DNA of 64,000 nucleotides from Commensalibacter melissae (GTDB lineage Bacteria > Pseudomonadota > Alphaproteobacteria > Acetobacterales > Acetobacteraceae): positions 1,294,501 to 1,358,500 of the forward strand of contig NZ_CP046393.1 of the NCBI RefSeq assembly GCF_009734185.1, given 5' to 3'. Shown in pieces: positions 1-64,000 of the stretch (position 1 is its first letter; each line of letters opens with the position of its first letter). The position numbers were made by a program, and so were the translations under genes. The notes beneath the pieces were generated by a model that worked only from the letters and a program-made list of their open reading frames with translations, was not told the DNA's origin and made no database searches.

Positions 1-46
1 GTATACGCTGGTTGACAGCATTATTCTCAATCTGAATTTTACTCAT
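1..46 (-). CDS. 5' end of an unknown gene cut by the window edge
   Basis: Only the first 15 codons are visible; the product begins MSKIQIENNAVNQRI. Its ATG overlaps the TGA stop of the COX1-like gene in an ATGA arrangement, which usually means translational coupling and a partner in the same complex or pathway. No good Shine-Dalgarno is seen before this ATG, which fits coupling. Too little sequence is present to name a family. An oxidase subunit or maturation factor would fit the context, but that is only a guess. Confidence 0.5.
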   Translation of the reverse strand, partial: MSKIQIENNAVNQRI

Positions 47-1374
47 CTGTTTTGCTTGTTTGCAGTAAACATGGGAGAAGGCAATTTCCATTCATTCGTG
101 ATTGCACCTTTACCCCAATAATTGGCTACAGGTTTAACCACGTTATAAAATATGGCATTGATAATCACACCCTGAAAAACAAATATGGATAGTCCCATAA
201 ATATGTCACCCCAAAAAACTGTGTTTCTACCTAATGGGATTATTTTCAATGTCAGAACAATTCCAATCATTGTAATCACAAAATGTGAAATTCCCATTGA
301 TTCTGAATATTGTTTTCCAAAAATTTTACCCATCCAAAAATAAAACCCTGCAAAAATTGATAATATAATTGCATAAGTTAGAGTTGAATGAATCTGATTT
401 ATTCCTTGAATTAATCCTTTATATGGCCAAGCAAAAAGTAAAAGGAACAAGCAACCCAACGACCATAACATAGGCGTTGATATGTTTTTTAAGCCTGTTT
501 TAAACAAGTTCAATGCAAAAATACTTAAAACACATATCAATCCATATAAACCAACAGCAAATATAGTTTCGATGTTCACAAATGAATCTGTCTGAAAGTA
601 GACTTCTGTAAATATGGATTTATTCCAAAATAAAAATAATAGAAGAGAGAATGCTGTTGTAATGCCAATTAATAAAATTTTATCCGATTTGATTCTGTTT
701 TCCGAGATTGTCTGAAAAATATGAAATAAGATACCAAATGATGGCAAGATTAAAACTACAACCATGGGAAAAACGAAATTTTTTACAGTTTGTGAAATCG
801 CCCAATCCAACTGCATATTATAATTGAAATAATCTCGTGTTAATATTCCCAATAATATTGATCCCACTCCCAATAAAAAACTCGCACTTATAACATGCAT
901 CCAGGCAAATAGGGGAATTGAGTAATATTTAATATCCTGCCCACGATTATTAATAAAAGTAACAAGGACATTAATTGAAAATAAAACCGCACCAATTGAC
1001 CAAAATACCAGGCTTATCAAGCTCATCAATCCAGTTTCTGAATTAAAAAAGGAAAAAAAATTAAAGAAAAATCCCGTCCATAATAAAATGATAGAAAGGA
1101 TATTGACTAATGGAAACGCAAAATTTCTACTTCCAATTAAAACAGGAAAGAACCATGAACCGAAGGCTACCATTAATGCTGGCTGTAAGACAAAAAAAAC
1201 CATCATTCTGGCATGAGTCTGGAAAATGTTAATGGTGGCAGTTTTGTCATGAATTTGAAATAATAAAGGTAGAAATTCATTCAGTTGGTAATATAAAGCG
1301 GTGATCCCTCCACTTAATCCTGCCAAGATAGCCAAAATAATGGCACTCATTCCTACTTTATAATTGATTTTCAT
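43..1374 (-). CDS. Heme-copper oxidase subunit I-like membrane protein lacking the binuclear centre
   Basis: 443 residues and about 12 hydrophobic segments, collinear with cytochrome c oxidase subunit I (family usually 520-560 aa). Matching landmarks are THARMMVFF near 53 (THGLIMIFF in COX1), FGSWFFPVLIG near 71, a STPMLW segment near 299, IFAGFYFWMGK near 340 and a C-terminal EWKLPSP. His54 and His329 match the two low-spin heme ligands. The active-site residues are changed: the CuB HPEVY motif is FPMVV (202-206), the HH pair is Glu-Val (257-258), and the heme a3 His is Gln327. The D-channel Asp is Asn84. Oxygen reduction is therefore unlikely. It may be a heme-binding electron carrier, sensor or assembly protein. 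It lies 38 bases after pmtA and is clearly more AT-rich than it (16/60 GC at 301-360 and at 601-660, against 29/60 at 1621-1680). Confidence 0.75.
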   Translation of the reverse strand: MKINYKVGMSAIILAILAGLSGGITALYYQLNEFLPLLFQIHDKTATINIFQTHARMMVFFVLQPALMVAFGSWFFPVLIGSRNFAFPLVNILSIILLWTGFFFNFFSFFNSETGLMSLISLVFWSIGAVLFSINVLVTFINNRGQDIKYYSIPLFAWMHVISASFLLGVGSILLGILTRDYFNYNMQLDWAISQTVKNFVFPMVVVLILPSFGILFHIFQTISENRIKSDKILLIGITTAFSLLLFLFWNKSIFTEVYFQTDSFVNIETIFAVGLYGLICVLSIFALNLFKTGLKNISTPMLWSLGCLFLLLFAWPYKGLIQGINQIHSTLTYAIILSIFAGFYFWMGKIFGKQYSESMGISHFVITMIGIVLTLKIIPLGRNTVFWGDIFMGLSIFVFQGVIINAIFYNVVKPVANYWGKGAITNEWKLPSPMFTANKQNR

Positions 1375-1412
1375 TAATAATTTTCCACAAATATACTTTT
1401 TTTAGATTATAT

Positions 1413-2051
1413 CTATCTTTCAAAACTAACCAAAGTAAATAATCCTAAAGGCGGAACCGAATTTACTTCAGCCCTTTTTAACACTTCTGGTGGTAACAAG
1501 GACTGAATGGCAAAATCGGGATGCCAACCCAATGCCTTGGAGGCAGGAGCCATAATTCGTTCAACATATGACCGGAGTCCTTTTTGAGCTATAAAATGAT
1601 TCACAAAAAGAATATGCCCACCAGGCTTCACTACACGTTGTAATTCCTTAAACAATCGGTCTGGATGAGGCACAACCGAGGCAACAAACATGCCGACCGC
1701 AATGTCAAAAGAATCCGTTTCAAAAGTCGTTGCTTCAGCATCCATTTCCAACAATGCATCAACATTATCGATTTTTTCTTTTTTCACACGCTGTTTGGCC
1801 TTTTCCAGCATATCGGTTGAAAGGTCAATACCCGTCACTCTTTTATCATTATGATAAGAAGGTAAAGCTAGGCCAGTTCCGACACCCACCTCTAATATTT
1901 TTTTCCCCGGTAAAGAATTAACCTTTTCAACGGCACATCGTCGGCCAAATGAAGAAACTGTACCAAAAACAGTATCATAAACCTTGGCCCAGCGACGATA
2001 GGCAAGCTTAACTGCATCTGCATTTAAGGCAGTATGAGGTAAAGGAGACAC
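1413..2051 (-). CDS. pmtA: Phosphatidylethanolamine N-methyltransferase (PmtA type)
   Basis: Class I SAM-dependent methyltransferase that converts phosphatidylethanolamine stepwise to phosphatidylcholine at the inner membrane. The SAM loop reads LEVGVGTGLALP, followed by GIDLS, MDAEA and a VVKPGGHILFVNHF strand, in the pattern of the Rhodobacter-type PmtA. I place the start at the GTG at 2051, because GGAG (2059-2062 on this strand) lies 7 bases upstream. This gives 212 aa beginning VSPLPHTAL. A longer frame would need a TTG at 2081. It is probably cotranscribed with the COX1-like gene. Phosphatidylcholine is a major lipid of acetic acid bacteria. Confidence 0.82.
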   Translation of the reverse strand: MSPLPHTALNADAVKLAYRRWAKVYDTVFGTVSSFGRRCAVEKVNSLPGKKILEVGVGTGLALPSYHNDKRVTGIDLSTDMLEKAKQRVKKEKIDNVDALLEMDAEATTFETDSFDIAVGMFVASVVPHPDRLFKELQRVVKPGGHILFVNHFIAQKGLRSYVERIMAPASKALGWHPDFAIQSLLPPEVLKRAEVNSVPPLGLFTLVSFER

Positions 2052-2285
2052 GCTATTGCTCCAAATTTGGTGAAATAACAAAATAATACAAAAATAACAC
2101 CTTATAATCCAATTTCACAAAAATAGAAATTTTTTTTATTTATCTTAAAATTAAAGTATTATTTTTTATAATTTTTCTTTGGATAATCAAAATTCATCGA
2201 ACACTCTTTATTGTTTCCCGAATTATGTCTATACTCCATTTTGTTAACAAATTAAATAAAATATAATTAGGACTTAAGCGTTAAA

Positions 2286-2474
2286 ATGTTAATGACAATT
2301 GTGGTATGGATCCTCGCGATTGGATCAATCATACTATGGAGCTATAATTTTACTTACCTAAAACATCGTGAAATATACGAGTGGTTTGATAACAAATTTG
2401 GCAAGGATGACCCGATACCGCCAATGCCTTCAAAATCGAATTCTGATCAATCCAGTGATAACAAAGAAAAATAA
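2286..2474 (+). CDS. Small single-pass membrane protein, function unknown
   Basis: 62 residues: one hydrophobic helix (about 3-22) and a short polar tail rich in Asp, Pro, Ser and Lys. It starts with ATG (or a second ATG two codons on), with an AGGA about 12 bases upstream. It stands alone and converges on gshB, whose stop is 17 bases away. No family is recognised. It is supported mainly by the clean membrane-helix-plus-tail pattern and weak ribosome site, so it may not be real. Confidence 0.45.
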   Translation: MLMTIVVWILAIGSIILWSYNFTYLKHREIYEWFDNKFGKDDPIPPMPSKSNSDQSSDNKEK

Positions 2475-2491
2475 TCTTTAATTCTTTTTCA

Positions 2492-3451
2492 TTATAGATA
2501 GGATTCAATAACATTCCAGATACAAGCGGCAGAATTCATTTGATTAAAACGGTCCAGCTCTTGTAACCCTGTTGGTGAGGTGACATTAATTTCAGTAAGG
2601 TAATCCCCCAATACATCTATCCCAACAAAAATCAACCCCTGCTCTTTCAGGGTTTTACCTATTTTAGAGCAAATATAAAGATCCCGTTCAGTTAATTGAG
2701 TTTTCTCCGCCACTCCCCCAACATGCATATTGGATCGCATATCTCCTTTTTGCGGAACTCGATTGATTGCACCGATAGGTTCCCCATCAACTAAAATAAT
2801 CCTTTTGTCTCCCCTTTTAACGGAAGGCTCGTAACGTTGCACCATCAGGGGTTCATTGGATATTGAAAACTGCATTTCTAACAATGCATTAAAATTCTCA
2901 TCCTCATCCTGAATGCGGAAAACGCCTACACCCCCATTCCCGAACAACGGTTTAACAACAATATCTTTGTATTCCTCCCTAAACATCCGAATTGTTTCGA
3001 CATCACGAGAAACAAGCGTGGGAGGCATTAATTCAGGCCAAAATGTAGCCATTAATTTTTCCGGTGAATTTCGAACGGATTTTGGATTATTTACAACAAA
3101 TACCTTGTCCTTGCCCACACCATGAATACGTTCCAGAATATGTGTGGCAGTAATATATCCCATATCAAAAGGTGGATCCTGGCGCATCAACAGCACGTCA
3201 AAATCTGCCAGATTCACGGTTTCCACTTCTCCAAATTTTACATGATCACCTGTAACCTTTTGAATATTAACTTTTCGACCTCGTGCTGTTACATACTTAC
3301 TTTTTTCATTATTGAACAAACTTAAGCTATTTACAGAATAAACAAAAAGTGAATAACCACGAGCCTGTGCCTCGAGCATCAATGCAAATGTTGAATCTCC
3401 ATGAATATTTATCTTTTCCAAAGGATCCATTTGTACCGCGATTTTTAACAT
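2492..3451 (-). CDS. gshB: Glutathione synthase
   Basis: ATP-grasp ligase joining gamma-glutamylcysteine and glycine to make glutathione, in the cytoplasm. The N-terminus KIAVQMDPLEKINIHGDSTF is characteristic of prokaryotic GshB, as are RQDPPFDMGYITATH, VVKPLFGNGGVGVFR (nucleotide-binding loop) and FVGIDVLGDYLTEINVTSPTG near the C-terminus. 319 aa is normal length. It is the last gene of the uvrB-galM-greB-gshB run, 15 bases after greB. Glutathione made here would be kept reduced by Gor, also in this window. Confidence 0.95.
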   Translation of the reverse strand: MLKIAVQMDPLEKINIHGDSTFALMLEAQARGYSLFVYSVNSLSLFNNEKSKYVTARGRKVNIQKVTGDHVKFGEVETVNLADFDVLLMRQDPPFDMGYITATHILERIHGVGKDKVFVVNNPKSVRNSPEKLMATFWPELMPPTLVSRDVETIRMFREEYKDIVVKPLFGNGGVGVFRIQDEDENFNALLEMQFSISNEPLMVQRYEPSVKRGDKRIILVDGEPIGAINRVPQKGDMRSNMHVGGVAEKTQLTERDLYICSKIGKTLKEQGLIFVGIDVLGDYLTEINVTSPTGLQELDRFNQMNSAACIWNVIESYL

Positions 3452-3466
3452 TTTTAAATATCCATT

Positions 3467-3952
3467 CTATTCTGACTCTGCATCATAAGTGATTTCTAAA
3501 ATTTCAAGGTATTTTTCACCAACAGGGGTTTGCAACCTTATTTCATCCCCTACTCTAGCACGCATTAATGCCCTAGCTACAGGGGATACTAGACTTATTT
3601 GCCCTTTTTCCGTGATTGCTTCATCTGTTCCAACAATAGTAACCCTATGCTCACAATCATCCTCGGTTAAATAGCGCACTGTAGCACCAAAAAAAACCCG
3701 ATCTTTTCCCTGTTGATCAATGGGGTTTACAATTTGTGCGTTCTCTAACCGTTTGGATAAAAATCGAACCCGACGATCAATCTCACGCAATCTTTTTTTT
3801 CCATAAAGATAATCTCCATTTTCAGATCGATCTCCATTACCGGCTGCCCATGAAACAATCTCCACTATTTTTGGACGCTCTTCATGCAATAGTTGCAATA
3901 ATTCCTTTTTCAAACGTGTATAACCCCAAGGGGTGATATAAGGTAAAGACAT
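3467..3952 (-). CDS. greB: Transcription elongation factor GreB
   Basis: 161 aa, with the N-terminal coiled coil (about 1-75) and C-terminal FKBP-like domain of the Gre family. The sequence WAAGNGDRSENGDYLYGKKR with the following RRVRFLSKRL is diagnostic of GreB rather than GreA. The acidic tip inserts into the RNA polymerase secondary channel and stimulates cleavage of backtracked RNA. It lies 29 bases downstream of galM and 15 upstream of gshB, so probably in one mRNA. Confidence 0.92.
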   Translation of the reverse strand: MSLPYITPWGYTRLKKELLQLLHEERPKIVEIVSWAAGNGDRSENGDYLYGKKRLREIDRRVRFLSKRLENAQIVNPIDQQGKDRVFFGATVRYLTEDDCEHRVTIVGTDEAITEKGQISLVSPVARALMRARVGDEIRLQTPVGEKYLEILEITYDAESE

Positions 3953-3981
3953 ATAAACAAACCTAAATTATAAAATAATCC

Positions 3982-4869
3982 CTATATTCCCATAAAGGAA
4001 TAGAATATCCTGCCTTTTAAAATTTGCCCCGGTTTTAAGATAAACAAGCCGCGATCCGAAATTTCTGGCATATTGATTGCATTATTCATGTTAGTTGCCG
4101 GTTCCATAGTAAAAAAAGATTGGTCTGGTGGGGTATATACAACAAAATGCCGAAAAATAACGCTGGCAGAAACCGTTAAGAAACTATTACTATATTTCCA
4201 GCGGATAAACGCTTCGCGATCCCAGTTCACATAACAATTATCCAGAAAATCGTCTTGTTTCAAAATACGCATTTGATCAAAGTTCCATTGATCTTCGTTC
4301 AACATGCGACCCTCTGGCAATCCATCCGGACCATTGTTCCATACAGACGGTGCCGAAAAACCGATTTCAACAAGATTTCTTCTTGGCAAATAGGGATGAA
4401 AGCCCATCCCGATAGGTTGTTTGCAAATATCAGTATTTTTACATGACATTTGTATAAACAATCCACTTTCATAAACACAATATCTCAACCTAGCAAAATA
4501 TGCATAGGGCCATTCCTTTTGAGATCCCTTATCCGGATTATAATTCAAAGTTAAAACAACACTATTTTCCGTAAAGGATTCAAGATCCCAAGACCTTTGC
4601 CATGCATTACCATGAATGGAATCCTTTCCGTTCGACGCATTGGGGGTTAATTGATAAACACTGTTATTGAATTTAAATTTACCGTTTGCAATACGATTAG
4701 AATAAGGCAACATTGGATAGGCTGCAATAATCTGGTCAGAATGTCTCGTCAAGGGCGAACGCTCGACTGGATAAAAAATCAATAAATCTTTTCTCAACCA
4801 ATATGCTATGGCTCCACCCAAAGAAGGATATATGCCAATTCTATTATTTCCCGCCTTAATTTCTAGCAT
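3982..4869 (-). CDS. galM: Aldose 1-epimerase (mutarotase) family protein
   Basis: 295 aa beta-sandwich sugar mutarotase of the GalM/YeaD superfamily. Visible signatures are PMLPYSNRIANGKF with the substrate Arg, IHGNAW and GFHPYLPR with the two conserved His positions, and MEPATNMNNAIN carrying the catalytic Glu. The substrate cannot be read from sequence; an aldohexose such as glucose or galactose is likely. It sits 13 bases after uvrB and 29 before greB. Its place in a repair/transcription operon has no obvious functional meaning. Confidence 0.82.
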   Translation of the reverse strand: MLEIKAGNNRIGIYPSLGGAIAYWLRKDLLIFYPVERSPLTRHSDQIIAAYPMLPYSNRIANGKFKFNNSVYQLTPNASNGKDSIHGNAWQRSWDLESFTENSVVLTLNYNPDKGSQKEWPYAYFARLRYCVYESGLFIQMSCKNTDICKQPIGMGFHPYLPRRNLVEIGFSAPSVWNNGPDGLPEGRMLNEDQWNFDQMRILKQDDFLDNCYVNWDREAFIRWKYSNSFLTVSASVIFRHFVVYTPPDQSFFTMEPATNMNNAINMPEISDRGLFILKPGQILKGRIFYSFMGI

Positions 4870-4882
4870 CCTGCATCCCTAT

Positions 4883-7072
4883 TTAATGTTTCTTTGATCT
4901 TTGATGCCTCGATGGACTATAGCCTCCCCCACCAGGTCCAAGAGGTCTTGGTTTAAAATTGCTTTTTAGGATTCTCCCCTCTTCTCTGGTACGAATTGTC
5001 GGTTCAATATCAGAAATTAATCCCATATCTAAATCTTCCAATCTCTTTATTTCATCTCGTATACGAGCAGCCTCTTCAAACTCAAGATTGGTGGCAGCGT
5101 TACGCATTTCCTTTTCCAATTCTGCTATGGTTCCTTTCAGGTCCTTCCCTACCAGAGAATGAATATCAGAAAATTCTGTTGGGGAAACCGTTACATAATC
5201 CTGTTCATAAACAGAAGCAATGATCTCTCCAATTTTCTTTTTTACCGTTGCTGGCGTAATATTATGATCTTCATTCCATTGTGTCTGTTTTTCACGACGT
5301 CTTGCAGTTTCTTCGATCGCATATTTTAAACTGTCCGTCATTTTATCCGCATATAATAAAACACGCCCATCAACATTTCTTGCTGCCCGTCCAATCGTCT
5401 GTATCAAAGAGGTTCTTGACCTTAAAAATCCTTCTTTGTCAGCATCAAGAATGGCCACCAATTGACACTCTGGTATATCCAGACCCTCCCTTAGAAGATT
5501 AATCCCTACCAGGACATCTATCACACCCAAACGCAAATCCCTTATAATCTCTATACGCTCCAAAGTATCGATATCTGAATGAAGATAACGAACCTTTATA
5601 TCAGCTTCACTCATATAATCAGTTAATTTTTCAGCCCATTTTTTGGTTAGAGTTGTAACAAGAACACGCCCACCCTTCTTGATGACCTTATTTGCCTCGG
5701 ATAATAAATCATCCACTTGCAATTCAATTGGTCTTATATCAGTAACAGGATCAGTCAAACCGGTTGGACGTATGACCTGTTCAATAAACACGCCTCCTGT
5801 TTTCTCTAACTCCCAGGGACCTGGTGTCGCACTGACAAAAATGCTCTGGGGACGATAACAATCCCATTCCGCAAAATTAAGTGGCCTATTGTCCATACAA
5901 GAAGGGAGTCGAAAACCAAAATCCGAAAGCGTTTTTTTACGTGCATAATCCCCCCGTTCCATTCCTCCTATCTGAGGTACGCTTACATGACTTTCATCCA
6001 CGATAAGCAAGGCATCTTCTGGCAGATATTCAAAAAGAGTAGGTGGAGGTTCACCGGGATTGCGTCCTGAAAGATAACGGGAATAATTCTCAATACCCTT
6101 ACACAATCCTGTTGTTTCGATCATTTCAAGATCAAAAGTTGTACGCTGTTGAATACGTTCGGCCTCCAACAATTTGCCTTCAGCTACAAATTGATCAATT
6201 CTTTCCTTCAACTCAACCTTGATATTTTTAATTGCCTGATTCAAGGTTGGTCTTGGCGTAACAAAATGACTATTGGCATAAATAGTTATTGACTTTAAAT
6301 TTGCTGTATTAACCCCGGTCAAAGGATCAAATTCGTTAATTGATTCAACCTCATCCCCAAAGAGCTGAATTCTCCAAGCACGATCAGCGTTTTGAACAGG
6401 AAAAATATCTATTGTTTCGCCTCTTACACGAAACGTTCCCCGCTGAAAGGCCATATCATTTCTACGATATTGCTGTTCTACCAAAGCTTTTAGCAAATCC
6501 TCACGATTTAACACTCCACCTTCCTCAACCCGCACAACCATATGAGAATAGGTTTCTGGAGATCCAATACCGTAAATACAGGAAACAGAACCAACTATAA
6601 TAACATCATTACGTTCTAGTAAAGCCTGTGTAGCCGCATGTCGCATACGGTCAATCTGTTCATTGATCTGACTATCTTTTTCTATATAAGTGTCAGATCG
6701 AGGCACATAGGCTTCCGGTTGATAATAATCATAATAACTGACAAAATATTCAACCGCATTATTTGGAAAAAATTCTTTCATTTCTCCATAAAGCTGCGCT
6801 GCAAGCGTTTTATTGGGTGCTAAAATCAAGGTTGGTTTTTGCACGGCCTCAATAACCTTGGCCATGGTAAAAGTTTTGCCTGAACCTGTTACACCCAATA
6901 AGACCTGGTCACGATCTCCAGCCTCAATTCCATCAGTAAGTTGTTTGATGGCGTTTGGCTGATCTCCTGAGGGCTGAAATTGCGATACAATTTCCAACCT
7001 GTTCATTTTCGGCTTTGCCGGAATCTTTTCTGGATGAAAAATGACAGTTCCGCTTCTTTTTGGTTTTTTCAT
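4883..7072 (-). CDS. uvrB: Excinuclease ABC subunit B
   Basis: 729 aa nucleotide-excision-repair helicase that verifies damage and recruits UvrC. Walker A GVTGSGKT is at 60-67, the damage-probing beta-hairpin [12 protein letters not shown] near 113, then a DESH motif II, helicase motif VI around QTIGRAARN, and a C-terminal UVR domain (about 655-690, [16 protein letters not shown]) that contacts UvrC. The 22 residues before the conserved [16 protein letters not shown] are a basic extension. It heads the uvrB-galM-greB-gshB operon, divergent from pepF across 209 bases. No alphaproteobacterial GTTC-N7-GTTC SOS box is evident upstream. Confidence 0.97.
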
Positions 7073-7131
7073 GGAAATTATCTGATTTTGTTATGATTTC
7101 TATATTTGATTTAAGATTAAGACTTTGTATT

Positions 7132-7148
7132 TGCTATATTATATAGCA
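7132..7148. promoter_or_regulatory. 17-bp perfect palindrome between uvrB and pepF
   Basis: TGCTATATTATATAGCA is a perfect inverted repeat of two 8-base arms around one central base. It lies in the 209-base divergent region, 59 bases before the uvrB start and 133 before pepF. It could be a dimeric repressor operator or an AT-rich promoter core. No regulator is identified. Confidence 0.35.
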
Positions 7149-7281
7149 TAATAAATGGGCTACTAAAATGAACAATCCCAGTTCATAGATCAAAAAAACA
7201 AATGTCTGTTTTCATCGCCTGAAATATTCGATAAAATCCATTTATATAAAAGATCATTCATTTAAATCAAACAGAGATACA

Positions 7282-9105
7282 ATGTCTAATTCATCTTGTC
7301 ACACCAATCAACCGAATCATAATACACTAAAATCCGAAAAGAAAAAATCGGATCAACTTCCTTCTTGGGACCTGACAGATTTGTACCCATCACCCGATTG
7401 TCAAGAATTAAAGAATGATCTGCAAAAAGCTCAAACCCTCATCACACAATTTTCAGAAAAATGGAAGGGAAATTTATCCCAGACATCAAGTCAGGAATTA
7501 AACCAGGCTCTTAAAAGTTATGAAATAATCAATGAAATATTGGGAAGAATTGGATCTTATGCTCAACTGATTTTCGCAACTGATTCGACCAATCTTCAAA
7601 ATACCAAATTTTATCAGGATATCCATGAAAAAATAACTGGATTAAGCACGCAGTTTCTTTTCTTTACCTTGGAATTGAACCAGCTTAGCGAGGAAAATGT
7701 CAAGAATAAAATGCAAGACAACGAATTACTGCAGTGGAAACCGTTTCTTGATAAAATCCGTATATTACGCCCTTATCAGTTAAGTAATGAAATCGAAAAG
7801 CTTTTCCATGAAAAAGCAGTTACGGGAGCCAATGCATGGTCAAGATTATATGACGAAACATTGGCGACCCTGGAAATCCCCTTAAAAGATAAAACCGTTT
7901 CTTTAGGTGAGGCTTTGAATAAATTATCATCTTCACAGGCAAAAGAAAGAAAAGATGCAGCCCAGGGATTGAGTTCGGTATTTTCGAAAAATCTGAGACT
8001 TTTCTCGATTATTACAAATACGTTGGTAAAGGATAAGCAAATCTCTGACCAATGGCGTGGTTTTTCCCGTCCAGACTCACAACGAAATTGTGATAACCAG
8101 ATTGAAGACAGTGTCGTTGATGCGCTGGTTACCGCTGTTACCAATAATTATCAAAATCTGTCACACCGCTACTATCTTTTAAAAGCAAAATGGCTGGGTG
8201 TGGACAAATTACATCATTGGGATCGTAATGCTCCCTTACCGGAAGATCATGATCAACCTATACGCTGGAGAGACGCGAAGACAATCGTTTATCAAGCGTA
8301 TCATGAATTTGATCCTCGGCTGGGCAAAATGATTGATCAGTTTTTACATAGTCCATGGATTGATGCCACACTACGTACCGGGAAATCCTCTGGTGCCTTT
8401 GCCCATCCCACTGTTCCATCGGTTCATCCCTATATTCTTCTTAATTACCATGGTCGCAGCCGAGATGTCATGACATTGGCCCATGAGCTGGGGCACGGGA
8501 TTCACCAGATTCTTGCTGCAAAACAGGGATATATTCTATCTGATACACCGCTGACCCTTGCTGAAACAGCCAGTGTATTCGGAGAAATGCTGACTTTCCA
8601 GAGCCTTTTAAAAAATCAAACAGATCCCAGACATCGTCATATTCTCTTAAGCCGTAAGGTTGAGGATATGTTAAACACAGTAGTAAGACAAATTGCATTT
8701 TATCAATTTGAACGCAAGGTTCACGAAGCCAGACATGAGAACGAGCTTTTACCTGAACAAATTGGTCAGTTCTGGCTTGAAACGCAACAAAAAAGCCTTG
8801 GTCCAGCTTTTGAATTTACACCAGACTATAATACATATTGGACATATATACCGCATTTCATCCATACACCTTTTTATGTTTATGCCTATGCGTTTGGTGA
8901 TTGTTTGGTAAATGCACTCTATAATGTCTATCAGGAAGGGTTTCCCGACTTCCAGGACCTTTATATTGAAATGCTGAAGGCGGGTGGAACAAAAAGTCAT
9001 AAAGAACTTTTGGCGCCTTTTGGATTGGATGCCTCTGATCCAGCCTTTTGGCAAAAAGGATTAAATGTAATCAATGATTTCATAGATGAACTGGAACAAA
9101 TTTAG
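7282..9105 (+). CDS. pepF: M3 family oligoendopeptidase F-type metallopeptidase
   Basis: 607 aa cytoplasmic zinc peptidase that degrades short peptides. The HExxH zinc site is HELGHGIH, with His401, Glu402 and His405. The downstream ETASVFGEML segment supplies the third ligand, as in M3 thimet-type peptidases. The N-terminal PSWDLTDLYPS motif is typical of PepF. No signal peptide is seen. Its TAG is followed directly by the ATG of the ABC1-kinase gene, so the two are cotranscribed. Confidence 0.9.
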   Translation: MSNSSCHTNQPNHNTLKSEKKKSDQLPSWDLTDLYPSPDCQELKNDLQKAQTLITQFSEKWKGNLSQTSSQELNQALKSYEIINEILGRIGSYAQLIFATDSTNLQNTKFYQDIHEKITGLSTQFLFFTLELNQLSEENVKNKMQDNELLQWKPFLDKIRILRPYQLSNEIEKLFHEKAVTGANAWSRLYDETLATLEIPLKDKTVSLGEALNKLSSSQAKERKDAAQGLSSVFSKNLRLFSIITNTLVKDKQISDQWRGFSRPDSQRNCDNQIEDSVVDALVTAVTNNYQNLSHRYYLLKAKWLGVDKLHHWDRNAPLPEDHDQPIRWRDAKTIVYQAYHEFDPRLGKMIDQFLHSPWIDATLRTGKSSGAFAHPTVPSVHPYILLNYHGRSRDVMTLAHELGHGIHQILAAKQGYILSDTPLTLAETASVFGEMLTFQSLLKNQTDPRHRHILLSRKVEDMLNTVVRQIAFYQFERKVHEARHENELLPEQIGQFWLETQQKSLGPAFEFTPDYNTYWTYIPHFIHTPFYVYAYAFGDCLVNALYNVYQEGFPDFQDLYIEMLKAGGTKSHKELLAPFGLDASDPAFWQKGLNVINDFIDELEQI

Positions 9106-10470
9106 ATGGTGCATAATAACGATAATCTTGATAAAACCAGTTTATTCAGTGGAATGAAACGTATGGTCAATTCTACCCGGGCGGTGGGGGGAATTGCCGC
9201 ACGGTTGGCTGGTGAAAAAATGGGAATACCGATTAACAAAGCTTCCCATGCAGAAGAGTTGAAAAACATTCTTGGGAATCTCAAGGGCCCCATGATGAAG
9301 GTGGCGCAATTAATCAGTACCATTCCCAATATCCTGCCTGATGAATATGCCGATGAATTGGCACAGTTACAATCAAATGCCCCTCCGATGGGATGGTCTT
9401 TCGTCCGTCGTCGCATGAGGGGAGAATTGGGTCCGAACTGGGAAACCGCTTTTGACGAATTTTCACATGAAGCTGTCGCCGCAGCCAGTCTTGGTCAAGT
9501 CCACAAGGCAAAATTGCACGATGGAAGGGAAGTTGCCTGTAAATTACAATATCCCGACATGATTAGCACTGTTGAATCAGACCTCAAGCAACTTCGTCTA
9601 TTAATTGCTTTATACCATCGATTGGACAATGCAATTAAACAGGATGAGGTTTACAAAGAACTTGTTACACGTTTACAGGAAGAGCTGGATTATAAAAGAG
9701 AAGCGGCCAATTTAAGACTTTTCTCCTATATGCTCAAAAATAATGACACAACAGTTATACCAAATGTAATTGAAAATCTTTCCACTGAACGTCTTATAAC
9801 CATGGATTGGATAGAGGGAAAGAATCTAAGATCCCTGATCACACCTGAATTAGATCAGGCTCATAGGAACAATATTGCCCGCGCACTCTTTAAAGCCTGG
9901 TATATTCCTTTTTATCAATATGGTGTCATTCATGGTGACCCGCATATGGGAAATTTTCTTATCAATCATCAAAATCAACTGTGTCTTCTTGATTTCGGTT
10001 CGATACGAATTTTTCAGGGTAAATTTGTCAAGGGTGTTATTGATCTTTGCCGTGCCGTAGAAACTAACAATGAGGAATTAGCCTATCAGGCCTATACCTC
10101 ATGGGGATTTAAAAATATTTCCAAAGAGACAATGACTGTTCTAAATGAATGGGCAAGTTTTCTCTATGCCCCCCTTACCCAGGATAAAGACCGTTATATA
10201 CAAGATGATACAGATCCGGATTTGGGACGTAAATTGGCCAATAAAGTACATAAAGGGCTTCAACAGGCTGGGGGAGTGACACCACCACGAGAATTTGTTC
10301 TGGTTGATCGTTCTGCGATAGGACTTGGAAGTTTATTTACAAGATTAAATGCAAAACTAAACTGGCATCAATTATTTCAGGAAATCATTGCAGATTTTGA
10401 TGTTGACAAACTGGATCAAGAACAAGAAAAGGCAATAGAATTGGCCCGTGTTCCTCCCCCTTTGGAATAA
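9106..10470 (+). CDS. ABC1/ADCK (UbiB-like) atypical kinase
   Basis: 454 aa member of the UbiB/COQ8/AarF family, atypical kinases or ATPases linked to quinone biosynthesis and membrane lipid handling. The family KxGQ motif reads KVAQ at 65-68. An Ala-rich loop AAASLGQVH, VACKLQYPD with the nucleotide-binding Lys, the catalytic loop VIHGDPHMGNF and the metal motif LLDFGSIR follow. No C-terminal transmembrane pair is seen, so it is not classical UbiB. It abuts pepF with no spacer and ends at a strong hairpin terminator. Confidence 0.85.
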   Translation: MVHNNDNLDKTSLFSGMKRMVNSTRAVGGIAARLAGEKMGIPINKASHAEELKNILGNLKGPMMKVAQLISTIPNILPDEYADELAQLQSNAPPMGWSFVRRRMRGELGPNWETAFDEFSHEAVAAASLGQVHKAKLHDGREVACKLQYPDMISTVESDLKQLRLLIALYHRLDNAIKQDEVYKELVTRLQEELDYKREAANLRLFSYMLKNNDTTVIPNVIENLSTERLITMDWIEGKNLRSLITPELDQAHRNNIARALFKAWYIPFYQYGVIHGDPHMGNFLINHQNQLCLLDFGSIRIFQGKFVKGVIDLCRAVETNNEELAYQAYTSWGFKNISKETMTVLNEWASFLYAPLTQDKDRYIQDDTDPDLGRKLANKVHKGLQQAGGVTPPREFVLVDRSAIGLGSLFTRLNAKLNWHQLFQEIIADFDVDKLDQEQEKAIELARVPPPLE

Positions 10471-10519
10471 AATAACGGCTACAGTGATTTAGTATGGAAA
10501 ATTTGCTAGATTACTGTAG

Positions 10520-10575
10520 ATATCAGGCAGTTAAAAGATTTAATACAAACCTTTAACTGCCTGATATAATTTTTT
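10520..10575 (+). terminator. Rho-independent terminator overlapping the xylB stop
   Basis: The arms at 10520-10536 and 10551-10567 form a stem of about 16-17 bp (ATATCAGGCAGTTAAA paired with its complement), followed on the plus strand by AATTTTTT. It ends the pepF-kinase unit. The right arm and loop lie inside the last codons of xylB on the other strand. A second, weaker hairpin (CTACAGTGAT at 10479-10488 with ATTACTGTAG at 10510-10519) lies just before it and could serve xylB. Confidence 0.8.
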
Positions 10576-12000
10576 GAATTTTTGATATTTTTCTTGATAT
10601 TGCGCACTGACAGATTGATTGGGAACATAGGTTGCCTGTATGGAAGATTCTGGCAATAAATCTCCAAATGCTACATTTGGATGACAACTCAACATTGCCA
10701 ATCTTGCGGCACCCAATGCTGGCCCCACATCTCCACCTTCACGATATTGCAACGTTTCTCCTGTAATATCAGCCAGCAATTGACGCCAAAAAGAGCTTCT
10801 TGCCCCTCCGCCAATCAAACTGATATGGTCTGGCCTTAAACCCGTGGCATGTAAAACTTCCATACCCTCCGCCAATCCAAAACTTACCCCCTCTATTACT
10901 GCCTTGGCTATATCCTTCCGATCATGTTGATGAGTTAAGCCAAACAACATTCCATTTGCCTGGGGATTATTATGAGGCGTTCGCTCACCCGAAAGATAGG
11001 GAAGAAAAATAACGGATGATGGAATTGAAGAGGCCTGTCCTGCCATTTCCAACAATTTAGGCACTGTCTGAATTCCCATAATCCGAGCAGCCCAATCCAA
11101 ACAGGAAGAAGCACTCAGCATAACAGACATTAGATGCCAGGTGTTCGGCAATGCATGACAGAAACTGTGAACAGCCTGTTTACAATTATTCAAAAACCCA
11201 TCACTCGCGACAAAATATACCCCGGATGTTCCCAAAGAAAGCATAGCCTGACCTTTTCGCCAGATACCAACCCCAATTGCTCCAACGGCATTATCACCAC
11301 CACCGGCAATAACCGAAGCTTTTGAAGTCATTCCCCATCGTTGCGCTAATTCAGGTTTAACCGTTCCGGTTGCCTGATTGCCTTCAAACAATTGAGGCAT
11401 ATTTTTTCGCGTCAACCCACATGCCTTTAATAAATCATCATTCCATTGACGATTTTTGACATCAAGCCACATAGTTCCAGATGCATCAGACATATCAGAT
11501 GCATAAATTCCCGTTATCAACCAGCGAAGATAATCCTTGGGTAATAGGACTTTATCAATTTGTTGATATACTTCCGGCTCATGTTTGCGAACCCAAGCTA
11601 TCTTGGGTGCGGTAAAACCAGGCATCAGTATATTGCCTGTTATCTCTCTTGAATTTTGTACATTCTCCTCAATTTCATTACACTCCCGATAACTACGCCC
11701 ATCATTCCATAAAATAGCAGATCGCAATATTTTACCATTTTTATCCAGCAAAACTGCCCCATGCATTTGACCCGTCAACCCTATCGCTTTTACATCTTTC
11801 AAGGAATATTGACTCGATAGTGACAAAAAAACCTTGTCTGTCGCCTCCCACCAATCAATTGGATTTTGTTCTGACCAAAGGGGGTAGGGACGATAAACTT
11901 TCAGTTTTTCAGTATGGCTGGCGACAATCTGATGGTTATCATTCAATAAAATACCTTTAATACCTGATGTTCCAAGGTCAATCCCGATATACATAACCAT
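10540..12000 (-). CDS. xylB: Xylulokinase
   Basis: 486 aa FGGY-family sugar kinase that phosphorylates D-xylulose to xylulose 5-phosphate for the pentose phosphate pathway. It has the N-terminal phosphate loop IDLGTSGIKG, TGQMHGAVLLD with the substrate-binding residues, GGGDNAVGAIGVG, and the C-terminal ADITGETLQYREGGDVGPALGAARLA typical of XylB. Length matches the family. No pentose transporter or isomerase is next to it. It lies 36 bases after a Sel1-repeat gene on the same strand and its 3' end doubles as part of a terminator for the facing gene. Confidence 0.92.
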   Translation of the reverse strand: MVMYIGIDLGTSGIKGILLNDNHQIVASHTEKLKVYRPYPLWSEQNPIDWWEATDKVFLSLSSQYSLKDVKAIGLTGQMHGAVLLDKNGKILRSAILWNDGRSYRECNEIEENVQNSREITGNILMPGFTAPKIAWVRKHEPEVYQQIDKVLLPKDYLRWLITGIYASDMSDASGTMWLDVKNRQWNDDLLKACGLTRKNMPQLFEGNQATGTVKPELAQRWGMTSKASVIAGGGDNAVGAIGVGIWRKGQAMLSLGTSGVYFVASDGFLNNCKQAVHSFCHALPNTWHLMSVMLSASSCLDWAARIMGIQTVPKLLEMAGQASSIPSSVIFLPYLSGERTPHNNPQANGMLFGLTHQHDRKDIAKAVIEGVSFGLAEGMEVLHATGLRPDHISLIGGGARSSFWRQLLADITGETLQYREGGDVGPALGAARLAMLSCHPNVAFGDLLPESSIQATYVPNQSVSAQYQEKYQKFKKLYQAVKGLY

Positions 12001-12036
12001 CCTTTATAATGAAATATAATACAAAAATAATATCAC

Positions 12037-14004
12037 TTATTTGACTGTTCCAAGCGTGACGCAGGAATTTGAAAATCCTTTATTGCAACTTTCATTCAAA
12101 AGTTTTTTAGCCTTTCCCTTATTCTTTGGAAAATCCTTACCAGACAGAAAAGCCATTCCAAGATTATACATGGCCTGGGCATTCCCTTCCTTAACAGAAT
12201 TTTGCAAATAATATTCTGCCTTGCCAATATCCTTCTTAACATCCTGTCCAGTCAGATATATCTGTCCCAAAAGACGGGCCGCTTCGGAATTTCCATTACT
12301 AGCCAAGATATCAAATAGTTTAATTGCCTCAGATACGTCCTTTTTTGTACCAACCCCCTTATAATACATCTTGGCAAGAATGAATTGGGAATCTAGATCT
12401 CCTGCCGCAGTGCCTTGCATATAATATTGGAAAGCCTGACTGTCATCTTTTTGAACCCCCAATCCATTTTCATAAAGTTGACCCAGATTATAATAAGCCT
12501 TTACTTTTCCCTGTTCAGCCGCCTCCTTAAACCAATAAATGGCCTTGGAGTAGTTCTTGTCAATCTGATCATTATTTTTATATAATTCTGCCAAAACAAA
12601 CTGGGTTTGTGCATCTCCCTGATTTGCACCCTTTTGATAGTATAGAATGGCCTTATTGATATCCCTTTTCACCCCTTGACCTGTTTCATACATCAAACCT
12701 AGAGTATAGATCGCATGAATATTATTTTGCGCTTCAGCCTTTTCAAACCAGAATTTGGCCTGATCATAATTTTTTTCTATGAAAAATCCCTGTTCATATA
12801 ATTTACCCAGATAGAATTGCGCCTGAGCGTTCCCCTGTATTGCAGATTTTTTATACCAATCAACAGCTGCTGACGGGTCTTTCGGAATTCCGCTGCCTTT
12901 TTCATACATAGTGGCCAATTGAAATTGTGCCTTACTATCTCCTGCCTGTGCCGCTTTTTTAAAAAGGTCAAAGGCTTTCTGAAAATCCTTGTTAACCCCT
13001 CTTCCTTCTAGATATAATTCCCCCAGGGCATAAATGGCGTCATTATTTCCGGAATTGACCGCCATGTTGAACCAGTTCAGTGCCTTGGAATAATCCTGGG
13101 AAACAATTTTTCCCTCTTCATACAAAATCGCCAATTTATATTGTGCTTCCGAATATCCTTTTTCAGCAGCCTGCTGCAATAAAGATAATGCCAATTGCGA
13201 ATTTGGATTAACCCCTTTACCCACCATATACATCATTGCGAGATTGTATTGAGCTGTCACATTCTTTTTCGAGGCTTTTTCATACCAATAAAGAGCCTTG
13301 GAATATTCTTTATCAACCCCAGTCCCGTTTTCATACATATTGCCAAGTTTATATTGGGCGTCAGCATAACCTTTATAGGCGGCCTGTTCAAAACATCGTT
13401 GAGCCAATTTCGGACTTTTTGTAATATATTTCCCTTCCAGATAAAGATTTCCAAGAAAATACAAGGCATGAATATTTCCCTGATCAGCAGATTTTTTGAT
13501 CAGTTCTATACCTTTAGTTACATTTCTATCATTTCCCTCAAGATAAATGATACCCAATTGATACTGCGCATTTGTCTCCCCCTTATCTGCAGCGGTTTGA
13601 TACCAGCGAATTGCACGTGAAAGATCTTTTTTTACCCCCTTGCCATTCTTGTACATATTGCCAAGTACATATTGGGCCTTTACATATCCGTGACGGGCTG
13701 CCTTGCGATATAACTGAATAGCTTTTTGATAATTCTGCTCGGTGTTTTCGCCATATTCATACATCACACCCAGCATATATTGAGCCTCGACATTTCCCGC
13801 CTCAGCTGATTGCTCAAAATATTCACGTGCTTTTTTATAGTTCTGAGACGTACCCTCACCCTGCATATAAAGATTTGCACGATTAAATTGTGCCTCAATA
13901 AATCCCTGACGAATCGTTTTATAGAAACAAATGCACAAAAACACAAAAATTATGCAAATTACTGCTGCACTTTTACCGATAAAGGCAATCTTAGATCTGG
14001 ACAT
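12037..14004 (-). CDS. Membrane-anchored Sel1-repeat protein, 17 repeats
   Basis: 655 aa: one N-terminal hydrophobic anchor (about 7-28, with little before it) and then an almost unbroken array of 17 complete Sel1-like repeats of about 36 residues (pattern AQYxLGxMYxxGxGVxKDxxKAxxWYxKAAxxGN), ending in a partial eighteenth. Such solenoids are protein-protein scaffolds; family members act in envelope signalling, polysaccharide export or host interaction. The array probably faces the periplasm. No enzymatic domain is seen. Its upstream neighbour is a paralogue with 11 repeats. Confidence 0.88.
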   Translation of the reverse strand: MSRSKIAFIGKSAAVICIIFVFLCICFYKTIRQGFIEAQFNRANLYMQGEGTSQNYKKAREYFEQSAEAGNVEAQYMLGVMYEYGENTEQNYQKAIQLYRKAARHGYVKAQYVLGNMYKNGKGVKKDLSRAIRWYQTAADKGETNAQYQLGIIYLEGNDRNVTKGIELIKKSADQGNIHALYFLGNLYLEGKYITKSPKLAQRCFEQAAYKGYADAQYKLGNMYENGTGVDKEYSKALYWYEKASKKNVTAQYNLAMMYMVGKGVNPNSQLALSLLQQAAEKGYSEAQYKLAILYEEGKIVSQDYSKALNWFNMAVNSGNNDAIYALGELYLEGRGVNKDFQKAFDLFKKAAQAGDSKAQFQLATMYEKGSGIPKDPSAAVDWYKKSAIQGNAQAQFYLGKLYEQGFFIEKNYDQAKFWFEKAEAQNNIHAIYTLGLMYETGQGVKRDINKAILYYQKGANQGDAQTQFVLAELYKNNDQIDKNYSKAIYWFKEAAEQGKVKAYYNLGQLYENGLGVQKDDSQAFQYYMQGTAAGDLDSQFILAKMYYKGVGTKKDVSEAIKLFDILASNGNSEAARLLGQIYLTGQDVKKDIGKAEYYLQNSVKEGNAQAMYNLGMAFLSGKDFPKNKGKAKKLLNESCNKGFSNSCVTLGTVK

Positions 14005-14156
14005 AAACCCAACAATAACAAAAAAGAAAATGAATTAAGGCTGAATTATAAAGAATTTAATCGATAAAATAAACTTAACAAATCAATTTATTAAAGGCTC
14101 GGATTCCGCTTTATCTCATCTTGAAACCTGATAATGAAATATACCAGTTACAGATA

Positions 14157-15455
14157 TCATGTTTCGCTTAATCGAATTAGCTCCATCCCTTTTTGATGAT
14201 CGTGAGGTATTCCTCTTCCCTCTAGATACATTTTTCCAAGGATTAACTGTGATTTTTTATGATTTTGATCGGCAGCTTTTTGAAACCATGCCGCAGCCTT
14301 ATGATTATCCTGGATAACACCATCTCCCTTATAATACATGACCCCCAAATTAAATTGAGCCAAAACATAACCTTGTTCCGCAGCTTTTTTAAAATAATCA
14401 TAGGCCTTTTGAAGATTTATTCTTGATGTCTTTCCAGTTAAATAAAGATATCCCAAATTATATTGAGCATTCATATCATTTTGATCGGCTGCCTGTTCAT
14501 ACCAATACACGGCTTTGTCAATATTCTGAAGGACACCCTTACCCTCCTCATACATTTGTCCAAGCATGAATTGCGCCTTGACGTAACCCTGCATCGCGGC
14601 CTTGTTATAAAAGCTGAAAGCCCTCTTATAATCTAATTCGACCGTATTTCCAGTAAAGTACAGATTGGCTACAAAATATTGTGCCTCAACGTCATCCTGA
14701 TAGGCGGCTTTCTCAAAATATCCTCTGGCTTTATTAGTATTTTTTTCTCCACCTTCACCATTCCAATACATCAAAGCTAGATTATATTCCGCTTTACGAT
14801 CTCCCTGATTAGCAGACAGTTCAAAATATTCACGTGCTTTTTCAAGATCCCTCGAAACACCTTGACCATTCATATAGATGAACGCCAGATTAGTTTTTGC
14901 CTCCATATTACCTTTTTGGGCGGCCTGTTCGAAATAAACTCTTGCTTTACTATAATCCTTATCAACACCCTTACCATCAAGATAGATTAAACCTAGATTG
15001 AATAAAGCCTCACCCTCACCCTGACGGGCGGCCATTAAAAAATATTCATTGGCCTTTTGATAATTTTGCTCTACAATTTGGGCATCCATATAAATCTGCC
15101 CCAATATCATCATTGCCTTTGTATTACCTTTTTGGGCCGCAATTTCAAACAATTCAAAAGCTTTTTCAACGTCAGCTTTGACACCCAAACCCTCGTAATA
15201 AATTATAGCCTTATACAAAATACCTTGCGCATATCCCGATGCAGCAGCTTTTTCAAAATATTCCAAGGCTTGTTTGTAATTTTGTGAAACACCATCCCCG
15301 TTAAAATACATTAAACCTATATCAACAGGATTGTTTCGTATTGCAGGTGAAGTTTCAATTTGTATCCGATGATTTTTTTTATTATTGGATTTATTGATTA
15401 TATAAAATAATGCAATGAAACCTGTACATAAAAGAATAATTATAAAAAAAATCAT
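14157..15455 (-). CDS. Membrane-anchored Sel1-repeat protein, 11 repeats
   Basis: 432 aa: an N-terminal transmembrane helix (about 2-20) and a polar linker, then about 11 Sel1-like repeats of 36 residues. The repeats resemble those of the 17-repeat protein 152 bases downstream, so the two look like tandem paralogues of different array length. The anchor is at the very N-terminus with basic residues after it, so orientation is uncertain. Function is unknown. The 152-base gap shows no clear hairpin, so cotranscription is possible. Confidence 0.87.
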   Translation of the reverse strand: MIFFIIILLCTGFIALFYIINKSNNKKNHRIQIETSPAIRNNPVDIGLMYFNGDGVSQNYKQALEYFEKAAASGYAQGILYKAIIYYEGLGVKADVEKAFELFEIAAQKGNTKAMMILGQIYMDAQIVEQNYQKANEYFLMAARQGEGEALFNLGLIYLDGKGVDKDYSKARVYFEQAAQKGNMEAKTNLAFIYMNGQGVSRDLEKAREYFELSANQGDRKAEYNLALMYWNGEGGEKNTNKARGYFEKAAYQDDVEAQYFVANLYFTGNTVELDYKRAFSFYNKAAMQGYVKAQFMLGQMYEEGKGVLQNIDKAVYWYEQAADQNDMNAQYNLGYLYLTGKTSRINLQKAYDYFKKAAEQGYVLAQFNLGVMYYKGDGVIQDNHKAAAWFQKAADQNHKKSQLILGKMYLEGRGIPHDHQKGMELIRLSET

Positions 15456-15646
15456 ATGAACCCTATCGATTCAAATTGAATGTTTAGATCCAAAATAATT
15501 CTGAAAACGAAGATAATCAATAGTAAAATTAGTTATTTATAATTCGAAAATACTTGTTCACACTAAATTAATACTTGCCTCTTATTCAGTAACAACTTTA
15601 TATTTCCTATAAATCATCCAATTTGAATTTTTAAGAAAATTTGATC

Positions 15647-16090
15647 ATGAAAAACATTAAACCAATTTCTCTTGAAGATTGTCTTCCTCTCAGACAGAAA
15701 GTCTTATGGCCTTCATTAACAGTGGAGGAATGTATTGACCCAGAAGATCAATATTCAAAACATGTTGGATATATTCTTGATAACCAGGTTATCAGCTGTT
15801 TTTCCATTTATCCAAAATTGCAAAACAATTATCAAATTCGTAAATTTGCAACTTCCCCCTCTTTTCAAAGAAAAGGTATTGGGACAAAACTTTTCACAAC
15901 TGTTCTTAATGATCTGAAACAAAAGAAAATTGAATTTGTGACGCTGAATGCAAGAATAACCGCGGTTGAATTTTATAAAAAATTTGATTTTTATTTGTCC
16001 GGAAAAAAATTCATTAAAAAAAATATACCATTTATTCCAATGCAAATCGCATTGAAAGATTTTAATTTTAAATATAATTCAATTGAATAA
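15647..16090 (+). CDS. GNAT family N-acetyltransferase
   Basis: 147 aa from the ATG at 15647; a TTG two codons earlier is also in frame. The acetyl-CoA pyrophosphate loop reads FQRKGIGTKLF (about 70-80) after beta-4 IRKFATSP, followed by FVTLNARITAVEFYKKFDF, the usual C-terminal half of the fold. The substrate is unknown. It stands alone between the Sel1 genes and tRNA-Ser, and is AT-rich. Confidence 0.82.
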   Translation: MKNIKPISLEDCLPLRQKVLWPSLTVEECIDPEDQYSKHVGYILDNQVISCFSIYPKLQNNYQIRKFATSPSFQRKGIGTKLFTTVLNDLKQKKIEFVTLNARITAVEFYKKFDFYLSGKKFIKKNIPFIPMQIALKDFNFKYNSIE

Positions 16091-16134
16091 TTATTCTAAA
16101 GATATACAACTATACAGGATAAAAATTTATTGAA

Positions 16135-16225
16135 TGGCGGAGAAGGTGGGATTCGAACCCACGGTACGCTATTCACGCACGGCGGTTTTCAAGACCGCTG
16201 CCTTAAACCACTCGGCCACCTCTCC
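16135..16225 (-). tRNA. tRNA-Ser(TGA)
   Basis: 91 nt including an encoded CCA. The acceptor stem GGAGAGG pairs with CTTCTCC (one G-U), discriminator G. The anticodon stem GCGGT/ACCGC encloses loop CTTGAAA, with anticodon TGA at 16189-16191 on this strand, reading UCA codons. The long variable arm (GTGCGTGAATAGCGTAC) and the T-arm with GGTTCGAATCC confirm a class II serine tRNA. No integrated element or attachment duplication is seen beside it. Confidence 0.97.
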
Positions 16226-16410
16226 GACTTATGAAAACTTCATATATGATTTAACGTGGATTTGGCAAGCATTTTTTTTACTTTTATTAATAAAACTGAT
16301 TTTAAAAATGAAATATCATTATAAGATTAATTTGTTTAGATTAATAATAAAATAAAACATTAAATCGTCAAATCTTTGATAGAGTGACAAACATATCAGG
16401 TATTTCTTGA

Positions 16411-17385
16411 TTATGTCTTATAAACCTTCTTTTTATCGGATATTTTATTACAATATTGGGCAATGATCGCAATTACAAATAGCTGAATTTGATGAAAAAT
16501 CATTAAAGGCAATATTATCATTCCCACCATTGAGGGAGGCAATAACACGTTTGCAATTGGAACCCCGGAAGCTAGAGATTTTTTTGATCCACAAAATACA
16601 ATGCTGATTTGGTCCTGCCAACAAAATTTAAAAAGTTTCGATAGCAAAAAAGAAATTATTAAAATTGAATCTAGTAAAACCACGTCAATTAAAATCAGTT
16701 TCATAAACTGATACAAGGATAATTTGTACCATAAACCTATATTCACTGCCTGACTAAAAGCTGTATAAACAACGATCAGGATTGACCCACGATCAGAACA
16801 GGATAAAAGACGGGAATTTTTTAATGCCCATTCCCTTATCCACGGCTGCAGGATCTGTCCCATGATAAAGGGTAATAACAATTGGTAAACTATGTTAAGA
16901 TTATCTCTTGAAAAAATAGCCTGATGATGATTTGAAAATATTGATCCAACCAAAAAAGGAGTTATGAAAATTCCCAGAATATTTGAGGCAGTAGCTGAAC
17001 ATATTGCAGCTGGCACATTTCCTTTTGCGATTGATGTAAATGCAATTGACGATTGTACTGTAGATGGTAAACAGCATAAAAAAAGAATGCCCATCCATAA
17101 GTCAGGCAATAACATTTTTGGGAATAAATAATGCAAGCCTAATCCCAGTATAGGAAAAATGACAAACGTACATGCAAAAATTAGTAAATGTAATCTCCAG
17201 TGAAAAATACCCTCAATCACTGCTTGACGAGATAACCTTGCACCTTGCAAAAAAAACATAAGAGCAATGGCTATTACAGCCAGATTGTTAAAAAAAAGAA
17301 CACCCGAACCATGACATGGAAAAAAGCTTGCCATTGCAACGGTCATTAATAGTAAAATTAAAAACGGGTCCAGATATTTCGGCAT
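16411..17385 (-). CDS. Bile acid:sodium symporter (SBF-like, YfeH type) family transporter
   Basis: 324 aa and about 10 membrane helices. The pattern LMFFLQGARLSRQAV, LCCLPSTVQSSIAFTSIAKGN and SATASNILGIFITP, plus FCGSKKSLASGVPIANVLLP near 265-285, matches the SBF-like/YfeH branch of the BASS superfamily. These are secondary transporters, often sodium-coupled, for organic anions; the substrate here is unknown. It is separated from tRNA-Ser by 185 AT-rich bases and is divergent from the secreted hypothetical. Confidence 0.85.
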   Translation of the reverse strand: MPKYLDPFLILLLMTVAMASFFPCHGSGVLFFNNLAVIAIALMFFLQGARLSRQAVIEGIFHWRLHLLIFACTFVIFPILGLGLHYLFPKMLLPDLWMGILFLCCLPSTVQSSIAFTSIAKGNVPAAICSATASNILGIFITPFLVGSIFSNHHQAIFSRDNLNIVYQLLLPFIMGQILQPWIREWALKNSRLLSCSDRGSILIVVYTAFSQAVNIGLWYKLSLYQFMKLILIDVVLLDSILIISFLLSKLFKFCWQDQISIVFCGSKKSLASGVPIANVLLPPSMVGMIILPLMIFHQIQLFVIAIIAQYCNKISDKKKVYKT

Positions 17386-17508
17386 TGAAAATCCTTAATC
17401 TTTTAGTTTTGATCCAAATCATTATCCAACTATTATAATTTTCAATCTTTTGTAAATAACCCTTTAATATCTTTCTTAATATCGATATAGTTTAATTCTT
17501 TTTTGAAA

Positions 17509-18483
17509 ATGAAAAATGTTTCTATGGTTATGAGTATATTTTTAAAGTCTTTGCCTTTTTTCGTGCTGATGCTTATTTATTCACTATTTAATAATGCAGT
17601 AGCTTTCGCTTCTGTAACTTGGCATTCATACTGTTCAAATATATCATCAGACACTGTTGATCATCATATCAATTCTTTACAAGTTACTAATTATACTGTC
17701 AAAATTCCGGATAATTCCAATGTTTTCCTGAATAGCAAACAGTTAATGGTAAACCAGAGCGGTAAAACCTTGTCCAAAGATCAGTTGCAAAGAGTTACCA
17801 ATATCACATCGACCGGATTGTTGACCGTATTTCTGAAATATCAAATCAATTCCTGTAACAAAAATTACTATACTGATTCTATTACACCTATATTAAAACA
17901 ACTTAAACAAAACGAACAACTTACCATTATATGGCGAAACATTTTAATAAAAAATTTAAACAATGCCTACAAAGCTGATGAAATACGGTTGCAAGTTCAA
18001 AATATCGCTGACAATGTAAATTTGAAACTGTTTTTTTCAGGTCTGAATGAAATAAACCCCTCTCAAAAATCAAACCTTTTCCTTCCAAGAGAAGGCATTT
18101 TGAATCTGAATACCCCTTCAAAATATTATCCCCTAATTTTAGCCGCCGCGAGTGGCAATAATGAGGATAAATTTTATGACCTGTCATTACCATTAAAAAT
18201 CAATAACTTAATGATGCAGAACAATTTAACCCATATTACTGCGTATGGAAACGCCTTACTTGACCGAGAGCTCAACTTCCAATCGGCAAAAGGTAAAATC
18301 ACTGTAAGCAATATGGAAAAATTGATTGCAAACAGTGGTTCTACCCGTATAAATAATCTAAAGACAGCATTGATTTTGGCTAAATTTGCCGGACGTTCTG
18401 TCGGAAACAATAATCTTGAATGGGATATAAACTGGCAGGGAAATCTGTTCAAGGTTAATAATGTTCCCATTCCCGTATGGTAA
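17509..18483 (+). CDS. Secreted or periplasmic protein of unknown function
   Basis: 324 aa from the ATG at 17509 (an in-frame TTG lies two codons earlier). The first 30 residues form a hydrophobic signal ending near NAVAFA. The rest is polar, Asn-rich and beta-like, with Cys in YCSN and NSCNKNY that could form a disulfide. No named domain is recognised; the layout loosely recalls the alphaproteobacterial DUF2125 proteins, but I could not confirm this. It is monocistronic, with DUF805 facing it. Confidence 0.65.
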   Translation: MKNVSMVMSIFLKSLPFFVLMLIYSLFNNAVAFASVTWHSYCSNISSDTVDHHINSLQVTNYTVKIPDNSNVFLNSKQLMVNQSGKTLSKDQLQRVTNITSTGLLTVFLKYQINSCNKNYYTDSITPILKQLKQNEQLTIIWRNILIKNLNNAYKADEIRLQVQNIADNVNLKLFFSGLNEINPSQKSNLFLPREGILNLNTPSKYYPLILAAASGNNEDKFYDLSLPLKINNLMMQNNLTHITAYGNALLDRELNFQSAKGKITVSNMEKLIANSGSTRINNLKTALILAKFAGRSVGNNNLEWDINWQGNLFKVNNVPIPVW

Positions 18484-18502
18484 TTTAAACAAAGAATATG
18501 AA

Positions 18503-18958
18503 TTAAACAGTAACCTGATTAATGGGCTTGATACCATACCGATTATTTTCTGAACCGGGAAAACTTGCTATAACAAGAAAAATAATCTGAATTAAAAAAT
18601 TGAGGTATAGATAGGGTAAGGGAATAATCATCAACAAAACCCACCAACCTGACAAATTAAGATCATGCAGGCGACGTATGAACAGCACAAATGATGGAAA
18701 GATCGTTAATAAAAAATATATTAAAAAAAATAGATGAATATCATAATAATAATAATGAAAAGTCACTCTGTAAATCAAATGAAAATATTCATCTATACAA
18801 AATAAAAAATATAGAATTAGACTATTTAAAACTGCAAAACACCAAAAACCTGATCTGCTTGTCCTGCCACTGAAATAAAAATAATGAAGTATAGCATCCC
18901 ACCAATTCGATATAAAAATTGAAATCACCCGACCCAATCGAATATTATGCATCTTCAT
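18503..18958 (-). CDS. DUF805 inner-membrane protein
   Basis: 151 aa with three to four membrane helices. The DUF805 signature is clear: YFYFSGRTSRSGFWCF near 25, FIRRLHDLNLSGWW near 95, and a terminal GSENNRYGIKP. Family members are small membrane proteins of unknown role (YhaH/YiiR type). It lies 15 bases after the CopD-like gene on the same strand, so the two are likely cotranscribed. Confidence 0.85.
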   Translation of the reverse strand: MKMHNIRLGRVISIFISNWWDAILHYFYFSGRTSRSGFWCFAVLNSLILYFLFCIDEYFHLIYRVTFHYYYYDIHLFFLIYFLLTIFPSFVLFIRRLHDLNLSGWWVLLMIIPLPYLYLNFLIQIIFLVIASFPGSENNRYGIKPINQVTV

Positions 18959-18973
18959 TATTTTATTTATTTC

Positions 18974-19450
18974 TCAAAAAAAAGCGAAACCATGGCTTCC
19001 CATGACTGCACCAATGATTGTAATGAAACTGATGGTTAATAAAAACCAGTGTAATCTCTGAACCTTAACATATACCTTATCAGGTTGTTGCTGGCCACTA
19101 TTCCCTAATTTTTTATTGAGTATAAAGGGTTCAATTACAAATAACATGGTTGTAAAGATTAACCACACCAAAAACATGGCATGCATCCACCAAAATTCTA
19201 TATGCTCAAATCGATTCCATATTTGCATTCGCCATACCATGTAAAACCCGGATAATCCGGCTATCAAAGTTGTAAAACGAGCCTGTGTAGCAAAACGGCT
19301 TTCAATACGATGAAATATAGACAATCGTTCGCTGGATGAAAAATTTTTACGAATGGTTGGTAGAAGAACCGTTGTCACCATACATACTCCACCTATCCAA
19401 ATTACAATTGCCAATACATGTAAAGCCCGCGCCAAAATTAAATCTGACAT
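18974..19450 (-). CDS. CopD-like four-helix membrane protein
   Basis: 158 aa with four hydrophobic helices. ARALHVLAIVIWIGGV at the N-terminus has the His in helix 1 and WxGG pattern of CopD-related and similar heme or copper-associated membrane proteins. Further His residues in later helices (WWMHAMFLVW, RLHWFLL) could ligate heme or metal. Substrate and partner are unknown. It probably heads a two-gene unit with DUF805. Confidence 0.6.
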   Translation of the reverse strand: MSDLILARALHVLAIVIWIGGVCMVTTVLLPTIRKNFSSSERLSIFHRIESRFATQARFTTLIAGLSGFYMVWRMQIWNRFEHIEFWWMHAMFLVWLIFTTMLFVIEPFILNKKLGNSGQQQPDKVYVKVQRLHWFLLTISFITIIGAVMGSHGFAFF

Positions 19451-19502
19451 CTTGTTTCTCTTGAATTAATTAATATGTATATTTTTTACATCAATTTAAT
19501 TT

Positions 19503-19533
19503 GAAAAAAATAAAAGTGCAATTATAATTTGCA
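19503..19533 (-). terminator. Probable terminator of the LysR gene
   Basis: On the minus strand the hairpin TGCAA-ATTATAA-TTGCA (19517-19533) is followed by CTTTTATTTTTTT. The stem is only 5 bp, but the T-rich tail is long and it lies 25-55 bases after the LysR stop. Confidence 0.5.
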
Positions 19534-19557
19534 AGGTAATAATATAAATAGCGAAAT

Positions 19558-20445
19558 TTAATATTCAAAACTTTGCAATAGCAAAGAAAATGCCTGTGTA
19601 AAATTGTTTCGATTGGGGTATCTCAGATAATATCCTGAAAAAGAGGGGCAGTATTCAGATAAAACATGTACAAGATGTTTTTGCTGAATGGCGTGATAAA
19701 CCTCTTTCAAGGGAATATAGGCAAAACCAAAACCATCCAGTGTGGCCTGTATGACCTGGGTTAGGGTATTACAAGAAAATTGACCTTCCATATGGATTAT
19801 TTGTGTATTACCCTTTACAACAAATTCCCAATCATACTGATTTTGCATAAAAGAAAGAAAGTAGTTTATAGATTGATGTTTGAGCAAATCATGCGGCGTT
19901 TTTGGAATTTTTTTATCTTGTAAATATAATGGTGACGCGACAACCGCTATTTGGACAGGTGCGCTAATTTTTATTGATAAGAAATCTTTGTCTACAACTT
20001 CGCCAAGGCTTATTTTTGCATCATATTTTCCATGAATTTCTTTTTGAAGATTGGAGGAAACCTCTACATTAAATTTTATATCAGGATAATGTCGCAAAAA
20101 ATTTCGCAAATGAGGCCATACAACAAAGTTTGCAGCATGTTCATCTGTTAAAAGATTGATATTTCCAAAAGGCCTTTTTTTCAAATCAATAATCTTGCCA
20201 AGCTCTTCAACAATTTCCTCTAATCTCGGCGCAATATTTTTCAATAAAATCTCACCAAGCTTGGTTGGCTCTACACTTCGTGTAGTACGGGATAATAATT
20301 GCACATCCAGATTTTTTTCAAGATTTCGCATGGTATGACTTAATGCGGATTGGGATACACCTAATTTTGATGCTGCTTTTGTGAAACTTCTTTCTTTAGC
20401 AATTGTTAAAAAAACCAAAAGATCATTGACATTTTTTTGCAACAT
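19558..20445 (-). CDS. LysR family transcriptional regulator
   Basis: 295 aa with an N-terminal winged helix-turn-helix (about 5-65; FLTIAKERSFTKAASKLGVSQSALSHTMRNLEKNL), a linker helix, and a LysR substrate-binding domain (about 90-290) with DGFGFAYIPL near the end. The pattern is of the group that regulates oxidoreductase or efflux genes. No target gene diverges from it: the neighbours are CopD-like (downstream, same strand) and mfd (upstream, same strand). Target and effector are therefore unknown. Confidence 0.9.
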   Translation of the reverse strand: MLQKNVNDLLVFLTIAKERSFTKAASKLGVSQSALSHTMRNLEKNLDVQLLSRTTRSVEPTKLGEILLKNIAPRLEEIVEELGKIIDLKKRPFGNINLLTDEHAANFVVWPHLRNFLRHYPDIKFNVEVSSNLQKEIHGKYDAKISLGEVVDKDFLSIKISAPVQIAVVASPLYLQDKKIPKTPHDLLKHQSINYFLSFMQNQYDWEFVVKGNTQIIHMEGQFSCNTLTQVIQATLDGFGFAYIPLKEVYHAIQQKHLVHVLSEYCPSFSGYYLRYPNRNNFTQAFSLLLQSFEY

Positions 20446-20579
20446 AATCTAATTTCTCTACTTAACTTTATTTATTTCTTAAAAAACATTTAAATTACGT
20501 AACATTATCATTAGATTAAAAAATATTCAATGATTTTAATAAATTATGTCTTATTAATAAATAAATTCATGAATGCTTC

Positions 20580-20632
20580 AAAATGTCATTTCTAACTAAA
20601 TTCAGTCTGCTTAATTTAGGAAATGACGTTTT
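20580..20632 (-). terminator. Hairpin terminator after mfd
   Basis: It starts one base past the mfd stop. AAAACGTCATTTC pairs with GAAATGACATTTT (13 positions, one mismatch), and inside it CTAAATT pairs with AATTTAG around a 10-base loop. The terminal TTTT is part of the stem. It separates sdhE-mfd from LysR. Confidence 0.6.
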
Positions 20633-20633
20633 A

Positions 20634-23600
20634 TTATCGGTAAATTTCAACAAGCTTGCTTAATAAGAATTGACAACGCTGAATCCGTTTTGCAAACGGG
20701 GTTTCTCGCAAATATATCAATTTACCATCAGGACGCAATCTCACAGACTGATCTTTAATACCGGCTATCCATTGTACTAATCCTTCAGGATTTTTGAATT
20801 GATTGTTAAAAAACTGAACAACAACCCCTTTCGGTCCAGCCTCAATGCGATTAACACCAACTTTTTTACAAAGTTTTTTCAGTTTCATTACATGAAGCAG
20901 ATTACTTACTTCTTCAGGCAAGGTCCCAAAACGATCTATCAATTCCACTTGCATGGCTTCAATATCATCATGATTTTCCAGATTGCCTATTCGTCGATAT
21001 AAACCCAATCTTACTGATAGATCCGTCACATAGGTTTCCGGGATCAGAACAGGTAATCCCAAAGTGATATTGGGTGTCCAATCCTGATTTTCCAATAACT
21101 GATTATTTTTTTCTGCACGGAGGCTTGCTACTGTTTCTTCAAGCATCTTCTGGTATAGCTCAACGCCAACTTCCCGAATATGACCAGACTGTTCTTCTCC
21201 CAGCAGATTACCCGCCCCTCTCAAATCCAGATCGTGAGATGCCAAAGTGAATCCTGCCCCAAGATTATCCAGTGACTGCATTATTTCCAGTCGCTTTTCA
21301 GAATTCTTGGAAAGAAAATGATGCTGTGGCCATGTCAAATACGCATATCCACGCTGTTTTCCCCGTCCCACACGACCTCTCAATTGATATAACTGACCTA
21401 ATCCAAAATGATCAGCCTTATAGATTATCAGTGTATTGACAGTTGGCATGTCCAGTCCACTTTCAACAATATTGGTCGAAAGCAATACATCATATTTACC
21501 TTCATTGAATTCAGTCATCACCCGTTCAAGTTCTGTAGGGGATAACCGCCCATGAGCTTGTACCAACCGTAAATCTGGAACTATATCCAAAAGTTGATCT
21601 TGCAGGTTTTGCAAATCCTGAACACGTGGTGCAACACAGAATATTTGCCCCCCTCTGAATCGCTCCCTTTGAATAGCCTCTCGAATAACGATACGATCAA
21701 AGGGCATGATAAAAGTTCTAACAGCCAAACGATCAATTGGAGGCGTTGCGATTAGACTTATCTCTCGCATTCCAGTCAATGATAATTGCAACGTCCTTGG
21801 TAATGGGGTGGCAGATAATGTCAATACATGAATATCTTCACGCAAGGTTTTCAATTTCTCTTTGTGCGCAACACCAAAATGCTGTTCTTCATCTATAATA
21901 AGCATACCCAAATTTGCAAACTTGATCGTCTTGGCTAGTAAAGCATGTGTACCAATCACTATATTGACATTGCCATCTGCCAATTCCTTTTTGATCTGTG
22001 CCGCATTTTTTGATGTCACCATTCTGGAAAGTTGGGCAATTTTTACCGGAAATCCCTCAAAACGTTTCACAAAGGTTTGATAATGTTGACGTGCCAATAG
22101 GGTTGTCGGTACCACAACCGCCACCTGGCCTCCATTCATGGCCACAATAAAAGTGGCACGTAATGCCACTTCTGTCTTACCAAAACCAACATCACCACAA
22201 ATCAAACGATCCATGGGACGTCCGGAAGCAAGATCCTGAATAATATCAGCAACAGCCCTTGCCTGATCATCCGTTTCAATAAAGGGAAACCGTGCACAGA
22301 ACTCCTCCCACAATCCTTCAGGAGGGGTCTCGATCGTCGCTTCCTGCATCAAACGGGCCGCGGCTGTTTTCAATAACTCACCAGCCATGTCCCGAATACG
22401 AGCCTTCATTGTGGCTTTACGTTTTTGCCATGCAGGACTTCCCAGTTTATCCAGAGCAACACCCGTTTGATCAGATCCATAACGGCTCAATAACTCAATA
22501 TTTTCGATAGGTAAGAATAATTTTTCATCACCATGATAAACAAGTGCTAGACAATCGTGTGGCGCAGCACCTATTTCCAGATTAACCAGTCCTTGATAAC
22601 GACCAATCCCATATTCCTGATGTACAATAAGATCTCCCTCGCTAATTTCAGAAGCTTCTGAAATGAACTGCTCGGCTTTTTTCCGTTTTCTATGTGGACG
22701 TGAAATTCTTTCCCCTAACAAGTCGGCTTCAGAAACAAGAATGAAATCATCGGCAACAAATCCGCGATCCAAACCAAAAGTCAATAATCCAACAGAAGCT
22801 TCCCTGAAATTTTTAACTTCTTGCCACCCTTCCAGTTTCTGAACGGCGATTTTGTGTTCTTTCAATAATGTAGCGATGCGCTCTCTTGATCCGTTTGTCC
22901 AGCCGGCAACCAATGTTTTCCGTCCAGATGAATACCATTCCCTGAATCTTGACTTGAACATATCAAAAACATTATCGGCTTCAACTGTCAGATTACTTTT
23001 AGCAAAAACTATACCTGGCCTTCCCCCTGCATCCATTCCACTGGATCCGTCAGGCATTGCAAAAGGATAAAAATACACTCCTTTATATCGCGTGACTATA
23101 TGATTCCACTCAGATTGAGTAAGATATAGCAAATCAGGTGGTAAGGGACGATATACAACTTCGCCATTTCTTACTAGCTGTTTGCGGGCTTCATAATGAT
23201 CAGCAATCATTTCCAGTCTTGGTTGCAATGCCTCCTCGGCCTGATATGAAAAAGACAGTTTAACATCAGAAACATAATCAAAAAACGTTTCCATCTTATC
23301 ATGAAAAAGAGGTAACCAATGTTCAAGTCCTTGAACCATTCGGCCTTCCGAAACGGCTTCATAAATTGGATCACTCATTGATCCCTGACCAAACAGTTCT
23401 CGCCATTTCGTACGAAACCTTGATATGCTTTCCTCATCCAGAGAATAAGCTGCGGTAGGTCTTAAAACAAGTTCCGTAACTTTCCGAGTTGAACGTTGCG
23501 TAATCGGATCAAAACAGCGAATTGAATCTATCTCATCTCCGAATAAATCCAAGCGGACAGGCTCTTCTTCCCCAGCCAGGAAAATATCAAATAAACTACC

Positions 23601-24104
23601 CCTCAAGGCAAATTCACCCGGTTCCATAACTGTATCCGTACGATTGTATCCCTGCGCAACAAGAAGTTCGACTAAAAATTCCTGATCCAGACTTTCACCC
23701 TGTTTAAGGGTCAGAGCACGTCCTGCAAAGACTGATCTGGGTGCTATTTTTTGTAATAGTGCGGGTATTGTCGTCAATATGATCCTTGGCCCGGTCAAGG
23801 GTTCAAGTAATTGCGTCAATGTTGCTACCTGTTCCGAGGTTATCGCCTTGTTCGGGGATACACGGTCATAAGGCAAACAATCCCAGGCAGGAAAATTCAA
23901 AACATTTAATTGAGGTGCGATATAATAGAGTAAATCAGCCAACCGGTTCATATCTATATCATTCCGTGCGACATGAACCAGAACATGGTTATCTTTTTGA
24001 TAACATTCCTGAGCAATTTTACTTAATAAAAAGGCATCATATCCCTCGGGAGCTCCCCATATCGGCAAAAAATTTTTAAATTGCTTTTTTGAGGCTCCCC
24101 CCAT
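20634..24104 (-). CDS. mfd: Transcription-repair coupling factor
   Basis: 1156 aa translocase that removes RNA polymerase stalled at lesions and recruits UvrA. It has an N-terminal UvrB-like module (ALLQKIAPR..., FALRGSLFDIF), an RNA-polymerase-interacting domain (DLIVHQEYGIGRYQGL), helicase motifs GDVGFGKTEVALRA (Walker A) and IIDEEQHFGV (motif II), the RecG-like TRG region, and a C-terminal D7 domain. Length is standard. It follows sdhE by 11 bases and ends at a long hairpin. Confidence 0.97.
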   Translation of the reverse strand: MGGASKKQFKNFLPIWGAPEGYDAFLLSKIAQECYQKDNHVLVHVARNDIDMNRLADLLYYIAPQLNVLNFPAWDCLPYDRVSPNKAITSEQVATLTQLLEPLTGPRIILTTIPALLQKIAPRSVFAGRALTLKQGESLDQEFLVELLVAQGYNRTDTVMEPGEFALRGSLFDIFLAGEEEPVRLDLFGDEIDSIRCFDPITQRSTRKVTELVLRPTAAYSLDEESISRFRTKWRELFGQGSMSDPIYEAVSEGRMVQGLEHWLPLFHDKMETFFDYVSDVKLSFSYQAEEALQPRLEMIADHYEARKQLVRNGEVVYRPLPPDLLYLTQSEWNHIVTRYKGVYFYPFAMPDGSSGMDAGGRPGIVFAKSNLTVEADNVFDMFKSRFREWYSSGRKTLVAGWTNGSRERIATLLKEHKIAVQKLEGWQEVKNFREASVGLLTFGLDRGFVADDFILVSEADLLGERISRPHRKRKKAEQFISEASEISEGDLIVHQEYGIGRYQGLVNLEIGAAPHDCLALVYHGDEKLFLPIENIELLSRYGSDQTGVALDKLGSPAWQKRKATMKARIRDMAGELLKTAAARLMQEATIETPPEGLWEEFCARFPFIETDDQARAVADIIQDLASGRPMDRLICGDVGFGKTEVALRATFIVAMNGGQVAVVVPTTLLARQHYQTFVKRFEGFPVKIAQLSRMVTSKNAAQIKKELADGNVNIVIGTHALLAKTIKFANLGMLIIDEEQHFGVAHKEKLKTLREDIHVLTLSATPLPRTLQLSLTGMREISLIATPPIDRLAVRTFIMPFDRIVIREAIQRERFRGGQIFCVAPRVQDLQNLQDQLLDIVPDLRLVQAHGRLSPTELERVMTEFNEGKYDVLLSTNIVESGLDMPTVNTLIIYKADHFGLGQLYQLRGRVGRGKQRGYAYLTWPQHHFLSKNSEKRLEIMQSLDNLGAGFTLASHDLDLRGAGNLLGEEQSGHIREVGVELYQKMLEETVASLRAEKNNQLLENQDWTPNITLGLPVLIPETYVTDLSVRLGLYRRIGNLENHDDIEAMQVELIDRFGTLPEEVSNLLHVMKLKKLCKKVGVNRIEAGPKGVVVQFFNNQFKNPEGLVQWIAGIKDQSVRLRPDGKLIYLRETPFAKRIQRCQFLLSKLVEIYR

Positions 24105-24115
24105 GCGATTTCTCC

Positions 24116-24412
24116 TTAATGTTTATTCGGTTTATTTTGTTGAGCAAAATGATATAGCGAAAGAAAAACAGGACTCTCAATTTTTTTTGGGTAAGGCTCG
24201 AAACCTGTCAACCATAACATCAGATCTGTATCAGCCAATTCCATTATTTTTTCAAAATCCTCAATTTCAATAATTGTCATTGCTGGTACATTCATCATCG
24301 CAAACTGACCGATGATTAAGTCAGCCTCGAAGGTCCCTCTATGAGTTGCACGATAAATCAGTCTGCGTTTTCGTGCCTCAAGTGAACTTATATTTTCTTT
24401 TTGCTCTACCAT
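24116..24412 (-). CDS. sdhE: Succinate dehydrogenase assembly factor SdhE
   Basis: 98 aa DUF339/SDHAF2 family protein that promotes covalent FAD attachment to the SdhA flavoprotein. The hallmark RGxxE motif is RGTFE (residues 25-29), within RATHRGTFEADLIIGQF. A conserved LMLWLTGFEPYP follows. It is cotranscribed with mfd and divergent from recG, an arrangement I recall as common in alphaproteobacteria. Confidence 0.92.
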   Translation of the reverse strand: MVEQKENISSLEARKRRLIYRATHRGTFEADLIIGQFAMMNVPAMTIIEIEDFEKIMELADTDLMLWLTGFEPYPKKIESPVFLSLYHFAQQNKPNKH

Positions 24413-24475
24413 TTAACATATCCTATACTGATATCTAAATTTAAACAATTCTACACTCTCATAACCAAAATAATC

Positions 24476-26590
24476 ATGAGTCCCCCCTCTATTCCACCTT
24501 CCCTTTATCTTTCCATAAAACCTATATTGTCCCCCTTATCCAGTCTTAAAGGTATAGGTCCGAAATTGAGCAAGTTAATGACCCATGCAATTGGTGGTGA
24601 GCGAATTATTGATTTACTCTTTCATTTGCCCACTTCAATAATTGACCGACGATATCGCCCCAAATTGCAAAATGCAATCCCTGGAAAAATAGTTACACTT
24701 CAAATAGAAATTACCCATATTGAAAAACCCCGTCATCATAAACAACCCTGGCGTATATTTGTTAACGATGGCAGTGCTAAAGCTGAAATGATATTTTTTT
24801 CATCGTGGCAAGCGAAAAAACTAACCCTTGATACAATATTTGTTGTTTCAGGTCTCTTAGAAAATAAAAATAACAAACTGATTATAACCAATCCACATTA
24901 TATTGAACCTATATATAACCAACAGGTCATTCCATTAATTGAACCTGTATGGCCCTTAACAGCAGGCCTTTTCCCAAAAAATCTTTCAAAAGCTTTACGC
25001 CTGGCATTAAACCTATGTCCCGAATTGCCCGAATGGATCAATCCTTCCCTTTTACATCAACACCATTGGCCAAGTTTTAAAGAAGCGCTTCATTTGCTAC
25101 ATTTTCCAGGAGATTTCCCCACTTTTTTTGAAAATCAAACCTATGAAGCTATTGAAAGTCGGGCACGTTCCCGTTTGGCATTTGATGAGTTATTCGCGGA
25201 ACAATTAGCCATTACAAAAATAAAACATACAAATCAGTTAACCACAGGAAAATCCCTGATTGGTGATAATCATCTTATTTGCCACGCTTTACAAAAATTC
25301 GGATATTCACTGACATTTTCCCAAAGACAGGCATTCAAAGAAATTCAGACAGATATGGAACGCCCTTATCGCATGCTAAGATTATTACAGGGAGATGTCG
25401 GTTCCGGTAAAACCATTATTGCTATAATGGCCGCCTTACATGCTGTTGAAGCGGGATTCCAAAGTGTTATTATGGCACCCACTGAAATTCTTGCCAGACA
25501 ACATTATGAAACCTTTATGAAACTTGCTCCTGTTGAAATTTCATTTTTAAGCAGTTCCATAAAAGGAATAGCTCGCAAGGAAACCCTCGATAAAATTAAA
25601 ACCGGAAAAACAAAAATTGCTATCGGTACACATGCCTTGTTTCAGGAACAAGTTGTTTTTCATAACCTGGCGCTTGTCATTATTGACGAACAACATCGTT
25701 TCGGTGTTGAACAACGCATTAGACTGGGGGAAAAGGGGGAAAATACAGATACACTTGTAATGACAGCAACCCCTATTCCAAGAACCCTTTTACTGACAAG
25801 ATGGGGAGAATTGCAGGTTAGTCGCCTTACAGAAAAACCTGCAAATCGGAAACCTATCCATACCACGCTGCATGCATTAAGCAAAATTGATAAAATTTTG
25901 GAAGGTATTAAAAGAGCCATTCAACAAGGTTGTCAAATATTCTGGGTCTGTCCTCTAGTTGAAGAAAACGAGGTTATGGATCTGGCTGCAGTCAAAAATC
26001 GTTACATGAGCCTACAGCATTATTTTGGTATCGAGAATGTAGGCTTAACGCATGGCCAACAAGATACTGGCGAAAGACAAGCTGAACTTGATAAATTTGC
26101 ACAGAATAAAACCAAAATACTAGTTGCCACCACAGTTATCGAGGTTGGTGTCAATATTCCCAATGCTAATATCATGGTTATTGAACATGCAGAACGTTTT
26201 GGTCTTGCACAATTGCATCAATTACGTGGGCGTGTTGGAAGAGGAGAAAAACAGTCATACTGTCTTCTTTTACATGATGATAAAATTAGTTATATAGCAA
26301 AAAAAAGATTATCCCTCATACGCGACACAGAGAATGGCTTCCTGATAGCTGATGAGGATTTCAGGATACGAGGCGGCGGAGAGGTAACAGGTCGTAGACA
26401 ATCCGGTTTACCCAATTTTAAAATGGTCAATGAAATCCTGTTGGATCATTGGATTAATACAGCCTGGAAAGCTGCTGAATACTGGTATAACAAAGAAACT
26501 CAAGCCTCTATTGATGAAAAAACGTCAATACAAGTTTTACTCATGTTATTTGAAAAAAATAATATTCAAAACCTTATCAAAGCAGGATGA
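24476..26590 (+). CDS. recG: ATP-dependent DNA helicase RecG
   Basis: 704 aa from the ATG at 24476; the longer frame would need a TTG at 24401 that overlaps sdhE. The N-terminal wedge/OB domain begins LSSLKGIGPKLSKL. Then come GDVGSGKTIIAI (Walker A), IIDEQHRFGVEQR (motif II), TATPIPRTL, and the C-terminal LRGRVGRGEKQSYC and RIRGGGEVTGRRQSG segments. It remodels stalled replication forks and branched intermediates. No clear Shine-Dalgarno precedes the ATG. Confidence 0.95.
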   Translation: MSPPSIPPSLYLSIKPILSPLSSLKGIGPKLSKLMTHAIGGERIIDLLFHLPTSIIDRRYRPKLQNAIPGKIVTLQIEITHIEKPRHHKQPWRIFVNDGSAKAEMIFFSSWQAKKLTLDTIFVVSGLLENKNNKLIITNPHYIEPIYNQQVIPLIEPVWPLTAGLFPKNLSKALRLALNLCPELPEWINPSLLHQHHWPSFKEALHLLHFPGDFPTFFENQTYEAIESRARSRLAFDELFAEQLAITKIKHTNQLTTGKSLIGDNHLICHALQKFGYSLTFSQRQAFKEIQTDMERPYRMLRLLQGDVGSGKTIIAIMAALHAVEAGFQSVIMAPTEILARQHYETFMKLAPVEISFLSSSIKGIARKETLDKIKTGKTKIAIGTHALFQEQVVFHNLALVIIDEQHRFGVEQRIRLGEKGENTDTLVMTATPIPRTLLLTRWGELQVSRLTEKPANRKPIHTTLHALSKIDKILEGIKRAIQQGCQIFWVCPLVEENEVMDLAAVKNRYMSLQHYFGIENVGLTHGQQDTGERQAELDKFAQNKTKILVATTVIEVGVNIPNANIMVIEHAERFGLAQLHQLRGRVGRGEKQSYCLLLHDDKISYIAKKRLSLIRDTENGFLIADEDFRIRGGGEVTGRRQSGLPNFKMVNEILLDHWINTAWKAAEYWYNKETQASIDEKTSIQVLLMLFEKNNIQNLIKAG

Positions 26591-26831
26591 TTTCCAGAAT
26601 AGCATCACAGTAATGCAACAAAACAATTTTCAATAAATTATAATTTGTAATTCAAAAAATCTGAGGAAACATCATTTTAAGATAATTAAATTAACATAAA
26701 TTTATTTTTCAATTATTGAAATAATTTCATATTTAATTTGCCACAAATCAATAATGTTATAACATATTGACAAATATTTCCTTTCTCTTTTTTATATTTT
26801 CATTTATTTCAAAAAAATTAAAGTTCATATA
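26591..26831. other. AT-rich intergenic region, no gene seen
   Basis: This 241-base stretch between recG and the GT61 gene contains no ORF with a convincing start, no strong hairpin with a T-run, and no recognisable RNA gene. It presumably holds the promoter of the glycosyltransferase gene. Confidence 0.5.
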
Positions 26832-27974
26832 ATGATTTCAAATAATTTAATTTTAAAACAAGATTTCCGTTCATTTGAAAAAATATCAAAGCAAAAAAAA
26901 ATTTGTATTTCATCCCCTGCCATTTTATCTCTTCCCAAAAATTTTAATACTATAACAGGTAAAAGGGATTTCATGCGTGGGTTGTCTTATTATAACGTAA
27001 GATCAAATCCTAAAAAAAATGATCAAATAACTTTACCTCTTACGTATTTGACTCTATTTACCCTTAAAAACGCATATTTTATCGTTTTCCCGGGACTGGA
27101 CGGAGTAATCGTAACATCCGAAGGATATATCGTTGATGAACCTTCTTGTTTTTTAATAAAACAACAATTGCCACCCAGTGAAAATCATTCTGGCTTTTTA
27201 TTTCCAGACATTGAACAAAAGTCCAGTTTAGATAATGTTTTTGTGGGTTTTGACGCTGCTTGCTTTAATTATTATCATTGGTTATTGTATGGAATCTCCA
27301 AAACACAATTAGCCAATTCCATATTGCCACCTGATACAATTCTTGCCTTACCATCTGAACATAGCCTATTCAACAATCGGCAATGCGCTTTCTCCCCAAC
27401 AACTTATGTTCAAAGCCTTGAATATAGTGGATTGATTAATCGTGCCACTTTTATGAATTATGGTATTTACCCTGTAAAAAATCTGCATTTCTTCTGGCAT
27501 AAACCCCTGATGCCGGAATTATATCTAACATTTGATGAAATTTATACCTTATTCGATACAATCCAGCTCCCTGTCAATACTTCATTACCCAAACGTTTTT
27601 ACATTTCAAGGGAACATCATCCAAATCCTCGAATTAGTTTTGATGAACAACGTATTATTGATAAAGTTTTGAATGAGAAATCAATTGAAAAAGTGTTTCT
27701 TGAAAACATGGATTTTGCTGCACAAGTCAATCTTTTTCGTCAGGCTGATCTGATTATCGCCCCTCATGGTGCAGCTTTAGCAAATATGGTCTTTGCAAAA
27801 AAAGATACAGCTCTATTGGAGTTAAATAGAAAACTGGATAACCAAAATCATCTGCGTAATTGTTTCTATCTTCTTACCGCAGTTAAAAAGCAACGTTATG
27901 GTTGCATAAATTTAAGTGATCAACCTTTAACAGAAAATGATTTATCCAGTGCGATAAATCAATTGATAAATTAG
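26832..27974 (+). CDS. Glycosyltransferase family 61 (DUF563) protein
   Basis: 380 aa. The GT61 pattern is visible as FDAACFNYYHWLLYG (about 137-151), KRFYISREHHPNPR with the RxxxxR donor-site region, and ADLIIAPHGAALANMVFA (near 310), followed by a LLELN segment. GT61 enzymes transfer pentoses or amino sugars; bacterial ones occur in capsule or LPS modification. No signal peptide is seen. It is solitary and AT-rich, between recG and the convergent trhP, so it may be acquired. The acceptor is unknown. Confidence 0.8.
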   Translation: MISNNLILKQDFRSFEKISKQKKICISSPAILSLPKNFNTITGKRDFMRGLSYYNVRSNPKKNDQITLPLTYLTLFTLKNAYFIVFPGLDGVIVTSEGYIVDEPSCFLIKQQLPPSENHSGFLFPDIEQKSSLDNVFVGFDAACFNYYHWLLYGISKTQLANSILPPDTILALPSEHSLFNNRQCAFSPTTYVQSLEYSGLINRATFMNYGIYPVKNLHFFWHKPLMPELYLTFDEIYTLFDTIQLPVNTSLPKRFYISREHHPNPRISFDEQRIIDKVLNEKSIEKVFLENMDFAAQVNLFRQADLIIAPHGAALANMVFAKKDTALLELNRKLDNQNHLRNCFYLLTAVKKQRYGCINLSDQPLTENDLSSAINQLIN

Positions 27975-28037
27975 AATTCCTTCATCTGATCATTAAATGC
28001 AATATTAACAAACAAAAATCAAGGTAAGGTAAATTAA

Positions 28038-28055
28038 AAAATATTATAATATTTT
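28038..28055. terminator. AT-only 18-bp palindrome between converging genes
   Basis: AAAATATTATAATATTTT is a perfect palindrome located between the convergent GT61 and trhP genes. Its position suggests a weak bidirectional terminator, but all-AT stems are poor evidence. A small GGAAAA/TTTTCC hairpin lies at 28072-28086. Confidence 0.3.
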
Positions 28056-28132
28056 AACAGTTCACCCTTTAGGAAAAATCTTTTCCGCAGTTTAATAAAT
28101 CCCCCAATGATTAATAAACCCAATATTCTCAA

Positions 28133-29491
28133 TTATGATTCAGTTTTCAAATATCGCATAAGCAACGCATATTCGAGAGAAAGATTTTTCTGGACAGGAA
28201 TGTAGACAATATGACTATTTCCTGGGGCGATTTTAATGGCTTCCCCTTTCGTGTTTTCCATTTTTTCTAAAGTAAAGCTAACATTTCCGCCAGGAGTCAT
28301 TATTTCTAGTTGATCACCAATTTCAAAACGGTTTTTAACCGCGATTTCGGCAAGACCATCCCTGAAATTACCAGTGAATTCACCAGCAAATTGCTGTTTA
28401 ACCGAAATTGATGAACCTGTTTCATAATTTTGATATTCATTATGTTTATGTCGACTTAAAAAACCTTCAGTATATCCACGATGAGCCAGAGATTCCAAAC
28501 TTGTCATCAAATTCATATCAAATGGCCGACCTGCCAAGGCATCGTCAATTGCCTTGCGATATATTTGAGCAGTACGGGCACAATAATAATGAGATTTTGT
28601 TCTCCCTTCAATTTTAAGGGAATAAACACCAATATTAACCAACTTTTCAACATGCTGAATTGCTCTCAGATCCTTTGAATTCATGATATAAGTGCCATGT
28701 TCATCCTCAAAAGCTGTCATCTCCTCATCAGGGCGTTTTTCTTCGCGCAGAATGAAAACTTTATCCGTTGTCTCCCCTTCACCCAAGGTTGGTGGAACAT
28801 CATCAGATTTACAACATGTTTCAGATTGGTTTTTATTGACAATTTCTCCCAATTCATTTTCTGTTGCCTCTTCAACATCATATTTCCAGCGACAAGAGTT
28901 TGTACATGTTCCCTGATTGGCATCACGGTGATTAATATATCCCGACAATAGACACCGACCTGAATAAGCCATGCAAAGGGCCCCATGCACAAATACCTCC
29001 AATTCAATATCTGGAACATGTTGATGAATTTCTTCAATTTCCTTGAGGGAAAGCTCACGTGACAAGATAACCCGTGTTAATCCCATCTCTTTCCAAAATT
29101 TAACCGTGGCCCAATTAACAGCATTGGCCTGGACGGATAAATGTATGGCCATTTGAGGAAAATGTTGCCTCACCATCATAATTAGTCCAGGGTCAGACAT
29201 GATCAAAGCATCAGGTTCCATGGTGACAACAGGCTCCAAATCTTTGATAAATGTCTTTAACTTTGCATTGTGAGGTGCAATATTAACCACCACATAGAAA
29301 GATTTTCCTTGAGCATGTGCCTCATCAATACCGATTTTAAGATTTTGGTGATTGAATTCATTATTGCGAACTCGCAGACTGTAACGTGGTTGTCCTGCAT
29401 AGACCGCGTCTGCACCGTATGCGAATGCATATCGCATGGCCTTTAACGTACCAGCTGGACTTAAAAGTTCTGTTTTCAAAGATTGACGCAT
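28133..29491 (-). CDS. trhP: U32 family tRNA hydroxylation protein TrhP (YegQ)
   Basis: 452 aa U32 'peptidase'-family protein. Members of the YegQ/TrhP branch start wobble-uridine 5-hydroxylation (ho5U34, precursor of cmo5U) in tRNA. The sequence carries ELLSPAGTLKAMRYAFAYGAD, VFVHGALCMAYSGRCLLSGY, a Cys-rich QGTCTNSCRWKY (probable Fe-S ligands) and EDEHGTYIMNSKDL. It includes the long YegQ-type insertion after CRWKY and matches E. coli YegQ closely along its length as I recall it. It is separated from upstream gltX by a terminator, so it has its own promoter. Confidence 0.88.
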   Translation of the reverse strand: MRQSLKTELLSPAGTLKAMRYAFAYGADAVYAGQPRYSLRVRNNEFNHQNLKIGIDEAHAQGKSFYVVVNIAPHNAKLKTFIKDLEPVVTMEPDALIMSDPGLIMMVRQHFPQMAIHLSVQANAVNWATVKFWKEMGLTRVILSRELSLKEIEEIHQHVPDIELEVFVHGALCMAYSGRCLLSGYINHRDANQGTCTNSCRWKYDVEEATENELGEIVNKNQSETCCKSDDVPPTLGEGETTDKVFILREEKRPDEEMTAFEDEHGTYIMNSKDLRAIQHVEKLVNIGVYSLKIEGRTKSHYYCARTAQIYRKAIDDALAGRPFDMNLMTSLESLAHRGYTEGFLSRHKHNEYQNYETGSSISVKQQFAGEFTGNFRDGLAEIAVKNRFEIGDQLEIMTPGGNVSFTLEKMENTKGEAIKIAPGNSHIVYIPVQKNLSLEYALLMRYLKTES

Positions 29492-29514
29492 AACAAGGTA
29501 AAACTTTAATGAAA

Positions 29515-29537
29515 TAAAAAAGCCTTTTTAACAAGGC
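29515..29537 (-). terminator. Rho-independent terminator downstream of gltX
   Basis: Minus strand: stem GCCTT/AAGGC with a six-base loop (29522-29537) followed by six T. It lies between the gltX stop (29608) and the trhP start (29491) and separates the two transcription units. Confidence 0.65.
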
Positions 29538-29569
29538 CAAGAAATTTTTCAACCTTTTAAAAAAGCTAT

Positions 29570-29595
29570 ATGAAGATAAAATTATTTATCTTCAT
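29570..29595. other. Perfect 11-bp inverted repeat after gltX
   Basis: ATGAAGATAAA-ATTA-TTTATCTTCAT lies 12 bases past the gltX stop. It is followed on the minus strand by ATAGCTTTTTT, so it may be the first of two tandem terminators. It could also be an mRNA 3'-end stabilising stem. Confidence 0.5.
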
Positions 29596-29607
29596 AATTT
29601 AATTTAT

Positions 29608-30945
29608 CTAGGCAAGAGAACATGCCTCCGTTAACCGTCTGACCACTCTTTCTCGCCCAATCAGCGGTAAAAGCCCTCTCATCTCCGGCCCTTTATCCTC
29701 TCGTGTTAATGCCAGACGCAATGGATGAAAAAGAGATTTTCCCTTTCGACCACTAACCTCTTTCAAAATATTGGTCCATTGGCTCCAGGTCTCTTGCCCC
29801 CAAGGTTCAGTTGGCAAACATTCCAAGGCCAGATGAAGATATGATTTATCTTCATCCGCAACTTCAGGAATAATATCCTCATGAACCAAATCCCACCAAT
29901 ATCGCGTTTCAGACAATATATCGATATTGGGTCGGACAATATTCCAGAATTCTTCTGTAACAGCTTCAGGCAATCGATCTCTGACTTCTGAAAATTCCAT
30001 TGTATGTAAACACTTTTTATTCAATGCCAACATTTGTTGAATATCGAACCTTGCTGGTGAACGCGAATATGAGGATAAATCATAATCCTTTGCCAATTCG
30101 TCAACAGACAACAATTGTGGATCTCTTGATGTCCCCAATCTTGCCAGATAGGAAACCACAGCTTTTGCCTCCAATCCATCCTCGCGTAATCGGCGCAAAG
30201 AGATACTTCCCAATCGTTTTGAAAGCTTACCCCCATCCTCGTCAAGCAGTAACGGTAGATGTGCAAACTGGATCGTATTTGGATGATCAGTCAATGCCTC
30301 AATCAAATCCAGTTGAACACCTGTATTTGTCACATGATCCTCACCCCGGATAATATGCGTAATGCCACTTTCAAGATCATCGACAACTGATGCCAAAGTA
30401 TATAAAACGGTACCATCCGCCTTGATCATGACTGGATCGGAAATGGAGGATAATTTGACGTGACAGTCACCCATAACCAAGTCTTTCCATTTCATTTCAC
30501 GCCCAGAAAGCATGAAGCGCCAATGAGGTTTTTTTCCGTTTGCCTCTGACTCTTTTCGTTGTTCAGACGTAAGCTTAAGCATTGCCCGATCATAAATAGG
30601 AGGCTTATTTTGCCGACGACGCAACTCTCTCTTAAAATCAAGCTCCTGTTTAGTTTCAAAGCATGGATACAGACGCCCAGACTGTTTTAATTTTTCTATT
30701 GCCAATTGATAACGATCCATACGTTCAGATTGACGCATGAATTCATCCCAGCCAATCCCAAACCATTTTAATGCCTGATATATTTCCCGAACATATTCCT
30801 CCTTGGAGCGTTCAACATCCGTATCATCAATACGCAACATAAAGGTTCCACCATGATGACGGGCATAAAGTGCATTAGCAACTGCTAGACGGGCATTTCC
30901 TACATGCATTAAACCAGTAGGACTTGGGGCAAAACGTAATTTCAT
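29608..30945 (-). CDS. gltX: Glutamyl-tRNA synthetase (first of two copies)
   Basis: Class Ic synthetase of 445 aa from the ATG at 30945, which gives the canonical start [20 protein letters not shown]. The HIGH motif is HVGN, the nucleotide motif KLSKRLGSISL, and IIRGEDHVTNT binds tRNA and ATP. It differs strongly from the second GluRS at 53951. In bacteria with two copies, one often charges tRNA-Glu and the other mainly tRNA-Gln for the GatCAB route; which does what here cannot be read. It is the last gene of the aroG-pncB-hypothetical-gltX run. Confidence 0.92.
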   Translation of the reverse strand: MKLRFAPSPTGLMHVGNARLAVANALYARHHGGTFMLRIDDTDVERSKEEYVREIYQALKWFGIGWDEFMRQSERMDRYQLAIEKLKQSGRLYPCFETKQELDFKRELRRRQNKPPIYDRAMLKLTSEQRKESEANGKKPHWRFMLSGREMKWKDLVMGDCHVKLSSISDPVMIKADGTVLYTLASVVDDLESGITHIIRGEDHVTNTGVQLDLIEALTDHPNTIQFAHLPLLLDEDGGKLSKRLGSISLRRLREDGLEAKAVVSYLARLGTSRDPQLLSVDELAKDYDLSSYSRSPARFDIQQMLALNKKCLHTMEFSEVRDRLPEAVTEEFWNIVRPNIDILSETRYWWDLVHEDIIPEVADEDKSYLHLALECLPTEPWGQETWSQWTNILKEVSGRKGKSLFHPLRLALTREDKGPEMRGLLPLIGRERVVRRLTEACSLA

Positions 30946-30984
30946 AATCTGTACTTGTATTTTAATTAACAAAGAAAACTTATA

Positions 30985-31395
30985 TTATTTGTCGTCTTCA
31001 GGAAAATCATCCTCTTCCACCAAACGACGTGGATCAAGCGCACGCCAGTCCCTTTCCATTGGCGTAGCAACATTTTCAATAAACATCATAATGGAATCCG
31101 AAGAATCCCAATTCTCTTTTTCTCGTGAATCAACAACTTTCGCATCTTCTCCAAAAGCTGACCAAGCATCAAAGATTTCCTGTCGTGAAGCTCCCGGAAT
31201 ACGGCATCTTTCAACACTGTCCCGAACATAAGTTTTGGCGAATGCATTGGCATGTTCCAAACTGTAAAAACCGGCAACCACTTCAGTGACCTCATTTTTT
31301 TGCTCACTCGAAAGATCAAAGATCTGTACATTATATTCTCTCTTGTCTTCTTTGTTCTGATCTTCTTGATTTTGCAAATTATTTACCCCATTCAT
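30985..31395 (-). CDS. Conserved-looking hypothetical protein, acidic
   Basis: 136 aa, soluble, rich in Asp and Glu, with no signal or membrane helix. The core YNVQIFDLSSEQKNEVTEVV, SLEHANAFAKTYVRDSVERCR and a terminal DWRALDPRRLVEEDDFPEDD look like an ordered small domain with a charged tail. I do not recognise the family. It sits 13 bases after pncB and 39 before gltX, so it is translated from the same operon. Confidence 0.75.
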   Translation of the reverse strand: MNGVNNLQNQEDQNKEDKREYNVQIFDLSSEQKNEVTEVVAGFYSLEHANAFAKTYVRDSVERCRIPGASRQEIFDAWSAFGEDAKVVDSREKENWDSSDSIMMFIENVATPMERDWRALDPRRLVEEDDFPEDDK

Positions 31396-31408
31396 ATATT
31401 ATAAATTA

Positions 31409-32620
31409 TCATATTCCCAAGTTAGGCATATACTGTCGGGCAAGATTAATCAAAAATTCCCGACCTTTTTTAACCAAAGGTTTGCCATTATAGGCAATAA
31501 TATCGGCAGTTGCATATGTTTCATTCCATAAAACAGGAATGAATGAACCGGTCCCGACAATATCAACCGGGGCTCTTGCTTCAGAAATGATACGACATTT
31601 CTCGATATCAAACCCCGATGAGGCAATGATCTTAACCCTATCAAATCCGGCCTCATCAAGTTTTTTACGCATATACCATATTGCAGCCGCAGAGACACCT
31701 GTTCCTGCCAGATATGTCAATTCTTTTTCGGAACAATAGCGTTGAATTGTTTCAGGAGCATATCGCATTAACAGTTCATATGATGACTGTCTATTCAGTC
31801 CTTCAATGTATCGTCCACCATGAGTATCCAAGCGCAGCAAAACTTTACCCTGGGCCGCCAATTCTGGAAAAGCCTTGCAAACCGCCAATCCATCGGTAAT
31901 TTCTTGACCAAAGTAATCAACCAATACACCAAGTTCCTGATCTGGAAACTGCCCATGAAACATTTCAGCAGCTTTAAGGGTTGAACCGGCATAACCGATC
32001 AAGGCGTGCGGCATTGTTCCAAGTCCATGATGTAATCCATAAAATTTTGAGGTTATCGTACTCGCAGTCCCGATAAATCCTTTCGCTCCGTTCTTTTTTT
32101 GTGCTGCCTTGCTACCAACCCATGCAGCATACTCCACCAACTCCTGCATTTCATAACCGGCACAATGTCGCGCATCCATCGCGATGAAGCTTGTATCTGG
32201 CAAAAGTTGGGTCATCTGAAACGCATTGCAGGCGGCAACACAACAGGCGCCGAGTTTTTGCAATAATATGGTTTCCAGTGTGACAAGCTGTTTAAAGGAT
32301 CCCTTTAAGTATAGTATCGGCAACCCTGCTCCAACCCATTCCCCTTCTGGAAATGCCAGTTTATAACTGGCATTAATTTTTTCCCTGGCGATAATATGCT
32401 CTAGCCATTCAAGAGCAATACGAGGTGCAGAAATTACAGGACGTCGTAAAAAAACGGCATAAACAACTTCTGTATCCCCATATTGCTCGATTATTTTCTG
32501 TGTACGAACAAAATACATATCCGTACGATTTAATATTTCCTCATTATTACCAGGTACTGTCACAGCCAAGGTAGATGACAGAATTTTATCCACGTTCTTT
32601 TTCTCTAATCCATCAGTCAT
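31409..32620 (-). CDS. pncB: Nicotinate phosphoribosyltransferase
   Basis: 403 aa from the ATG at 32620 (a TTG lies five codons upstream in frame). It condenses nicotinate with PRPP to nicotinate mononucleotide in the Preiss-Handler NAD salvage route. RTDMYFVRTQKI near the N-terminus, the family's phospho-acceptor-type His in GLGTMPHALIGYAGS, RLDTHGGRYIEG, and IIASSGFDIEKCR with VDIVGTGSFIP (phosphate site) are all present. It lies 24 bases after aroG. Confidence 0.85.
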   Translation of the reverse strand: MTDGLEKKNVDKILSSTLAVTVPGNNEEILNRTDMYFVRTQKIIEQYGDTEVVYAVFLRRPVISAPRIALEWLEHIIAREKINASYKLAFPEGEWVGAGLPILYLKGSFKQLVTLETILLQKLGACCVAACNAFQMTQLLPDTSFIAMDARHCAGYEMQELVEYAAWVGSKAAQKKNGAKGFIGTASTITSKFYGLHHGLGTMPHALIGYAGSTLKAAEMFHGQFPDQELGVLVDYFGQEITDGLAVCKAFPELAAQGKVLLRLDTHGGRYIEGLNRQSSYELLMRYAPETIQRYCSEKELTYLAGTGVSAAAIWYMRKKLDEAGFDRVKIIASSGFDIEKCRIISEARAPVDIVGTGSFIPVLWNETYATADIIAYNGKPLVKKGREFLINLARQYMPNLGI

Positions 32621-32659
32621 CCATTTGACTTTCAATAATATTACAAAACAATATTCCTG

Positions 32660-34051
32660 TTAATGAGCCGCAAAATTTCTTTTGGTCAACTCATCAGCAA
32701 GCAGAAAAGCGATTTCCAAAGACTGTTCAGCATTTAAACGAGGATCACAAAATGTCTGGTATCGTTTTGCAAGATCAGACTCCTTTAGATGATGGACTCC
32801 ACCGATACATTCCGTAACATTTGTTCCGGTCATTTCAACATGAATACCACCCGGAATAGCGTTTGAAGAAGTCATTACATCAAAAAAACCTATAACTTCA
32901 GCAAGTATTGAATCAAATGAACGTGTCTTGACCCCGTTACTTGTTGAAATCGTGTTCCCATGCATTGGATCGCAAAGCCATGTAACAATATGACCAGAAT
33001 CTTTAATCCCCTGAACTATCTTGGGCAAATAATCCCTAACTTTTGCAGCCCCCATGCGACTGATCAGAGAAATACGTCCCGGTTCATTGTTTGGATTCAA
33101 AATATCCAACAATTTTAATAAATCCTCCAAATCGGCAGATGGACCAACCTTGATACCAACCGGATTTTTAACGCCTCGCAAAAATTCAACGTGCGCACCA
33201 TCAGGTTGACGTGTTCTATCACCTATCCATAAAAAATGCGCCGAACAATTATACCAGTCATCGGATGTTGAATCAATTCGTGTCAAAGCCTGTTCATAGG
33301 GCAATAATAAGGCTTCATGAGATGTGTAAAATTCTGTTTCATGAATTTGCGGCGTATTTTGTGATGTCAAGCCACAAGCTTTCATAAACGCTAGAGTTTC
33401 ATCTATTCGATTGGCCAATTTGTTGTATTGTTTTGCCAGAGGCAGGCGCTTGACAAAATCCAGATTCCAGCGATGGACTTCATTTAGATTAGCATAGCCA
33501 CCATTTGCAAATGCACGGATCAAATTCAAGGTCCCAGCTGACTGGAAATAGGCAATTTCCATTCTTCTCGGATCTGGAGTACGGGCCTCTTTCGTAAATT
33601 CAGCTCCATTGATAATTTCGCCACGGTATGATAAAAGACTCATACCGTTCTTATTTTCATGTGATGAAGAGCGTGGTTTGGCAAATTGACCTGCAATGCG
33701 ACCAATTTTTACAACAGGAACTTTTGCTCCAAACGTCAGGACGACAGCCATTTGAAGAATAACCCTGAACATATCCCGAATGATATCAGCCGTAAATTCC
33801 TCAAAATTTTCAGCGCAAGGCCCACCCTGTAATACAAATGCCTTACCTTCCGCTGCTGCTGCCAATTGCTTTTTCAGTTTACGCGTCTCACCTGCAAAAA
33901 CCAAAGGTGGATATTGGAATAATTTATCTTCGATTAATTTCAATACGGATTGATCTGGATATTCTGGCACCTGTTTAATTGGAAATGAACGCCAAGAATC
34001 TGGTGTCCAGTTCTTATTTACATTAGCATCAGACAATATCTTACTATCCAT
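32660..34051 (-). CDS. aroG: Class II 3-deoxy-7-phosphoheptulonate synthase
   Basis: 463 aa plant-type (class II, AroA-II) DAHP synthase, the first step of the shikimate pathway. Signatures include [48 protein letters not shown], and CDPMHGNT with the metal His. The metal-binding loop, usually GGDCAE, reads GGPCAE here (Pro78, Cys79): the metal Cys is kept but the preceding Asp is replaced. It leads the operon with pncB. No attenuator is evident upstream. Confidence 0.93.
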
Positions 34052-34309
34052 TGTAAATCCTGTTTCAATAAAAGCTTAAATTACAAATATTTTATCTAAT
34101 ATTTTACATTCAAACATACAATAACATTTTCCTAAAAAAACATATTATTTATCTTATAATATAAAAAATTAACCATATTTATAAAATAATTAACCAGCAG
34201 CTTTAATATTGTATGGTGTTTCATATAATATACTCTATACAGATACACGATTTTTATATAAAACTTTCCTTAAATATCTTTGACCTTGAACGAATGGGAA
34301 CAACAGTTA

Positions 34310-35122
34310 ATGATGATTTTCTCTCGCCGGGCTTTTCTTGCCAGCTTAACCGCATTTATCCTTTATTCGGGTATTCCGCAAGAAACTAAAGCCGCCTCCA
34401 CCGTTCAAACTATTCGTGTCGGTATCATTAGTGGTCCTGAAGAGGAACTGGCCCTTACCGCCAAGGAAGTTGCAAAAACAAAAAACATTGATATTCAACT
34501 GGTCAATTTTGACGATTACAATATTCCAAATGAAGCGCTTGTTGGTAAAGATATTGATGCCAACGCTTTCCAAACAGTTCCCTTCATGGATGCGCAAATT
34601 CAAGCAAGAAATTATAAATTGGCCGTTCTTGGAAAAACATGGGCAGAACCACTGGGTTTTTACTCACATAAAATCAAATCCATCCGTGATCTTCCTGACC
34701 AAGCAAAAATCGCCATTCCCAATGATCCTTCCAATCAAGGCAGAGCTCTTAATCTTCTAGTGAAAGCCAATCTCATCCAACTACGGCAGAATGCTCCGGC
34801 ATTACCTAGACTTGGGGATGTCATCAGTAATCCACATCATTTTCAACTTATTGATCTTGACGCCGCCCAATTATCCCGTGCCCTAGATGATGTCACAATG
34901 GCCGCGGTCAATACGAATTTCGTCATACCGGCCGGGATCAATCCAAAATCTGCTTTACTTAGAGAGGATATTAAAGACAGTCCTTATGACAATATCTTGG
35001 TTGTACGTAAAGGGGATGAAAACCGCCCTGAAATGAAATTGTTGCTGGAGAGTTTTCAATCCGATGCCGTGAAAAAGGCAATGGAAGATAAATTTCACGG
35101 CGCTATATTGCCTGCATGGTGA
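34310..35122 (+). CDS. metQ: Methionine ABC transporter substrate-binding protein, Tat-type signal
   Basis: 270 aa from the ATG at 34310 (an ATG one codon later and a TTG at 34280 are alternatives). NlpA/MetQ family: VRVGIISGPEEEL-like start of the mature protein, ANAFQTVPFMDAQ, IAIPNDPSNQGRAL and AAVNTNF match. The N-terminus MMIFSRRAFLASLTAF fits the twin-arginine consensus SRRxFL and ends with ETKA/AS. There is no lipobox Cys, so unlike E. coli MetQ it is probably a free periplasmic protein. It is followed after 40 bases by metN. Confidence 0.9.
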   Translation: MMIFSRRAFLASLTAFILYSGIPQETKAASTVQTIRVGIISGPEEELALTAKEVAKTKNIDIQLVNFDDYNIPNEALVGKDIDANAFQTVPFMDAQIQARNYKLAVLGKTWAEPLGFYSHKIKSIRDLPDQAKIAIPNDPSNQGRALNLLVKANLIQLRQNAPALPRLGDVISNPHHFQLIDLDAAQLSRALDDVTMAAVNTNFVIPAGINPKSALLREDIKDSPYDNILVVRKGDENRPEMKLLLESFQSDAVKKAMEDKFHGAILPAW

Positions 35123-35162
35123 CACATTCTTTTCCTCAATGCAGTTTAATTGATAAAAATTT

Positions 35163-36200
35163 ATGACTTCAGATTTACCCGTTATTGAATTTGACAATGT
35201 ATGCAGAAATTTTGGCAATCATGCCGCATTATCCAACCTTACTTTCTCGATTCAAAAAGGAGAAATAGTTGGAATTATCGGACACTCTGGAGCAGGAAAA
35301 ACAACTCTGCTACGATGTTTGGCGGGGCTGGAAAAACCAACAAGTGGCAAGGTCAAGATTGAAGGAAAAGATATAGCCCATTTGCCTGAAAAGGCTCTTA
35401 TTCCATTGAGACAGCGAATTGGGCTGGTTTTTCAGCATTTTAATCTACTTAATTCTAAAAATGTTTTAAATAATATTGCCCTTCCCTTGAAAATTGCAGG
35501 GATTCCTAAAGCCAAGCGAATTGAGAAAGCAAAAGAATTGCTCGAACTGGTTGGCATTCCTGACAAGGCCCTCAATTATCCAGCCCAGTTATCGGGGGGG
35601 CAAAAACAACGTGTTGGAATAGCAAGAGCCCTGGCAGCCAATCCCGCCCTTTTGTTATGTGATGAGGCAACCTCTGCCCTTGACCCAGAAACGACACGTT
35701 CAATAATTGAACTTTTATTACGAATTAATCAGAAACTAAAACTTACAATTGTTTTGATCACTCATGAAATGAGTGTTATCCGCCTTTTAGCAGATCGAGT
35801 TTTTGTTCTGCAAAAAGGTAAAATCATCGAGGAGGGAGCAGTCGGTAAAGTTTTTGCTCATCCGCAATCGGAAACAACCCAACAATTATTGCAAGAGGAA
35901 CAGCCTTCCCTTCCCCAAAGTATATCGCAAAATATTCATCCCAACCCTGACAGGAATGACCATGCCATTCTACATGTCGTCATGATGGGCAAGGTTGTAA
36001 GAGATCCCTTAATAGCTAATCTTCAAAAAGATTATCAAATTTCCGCAGTACTGTTGGAAGGAAACATAACCCATATACGTGAAACACCAATTGGCACGAC
36101 ATTTCTTGCCGTTCCTGCGGATCAATGGCAACAAACAATAACAGCTCTTACAAGCATGGGTGTTGAGACAGTTGAAAAGGTTGGTTATGTCCGTCTTTAA
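35163..36200 (+). CDS. metN: Methionine ABC transporter ATP-binding protein
   Basis: 345 aa. The ABC domain (about 1-240) has Walker A GHSGAGKTTLLR, signature LSGGQKQRVGIARAL and Walker B LLLCDEATSALDPE. The C-terminal NIL domain (about 262-345) is the methionine-sensing trans-inhibition domain typical of MetN. Its 3' end overlaps metI by 14 bases. Confidence 0.95.
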   Translation: MTSDLPVIEFDNVCRNFGNHAALSNLTFSIQKGEIVGIIGHSGAGKTTLLRCLAGLEKPTSGKVKIEGKDIAHLPEKALIPLRQRIGLVFQHFNLLNSKNVLNNIALPLKIAGIPKAKRIEKAKELLELVGIPDKALNYPAQLSGGQKQRVGIARALAANPALLLCDEATSALDPETTRSIIELLLRINQKLKLTIVLITHEMSVIRLLADRVFVLQKGKIIEEGAVGKVFAHPQSETTQQLLQEEQPSLPQSISQNIHPNPDRNDHAILHVVMMGKVVRDPLIANLQKDYQISAVLLEGNITHIRETPIGTTFLAVPADQWQQTITALTSMGVETVEKVGYVRL

Positions 36201-36894
36201 TCTTGATCAAATGAATAATCTCATAAGTCAGTACTCTCATATTTCAACATATCAACTTGAGCAGTTATATATTGCTATTGGCCAGACATTGGAAATGACT
36301 CTAGCTTGTGGTTTGCTAACCTTGACAGGTGGATTACCTCTCGCCCTTTTCCTGGTTATCACCGCACCTGACGGTTTAAGGCCCGCACCGATATGTAATC
36401 GATCGATTGGATTCATTATTAATATATTCCGATCCATTCCTTTTATAATATTGCTAGTGGCCCTAATTCCCGTAACACGATTTCTTGTTGGAACCGCTAT
36501 TGGCACGACTGCAGCAATTGTTCCGTTAACTATTGCAACTATTCCCTATTTTACCAGAATAGCGGAAGTTTCCCTTAAGGAAGTCGACCGTAATCTTATT
36601 GAGGCAGTTAAAGCGATGGGAGGAAGCAATTTTACAATTATTAAAGAGGTTCTATTGCCTGAAGCTTTACCGGGACTCATTTCCGGTTTTACCGTGACTC
36701 TAATCCTGATTATTGGAATATCCGCCATGGCTGGGACCATTGGGGCAGGTGGATTGGGTCATTATGCTATACAATATGGATATCAACAATTCAGATCGGA
36801 TATTATGGGAATTGTAATCGTTATATTGGTGCTCATGATTTCAGGAATTCAATGGTTGGGAGATTATCTTGCAAGAAAATATAATCACCGTTAA
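36187..36894 (+). CDS. metI: Methionine ABC transporter permease
   Basis: 235 aa from the ATG at 36187, which has AAAGG 7 bases upstream inside metN; ATG 36211 is a shorter option. It has five membrane helices. The permease coupling loop EAVKAMGGSNFTIIKEVLLPEALPGL (read as overlapping segments near 128-155) is the EAA motif contacting MetN. GLGHYAIQYGYQQF near the end is typical of MetI. It completes metQNI. Confidence 0.93.
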   Translation: MSVFNLDQMNNLISQYSHISTYQLEQLYIAIGQTLEMTLACGLLTLTGGLPLALFLVITAPDGLRPAPICNRSIGFIINIFRSIPFIILLVALIPVTRFLVGTAIGTTAAIVPLTIATIPYFTRIAEVSLKEVDRNLIEAVKAMGGSNFTIIKEVLLPEALPGLISGFTVTLILIIGISAMAGTIGAGGLGHYAIQYGYQQFRSDIMGIVIVILVLMISGIQWLGDYLARKYNHR

Positions 36895-37090
36895 TCCTTA
36901 GATAAAATTAAAATTACTGATATTTCTGAAATCATCAAATATGTTTTTATTTCATTTTATGTTATAGATTGAAGAATAAACCCATCCATTTCATCACGGG
37001 CTTAACTTTTCAAATTTGGTATATTATATCAAGAACGTAAATTATAAATCTATATCAGCTATTTTTTAGAGCCATAAAGGATAAATTATA

Positions 37091-37492
37091 ATGAATTGGT
37101 TTAAAACTGGATTGTATACAGTTTTACTTTCTACGACTTTACTATCTGTCAAAACTTATGCACAAGTTACGCCAATCAATCAAGAAGAAAGCGGAACTTT
37201 ACCAGGCTTATCCAAACAATCCGTTCAAATGAAATCCCAGGAAGCTGAAAAAGGGGGTGAACATATTACCGTTCGAGGACACCGTGAACCACCTCCCGGT
37301 TATACCTATGCGCCTTCCATGAACATGCAAAATGGACCAGATCCCGAGCATCAACAAGCTTTGGCTGAATCGAAAGACAAGGTAAGTGGTGCCAATCTTT
37401 CAAAATATGGTACCGCGTATCAAGAAAGTGGCCCAATGGGACAGGGAAAATTAGGGGATTCAACAGGAAATGGATGGTTAACCCCCCGATAA
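37091..37492 (+). CDS. Small secreted protein, unknown function
   Basis: 133 aa with a clear signal peptide (about 1-24, cleaved after KTYA) and AAAGGA 10 bases before the ATG. The mature part is polar, Gly- and Pro-rich and probably disordered: ITVRGHREPPPGYTYAPSMN and GPDPEHQQALAESKDK. It is monocistronic between metI and the convergent gor, with only 8 bases between stops. I do not recognise a family. Confidence 0.75.
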   Translation: MNWFKTGLYTVLLSTTLLSVKTYAQVTPINQEESGTLPGLSKQSVQMKSQEAEKGGEHITVRGHREPPPGYTYAPSMNMQNGPDPEHQQALAESKDKVSGANLSKYGTAYQESGPMGQGKLGDSTGNGWLTPR

Positions 37493-37500
37493 TCAAACTT

Positions 37501-38898
37501 TTAATTTTGTTTATCTGTAACCCTTGCAACCTGACGAAGGGTTACAATTTCCTCCGCAGAAGTTGGATGAATACCGATTGTTTCATCAAAAACTGCCTTG
37601 GTTAAACCTGCCGCAACTGCAACTGAAAATCCTTGCAGCATTTCTGGTGCGTCATCTCCGACAATATGAAGTCCAACAACCTTTTGCGACGATTGATCAA
37701 CGATCATTTTAATAAAGGTTTTAACCTTACGTTCCGTTAAACTATAGCGCATTGACGTAAAATTGGAGATATAGATATCAACTGCTCCTCTTAGTGCAGC
37801 CTCTTCTTCAGTTAAACCAATGCTTCCAATTGGTGGATTAAAAAATACAGCCTTTGGAATGTAGTCATAGTTACTTTTACGAATTTTATTTCCGAATAAA
37901 CGATCAGCTAGGGCATGTCCTTGAGCAATGGCTACAGGAGTAAGATTAACAAAATCTATCACATCACCGATGGCATAAATATGGGGAATTCGAGTTTCAA
38001 AATCTTCATTAACAATGATTTCCCCTTTTTTCCCCTTTTCAATCCCAATTTTTTCAAGATTTAATCCTGACAAATTGGGATGCCGACCAGTGGCAAAAAA
38101 TACACAATCTGTTTGCACCACTTCTCCGTTATCAAGATAAAGATGATATTGCTCACCTTGTTTAATAATCTTTTTTGGATGGGCTTTGACATGTTGGATA
38201 ATATCCTTACGCTGTTCAATCGCATCATAGACAGCCTGACGTATATCCTGATCAAATCCTCTGAGGGGAACAGGTTGACGATAGACCAAATCCACATATG
38301 AACCCAGTCCGGCAAATATGCCGGCAAACTCAAGTGCAATATATCCAGATCCAATGATGGCAATATTTTCCGGACGTTTTGACAAATAAAAAGCTTCATC
38401 TGAAGTAATGGCGTATTCATTTCCTTCAATATCAAGTTTCGTGGGTGATGAGCCTGTTGCAATAACAATATGTTTGCCTGTAATAAATTTATCTTCTGCT
38501 TTTTCATCAGATAATACAGAAGATGAGATTTTAAGAGTATGATCATCTTTGAAAGAGGCATGACCTGTAAATAGATTCACTCCCGCCCTTTCCAACATGG
38601 AAATATAAATATTATTTAACCGTTTTATTTCCTTGTTTTTTGCCTCAATAAATTCAGGCCAATGATGGTGTCCGGGAACCGTATCCCATCCATATCCATG
38701 ACTATCTTTGACCTGGTTGTTAAAATTGCTTGCATAAACCATAAGCTTTTTTGGTACACAGCCAATATTTACGCAGGTACCACCCCAATATTGTTTTTCA
38801 ACAACCGCAACACGGGCACCATGGGAAGCTGCAATACGGGCACAGCGAACACCGCCTGAACCTGCTCCTATAACAATAAGGTCAAAGTCGTATTTCAT
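37501..38898 (-). CDS. gor: Glutathione-disulfide reductase
   Basis: 465 aa FAD flavoenzyme reducing GSSG with NADPH. FAD motif VIGAGSGGVRCARIAA, redox-active dithiol GGTCVNIGCVPKK (about 41-53), NADPH Rossmann loop IGSGYIALEFAGIFAGLG, FATGRHPNL, second FAD motif YAIGDV, and the C-terminal catalytic IHPTSAEEIVTLR with the active-site His of the partner subunit. It follows fpr by 3 bases. Confidence 0.95.
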   Translation of the reverse strand: MKYDFDLIVIGAGSGGVRCARIAASHGARVAVVEKQYWGGTCVNIGCVPKKLMVYASNFNNQVKDSHGYGWDTVPGHHHWPEFIEAKNKEIKRLNNIYISMLERAGVNLFTGHASFKDDHTLKISSSVLSDEKAEDKFITGKHIVIATGSSPTKLDIEGNEYAITSDEAFYLSKRPENIAIIGSGYIALEFAGIFAGLGSYVDLVYRQPVPLRGFDQDIRQAVYDAIEQRKDIIQHVKAHPKKIIKQGEQYHLYLDNGEVVQTDCVFFATGRHPNLSGLNLEKIGIEKGKKGEIIVNEDFETRIPHIYAIGDVIDFVNLTPVAIAQGHALADRLFGNKIRKSNYDYIPKAVFFNPPIGSIGLTEEEAALRGAVDIYISNFTSMRYSLTERKVKTFIKMIVDQSSQKVVGLHIVGDDAPEMLQGFSVAVAAGLTKAVFDETIGIHPTSAEEIVTLRQVARVTDKQN

Positions 38899-38901
38899 GA
38901 A

Positions 38902-39732
38902 TTATTGCTCCGCAAATGCTTTTTCAATTACAAAGGAACCAGGTGATGAACCGTTACCTTCTACAAAACCTCTTTTTTCAAGAATTGACTTGGTTTCCGC
39001 CAACATTTCTGGAGAACCGCAAATCATAGCACGATCATGTTCGGGATCCATAACAGGTAAATTAATATCAGAAAACAGTTTCTCATTTTCAATCAGGGTC
39101 GTGATACGATCTCTTACAGGAAATTCCTCACGAGTAACTGTAGGATAATAAACCAGTTTTTCTTTCACATATTCTCCCAGAAATTCATTATTTGGCAAAT
39201 CATTTAAAATATAATTATGATAAGCCAGTTCCCCTTTGATGCGTACAGTATGGGTCAGGACCACTTTTTCAAAATTCTCGTATACCTCTGGATCACGAAT
39301 AAGGCTCATGAAAGGTGCCAATCCGGTTCCCGTTGAAAAGAAATATAAGTTTCGACCGGGTTTCAAATTAGGAAGCACCAGGGTTCCCGTTGGTTTACGT
39401 CCAATAAGAACCGTATCGCCGACCTTCATATGACATAAACGTGAAGTCAAGGGGCCATCAGGAACCTTGATTGACAGAAATTCAAGATGTTCTTCATAAT
39501 TAGCGCTTGCAACACTATAAGCTCGCAATAAAGGTTTGCCATTTACCTCGATTCCGATCATGCAAAATTGACCATTTTCAAATCTTAAACTTGAGGTGCG
39601 TGTACAAGTGAAAGAAAAAAGACGGTCCGTCCAATGATGAACAGATAAAACCTTTTCAGCATTTAAGTGACTATATTCTTTAGAGGGCGGGGAAAGACGA
39701 AAAGAATCATCAATCATCACTGATTCTGTCAT
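38902..39732 (-). CDS. fpr: Ferredoxin/flavodoxin--NADP+ reductase
   Basis: 276 aa. FAD site LLRAYSVAS, NADP domain FSTGTGLAPFMSLIRDP, MICGSPEMLAE, and a C-terminal FVIEKAFAEQ of the alphaproteobacterial Fpr subclass (no terminal aromatic stack as in plants). It exchanges electrons between NADPH and ferredoxin or flavodoxin, often in oxidative stress. It heads a two-gene unit with gor. Confidence 0.93.
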   Translation of the reverse strand: MTESVMIDDSFRLSPPSKEYSHLNAEKVLSVHHWTDRLFSFTCTRTSSLRFENGQFCMIGIEVNGKPLLRAYSVASANYEEHLEFLSIKVPDGPLTSRLCHMKVGDTVLIGRKPTGTLVLPNLKPGRNLYFFSTGTGLAPFMSLIRDPEVYENFEKVVLTHTVRIKGELAYHNYILNDLPNNEFLGEYVKEKLVYYPTVTREEFPVRDRITTLIENEKLFSDINLPVMDPEHDRAMICGSPEMLAETKSILEKRGFVEGNGSSPGSFVIEKAFAEQ

Positions 39733-40037
39733 TATTTACTAATCTCCTGCAATATTGGTCAATTTATATGAAATTTATCTTATATATTGAAACCCAATTC
39801 GTCATTTTTAAAAAATTACCGTGTTTAAAATTATCTATAATAAGAAAATACTGATAAAATTTTTTGATTCAATCTTATTTAATCAATTTTTTCAAATTAT
39901 ACATAAATATAAGGCATTAAAATAAAAAAACTTATATTATAAGTACAATATGTTGCGAAAAACCTATATCATCTTTTATCTTGTATTCTAGATATGTACT
40001 AAATAATAAAATTCAATTTTTTAATCTGTTAAATCAT
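39733..40037. other. 305-base divergent intergenic region fpr / helicase
   Basis: Strongly AT-rich, with no ORF that has a credible start. It should contain the two divergent promoters. The only ordered element I see is a 15-bp perfect palindrome, ACTTATATTATAAGT, at 39930-39944, about 94 bases before the helicase start. Confidence 0.5.
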
Positions 40038-42356
40038 ATGAACTCATCCCCTGCTGAACTTGCCCTTTACAAAGTCTTACAAGAAACCCGGCTAGATATT
40101 ACGCCTCAAGAGGAAAATCGTCTAAAAAAACTCATTGAACGCCAACTTGAAACTGACTCTGACACGATTACACCAGCAAATTTTATAAAACTTCTCTGTA
40201 CTATTCGTAGAAAGGGATGGACCAAAAAATTAACCCAGCTTGTCCAACAAAAAAAATATGTTTGGGTTCAACCCGAAGATATTGCATGGGCGGTTTCGTT
40301 TATTCACACACCTGAACCCAATGAAACTAATTTTGAAAATGCATTGCAGCTTGCCCTAGGAAACCGTTTGAAACAATCAAGCGGCAATGCCCATGAGGCA
40401 ATTCAAAATTTACAGCTTGAAACCAATAATGTCTCAGCTAGAACATTCGATAATGAACAATTGACAATTATGGCAGATACCGTTGCCATGGCTTTTGATA
40501 TACAGGATAAAGATAGTTTTATTGATCAGATTTTGACAGATTATAAGATCAATAAAGAAAAAGATGAACAGTTACTACAAACAGCCAAGGCCCGTAAGAA
40601 ACAGGAGATAAAACGACAAAGGGAATGGGAAAATAGCCTTGTAAGCTTCAAGGATATACCCGCAATATTGCATTGCTCGTCCAGGGATGCCCTAAAATGG
40701 ATTGGGCAGAACAGAATTCCAATTGCCCAGAAAATAAAGAAACACGGAAAAGATATTTGGAAATTTGATCCTGTTGAATTGAGAAAATTACGCAATCAAA
40801 TTTCAAGTTGGATCGAAGAAGTCCCTAAGGGAAAAAAGGGTAAATATATAAACCTTGGTGACCTCAATATCAAAAACAAGGTATTGGCCAATGTAGCGGC
40901 AATGGATCGATATGCAGGGCATTTTATAACAGCCCGCTCCCTGAAAAGACATATCACCATTGTGACTGGACCAACCAACAGTGGAAAATCTTATACTGCC
41001 TTGGAATCAATGGCTAAAAGTGAGAGTGGAATTGCCCTTGCACCACTACGTTTATTGGCGCATGAATTCAAGGAAGCCCTGGCGGAACGTGATATTGAGG
41101 CATCCTTGAAAACGGGTGAGGAGCGCAATATTATCCCTGGAAGCCGTTTTCTGGCAGCTACTGTAGAAATGTGTCCGATGGACAATCCTGTTGATGTGGC
41201 GTTGATTGATGAGGCGCAAATGCTGACAGATCCTGATCGTGGCGCAGCATGGACGGCTGCAATTATGGGCGTTCCGGCACGCCATGTTTTTGTTCTGGGT
41301 TCACCAGAATGTATCCCTATTGTCAAACGCATTGCCAATTTATGTGATGATCCCTATGACGAGATTATCCTACAAAGAAAAAGTACCCTTATCACTGCCA
41401 GTTCACCAATCAGGTTATCAAAATTGAGAACGGGTGATGCACTTATCGCCTTTTCAAGAAAAGAGGTTTTGGATCTACGTTCCCTTCTAATGCAGAAAGG
41501 CCATCGCGTTGCTGTAATATACGGGGCTTTGAGTCCGGAAGTCAGGCGGGCGGAAGCAAAACGCTTCAATAATGGCGAGGCAGATATTTTAATCGCAACA
41601 GACGCTATCGGTATGGGATTAAATTTATCCATCAAACGTGTTATATTCAGCACGATCTTTAAATTCGATGGTCAAAACAGGCGCTCCCTCACATCCCAGG
41701 AAATCAAGCAAATAGGCGGACGTGCAGGTCGATATGGCAAGCATGAAAACGGAATTGTAGGTATTATGGCTGGTGCGGGCGATCCTGCCTTCATCCATCG
41801 TAATCTGGAGGCCCCTCCAATCCAGGAAAATGATTTGCGACCCCTGGTGCAACCTGACAGTGATATTGTTCAAGCAATTGCCAATGAAATCAATTCAACA
41901 AGTTTATTCGGTGTATTGACACGCTTGAAACGGGCTGTTTTACGTCCTGATGATCCCAATTATAGATTGGCAAAAATGGAGGAAACATTCGCGATTGCAT
42001 CCTCACTGGAGGGAGTGGATGGTCTTTCCCTTAAAGATCGCTGGACATATTCAACATGTCCGGTCGATGACCGTGACAATGGCATTCAACGGCTTACCCA
42101 TTGGGCAGCGGATCATGCTGCCGGCAAAACCATATCCGCCCCTGGATCTGGAAAACTACCGAATCCAGTCCAGGCATCCCGACGCGAACTTGAACGCGCT
42201 GAAAAAATGCATAAACGCCTGGTAAGTTGGCGCTGGCTATCCTTGCGTTTTCCCGATTTTTACCCAGATCTGGAAAATGCCGAGAAAAATACGAAGAAAT
42301 TAAATGAATGGATTGAATCAGTCCTTCGCCAAAAACGCAGGAAGATTGAATTGTAA
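40038..42356 (+). CDS. SUV3-like DEAQ-box helicase with N-terminal extension
   Basis: 772 aa from the ATG at 40038 (a TTG at 39981 gives 19 more residues). The core resembles mitochondrial SUV3 RNA helicase: GPTNSGKS (about 311-318), LAPLRLLAHEF, KTGEE, IDEAQM (motif II), VIYGALSPEVRRAEAKRF, ATDAIGMGLNL and QIGGRAGRYG. The first 300 residues have no counterpart I recognise. Within them about 203-252 (FKDIPAILHCSSRDALKWIG...WKFDPVELRKL) looks like an excisionase-type winged helix. RNA surveillance or turnover is likely. It converges on the OLD-family gene with 6 bases between. Confidence 0.82.
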   Translation: MNSSPAELALYKVLQETRLDITPQEENRLKKLIERQLETDSDTITPANFIKLLCTIRRKGWTKKLTQLVQQKKYVWVQPEDIAWAVSFIHTPEPNETNFENALQLALGNRLKQSSGNAHEAIQNLQLETNNVSARTFDNEQLTIMADTVAMAFDIQDKDSFIDQILTDYKINKEKDEQLLQTAKARKKQEIKRQREWENSLVSFKDIPAILHCSSRDALKWIGQNRIPIAQKIKKHGKDIWKFDPVELRKLRNQISSWIEEVPKGKKGKYINLGDLNIKNKVLANVAAMDRYAGHFITARSLKRHITIVTGPTNSGKSYTALESMAKSESGIALAPLRLLAHEFKEALAERDIEASLKTGEERNIIPGSRFLAATVEMCPMDNPVDVALIDEAQMLTDPDRGAAWTAAIMGVPARHVFVLGSPECIPIVKRIANLCDDPYDEIILQRKSTLITASSPIRLSKLRTGDALIAFSRKEVLDLRSLLMQKGHRVAVIYGALSPEVRRAEAKRFNNGEADILIATDAIGMGLNLSIKRVIFSTIFKFDGQNRRSLTSQEIKQIGGRAGRYGKHENGIVGIMAGAGDPAFIHRNLEAPPIQENDLRPLVQPDSDIVQAIANEINSTSLFGVLTRLKRAVLRPDDPNYRLAKMEETFAIASSLEGVDGLSLKDRWTYSTCPVDDRDNGIQRLTHWAADHAAGKTISAPGSGKLPNPVQASRRELERAEKMHKRLVSWRWLSLRFPDFYPDLENAEKNTKKLNEWIESVLRQKRRKIEL

Positions 42357-42362
42357 TTAAAT

Positions 42363-44345
42363 TCATGTGAATAATTTATTAACTGTTTTGAAAATATTTT
42401 CAAATCGATCTAAAGTTTCCTTTGATAAATTATTACAAAATGCAGGGTCGGTTGAAAATTGATAAGCGGGTTTATAATGATTAAATCTATTTTCATGCAT
42501 AAGGTTATTCACCTGTTTTATAATACCTTCTATTTTCTTATCTAAATCTTCTATTTCAATCTTTTTTACTGGAAATGTCTTGTTAAATAATTGTAAATAC
42601 TCCTGAGGTTCAAAAATATCCTCGATATCTGCTTTTTGTCTGTTCTCCAAAAATTCGTGAAAAAATTTTATATTCTTTAACGGAATAATTTTTTCTTGGT
42701 GCATTTTATCTAATTTTACTTTGGCTTTTTGATCCTCAAATGAATCTAATAAACAAACCATTTTTAATTTAGAACCACGTAATAAAGAAATAAAAGTAGC
42801 AACTTTGTCCAAACCACCCGTGGGAACAATTGATATATCTTGGGTTAAACCTTCTCGATCTTGTGCTTTTAAAAATTCAGAAAGCGTTTCTAAATATAAT
42901 AAATCTGATACCCCTTCGACTAATAAATTCTTAGGAGATATAAAAAGGTTTTGAGCGAGATCATATCCTAAAGCAGCCTGTAAAGGGAATAACGTATCTG
43001 GATCTTTTTGTTGTATCGTATCTTGGACAACTGATCCCTTATCAATTTTGGAAGCATTATCGAAAACGGTTCTTACTCTGCTTAAACGATCCATTTCGAT
43101 CATAAAGGGTGAATGCGTTGTATAAATAATTTGATATTTATCTTTTAAGTAATCAAAAAATCTTAATAAATCTGCTTGAGCAGAAGCATGCAAATTTAAC
43201 CCTGGTTCATCCAAAAGTAAAATATAAGAAGATGAAGGGTCTTCCTGCATTTTTTCAAACCAGACAATGAATGAAAAAAACCAATTAAATCCTTTGCTAC
43301 GATTATGTAAAGGTAAAGTCATTCGAGTTTTTAAATTTCTAACCCGTAATTTAAGATAATGAGCAACGATTGTATAAGACTCTATTTTTTCTTCTGTCCT
43401 ACCATAAGGCCCATTTACATTAAATGTCTTTGTCGCTTTTTCTTTTTTTGCTTCTATATCTAACAGAATTTCCAAATTATTATTTTGTTTCCAATAATCG
43501 AATAATGTATCCGAAATATTAATTGCAGTTGATTCTAATTCGGCTCTATATTTTTCGTAATCACCAGATTCTAAAACCTCTTTAAGATTCATATCTGCTA
43601 GTTCAAGAAAAGCTTTAGCTGTTTTTAAATCGTCTGTTAATTTTAAATTTTCTTTTTGAAAATCTTCCAACCGAATGTCAGAAGGTAATTGATAATATTC
43701 GTCATAGTAAATAAATTTAGGAATCCGTGGTTGTATAATTTTAAAATAGATATATTTTTCTATAAAATTGCTCCATTTAACTTTATTATCTATAATAAAT
43801 GAATCTATTTTATCTAAATTTTCTATAGAATTCGCATATTTTTTTTTAATCTCAGCCAATTCTTCTGGAGAATTAATGTCTAAGAATTTTTCTAAATTAT
43901 TTTCATCAATATTTATGTTCAAATTTTTAAAAAATTGTTGAGCATCAACGTTTACTTCTTGAATAGTATTTCCATTTTCAAAAGACGTCTCTCTAATGAT
44001 CTCGCTATTGCCAGCCCAAATATTTTTACCCAATTGTTTTTCAATAGAAGTAAAAATATCATCCGATAATTCATAAATACAACGAATTGCTATTGAATCT
44101 TGATCTTTATTTCTTGATTTTAACTCTTTCCGTGGATAATCCAGTTGTAAGCTAAAAGTAAATTTACTATCACTTTGAAAATAGTTACTTTTTGCTAGAC
44201 ATTCTAAAAAAGCTGTTTTCCCTGATTCATTTTTACCGACTAAAACTGTGATATCATCTTCAATGTTAACTTCCTGTTCTTCTGTAAAAGATTTATACTT
44301 ATGAATTACTACTTTCTTAAGCTTAATTGCTCTTTTAATTTTCAT
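42363..44345 (-). CDS. OLD-family ATPase with TOPRIM domain
   Basis: 660 aa from the ATG at 44345. Walker A is VGKNESGKT (about 36-44). A coiled-coil-rich middle follows, then ABC-type Walker B SYILLLDEPGLNLHA near 375 with a downstream TTHSPFMIE switch. A TOPRIM-like domain starts near 465 (LLVEGVSDLLYLE, PTGGLDKVA, VCLLDS, ADIEDIFEP). This is the layout of OLD nucleases, some of which act in phage defence. No GajB-type or reverse-transcriptase partner is adjacent. It is much more AT-rich than its neighbour (14/60 GC at 43441-43500 against 30/60 at 41041-41100), suggesting transfer. Confidence 0.82.
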   Translation of the reverse strand: MKIKRAIKLKKVVIHKYKSFTEEQEVNIEDDITVLVGKNESGKTAFLECLAKSNYFQSDSKFTFSLQLDYPRKELKSRNKDQDSIAIRCIYELSDDIFTSIEKQLGKNIWAGNSEIIRETSFENGNTIQEVNVDAQQFFKNLNINIDENNLEKFLDINSPEELAEIKKKYANSIENLDKIDSFIIDNKVKWSNFIEKYIYFKIIQPRIPKFIYYDEYYQLPSDIRLEDFQKENLKLTDDLKTAKAFLELADMNLKEVLESGDYEKYRAELESTAINISDTLFDYWKQNNNLEILLDIEAKKEKATKTFNVNGPYGRTEEKIESYTIVAHYLKLRVRNLKTRMTLPLHNRSKGFNWFFSFIVWFEKMQEDPSSSYILLLDEPGLNLHASAQADLLRFFDYLKDKYQIIYTTHSPFMIEMDRLSRVRTVFDNASKIDKGSVVQDTIQQKDPDTLFPLQAALGYDLAQNLFISPKNLLVEGVSDLLYLETLSEFLKAQDREGLTQDISIVPTGGLDKVATFISLLRGSKLKMVCLLDSFEDQKAKVKLDKMHQEKIIPLKNIKFFHEFLENRQKADIEDIFEPQEYLQLFNKTFPVKKIEIEDLDKKIEGIIKQVNNLMHENRFNHYKPAYQFSTDPAFCNNLSKETLDRFENIFKTVNKLFT

Positions 44346-44396
44346 AATCAATCCAATAATAATTTTATTAAATTATAAAAATTATAACGATGATAT

Positions 44397-44426
44397 AAAA
44401 AAGGCGAATAATTTTTTATTATTCGC
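44397..44426 (-). terminator. Rho-independent terminator after ubiH-like gene
   Basis: Minus strand: perfect 9-bp stem GCGAATAAT/ATTATTCGC with a 5-base loop (44404-44426), then CTTTTTT. It lies 20 bases past the UbiH-like stop and isolates the downstream OLD-family gene, which must have its own promoter in 44346-44396. Confidence 0.85.
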
Positions 44427-44445
44427 ATTAAAAATTTAACTATAA

Positions 44446-45687
44446 TCAAAATCTTTTCGATAAAATGGATTTTGGAGAAGGCAATATCGTGGTTTTATCA
44501 ATTAGGGTATCCACGACTTTATTCTTAACAGGCTTTAGTAAATTGGCCGTTTTAATACCTAACCTCCTTAATTTCCACAACCCCTTTTCTTCACGTGTAT
44601 AAAGCGTTGCAATAATGTTTGTCAGGGTAAACATCGGCATGGTTTTGATTCTTAACCGTTTTTCGAAATGACGTAATTGTTTCGATGTACCGATTTCCTC
44701 TCCCCTTTTTAAACCTGCCAAAACTTCATCTGCCAAGATTTCCTGGGCAATCAGGGCAAAATTGTAACCATGGGCTGTGATAGGATGCATTCCAATAGCC
44801 GTATCGCCGACCAAGGCGGCATGTCTTGTTTCAAACCGGTTGGCAAATACAGTTTTCAAAGGATAAACATGCCGGGTGGAAACAAGCTCCATTTTTCCAA
44901 GCCGTCCATGTATGCGTTTCATTATTTCCAGATTGAATTGTTCGGCTCCCAATGATCTGACCCGATTCATTTCATCAGGAGGAAGAGACAATACAACAGA
45001 AGTGACATTATTATTCAATGGCAGTAAGGCAACAGTCTGTCCTTTGTCAAACCATTGCAAGGCAACTTGATGATGACGCAACTCATGCTTCATACGACAT
45101 ACCATCATATGTCGATGAAAATCATGCAGCAAATATCCAATTTCAAGACTGTCCCTTATTTTGGAGAAACGTCCGTCACTTACAACAGCCAGTTTTGTAG
45201 AAAAAACTGCATCGTCCTGATCTGCATTGGAATATTCAACCCGGGCATAATCAACAAAGCAATTTAATTTATTACAGCGTGTATTGGATAAAACAGTAAT
45301 CCCTTCACGAGATTGAACCTCTTCAAATGTTGCCTTTCGGATCAGATGATTTGGAACAAGATAACCAAGAGCCTCTTCGCCCTTTCCCTGCGTGTCAAAA
45401 ATCAAAGGATTGTTTTCTTCCCCATTCTCAACCCTGGCCTCCCTGAGCGAAGAAATTTCATCTTGAGGAATACGGTCCCATATCCCCATTGATTTCATCA
45501 ATGAAACGGAATGATGGGTCAAAGCTATTTCACGACCATCAAAAGAAGGTTCTTGCAAAGCTGTCATTGGGGCTGGATCAATAACAGTGACTTTCAGACC
45601 AATCCCTTCCAGGGACAATGCCGCACTTAATCCTGCAGGACCCCCGCCAATCACAACAACATCCATCATATCTTTAATCTTTAACAT
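44446..45687 (-). CDS. UbiH/UbiF/Coq6-family FAD-dependent monooxygenase
   Basis: 413 aa class A flavoprotein hydroxylase. Dinucleotide motif VVIGGGPAGLSAALSLE at the N-terminus, the DG motif VVSDGRFSKIR, and the GD motif ALVGDTAIGMHPITAHGYNFAL, which is typical of ubiquinone-ring hydroxylases. The exact ring position cannot be assigned by eye. The C-terminal 60 residues are basic and slightly hydrophobic. It follows a nitroreductase gene by 20 bases and ends at a strong terminator. Confidence 0.85.
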   Translation of the reverse strand: MLKIKDMMDVVVIGGGPAGLSAALSLEGIGLKVTVIDPAPMTALQEPSFDGREIALTHHSVSLMKSMGIWDRIPQDEISSLREARVENGEENNPLIFDTQGKGEEALGYLVPNHLIRKATFEEVQSREGITVLSNTRCNKLNCFVDYARVEYSNADQDDAVFSTKLAVVSDGRFSKIRDSLEIGYLLHDFHRHMMVCRMKHELRHHQVALQWFDKGQTVALLPLNNNVTSVVLSLPPDEMNRVRSLGAEQFNLEIMKRIHGRLGKMELVSTRHVYPLKTVFANRFETRHAALVGDTAIGMHPITAHGYNFALIAQEILADEVLAGLKRGEEIGTSKQLRHFEKRLRIKTMPMFTLTNIIATLYTREEKGLWKLRRLGIKTANLLKPVKNKVVDTLIDKTTILPSPKSILSKRF

Positions 45688-45707
45688 CGTTTCATCTCTT
45701 TAACTAT

Positions 45708-46310
45708 TTATGAATCAATTTTGAAATTTACTGCATTTCCCTGCCAGTTGGCGACATAATCATCCACTGAAACCCGTGGAGGTGCCTCAGATCCTTCCAC
45801 AGGTGTTCCGATAAACATAAACCCGATCATTCTATACGGTTTTTTCAGTCCCAATAATTCCGTAATTTCAGGGACATCATTGGGGCCTGTAATCCATTTT
45901 GCACCAAATCCCAGAACATGGACAGCATTCAATATATTCATGGTTGCTGCTGATGCTGCCATCAACTGTTCATCAAGTGAGATAGACGTCTTGTCATCAT
46001 GAAATTGACGAAATCCAAGTGCCAAGATCAAAGGGGCATTCGAAAAATTTTGCACTATTTTGGTTATATAAGCGGGGGGATAACAAGAATCCGGTTTTGT
46101 AAGGATCTTTTCCAATGATCTTACCCATTTTTCTCGATACTCTTTACCAATAATCACAAAACGCCAGGGACGTAAGCGCCCATGATCAGGAGCCCGCATC
46201 GCTGTTGATAAAATTTGATGCAATTCATCGTCATTTGGCGCAGGTTGAGTTAATGAACCACATGAAAAACGAGAAAGCAGAAAATCAATATTTGACATAA
46301 AATTATCCAT
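45708..46310 (-). CDS. Nitroreductase family protein (YdjA-like)
   Basis: 200 aa FMN oxidoreductase. RRS-like start SRFSCGSLTQPAPNDDEL, AMRAPDHGRLRPWRFVII (FMN phosphate site), AASAATMNILNAVHVLGFGAKWITG, and LLGLKKPYRMIGFMFIGTP match the short YdjA-type nitroreductases. The physiological substrate is unknown. It heads the unit with the UbiH-like gene. The ATG at 46310 and another four codons in are both possible. Confidence 0.85.
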   Translation of the reverse strand: MDNFMSNIDFLLSRFSCGSLTQPAPNDDELHQILSTAMRAPDHGRLRPWRFVIIGKEYREKWVRSLEKILTKPDSCYPPAYITKIVQNFSNAPLILALGFRQFHDDKTSISLDEQLMAASAATMNILNAVHVLGFGAKWITGPNDVPEITELLGLKKPYRMIGFMFIGTPVEGSEAPPRVSVDDYVANWQGNAVNFKIDS

Positions 46311-46544
46311 TACAATAAAGTTATTTATAATTTTACCATTTATAATGTAAGTTTCATATCAAATCTAAACTTACTGTAATTTCCACGAGACAAAAATACG
46401 TAAAAAGTATTATGAATTTAAGTTCTATTCATAAGAAATTCATGATTTCATAATTTCATTTCTTACTCTTTAATCTTGGCATTCCGGCAAAAGCAAGTTA
46501 TTAATTGAATGTCAAATATAATTTATATTTTAAAGTTATCTTTT

Positions 46545-47141
46545 ATGAATACGCAAAGACAGGTATCCGTACATCGCAAAACCTCGGAAACAGATATCCA
46601 GCTCACCCTGAATCTTGATGGAGCAGGTCAGTCCAATATCGAAACGGGAATCGGTTTTTTTGACCACATGCTGACAGCTCTTACCAAACATGGCTTGTTT
46701 AACTTGGACATAATGGTCAAAGGCGATCTACATATTGATTTTCATCATACAGTGGAAGATGTCGGCATAACTTTGGGTCAAGCATTCCAGAAAGCTATTG
46801 GAGAGAAAAAAGGAATCTGTCGGTTTGGACAAGCCTCTGTTCCTCTGGATGAGGCCTTGAGCGAAGTCGTTATCGATATTTCTGGTCGCCCATACCTGGC
46901 ATGGAACGTGTCTTTTCCAACAGAAAAGATAGGAAAGATGGATACCGAATTATTTGAAGAATTTTTTCGTGGGTTTGTGATGAGCGCCCATTTGAACCTG
47001 CATGCAATATTGCATGCGGGTCGTAATTCCCATCATATTGCCGAGGCAACATTTAAAGCAGCTGCACGTGCTTTGCGAATGGCTTGTGAATTCGATCCAC
47101 GTGCTTTGCATGCCATTCCATCAACCAAAGGTGTGTTGTGA
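46545..47141 (+). CDS. hisB: Imidazoleglycerol-phosphate dehydratase
   Basis: 198 aa monofunctional HisB from the ATG at 46545; an ATG at 46509 would add 12 hydrophobic residues and is less likely. Manganese-site repeats [25 protein letters not shown] and [20 protein letters not shown] are intact. Catalyses the sixth step after PRPP entry in histidine synthesis. It opens a nine-gene run ending in nth and overlaps the next gene at GTGA. Confidence 0.95.
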
Positions 47142-47500
47142 AATATTTTACTGTCTATGCAAACCAAAACCAACCTTCCGAATTAAAACTGGTGCCTGAG
47201 GGTTTTTCTTGGCTCGTATTTATACTTGGACCTGTTGGTCTTTTTGTCCAAAAAAGCTGGATTCATGGATTAATTCTTTTAAGTATTTGTTTTTCACTGA
47301 TTATCTGGATACATCCATCTTTCTTCTTGATGGCTTTGGTACATTTTATAGTAGGTTGCTTTGCCTTCCACTTTCAAAGAACGGAATTGCAATGGGCAGG
47401 ATGGAATCTTCAAACCGTAATTGCCGCACCCAATAAGAAATTTGCTCTTCTTCGTTTACTTGATAAAAAACACCGTTTAACAAACTATATCAATTCATGA
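47138..47500 (+). CDS. DUF2628 membrane protein in the his operon
   Basis: 120 aa starting at GTG, overlapping the hisB stop. [19 protein letters not shown] is the DUF2628 hallmark, followed by two or three membrane helices and a [12 protein letters not shown] tail. Function is unknown. I recall this gene lying between hisB and hisH in many alphaproteobacteria. It overlaps hisH at ATGA, so it is tightly coupled on both sides. Confidence 0.82.
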
Positions 47501-48156
47501 AACATAAACCCGACAGCATTATTGTTATTGATTATAACGGCGGAAACCTTGCCTCCGCTCAACGCGCCCTGATTGCAGCGGCCCACATGATCAATCTGCC
47601 TGTTAATGTTGAAATCAGCAACAAACCAGAACATATTCAAAATGCGGACCGTCTTATATTACCTGGTCAGGGAGCGTTTGCAGATTGCATGAGTGGATTG
47701 CAATCCATTCCCGGTTTGCTTGAATCGTTAAATGCCAAAGTTCGGCAAGGGACCCCTTTCCTAGGAATTTGTGTTGGCATGCAAATAATGGCTGAACAAG
47801 GATTGGAACATAAAACAACCAAAGGTTTGGGATGGATCCAGGGTAAAATAAAACCTATCGATACAACAGATTTACCTTTACCCCATATGGGATGGAATGA
47901 ACTAAATTTTAAAGTAAATGCACATCCTGTTATAAATGGAATAAATCCAGGTGATCATGCATATTTTGTCCATTCATATGCTTTATCCGCTGAAGATAAC
48001 AAGGATATTATCGCTACAACCGATTATGGCATACCCATTCCGGCCATCATCGCCAAAAAGAATGCGATTGGCACGCAGTTTCATGTCGAAAAGAGTCAAC
48101 AAGTTGGATTACATATTTTGGCAAATTTCCTAAGATGGAATCCTACCCCCGCTTAG
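47497..48156 (+). CDS. hisH: Imidazole glycerol phosphate synthase glutaminase subunit
   Basis: 219 aa class I glutamine amidotransferase supplying ammonia to HisF. Nucleophile Cys92 lies in GICVGMQ. The triad His196 and Glu198 lie in GTQFHVEKSQ, where the family usually has HPEKS, so Pro is replaced by Val. LPGQGAFADCM and the HMGWNEL element are normal. It overlaps the DUF2628 gene by 4 bases. Confidence 0.95.
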   Translation: MKHKPDSIIVIDYNGGNLASAQRALIAAAHMINLPVNVEISNKPEHIQNADRLILPGQGAFADCMSGLQSIPGLLESLNAKVRQGTPFLGICVGMQIMAEQGLEHKTTKGLGWIQGKIKPIDTTDLPLPHMGWNELNFKVNAHPVINGINPGDHAYFVHSYALSAEDNKDIIATTDYGIPIPAIIAKKNAIGTQFHVEKSQQVGLHILANFLRWNPTPA

Positions 48157-48175
48157 CAAGTATTTATTAATTACA

Positions 48176-48730
48176 ATGGATAACATCAACTCAAACCTAC
48201 TTCCAAAAATCGAATTAGAACAAATTACCACTCTTGATAATGATGATGATTTGCATGCAATCTGTGAATCTCTGGAAGCCGCAATACTGGCTGGTTATCA
48301 TTGTCGCTGGGTTAAGGCACCACCAAGACAATTGTTGGAAAGCTATATAAAGGGATCGTTACTTGTTCCCGAAAAAACTCTTTTCACAGGTCGAATGGAT
48401 GGACATATTGTCGCATTTTGCGAGGTTGAAACACCACTAAAAGAAGAGGAATCTCCCTATATTGCTGCAAAAATCACCATTTTTGCAGTTGCACCCTATG
48501 CCATAAATGTCGGCGTCAGTAAACGTTTACTTCTAAAAATCGAACAGACCATTGCCCAACTAGGTTTCCCGATCATTAATGTGCAAATTGATGAAAGTCA
48601 GAAAAAATTATTTCAGTTTTATTTGAAAAATGGATATCATCATTGGGCAACCCACCCTTATTATCGAAAAATCAACGGGCAAATTTTCAGGGGATATTTT
48701 TTATATAAATCCTTTTTGAACCTACCATAA
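48176..48730 (+). CDS. GNAT acetyltransferase inside the his operon
   Basis: 184 aa, 19 bases after hisH and 10 before hisA. The GNAT core is modest: FTGRMDGHIVAFCEVE, TIFAVAPYAINVGVSKRLLLKIEQ (degenerate CoA loop, lacking a clear QxxGxG/A) and FYLKNGYHHWATHPYY. It may be a divergent acetyltransferase or an inactive relative. No role in histidine synthesis is known to me for such a gene. Confidence 0.75.
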   Translation: MDNINSNLLPKIELEQITTLDNDDDLHAICESLEAAILAGYHCRWVKAPPRQLLESYIKGSLLVPEKTLFTGRMDGHIVAFCEVETPLKEEESPYIAAKITIFAVAPYAINVGVSKRLLLKIEQTIAQLGFPIINVQIDESQKKLFQFYLKNGYHHWATHPYYRKINGQIFRGYFLYKSFLNLP

Positions 48731-48740
48731 TTTTAACTTC

Positions 48741-49523
48741 ATGAAGTGTAACTTATTTATGTCCAGCTTTTCTTCAGCAATCCATCCCCTAACATTATAT
48801 CCCGCAATTGATTTGAAAAATGGTCAATGTGTTCGATTACGTCAGGGTGAAATGGATCAGGCAACAATATATTCTGACAATCCCGGTGAACAAGCTCGAA
48901 ACTGGAATAATCAGGGTTGTAAATGGTTACATGTTGTTGATCTTGATGGTGCCTTTGCAAAAAAATCTGTTAATACAGAAGCTATTTTAAGCATTCTTGC
49001 CAATTCTCAGGTGCCTGTTCAACTTGGAGGTGGAATACGGGACCTAAATGCTATCGAATATTGGCTTTATAAGGGCATAAAAAGAGTTATTCTCGGTAGT
49101 GTCGCCGTTAAAAATTCCAGACTAGTTTATCAGGCCTGCAAATCCTTTCCTGGTCAAATCGTGATTGGTATTGATGCCAAAAAAGGATATGTATCCACCG
49201 AAGGTTGGGCGGAAACCTCTGAAATGAAAGCCCTGGACCTCGCCTTACGTTTACAGGACAGCGGTGCTTCTGCCATTATCTTTACTGAAATTGAACGAGA
49301 TGGCATGTTATCCGGACTTGATCTTGAACAAACTGCCAATCTTGCCCATCATCTCCAGATACCGATTATCGCCAGTGGAGGCATTGGTAACCTTGCACAT
49401 ATTGAGGCATTACGAAACATTGCCAATCAGGAGCCAGGAATAGAGGGGGTAATTGTTGGTCGAGCCCTCTATGATGGACGCATTCGGATCAATGACGCTT
49501 TAAAGGTGTTGGAAACATGTTGA
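48741..49523 (+). CDS. hisA: ProFAR isomerase
   Basis: 260 aa (beta-alpha)8 barrel that converts ProFAR to PRFAR. The general base Asp is in [15 protein letters not shown], the phosphate site includes VQLGGGIRD and GSVAVKN, and the second catalytic Asp region reads [21 protein letters not shown] follows. ATG 48759 is an alternative start. It overlaps hisF by 7 bases. Confidence 0.95.
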
Positions 49524-50275
49524 AAACCCGTGTCATTCCCTGTCTTGATGTCAAGAACGGACGTGTGGTCAAGGGAGTCAATTTTGTCTCCCTACGTGAT
49601 GCCGGTGATCCCGTTGAACAGGCATTGGTTTATGATAAGGCAGGTGCCGATGAATTGACATTTCTGGATATAACCGCAAGCAATGAAAACAGAAACACCA
49701 TCATTGATGTGGTGAATCGTACAGCGGAAAAAATTTTTCTTCCTTTGACTGTTGGCGGGGGTATTCGTACACCGGACAATATACGTGCGCTTCTTTTAGC
49801 AGGAGCGGATAAATGCGCCATTAATTCCGCAGCCATTAAAAATCCGGATCTTGTTAATGATGGAGCCAATAAATTTGGCAGTCAATGTATCGTTGTTGCT
49901 ATTGACGCACGATCTGATAATAAAGGTTCATGGGAGGTCTACAGTCATGGTGGTCGTAATCCAACGGGTATTAATGTCATTCAATGGGCAAAGGAAATGA
50001 CCAGGCGTGGTGCTGGTGAGCTTTTAATTACCAGCATGGATCGTGATGGTACGGGAAAAGGTTTTGATCTTGACCTTCTGAAAGCAATTAACAGTAATGT
50101 TCGTGTCCCTGTGATTGCTTCGGGAGGGGTGGGTCAATTACAACATTTTACCGAAGGCGCACAAACAGGAGCAACAGGATTACTTGCAGCCAGCGTTTTT
50201 CATTTTGGCCAATTTACGATTGAGCAGGTAAAAAAATCTCTGGCAGGAAACAACATTCCCGTCCGCCTTTCCTGA
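49517..50275 (+). CDS. hisF: Imidazole glycerol phosphate synthase cyclase subunit
   Basis: 252 aa barrel that uses HisH-derived ammonia to make IGP and AICAR. The catalytic Asp is in [17 protein letters not shown], the second in [23 protein letters not shown] and IASGGVGQ phosphate loops are intact. Its ATG lies within hisA, indicating coupled translation. Confidence 0.96.
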
Positions 50276-50301
50276 TCTGTATTTAATAAAGGAAACAAGG
50301 T

Positions 50302-50646
50302 ATGAAATCCAATCTAAATGGTGAAATTCTTGATCGTCTATATAAAAAGATTGAAGAAAGAAAAAATAATGACCCTCAAAAAAGCTATTCCGCCAAATTA
50401 CTGAAAAAAGGGTCACACAAGGTTGCACAGAAATTTGGTGAAGAAGCTGTTGAATGCCTGATTGAATGTGCCACAAAAAATCCACAAAACCTGATCAGTG
50501 AAAGTGCCGATGTTTTGTATCATTTGTTGGCCATGTGGGTTATAACAGATATATCGCCTGAAGATGTTTGGGCGGAACTTCATAAAAGAGAGAAAATAAG
50601 CGGGATCGAGGAAAAGGCTTCTCGTAATTTAAAATCTTCAAAATAA
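50302..50646 (+). CDS. hisE: Phosphoribosyl-ATP pyrophosphatase
   Basis: 114 aa all-alpha MazG-like hydrolase for the second histidine step. [24 protein letters not shown] with the metal-binding acidic residues, then [14 protein letters not shown], match HisE. It starts 26 bases after hisF with GGAAA upstream and is followed by hinT after 11 bases. Confidence 0.94.
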
Positions 50647-50657
50647 CAGGTGAAACA

Positions 50658-51023
50658 ATGGCTTCAACTTCAGTTCGTTACGATTCTCAAAATATATTTG
50701 CTAAAATTTTGAAAAAAGAAATTCCAGCAAAAACAATTTATGAAAATGAATATGTGTTGGCGTTTCACGATGTAGCCCCCAAGGCACCAATTCATGCCTT
50801 GGTCATTCCCAAAAACCCTTATACCTCCTATGCTGATTTTTCTCAACGTGCAGCCCCCGAGGAAATTGTAGCTTTTACCAAGGCTGTTGCACATGTAGCC
50901 AATTTATTGGGTCTTGACAAAGATGGTTATCGCATTATCAGCAATATTGGCAGGAATTCCGGCCAAGAAGTTTTCCATTTTCACTTTCATATTCTTGGTG
51001 GGAAAAAGTTACCATTTGCTTAA
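50658..51023 (+). CDS. hinT: HIT family nucleotide hydrolase (HinT)
   Basis: 121 aa histidine-triad protein that hydrolyses AMP-lysyl and other phosphoramidates. IFAKILKKEIPAKTIYEN, HDVAPKAPIHALVIPK and the triad FHFHFHILGG are complete. Placement after hisE is common in alphaproteobacteria. AGGTGA precedes the ATG. Confidence 0.92.
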   Translation: MASTSVRYDSQNIFAKILKKEIPAKTIYENEYVLAFHDVAPKAPIHALVIPKNPYTSYADFSQRAAPEEIVAFTKAVAHVANLLGLDKDGYRIISNIGRNSGQEVFHFHFHILGGKKLPFA

Positions 51024-51036
51024 TTAAAATTTTTCC

Positions 51037-51720
51037 ATGATTATTAAAGCAGATAAAGAAACACCTTTAGCAAAGGCAATGAATAAGAAAGAAATCAAGG
51101 GATTCATTCGTCTTCTTGCCAAGGCACGTCCGGACGCTAAAACTGAACTGAATTATTCTTCACCCTACACGCTTTTAGTATCCGTTGTTTTATCGGCTCA
51201 GGCAACTGACATATCTGTTAATAAAGCCACAAATAAATTGTTCAAGATTGCATCTACACCTGAAGCAATGGTTGCTCTTGGTGAGGAAAAATTAGTTCCC
51301 TTTATCAATTCCATCGGTTTATGGCGTGCCAAATCCCGAAATGTTATAGCGCTTTCCAAACAATTGATCGAAAATTATAATGGGCAAGTCCCGCAAACGA
51401 GAGAGGCTTTGGAAGCTTTACCCGGTGTTGGAAGAAAAACGGCGAATGTAGTATTAAGTGTTGCTTTTGATCAACCTGCCATGGCAGTTGATACGCATAT
51501 ATTTCGAATAGGCAATCGCACGGGTCTAGCTCCCGGCAAGACACCCCTCGATGTTGAAAAAAATCTAGTAACAAATATTCCCCGAGAATTGATTGCGAAA
51601 TCACATCATTGGTTGATTTTACATGGACGCTATTGCTGTAAGGCTAAAAAACCTGAATGCTGGCACTGTCCTGTTGTGCAAATATGCCATTACCAAGATA
51701 AAAACATAAGTCCGTTTTGA
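51037..51720 (+). CDS. nth: Endonuclease III
   Basis: 227 aa base-excision glycosylase/AP lyase for oxidised pyrimidines. Helix-hairpin-helix LPGVGRKTANVVLSVAF contains the catalytic Lys, the catalytic Asp is in AVDTHIFRIGNR, and the [4Fe-4S] site is C-x6-C-x2-C-x5-C within CCKAKKPECWHCPVVQICHY. Last gene of the his run. Its stop is one base from the comEC stop on the other strand, leaving no room for a separate terminator. Confidence 0.95.
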   Translation: MIIKADKETPLAKAMNKKEIKGFIRLLAKARPDAKTELNYSSPYTLLVSVVLSAQATDISVNKATNKLFKIASTPEAMVALGEEKLVPFINSIGLWRAKSRNVIALSKQLIENYNGQVPQTREALEALPGVGRKTANVVLSVAFDQPAMAVDTHIFRIGNRTGLAPGKTPLDVEKNLVTNIPRELIAKSHHWLILHGRYCCKAKKPECWHCPVVQICHYQDKNISPF

Positions 51721-51721
51721 T

Positions 51722-53803
51722 TTATTCACTCAAAGCTTCGGGTAAATTCGGAATACCACGTTGAATTGGTTCCATAACCCATGGACGATTGCCTCTTAAT
51801 GACAAATCATTTTTGATCTTGTTTGAATTCAACCATATGCTATGTGATCCATATACCCAGTTTTTTTCTTTATCAACGAATGATATATCAGGACATAAAC
51901 GCTGTTCCCATAATAAAGAAATTTCCAACCGCATAGCATGACATATTTCAGCTTGGGAAAAGAAATTCTCAGGTTTTTTTAATATGATCAAAACATGTTC
52001 ATCCAGCAATTTGCAATAAAAATCCTTGCAAAGAATATTTCTGTCATGATTGTGAGAAAATTGAATTCTCACTTTTGATACACCCAAGTATTGTTTCCAT
52101 CCCTCAATCGTATATTTATTGCATCCATGCTGACAAATTACCCATATAAACCCAGTTCGTCGAATGGCAATCATTTGTCCATCCGCAGAGGTTACCAGAT
52201 CAGGATTTTTACCCCATAAACAGGATATAATCCCTATCGTAATCAGAAGAATGCCGGTACTTTTTAATCGAGTCACGCATAAACAGATAATGCATAATCC
52301 AATAAAATAGCATGTCAACCCCCATCCAGGCATATCCTTAACCCATATAACCGCATAAGGGAAATCATTAACAATTCGGGCTGTATTAATTACCAAATTA
52401 ATTCCATACGCCATCAAATGTAAAAAATAATAATCAATTCCTGTCCCAATAGTTACCAGGGATAGTAATCCAGTTGGCATGATCAAAAACATTGTTACAG
52501 GAACCGCAATCAAATTTGCCAAAATAAAATATAAATTCAGTTCATGAAAATGAGCCATAACAATTGGACATACTGCCAAGCCAGCCAGGAAACTGATCCA
52601 TGCAGCCTCTGAAATATAGAAAAAAAAATTTTTTAAACCACAAGTATTCTTGGATTTTTTTAAAAAACGGTCATATCCCCAACCATATCCTGCAATTATA
52701 GCCATCACAGCTGCCATAGACATTTGAAAGGATACGTTCATGATCGATGAGGGTGAAAAAATCAAAATCATCAATGCTGCCAGCATCAAATTATGCATTG
52801 ATAAACTTCGACGATCCATAGACATAGCGAAAACGATCAAACTTGCCATTATCAGACTACGAATTGCCGGCAAATGAAATCCTGTAAGAAAAAGATAGAT
52901 ACAACCTGCAATCCATCCAATTGATAACGCAATCATTTTCACTGGCCAATGCAAGGCAATATATTCACTTCGCAATAAAAGCCAGCGTACTGTACCGCCA
53001 ACAATCAACATCACCGTTCCCAGATGTAGACCAGCAATGGCCAATAAATGGGCAAGTCCGGCCACAGCAAAAACATGTCTTTTTTCTTGAGATAAATTCG
53101 CATCAATTCCGGTTAATAGAATTTGCGCAATTGCACCAGTCTCACCAGGCAATAAAATCCTGATACGACAGGCTATTTTTTCACGTATCAATTGTATTGA
53201 GGTTTTATCGCTTTTTCTAATTACGTTAATAGGAGCGATAGCATATCCATAAGCACCAATATTTTTAAACCAATCATGAAATTGCAAATCATAACTCGCC
53301 ATTCTAACTGGAGGAAATGGATGCTTCAGCATCGCTTTAACCTCTATCCAATCTCCGACATTAATTTGGGAATGATCGGTATGGAATAATGTAATTTGAA
53401 TATATCGATGCCATTCTTTCTGTTCAGATTCTGGATATGATAAAAAATGAACACGATGCACTAAAACACGGGTTTTTCCACTTGATAAAATCTCTATTCG
53501 ACGAATTTTTCCTTTCATTGTAGCCGCATGCGTTGGCAAACGGTAAAAAGGTTCCTGTCGATGTGTTTGTAACCATGCAAGACAAAACCCTGATCCCAAT
53601 AAAAAAACAACACAGTGAAAAATATAGAGATTTAGTTGAAGGGGATAACGCCATCGAATGACTGCCATTCCTATCAAACCGAATATTGAAAATATAAAAC
53701 CATAAGATAAATCTGGTTCACTCGTAAGAGTGAAATAAATCAGACTTCCAAGACCCAATATCACAGGCATCCATAATTTCGAATGGTCGGTTTCCCTTAC
53801 CAA
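51722..53803 (-). CDS. comEC: ComEC/Rec2 family DNA-uptake channel protein
   Basis: 693 aa polytopic membrane protein for DNA transfer across the inner membrane in competence. An N-terminal DUF4131 region (about 15-190) with OB-like domain is followed by the competence domain (about 215-500) with HLLAIAGLHLG and FHLPAIRSLIMAS. The C-terminal part lacks the HxHxDH motif of the metallo-hydrolase domain of longer ComEC proteins. There is no ATG at the 5' end: TTG 53803 is possible, but the frame stays open to an ATT at 53836 with GGAG 10 bases upstream, which would restore the usual amphipathic N-terminus. Confidence 0.85.
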   Translation of the reverse strand: MVRETDHSKLWMPVILGLGSLIYFTLTSEPDLSYGFIFSIFGLIGMAVIRWRYPLQLNLYIFHCVVFLLGSGFCLAWLQTHRQEPFYRLPTHAATMKGKIRRIEILSSGKTRVLVHRVHFLSYPESEQKEWHRYIQITLFHTDHSQINVGDWIEVKAMLKHPFPPVRMASYDLQFHDWFKNIGAYGYAIAPINVIRKSDKTSIQLIREKIACRIRILLPGETGAIAQILLTGIDANLSQEKRHVFAVAGLAHLLAIAGLHLGTVMLIVGGTVRWLLLRSEYIALHWPVKMIALSIGWIAGCIYLFLTGFHLPAIRSLIMASLIVFAMSMDRRSLSMHNLMLAALMILIFSPSSIMNVSFQMSMAAVMAIIAGYGWGYDRFLKKSKNTCGLKNFFFYISEAAWISFLAGLAVCPIVMAHFHELNLYFILANLIAVPVTMFLIMPTGLLSLVTIGTGIDYYFLHLMAYGINLVINTARIVNDFPYAVIWVKDMPGWGLTCYFIGLCIICLCVTRLKSTGILLITIGIISCLWGKNPDLVTSADGQMIAIRRTGFIWVICQHGCNKYTIEGWKQYLGVSKVRIQFSHNHDRNILCKDFYCKLLDEHVLIILKKPENFFSQAEICHAMRLEISLLWEQRLCPDISFVDKEKNWVYGSHSIWLNSNKIKNDLSLRGNRPWVMEPIQRGIPNLPEALSE

Positions 53804-53950
53804 CAGAGCAATGACATTTTTTATGCTGTCTAAAATAGTTCAAAAACTCCATAAAAATATTTTTTTTCTAGACTTCATATCTTTATTTTTAATAATTAAT
53901 ATAAACATTATTTCAATTCATTTTTCATTCTACGTGCAAGAAAGATACCC

Positions 53951-55354
53951 ATGACCGTTCGTACACGTTTTGCTCCAAGTCCAACGGGATTGCTTCATAT
54001 TGGCAATGCTCGCGCTGCACTATTCAACTATCTTTATGCCAAACATCATCATGGCGAATTCTTATTACGGATTGAAGATACTGACAGAGAGCGTTCCACT
54101 CAAGAAGCTGTTGATGTTATTCTTGATGGACTGGCATGGATGGGGTTAACACCAGACGAACCGCCTGTTTTTCAATCGACAAGAATTAAAAGACACCAGG
54201 AAATCGCTCTTCATCTTCTCGAGACAGGAAAAGCCTATAAATGTTTCTGCACACCAGAGGATTTGGCTCAAATGCGTGCCAAGGCACTGGCTGAGGGAAA
54301 ACCTCCCCGTTATAACGGATACTGGCGTGACCGTGATCCATCCGAGGCACCCTCCAATGCACCTTATACCATTCGCATCAAGGCCCCCAAAGAAGGTGAA
54401 ACCGTTATTCAAGACCTTGTTCAAGGAGAGGTCACCGTCGCCAATATCGAAATGGATGACATGATTATTCTACGCGCTGATGGAACCCCAACATATCAAC
54501 ACGCTGTTGTCTGTGATGATCATGACATGAATATCACCCATGTCATTCGTGGCGATGACCATTTAACCAATAGTTTTAGACAATTAATGATCTATCGCGC
54601 GATGGAATGGAATATTCCCAAATTTGCCCATCTTCCCCTTATTCATGGTCCCGATGGTGCGAAATTGTCCAAACGACATGGTGCAAGTTCGGTTGTTGAA
54701 TTTCGTGATGAAGGATATTTGCCTGAGGCTTTATGTAACTACCTGCTTAGATTAGGCTGGGGTCATGGAGATGAGGAAATACTTAGTCGGAAAGATCAAA
54801 TTAGGTTATTTGATCTGGATGGTGTTGGCCGTTCTCCATCTCGAATGGATTATGCCAAATTAACACACGTTAATGGATACTGGTTAAGACAGGCAGATGA
54901 TGTAAGACTAACCAAAGATGTATTGTCTCGTTTGAAGGGACGGAAAGACCTTGATTTAAGCCAGAATAATGAACAGAAAATCAAATTATTGATGCCTGGA
55001 TTGAAAGAACGCGCCAAAAATCTGAATGAATTGGCTGAAAATGCTTCTTTCCTTTGTATGTCAATTCCATTAAATTTTACGGACAAGGCACAAAAATTAT
55101 TGAATGAAAATAATCGTGCCTTGTTGAGTAAACTTGTCGTGGAACTGAATGAACTACCTGAATTCACAAAAGAGTCTGTCAATAGCTGTTTACATGCATT
55201 TGCTGAAAAGGAAAACCTGAAATTGGGTAAAGTTGCCCAGCCTTTACGGGCGGCTGTAACAGGAAGTACCATGTCGCCAGGAATTGATGATACACTTCTC
55301 GCATTAGGCAAAAATGAGGTTTTGGCTAGATTAGGAGCTGTAATTAATGGTTAA
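53951..55354 (+). CDS. gltX: Glutamyl-tRNA synthetase (second copy)
   Basis: 467 aa. [20 protein letters not shown] with HIGH as [30 protein letters not shown], and [11 protein letters not shown]. This is the form closest to the main alphaproteobacterial GluRS. It opens a tight run with pyrB, overlapping its start by 8 bases. Confidence 0.94.
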
Positions 55355-56282
55355 TTCCTTTGGACAGCATTTTCTTGGTATAGAAGGACTTCCCGAAGAC
55401 CAAATTGAAATATTACTGGATCGGGCAGAAAACTATGCCTTACTAAACCGTTCTCGCAAGACCCCTCGCAATCTGTTGAGAGAACGTACGTTAATCACCC
55501 TGTTTTTTGAAAATAGTACCCGCACTCGTACATCTTTCGAACTGGCGGGGAAACGTCTGGGTGCTGATGTCATTAACATGTCCGTTTCCACTTCTTCGGT
55601 CAGCAAGGGGGAAACATTACTGGATACGGCCTATACTTTAAACGCTATGCGAGCTGATTTGCTTGTCATTCGACATGCACAATCTGGTGCCCCTGCGCTT
55701 CTTGCCCAAAAGGTCGATGCAAGTGTCATCAATGCAGGCGATGGAACTCATGAACATCCCACTCAGGCTTTGCTCGATGCATTAACAATTCGTCGCCACT
55801 TTGGAAAATTGACAGGTTTGACTGTTGCAATATGTGGAGATATAGCTCATAGCCGAGTTGCCCGTTCAAACATAATCCTTCTTAAAACAATGGGTTGCAA
55901 TGTCAGGGTTATTGGTCCAAGAACCTTATTGCCTTCAACAATCGCTAAAATGGGTGCCACCCCTTATTACTCAATGGATGAGGGGGTTAAAAATGTTGAT
56001 GTTATCATGATGTTACGTCTTCAAAGAGAAAGAATGAGTGCTGGATTAATTCCAAGTACTCGTGAATATTTTCGTTTCTTTGGACTAGATCGAAGACGGT
56101 TAAACCTTGCAAAGTCAAATGCATTGGTCATGCATCCTGGACCATTAAACCGGGGAATAGAGATTGATAGTCATGTTGCCGATGATCCACATCAAAGCGT
56201 CATACAGGAACAAGTCGAAATGGGTGTTGCCGTAAGAATGGCAGTTCTTGAAAAATTCTCTCACATAAAGGCGCAGCCATGA
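55347..56282 (+). CDS. pyrB: Aspartate carbamoyltransferase catalytic subunit
   Basis: 311 aa. Carbamoyl-phosphate site [53 protein letters not shown] and aspartate site [10 protein letters not shown]. It makes carbamoyl-aspartate in pyrimidine synthesis. No pyrI is present; instead it overlaps a PyrC-like gene at ATGA, as in the PyrB-pseudoDHOase complexes known from Pseudomonas. Confidence 0.95.
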
Positions 56283-57571
56283 AACCAATTCTTTTCACCA
56301 ATGTCCATTTAATTGATCCTCAATCAGGATTGGATCAACCGGGAAAACTTCTTGTCAAAAATGATAAAATTGCCGGGATAGATCTTCCGGAAACAGAAGG
56401 GCAACCATCAGATTGCGATGTCATTGATGGAAAAGGAGCCATTCTTTGTCCTGGTCTTGTTGATATGCGTGTAACCGTGGGAGAACCTGGATTTGAATAT
56501 AGGGAAACCATTGCCACCGCAGCAGAAGCGGCTTCTGCAGGTGGGATAACCACCATGGCAATTCTACCCAATAGTAACCCCGCCATCGATAATCCTGCGT
56601 TGGTAACCCTGCTAAAAGCCAAGGGTGAAATAACAAAATCCGTATCCATTCTTCCTTATGGTGCATTAACTGTTGGTTGTGAGGGAAAGGAACTTGCAGA
56701 AATAGGCTTGCTTCAAGAAGCTGGCGCCATTGGTTTCACGGACGGAGACAAGGCGCTTGCAGATACCCGTTTGATGATGCAGACCATGGCCTATGCAAGT
56801 GGATTTGACGGATTGATCATTCAGCATCCCGAAGACCCCAGTCTGGCCAAAAATAGCAGTGCCACCCAGGGAGAGCTGGCAACAAGACTTGGTTTGCCTT
56901 CTGTCCCAACTGCGGCTGAAGCAATTATGATTGCCCGTGATTTACGATTGGCGGAACAAACAAATTGTCGATTACATTTTGGACATATTTCCACCGCGGA
57001 GGGACTTAATCTAATTCGACAGGCAAAATCAAAGGGATTTAATATCAGCTGTGATACCGCCCCAGTCTATTTTGACTTGAATGAAGAGGCAATTGGTGAT
57101 TTTAGAACCTATGCCAAACTTTCCCCACCACTCCGTTCCGAAGCGGATCGTCTTGCAATCTGTCAGGGATTAGCAGATGGAACCATTGATGCAATCGCCT
57201 CGGATCATCTTCCAAGAGATGTGGATGACAAACGTTTACCCTTTGCAGAGGCGGCTCCGGGCGGAACAGGGCTAGTTACCCTTTTAAGTGTTACCCTTAT
57301 TCAAGTCAAAAATGGCAATCTGCCCCTTGCAAAGGCTATTTCACTTTTAAGTAACAATCCTGCGAAAATCCTGCGTCAACCTATCGGAACGCTTGCCAGA
57401 GGAAATGTTGCAGATTTATGCTTATTTGATCCGGATCAAACCTGGCAGGTTGAAGCGGGAAAATTACCAGGACGGGCTCAAAACACCCCATTTGACAATC
57501 GTGTCCTTCCAGGTGTCGTCCTTGGAACCTGGAAGATGGGACACTGTATTTACAAAAGAGAGACTCTATGA
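56279..57571 (+). CDS. pyrC: Dihydroorotase-like protein, probably non-catalytic (PyrX type)
   Basis: 430 aa amidohydrolase-fold protein. His183 (IIQHPED), His236 (GHIST) and Asp309 (ASDHLPRD) of the metal centre are present. The N-terminal HxHLR signature of active dihydroorotases reads RVTVG: Arg64 and Thr66 replace the two His and Gly68 replaces the substrate Arg. In Pseudomonas such PyrC' proteins are inactive but hold the PyrB complex together. A separate active dihydroorotase would then be needed elsewhere in the genome. It overlaps pyrB and plsY at ATGA junctions. Confidence 0.85.
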
Positions 57572-58212
57572 TTTGGCATATACCCCAATATGCATGGACA
57601 TTAATGGCAGGCATTATCCTTTTGTCCTATCTGATTGGCAGCATTCCTTTTGGAATGTTGGTTAGCTATATTGGTGGAATGGGAGATATTCGCCAAATCG
57701 GTTCAGGCAATATTGGCGCCACAAATGTTTTACGTACAGGCAAAAAAAAACTAGCGGTTTTAACTCTTTTACTCGATATGGGGAAAGGTTCTTTTGCAAT
57801 ATGGTGTGCCTATATTTTTGCCATTAACTATACAGTTCAGGCCGAATCACTTGCCGCAATTCTTGTAGTAGTCGGCCATTGTTTTCCCGTTTGGATAAAT
57901 TTCAAAGGTGGAAAAGGTGTTGCTACGGGGTTGGGTGTCAGCCTTGCCTTAACACCTATTGCTGGCCTATTATCATGTATTGTATGGTTACTTGCCGCCA
58001 GATTGTCCCGAATTTCCTCTATAGGAGGGTTGTCCGCATTTGTTGCATGGCCTTTATTCATTATGATTTTCAATCATCTTGATCTTAAAACCCCTCTTTT
58101 ATTTCCCGCTCTTCTTATAAGTTTACTCATATTTTTTCGTCATAGAACCAACATATACCGTCTCAGCAACGGTACAGAACCTCGTATTGGTGAAAAAAAC
58201 CAAAAAAATTAA
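57568..58212 (+). CDS. plsY: Acyl-phosphate:glycerol-3-phosphate acyltransferase
   Basis: 214 aa integral membrane enzyme for the first acylation in phospholipid synthesis. LIGSIPFGMLVSY, GSGNIGATNVLRTGKKKLA, HCFPVWINFKGGKGVATGLG and a late FFRHRTNIYRLSNGTEPRIG segment are the conserved PlsY loops. It overlaps the pyrC-like gene and is 5 bases from dprA. Confidence 0.95.
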   Translation: MIWHIPQYAWTLMAGIILLSYLIGSIPFGMLVSYIGGMGDIRQIGSGNIGATNVLRTGKKKLAVLTLLLDMGKGSFAIWCAYIFAINYTVQAESLAAILVVVGHCFPVWINFKGGKGVATGLGVSLALTPIAGLLSCIVWLLAARLSRISSIGGLSAFVAWPLFIMIFNHLDLKTPLLFPALLISLLIFFRHRTNIYRLSNGTEPRIGEKNQKN

Positions 58213-58217
58213 GCTAA

Positions 58218-59387
58218 ATGTCCAAGAAACCATTATCTTCCACCCTATCTGTAAAACAATTACTTCCATATTTAAAAATTGCCAGAACGGAAGGGATCGG
58301 TGGAATCCGTTATCGACAATTACTTGACCATTATCAAACCCCTGAAGCTGTTTTGGAAATTTTACCAAAATTAAAACGTTCAAAAGATTCAACAAAAAAA
58401 TTTCAAGTTCCTGATAATAAAATACTTCATAGAGAAATTGATCAAACACTTGAATTGGGGGGACAATTCGTTCTTCGTGGAACTCTGGAATATCCGCCCT
58501 TGCTTGATATGCTTGAAGATGCCCCTCCTATTCTGATTGCCATGGGCAATATCGAGTTATTAAAAAAGAGAAATGTTGCTATTGTCGGGGCGCGTAATGC
58601 TTCTATACATGGCATTAAAATGGCGGAAAATCTTGCGGCTGATCTGTCCGCACATCAAATTGGCATAACCTCTGGTCTAGCCAGAGGTATTGACAAAGCA
58701 GCTCATAAAGGGGCCTTATACACAGGTTTCACCATTGCCGTAATTGGTTGTGGAATCGATATTTTTTATCCAACAGAACATAAAGACCTTCAAAAATCAA
58801 TAGCAGAAAAAGGAGTTGTTTTAACTGAATTTTCTATTGGAACCCAACCTCAAGCCATGCATTTTCCACGCAGAAACCGTATTATTGCTGGATTGAGCTG
58901 GGGATGTATTGTCATTGAGGCTGCCCAGCATTCCGGCAGTCTTATCACGGCTAAACAAGCGCTTGATTATAACCGTCCCGTTTTTGCAGTACCAGGATCT
59001 CCCATTGACCCACGTTGTAAAGGAAGCAATAACTTGATTAGAATGGGGGCTATATTAACAGAAAATGCCATGGATATAATATCCGAACTCCCCCATCCCC
59101 TTATCCAAGAAAACACCTATTCCAATACTGATCTTTTCACCTATTCTTCCGCAGCTGAAAATATATCCCTCCAGAACAAGAATCTTCCACAGGTCAATAT
59201 ACCTGATAAAAACAATTCAAGAACAATTGAAGATGATATTCTCTTCCTACTTTCTGCCACCCCTACACCTATCGATCTAATCTTGAGAAATGTTCATTAC
59301 CCTACCAATGAAATTCAGAGTGCTCTTTCCTTGCTTGAAATCCAGCAAAAAATTTTTCTTTGCCATAATGGCTATATTTTAAAATGA
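58218..59387 (+). CDS. dprA: DNA-processing protein DprA
   Basis: 389 aa. Rossmann core with VAIVGARNASIHG, SGLARGIDKAAHKGAL, AVIGCGIDIFYP, FPRRNRIIAGLSWG and ALDYNRPVFAVPGS. It loads RecA on incoming single strands in transformation. A C-terminal winged helix (about 330-389, DML1-like) closes it. With comEC 4 kb away, the strain may keep at least part of a competence system. Confidence 0.94.
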   Translation: MSKKPLSSTLSVKQLLPYLKIARTEGIGGIRYRQLLDHYQTPEAVLEILPKLKRSKDSTKKFQVPDNKILHREIDQTLELGGQFVLRGTLEYPPLLDMLEDAPPILIAMGNIELLKKRNVAIVGARNASIHGIKMAENLAADLSAHQIGITSGLARGIDKAAHKGALYTGFTIAVIGCGIDIFYPTEHKDLQKSIAEKGVVLTEFSIGTQPQAMHFPRRNRIIAGLSWGCIVIEAAQHSGSLITAKQALDYNRPVFAVPGSPIDPRCKGSNNLIRMGAILTENAMDIISELPHPLIQENTYSNTDLFTYSSAAENISLQNKNLPQVNIPDKNNSRTIEDDILFLLSATPTPIDLILRNVHYPTNEIQSALSLLEIQQKIFLCHNGYILK

Positions 59388-59481
59388 GGAAATCAAACGA
59401 ATTCTTGAATTTTTCTTCTATTTTCGTTTTAATATGTAAATCACATCCATTTAAAAAATTAATTAAAAACCAAAATAGCAG

Positions 59482-59509
59482 TTGCTTCTTACTAAAGAAA
59501 AGATAGTAT
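59482..59509 (+). promoter_or_regulatory. topA: Candidate sigma-70 promoter of topA
   Basis: TTGCTT (59482-59487), a 16-base spacer, and TAGTAT (59504-59509) lie 49 bases before the topA ATG. This matches the consensus at 4 of 6 positions in each hexamer and is a pattern match only. Confidence 0.35.
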
Positions 59510-59558
59510 TCTGTTTCTAATTGAAGAAATCATTTTTACTAATCCGTCTGGAGAGAAA

Positions 59559-62129
59559 ATGACAGACGTCATCGTTGTTGAATCGCCTGCCAAGGCCAAA
59601 ACCATAAATAAATATCTTGGAAACAAATACACTGTTCTCGCCTCTTTCGGGCATGTCCGAGATCTTTCTCCGAAGGATGGAAGTGTTAGGCCGACTGAAA
59701 ATTTTGCCATGGATTGGGAAACGGATGAACGTGGAAACAAGCAGATCAAGGCGATTGCCCAGGCCTTAAAAAATGCCAAAACACTTTATCTTGCCACTGA
59801 CCCCGATCGTGAGGGGGAAGCAATTTCCTGGCATGTCCAATCCATTCTGAATGAAAAGAAATTACTTAAAAATATTAATGTCGAGCGTATTACCTTCAAT
59901 GAAATTACCAAACAGGCAGTTCAATACGCTATTCAACATCCCCGGAAACTGGACCAACCTTTGATTGAAGCATATCTTGCACGACGTGCACTTGATTATC
60001 TGGTAGGCTTTACATTATCACCAATTTTATGGCGGAAATTACCTGGATCCCGAAGTGCAGGACGAGTCCAATCTGTTGCCTTGCGTCTTGTATGCGAACG
60101 TGAAGCTGAAATCGAGATTTTTCAATCCAAAGAATATTGGACCATTCATGGCACTTTTATCTCTTCATCCAATAAGGATTTCACGGCAAAACTTACCCAT
60201 TTAAAAAACAAAAAACTTGAACAATTTGATCTAAATACGAAAAATCTGGCAAAAGAGGCTTGTACATATTTAAATAATCAACAGTTTAGCGTTCGTACCA
60301 TAGAGCGAAAAAAAACAAGAAGGAATCCATCCCCCCCCTTTACCACCTCGACATTACAGCAGGAAGCATCAAGAAAATTAAGAATGAGCGCACAAAACAC
60401 GATGCGTACCGCACAACAACTTTATGAAGGAATTGAAGTCAAGGGGGAAACCGTTGGTTTGATTACCTATATGAGAACCGATGGAGTACAAATGGCCAAT
60501 GAAGCAATTCAGGCCATTCGTAATCATATCAATACCGAATATGGCGAAAAATTTGTACCAAAATCACCACGCAAATACACAAGTAAGGCAAAAAACGCCC
60601 AAGAGGCACATGAAGCCATACGACCTACACATATCAATTTCACTCCTGAACAAATCAGTTCTTATTTAACAGCTGATCAGAAACAACTTTATGATCTTAT
60701 CTGGAAAAGAGCTCTTGCCAGTCAGATGGAATCCGCAGAACTTGATCAAATTTCCATAACAATAACAGATGAAAAGCAGGAAAATTGCTTTAAAACAACG
60801 GGATCAACAATAACATTTGAGGGTTTCTTAAAAGTTTATACAGAAAGTTTTGATGATACAGATAAAGATGAGGCGGAAAATAAAAACAACAAAGGGTCAC
60901 TCCTACCCCCCTTAAGAGAAAAAGAGACTCTTCAAACCAAAGAAATTTTGCCTAGTCAGCATTTTACTCAACCTCCTCCACGCTATAGTGAAGCTTCACT
61001 TGTTAAAAAGATGGAGGAACTGGGTATTGGTCGTCCATCTACTTATGCATCCATTCTCGGGGTTTTACGTGACAGAGGTTATGTTACTCTTGAAAATCGT
61101 TATTTTATTCCTCAGGATCGTGGACGTTTGGTTACTGCTTTTCTAACATCTTTCTTTAAACGTTACGTTGATGTCGATTTTACCGCCACGTTAGAGGGAC
61201 AACTTGATGAAATTTCCGATAGTAAAATAGATTGGAAAAAAGTTTTACAGGATTTTTGGAACGATTTTTCCAATGCCATCGAGCAAACAAAAGAACTGAA
61301 AATCTCTGATGTTATTGATGCGCTTGATCATGATCTTGGCTCTCATTTCTTTTCCGAAACAACGGACAGGTCCGACCCCAGAAAATGTCCTGCCTGTGAA
61401 AATGGCAAACTTCATCTAAAACTGGGTCGCTATGGGGCGTTTATAGGATGTACCAACTATCCTGAATGTCAATATACTAGAAAATTAACTCTGGATAATG
61501 CTGATCAAGAAGATAATGAGATTTTAAAAGAAGGCAGCAAAATCCTTGGAAATAATCCAGAAAATAATGAAGTAATCTCACTTCGTAAAGGACCTTACGG
61601 ATTATATATACAATCTGGTGAGGCTGATCCTGAAAATAAAAAGATCAAACCCAAACGTGCCGCTATTCCAAATAATATTGATGGAAATACACTTACCCTG
61701 GATCAGGCCATTGCCCTATTATCTTTTCCAAAATTACTTGGAGAATATCCTGAGACAGGTGAAAAAATCGAAATCGGATTGGGACGTTTTGGCCCTTATA
61801 TCAAAATGGGAAATATTTTTGCCGCCTTGGATAAAAATGAAGATATTTTATCAGTAGGATTGAATCGAGCCTTGGAGGTTCTTGCAAAAAAAATGGCTTC
61901 TATCCGTAATCTGGGGCTTCATCCAAAAGATAAGGAACCTGTTTTATTAAGAAAAGGACGTTTCGGATTTTATATACAGCATAAAAAATCTGTTGCATCC
62001 CTACCAAAAGGAGATAACGGAGATAATACAACCCTAGAGGACGCATTGAAACTTCTCGAAGAAAAAGGAAAAGAGTTAAAGAAAACGCCAACAAAAAAGA
62101 AAAAAACAGTAAAAAAAACAAAAAAATAA
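59559..62129 (+). CDS. topA: DNA topoisomerase I
   Basis: 856 aa type IA topoisomerase relaxing negative supercoils. TOPRIM motifs IVVESPAKAKTINKYLG and DPDREGEAISWH are at the N-terminus, the active-site Tyr is in GLITYMRTDGVQM, and RVQSVALRLVCERE follows the TOPRIM. A four-Cys zinc ribbon (CPAC...CTNYPEC near 607-635) is followed by Topo C-terminal repeats (GPYGLYIQ, GRFGPYIK, GRFGFYIQ) and a Lys-rich tail. GGAGAGAAA directly precedes the ATG. Confidence 0.97.
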   Translation: MTDVIVVESPAKAKTINKYLGNKYTVLASFGHVRDLSPKDGSVRPTENFAMDWETDERGNKQIKAIAQALKNAKTLYLATDPDREGEAISWHVQSILNEKKLLKNINVERITFNEITKQAVQYAIQHPRKLDQPLIEAYLARRALDYLVGFTLSPILWRKLPGSRSAGRVQSVALRLVCEREAEIEIFQSKEYWTIHGTFISSSNKDFTAKLTHLKNKKLEQFDLNTKNLAKEACTYLNNQQFSVRTIERKKTRRNPSPPFTTSTLQQEASRKLRMSAQNTMRTAQQLYEGIEVKGETVGLITYMRTDGVQMANEAIQAIRNHINTEYGEKFVPKSPRKYTSKAKNAQEAHEAIRPTHINFTPEQISSYLTADQKQLYDLIWKRALASQMESAELDQISITITDEKQENCFKTTGSTITFEGFLKVYTESFDDTDKDEAENKNNKGSLLPPLREKETLQTKEILPSQHFTQPPPRYSEASLVKKMEELGIGRPSTYASILGVLRDRGYVTLENRYFIPQDRGRLVTAFLTSFFKRYVDVDFTATLEGQLDEISDSKIDWKKVLQDFWNDFSNAIEQTKELKISDVIDALDHDLGSHFFSETTDRSDPRKCPACENGKLHLKLGRYGAFIGCTNYPECQYTRKLTLDNADQEDNEILKEGSKILGNNPENNEVISLRKGPYGLYIQSGEADPENKKIKPKRAAIPNNIDGNTLTLDQAIALLSFPKLLGEYPETGEKIEIGLGRFGPYIKMGNIFAALDKNEDILSVGLNRALEVLAKKMASIRNLGLHPKDKEPVLLRKGRFGFYIQHKKSVASLPKGDNGDNTTLEDALKLLEEKGKELKKTPTKKKKTVKKTKK

Positions 62130-62349
62130 TATGATTTTTAACTAGATTATTGTGTTTTTTACGTGACAGATTTTGTTATTTTTATATTTAGGTTTTAATA
62201 ATCTTAAAGTTGCTATAGCTTTTTTAATATTGGCTAACCTTATATTTAAAATATTTTATTGTCTTTGGAGAACAATCATTTTCCTCCTAATACGACATTT
62301 CTGTTTCTTTAGACTGACGCAAAATGCGATATGTTTTCTATGTTTCATT

Positions 62350-63906
62350 TTGCAAAAATACAAACCTTTATTTTATTGTCTGTATATAATTCTTGCATTT
62401 AATACCTATACCCCTATATACGCACAATCCACTACATCCACAAAACCAAAAGATATCGCCCCGTTTAATCAACATAGCTACGAAAATGTCATCGCCACCG
62501 CATTGACTTTTCTACAACCCAGAATACTGGAAGAACATACGATAAAAGAATTGTCTTTATGGGGACTGAATGGCTTAAATGCCGTTGACCCCTCTTTATC
62601 AATTCATGAAATCGAAGATAAGCTTGTTCTTCAACAGTCTCAAAAAATTCTAGCTAACTATCCCTTGCCGGCAGATAACGATATACCCCAATGGGCAAAG
62701 ACCATAACGGATATTTCTACCAAGGGATGGGAAAATTCCAATTTAATTCAATTGGCAAACAATCAAGGTCTTACCCAAGCTTTTTTTGATGAATTATTTG
62801 ATCATATGGATCCCTATTCAAGATATGTCGCTCCCAATTTTGCATCCACGGATCGTAATCAACGAGGAGATGGTGAGGCAAATATCGGAATTACCATCTC
62901 CAAAGATAAAAACTATATCGTTATCAGCTCTATCAATACCAATGGTCCCGCTTGGTCAGCAGGACTTAACGTAGGTGAACGTATCTATAAAATAGATAGC
63001 AAACGTACCTATAAACAATCTGTTGATACAATTAATAACTGGCTAAAGGGCAGCAACAATTCATCTTTGACTCTTGTCTTGGGCTCACACGGTAGAAAAA
63101 AAACAAGAATCGTACATTTGAAAAGAGAAATTGTTCCACCAGCGACCGTATTTGCATTTACAAATGATAACATAATTATTTTGAAAATAACCTCCTTTTC
63201 AACTTTCACTGCGGAAGAAATCAATCAGTATCTTGATCAAGCTGTTCAAGATATGAAATTAAAGGGCCTGATTCTTGATCTCAGAGGAAATAGAGGAGGT
63301 GTTTTGCAACAGGCCATAACAAGCTCTGCATTATTGCTGGATCATGGTATTGCAGCAACGACACAAGGACGAGATCAAGAGTCCAATCACGTATGGGCAG
63401 TACAGGGAGGAGATATAACCAATAATGTTCCCATTGTTATTTTGGTTGATGGCAGAACTGCAAGTGCTGCCGAAATTTTAACCGCTGCGTTATCCGATCA
63501 TAAGAGAGCCGTCGTAATCGGCAGCACAACTCTGGGTAAAGGTCTTGTACAAACCATTGCACAATTACCTGATGGAGGAGAGCTCTTCGTTACATGGAGC
63601 AGGGTTATTGCCCCCTTGGGATGGCCAATCCAGGGCTTGGGCATCATTCCGCAAATATGCACAAGTCGTGGAGTTAATTTCACTCAAAAACAAATGAATG
63701 AATTAATTAATGATCAATCTTCCTATGCACGTGATGTTATCTTTTCTAGACAATCACGTTTTCCGGTTGAAGCAAAGGACATTCTTCAAATTAGAAATGC
63801 CTGTCCCCCTGCCATCGGTTCAGATATTGATCTTGAGATTGCCGATGATTTGCTTCTTAACCCAAAGCTTTACCAAAAAGCACTTGATATGATCCCGAAT
63901 GATTAA
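62350..63906 (+). CDS. ctpA: S41 family C-terminal processing peptidase
   Basis: 518 aa if started at the TTG at 62350, which gives a good signal peptide (basic QKYKP, hydrophobic core, cleavage after IYA). PDZ domain (about 185-270, NIGITISKDKNYIVISSI, SAGLNVGERIYKID), then the catalytic Ser in DGRTASAAEILTAAL and Lys in STTLGKGLVQT of the Ser-Lys dyad. No in-frame ATG exists before the PDZ domain; TTG 62173 and an ATT at 62278 preceded by GGAG are other options. It probably acts in the periplasm on envelope proteins. Confidence 0.88.
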   Translation: MQKYKPLFYCLYIILAFNTYTPIYAQSTTSTKPKDIAPFNQHSYENVIATALTFLQPRILEEHTIKELSLWGLNGLNAVDPSLSIHEIEDKLVLQQSQKILANYPLPADNDIPQWAKTITDISTKGWENSNLIQLANNQGLTQAFFDELFDHMDPYSRYVAPNFASTDRNQRGDGEANIGITISKDKNYIVISSINTNGPAWSAGLNVGERIYKIDSKRTYKQSVDTINNWLKGSNNSSLTLVLGSHGRKKTRIVHLKREIVPPATVFAFTNDNIIILKITSFSTFTAEEINQYLDQAVQDMKLKGLILDLRGNRGGVLQQAITSSALLLDHGIAATTQGRDQESNHVWAVQGGDITNNVPIVILVDGRTASAAEILTAALSDHKRAVVIGSTTLGKGLVQTIAQLPDGGELFVTWSRVIAPLGWPIQGLGIIPQICTSRGVNFTQKQMNELINDQSSYARDVIFSRQSRFPVEAKDILQIRNACPPAIGSDIDLEIADDLLLNPKLYQKALDMIPND

Positions 63907-64000
63907 GTTGTATAGACAACCAAATTGGATTTTTCACGGTATTAATATTTTTTTGATTATTACATTGCTAAATGATAACAATTAAAAATTGCTCTCTTGT

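Follow-up and report, generated by a model that had tools for sequence, protein, structure and literature searches.

A COX1-derived protein encoded beside ctaB in acetic acid bacteria retains both low-spin heme histidines

Matsutani 2014 is reported to have expressed the CtaB protein of Acetobacter pasteurianus in Escherichia coli and to have found that the function of ctaD was lost through accumulated mutations. PMC10715153, which cites that study, describes for Acetobacter a relic resembling COX1 that lies next to CtaB, is without any metal-cofactor-binding residues and probably stabilises CtaB. According to PMC5158111, ctaB and ctaD are neighbours in A. pasteurianus, where the 'deranged COX1-like protein' is APT_01775, and PMC6915089 presents the CtaB of this species as functional. 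The gene described here shares its locus type (ctaD beside ctaB) and its bacteria with the deranged protein of Acetobacter spp., and the clustering of the COX1 relic with ctaB in 76 of 76 loci agrees with PMC10715153 on the locus. The two descriptions differ in the residues that remain: in print all metal-binding residues are lost, whereas the present relics keep both low-spin heme histidines in every one of the 76 distinct members. We found no report of this retained histidine pair in the open-licence literature. The gene is already known; its reading as a bis-histidine heme protein is new. A sequence-only reading of the DNA knew of no described function for such a form, and on this point it was nearly right; the family is, however, already described in PMC10715153, where stabilisation of CtaB is put forward as its structural function.

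The window, which is the whole stretch of 64,000 nucleotides that was analysed, corresponds to C1:1294501-1358500 of a Commensalibacter melissae genome (G000) consisting of a single contig of 1.96 Mb. The relic lies at one end of it (Table 1) as an uninterrupted open reading frame on the minus strand, in keeping with the intact frame that had been described earlier with no strand given. The methyltransferase-like gene upstream gave phospholipid N-methyltransferase PmtA as its best NCBIfam match, far under the cut-off. Such a gene lies just upstream of the relic in all eight Commensalibacter loci, and several further genera have one there too.

Table 1. Positions of the relic gene, its neighbours and the codons discussed in the text (window coordinates)
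Feature	Position	Strand	Remarks
COX1-derived relic protein, 443 aa	43..1374	-	Intact ORF and Pfam COX1 match
ctaB (heme O synthase), first bases, ATG 46-44	1..46	-	Remainder past the window edge, below 1294501
ATGA: ctaB start overlapping the relic stop codon (ctaB ATG 46-44, relic TGA 45-43)	43..46	-	
SAM methyltransferase-like gene, same strand, upstream of relic	1413..2081	-	NCBIfam comparison
His54 codon, ancestral low-spin heme ligand, helix II	1213..1215	-	Kept in 76/76 distinct members
His329 codon, ancestral low-spin heme ligand, helix X	388..390	-	Kept in 76/76 distinct members
Trp158 codon	901..903	-	Invariant, 76/76
Trp250 codon	625..627	-	Invariant, 76/76; alignment anchor for the lost HH pair (canonical WAHH motif)
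FPMVV (202-206) replacing oxidase HPEVY; first CuB His and Tyr gone	757..771	-	
Lys252-Ser253 replacing the oxidase CuB pair HH	616..621	-	
Gln327 replacing the heme a3 His	394..396	-	
Asn84 replacing the D-channel Asp	1123..1125	-	

The relic is a homologue of COX1 along its whole length, as had been proposed from alignment by eye. It matched PF00115 (COX1) with an E-value of 2.1e-26 and a score of 93.2 bits, where the cut-off is 34.8, and the PDB COX1 chain 7jro_a was matched at 8.6e-25 with the single relic sequence and at 2.6e-88 with the family profile. Profile-profile comparison (hhalign) of the relic family with COX1 gave a probability of 100 and an E-value of 2.9e-84 over 434 columns. 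The Pfam, family-profile and profile-profile scores rule out a chance similarity between membrane proteins. Against the equivalog model for CtaD_CoxA (TIGR02891) the relic scored 96.2 bits, under the curated cut-off of 670.75, and a domain search of all 443 residues returned PF00115 only, with no signalling domain. The likeness to subunit I of the aa3 cytochrome c oxidase (CtaD/COX1; PF00115, TIGR02891) comprises full-length homology, hydrophobic segments that merge, by eye, into twelve regions, the low-spin heme histidine pair and the ctaD-ctaB gene order. In contrast to subunit I, the relic is without CuB, the heme a3 ligand, the active-site tyrosine and the K-channel lysine, and the loop with the propionate arginine pair is deleted. 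In a tree of 39 relic and 26 other rows, the relics fell outside one supported oxidase clade; several branches were very long, CyoB was misplaced and composition differed, so that the tree carries little weight. The position of the relics, on which we lean little, is consistent with a single origin beside the Lichenicoccus-type oxidase L089.

Which ligand positions serve heme a, heme a3 or CuB was taken from established knowledge of the aa3 oxidases. Alignment to COX1 placed His54 and His329 of the window protein at the two low-spin heme positions and bore out the replacements of HPEVY, the heme a3 histidine and the D-channel aspartate that had been read from the letters. The one reading that did not stand concerns the HH pair, for which Glu-Val (Glu257-Val258) had been given; this was an alignment slip, since the family and profile alignments, anchored on Trp250, put Lys252-Ser253 there. 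The broader statement that the low-spin ligands are retained and each oxygen-site ligand is replaced is true of the window protein by alignment.

We then compared the relic across genomes. Loci were found by a relic profile match or by the position of CtaB, a way of picking that broken copies elsewhere could escape; of 93 loci scanned, 91 had a match and two (L190 and L199) had none. Four matches were removed, three of them ordinary oxidases retaining HPEVY and HFHY (L195, L197 and L198) and one a 78-aa fragment at a contig end (L176). The remaining 87 sequences reduced to 76 distinct ones when the first 20 residues were ignored, and these came from 18 genera, including Commensalibacter, Novacetimonas and Gluconacetobacter. 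Eleven of the 76 belong to genus g55, which we take to be Acetobacter because the PurE protein of one of its genomes (G199) shows, by eye, one difference from PDB 1u11, presumably an Acetobacter protein. Presence or absence of the relic was scored on no more than four candidates from any one genome, which leaves an absence short of airtight, and in one genome (G062) ctaB lies at a contig edge where a relic is not judgeable.

Both low-spin heme histidines were retained in all 76 distinct relics, the 11 Acetobacter rows included; free variation at these two residues had been named as grounds for rejecting the heme-site reading, and the opposite was seen. The oxygen-site residues, in Rhodobacter numbering, were retained as follows (n = 76): of the CuB histidines, His284 in none, His333 in 33 and His334 in four; the cross-linked Tyr288 in none; and the heme a3 ligand His419 in two. 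Counted per relic, 38 had none of the four oxygen-site histidines, 37 had one and a single relic had two, which was the maximum. The K-channel lysine was present in none of the relics and the D-channel aspartate in 18. Only four of the 399 columns scored were invariant, namely His54, His329, Trp158 and Trp250. Mean entropy was lowest in helices II (1.67) and X (1.76) of the twelve, with helices I (1.78) and V (1.81) close behind and helix VIII at the top (2.55). The heme pocket is nonetheless altered, since the arginine of TM I that contacts the heme a formyl group is kept in only 8 of the 76 and the arginine pair near the heme propionates is absent from all of them.

For the members used, the frames were open over ∼400–480 aa. 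In 86 of the 89 within-genus pairs, the relic gave finite dN/dS values of 0.057–0.391, the other three pairs having saturated dS and many of the 86 a dS near or above 1; six of the 76 rows, having no genus label, were left out. In the same pairs the values for ctaB were 0.006–0.166, below that of the relic in each of the 86. Purifying selection therefore acts on the relic, though less tightly than on ctaB, a comparison based on dS and as such unable to tell apart selection for mere hydrophobicity. Selection on the low-spin heme site is well supported by the aligned sequences. The open frames, the invariant histidine pair and the dN/dS values rule out neutral decay, and they uphold, together with the loss of oxygen-site histidines, the sequence-only reading of a repurposed rather than decaying gene.

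The gene that follows the relic is ctaB, identified as heme o synthase by NCBIfam with 326.8 and 325.2 bits, over the cut-off. In 76 of 76 loci a candidate start codon for ctaB is found no more than 13 bases from the relic stop, and in 52 of these the two genes overlap by four bases (50 by script; L057 and L077 from the printed bases). The canonical set comprised 67 ctaD loci, of which eight had no ctaB on the same strand within reach; among the other 59, where one has its ctaB 4.9 kb away and many are near-alike Pelagibacteraceae, the four-base overlap occurred once, in a comparison whose counts ignore relatedness. Adjacency by itself proves nothing, because the ctaD-ctaB order was inherited from the oxidase operon. 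The order is old, and the tighter coupling in the relic loci looks new. CtaB scored over the cut-off in 15 of 16 genomes searched, with one copy each, which in the carriers is the copy beside the relic. The six of 46 genomes with no CtaB match likewise gave no relic and no CyoB-class match. In one genome (G107, genus g101; locus L190) CtaB is present and no COX1 relic lies upstream, which is a separate loss of the oxidase. This genome also gave no match to SURF1 or Cox11, and its congener G174 has a COX1 of canonical length, SURF1 and Cox11.

We also searched the carriers for oxidases and their assembly factors. A CyoB-class protein, classed by PF00115 score and length, was present in 26 of 26 carriers. 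CyoB, the subunit I of the bo3/ba3 ubiquinol oxidase, is of the same superfamily as the relic and differs from it in being a separate gene with HPEVY intact. In the window genome the CyoB-class subunit (G000:C1:1246256-1247596) and the relic (1294546-1295874) lie ∼48 kb apart; the distance is similar in several other carriers, for example G007 and G015. It is probably this bo3/ba3 oxidase that uses the heme O supplied by CtaB. Searches for heme A synthase (ctaA) gave no match in 14 of 26 carriers, and those for the b subunit of cytochrome bc1 gave none in 6 of 27. The relic is thus independent of both, and a general role in support of cytochrome bc1 or of heme A synthesis is rejected. Since the relic occurs where heme A synthase was not found, its ligand is likely to be heme B or O. 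Cox11, the CuB chaperone, and SURF1 (PF02104) were found in none of the 27 carriers searched, in contrast to genomes with an aa3 oxidase: both assembly factors were found in all seven comparison genomes with a canonical COX1, verified by HPEVY in three and by COX1 length in the other four, with internal stops in the SURF1 of one (G075). SURF1 is a heme chaperone of cytochrome oxidase, and a possible likeness to the relic would lie in the task alone, that of keeping heme for an oxidase, with no sequence relation shown.

We propose that the gene is a former ctaD, encoding subunit I of an aa3 cytochrome c oxidase. The acetic-acid-bacteria lineage would have lost the oxidase, CuB and heme a3. The subunit itself would have been kept as a membrane protein of 12 helices, with the low-spin heme site and its histidine pair in helices II and X as the one cofactor site predicted to remain. 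The relic would most likely bind one heme, B or O, and work with CtaB from the next cistron, for example by accepting heme O, keeping it or delivering it for use in the bo3/ba3 ubiquinol oxidase. To this reading, of a former ctaD turned into a bis-histidine heme B or O protein that acts together with CtaB and perhaps stores or delivers heme O, we give somewhat less than an even chance, judging from sequence. The narrower version is possible and rather doubtful: a one-heme hand-over protein that would receive heme O from co-translated CtaB at its low-spin site and deliver it to the ubiquinol oxidase. In the handling of heme it would thereby take the place of the assembly line that was lost with the cytochrome c oxidase. 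Several points count against the main reading. The genome G107 has CtaB and no relic, and the loss of SURF1 is seen there as well; to our knowledge, E. coli makes its bo3 oxidase with CyoE and no relic-like partner; and the relic evolves faster than ctaB. The functional CtaB of A. pasteurianus, as given in PMC6915089, weighs on the same side.

The retained site is the electron-carrying one in oxidases and both of its ligands are invariant, as would suit a single-heme electron carrier between ubiquinol or a periplasmic donor and another protein. Such a carrier is nevertheless unlikely: the relic shows no tie to cytochrome bc1, ctaB is its only coupled partner gene, the methyltransferase upstream would be an improbable redox partner, and a single heme confined to one membrane half could presumably not move electrons across the membrane. 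The proposal of PMC10715153, a scaffold free of heme by which CtaB is stabilised, would fit the coupling to ctaB in every locus, but it would leave unexplained why just the two low-spin histidines are invariant while the four other metal-binding histidines drift, and the statement in that paper that all metal-binding residues are lost is contradicted by the present sequences; we regard such a scaffold as quite unlikely. A polytopic protein with an isolated bis-histidine heme could respond to redox state or heme supply, and translation is coupled to that of heme O synthase, yet a membrane sensor of redox, oxygen or heme level is very improbable given the lack of a signalling domain and of any adjoining regulator. 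The fast evolution of the relic relative to ctaB would suit a decaying pseudo-oxidase kept open only through its place before ctaB, for example by translational coupling, and the accumulated mutations to which Matsutani 2014 reportedly ascribes the loss of ctaD function would too. However, the frames are open, dN/dS is low and the two ligands are invariant over 18 genera, and translational coupling requires an open frame, not two specific histidine codons; this explanation has hardly any probability.

If the site holds heme, a member of a respiratory-enzyme superfamily would have lost its catalytic centre and kept only the electron-carrying heme site as its working part, and such preservation would extend across an entire group of bacteria that industry uses. 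The 'derelict' gene would then become a test case for the delivery of heme O to an oxidase. The sequences also correct the statement printed in PMC10715153 on what the relic has lost, since both low-spin histidines remain.

The window genome encodes a third PF00115 protein (772-aa frame; G000:C1:253912-255261), which is not of the CyoB class and lies outside the window. It resembles proteins of 785–833 aa that are the sole PF00115 match in G060, G146 and G096, and its length suggests a putative quinol nitric oxide reductase. Within the window, the sole tRNA and sole Rfam match is a tRNA-Ser with anticodon tga, at 16135-16225 on the minus strand.
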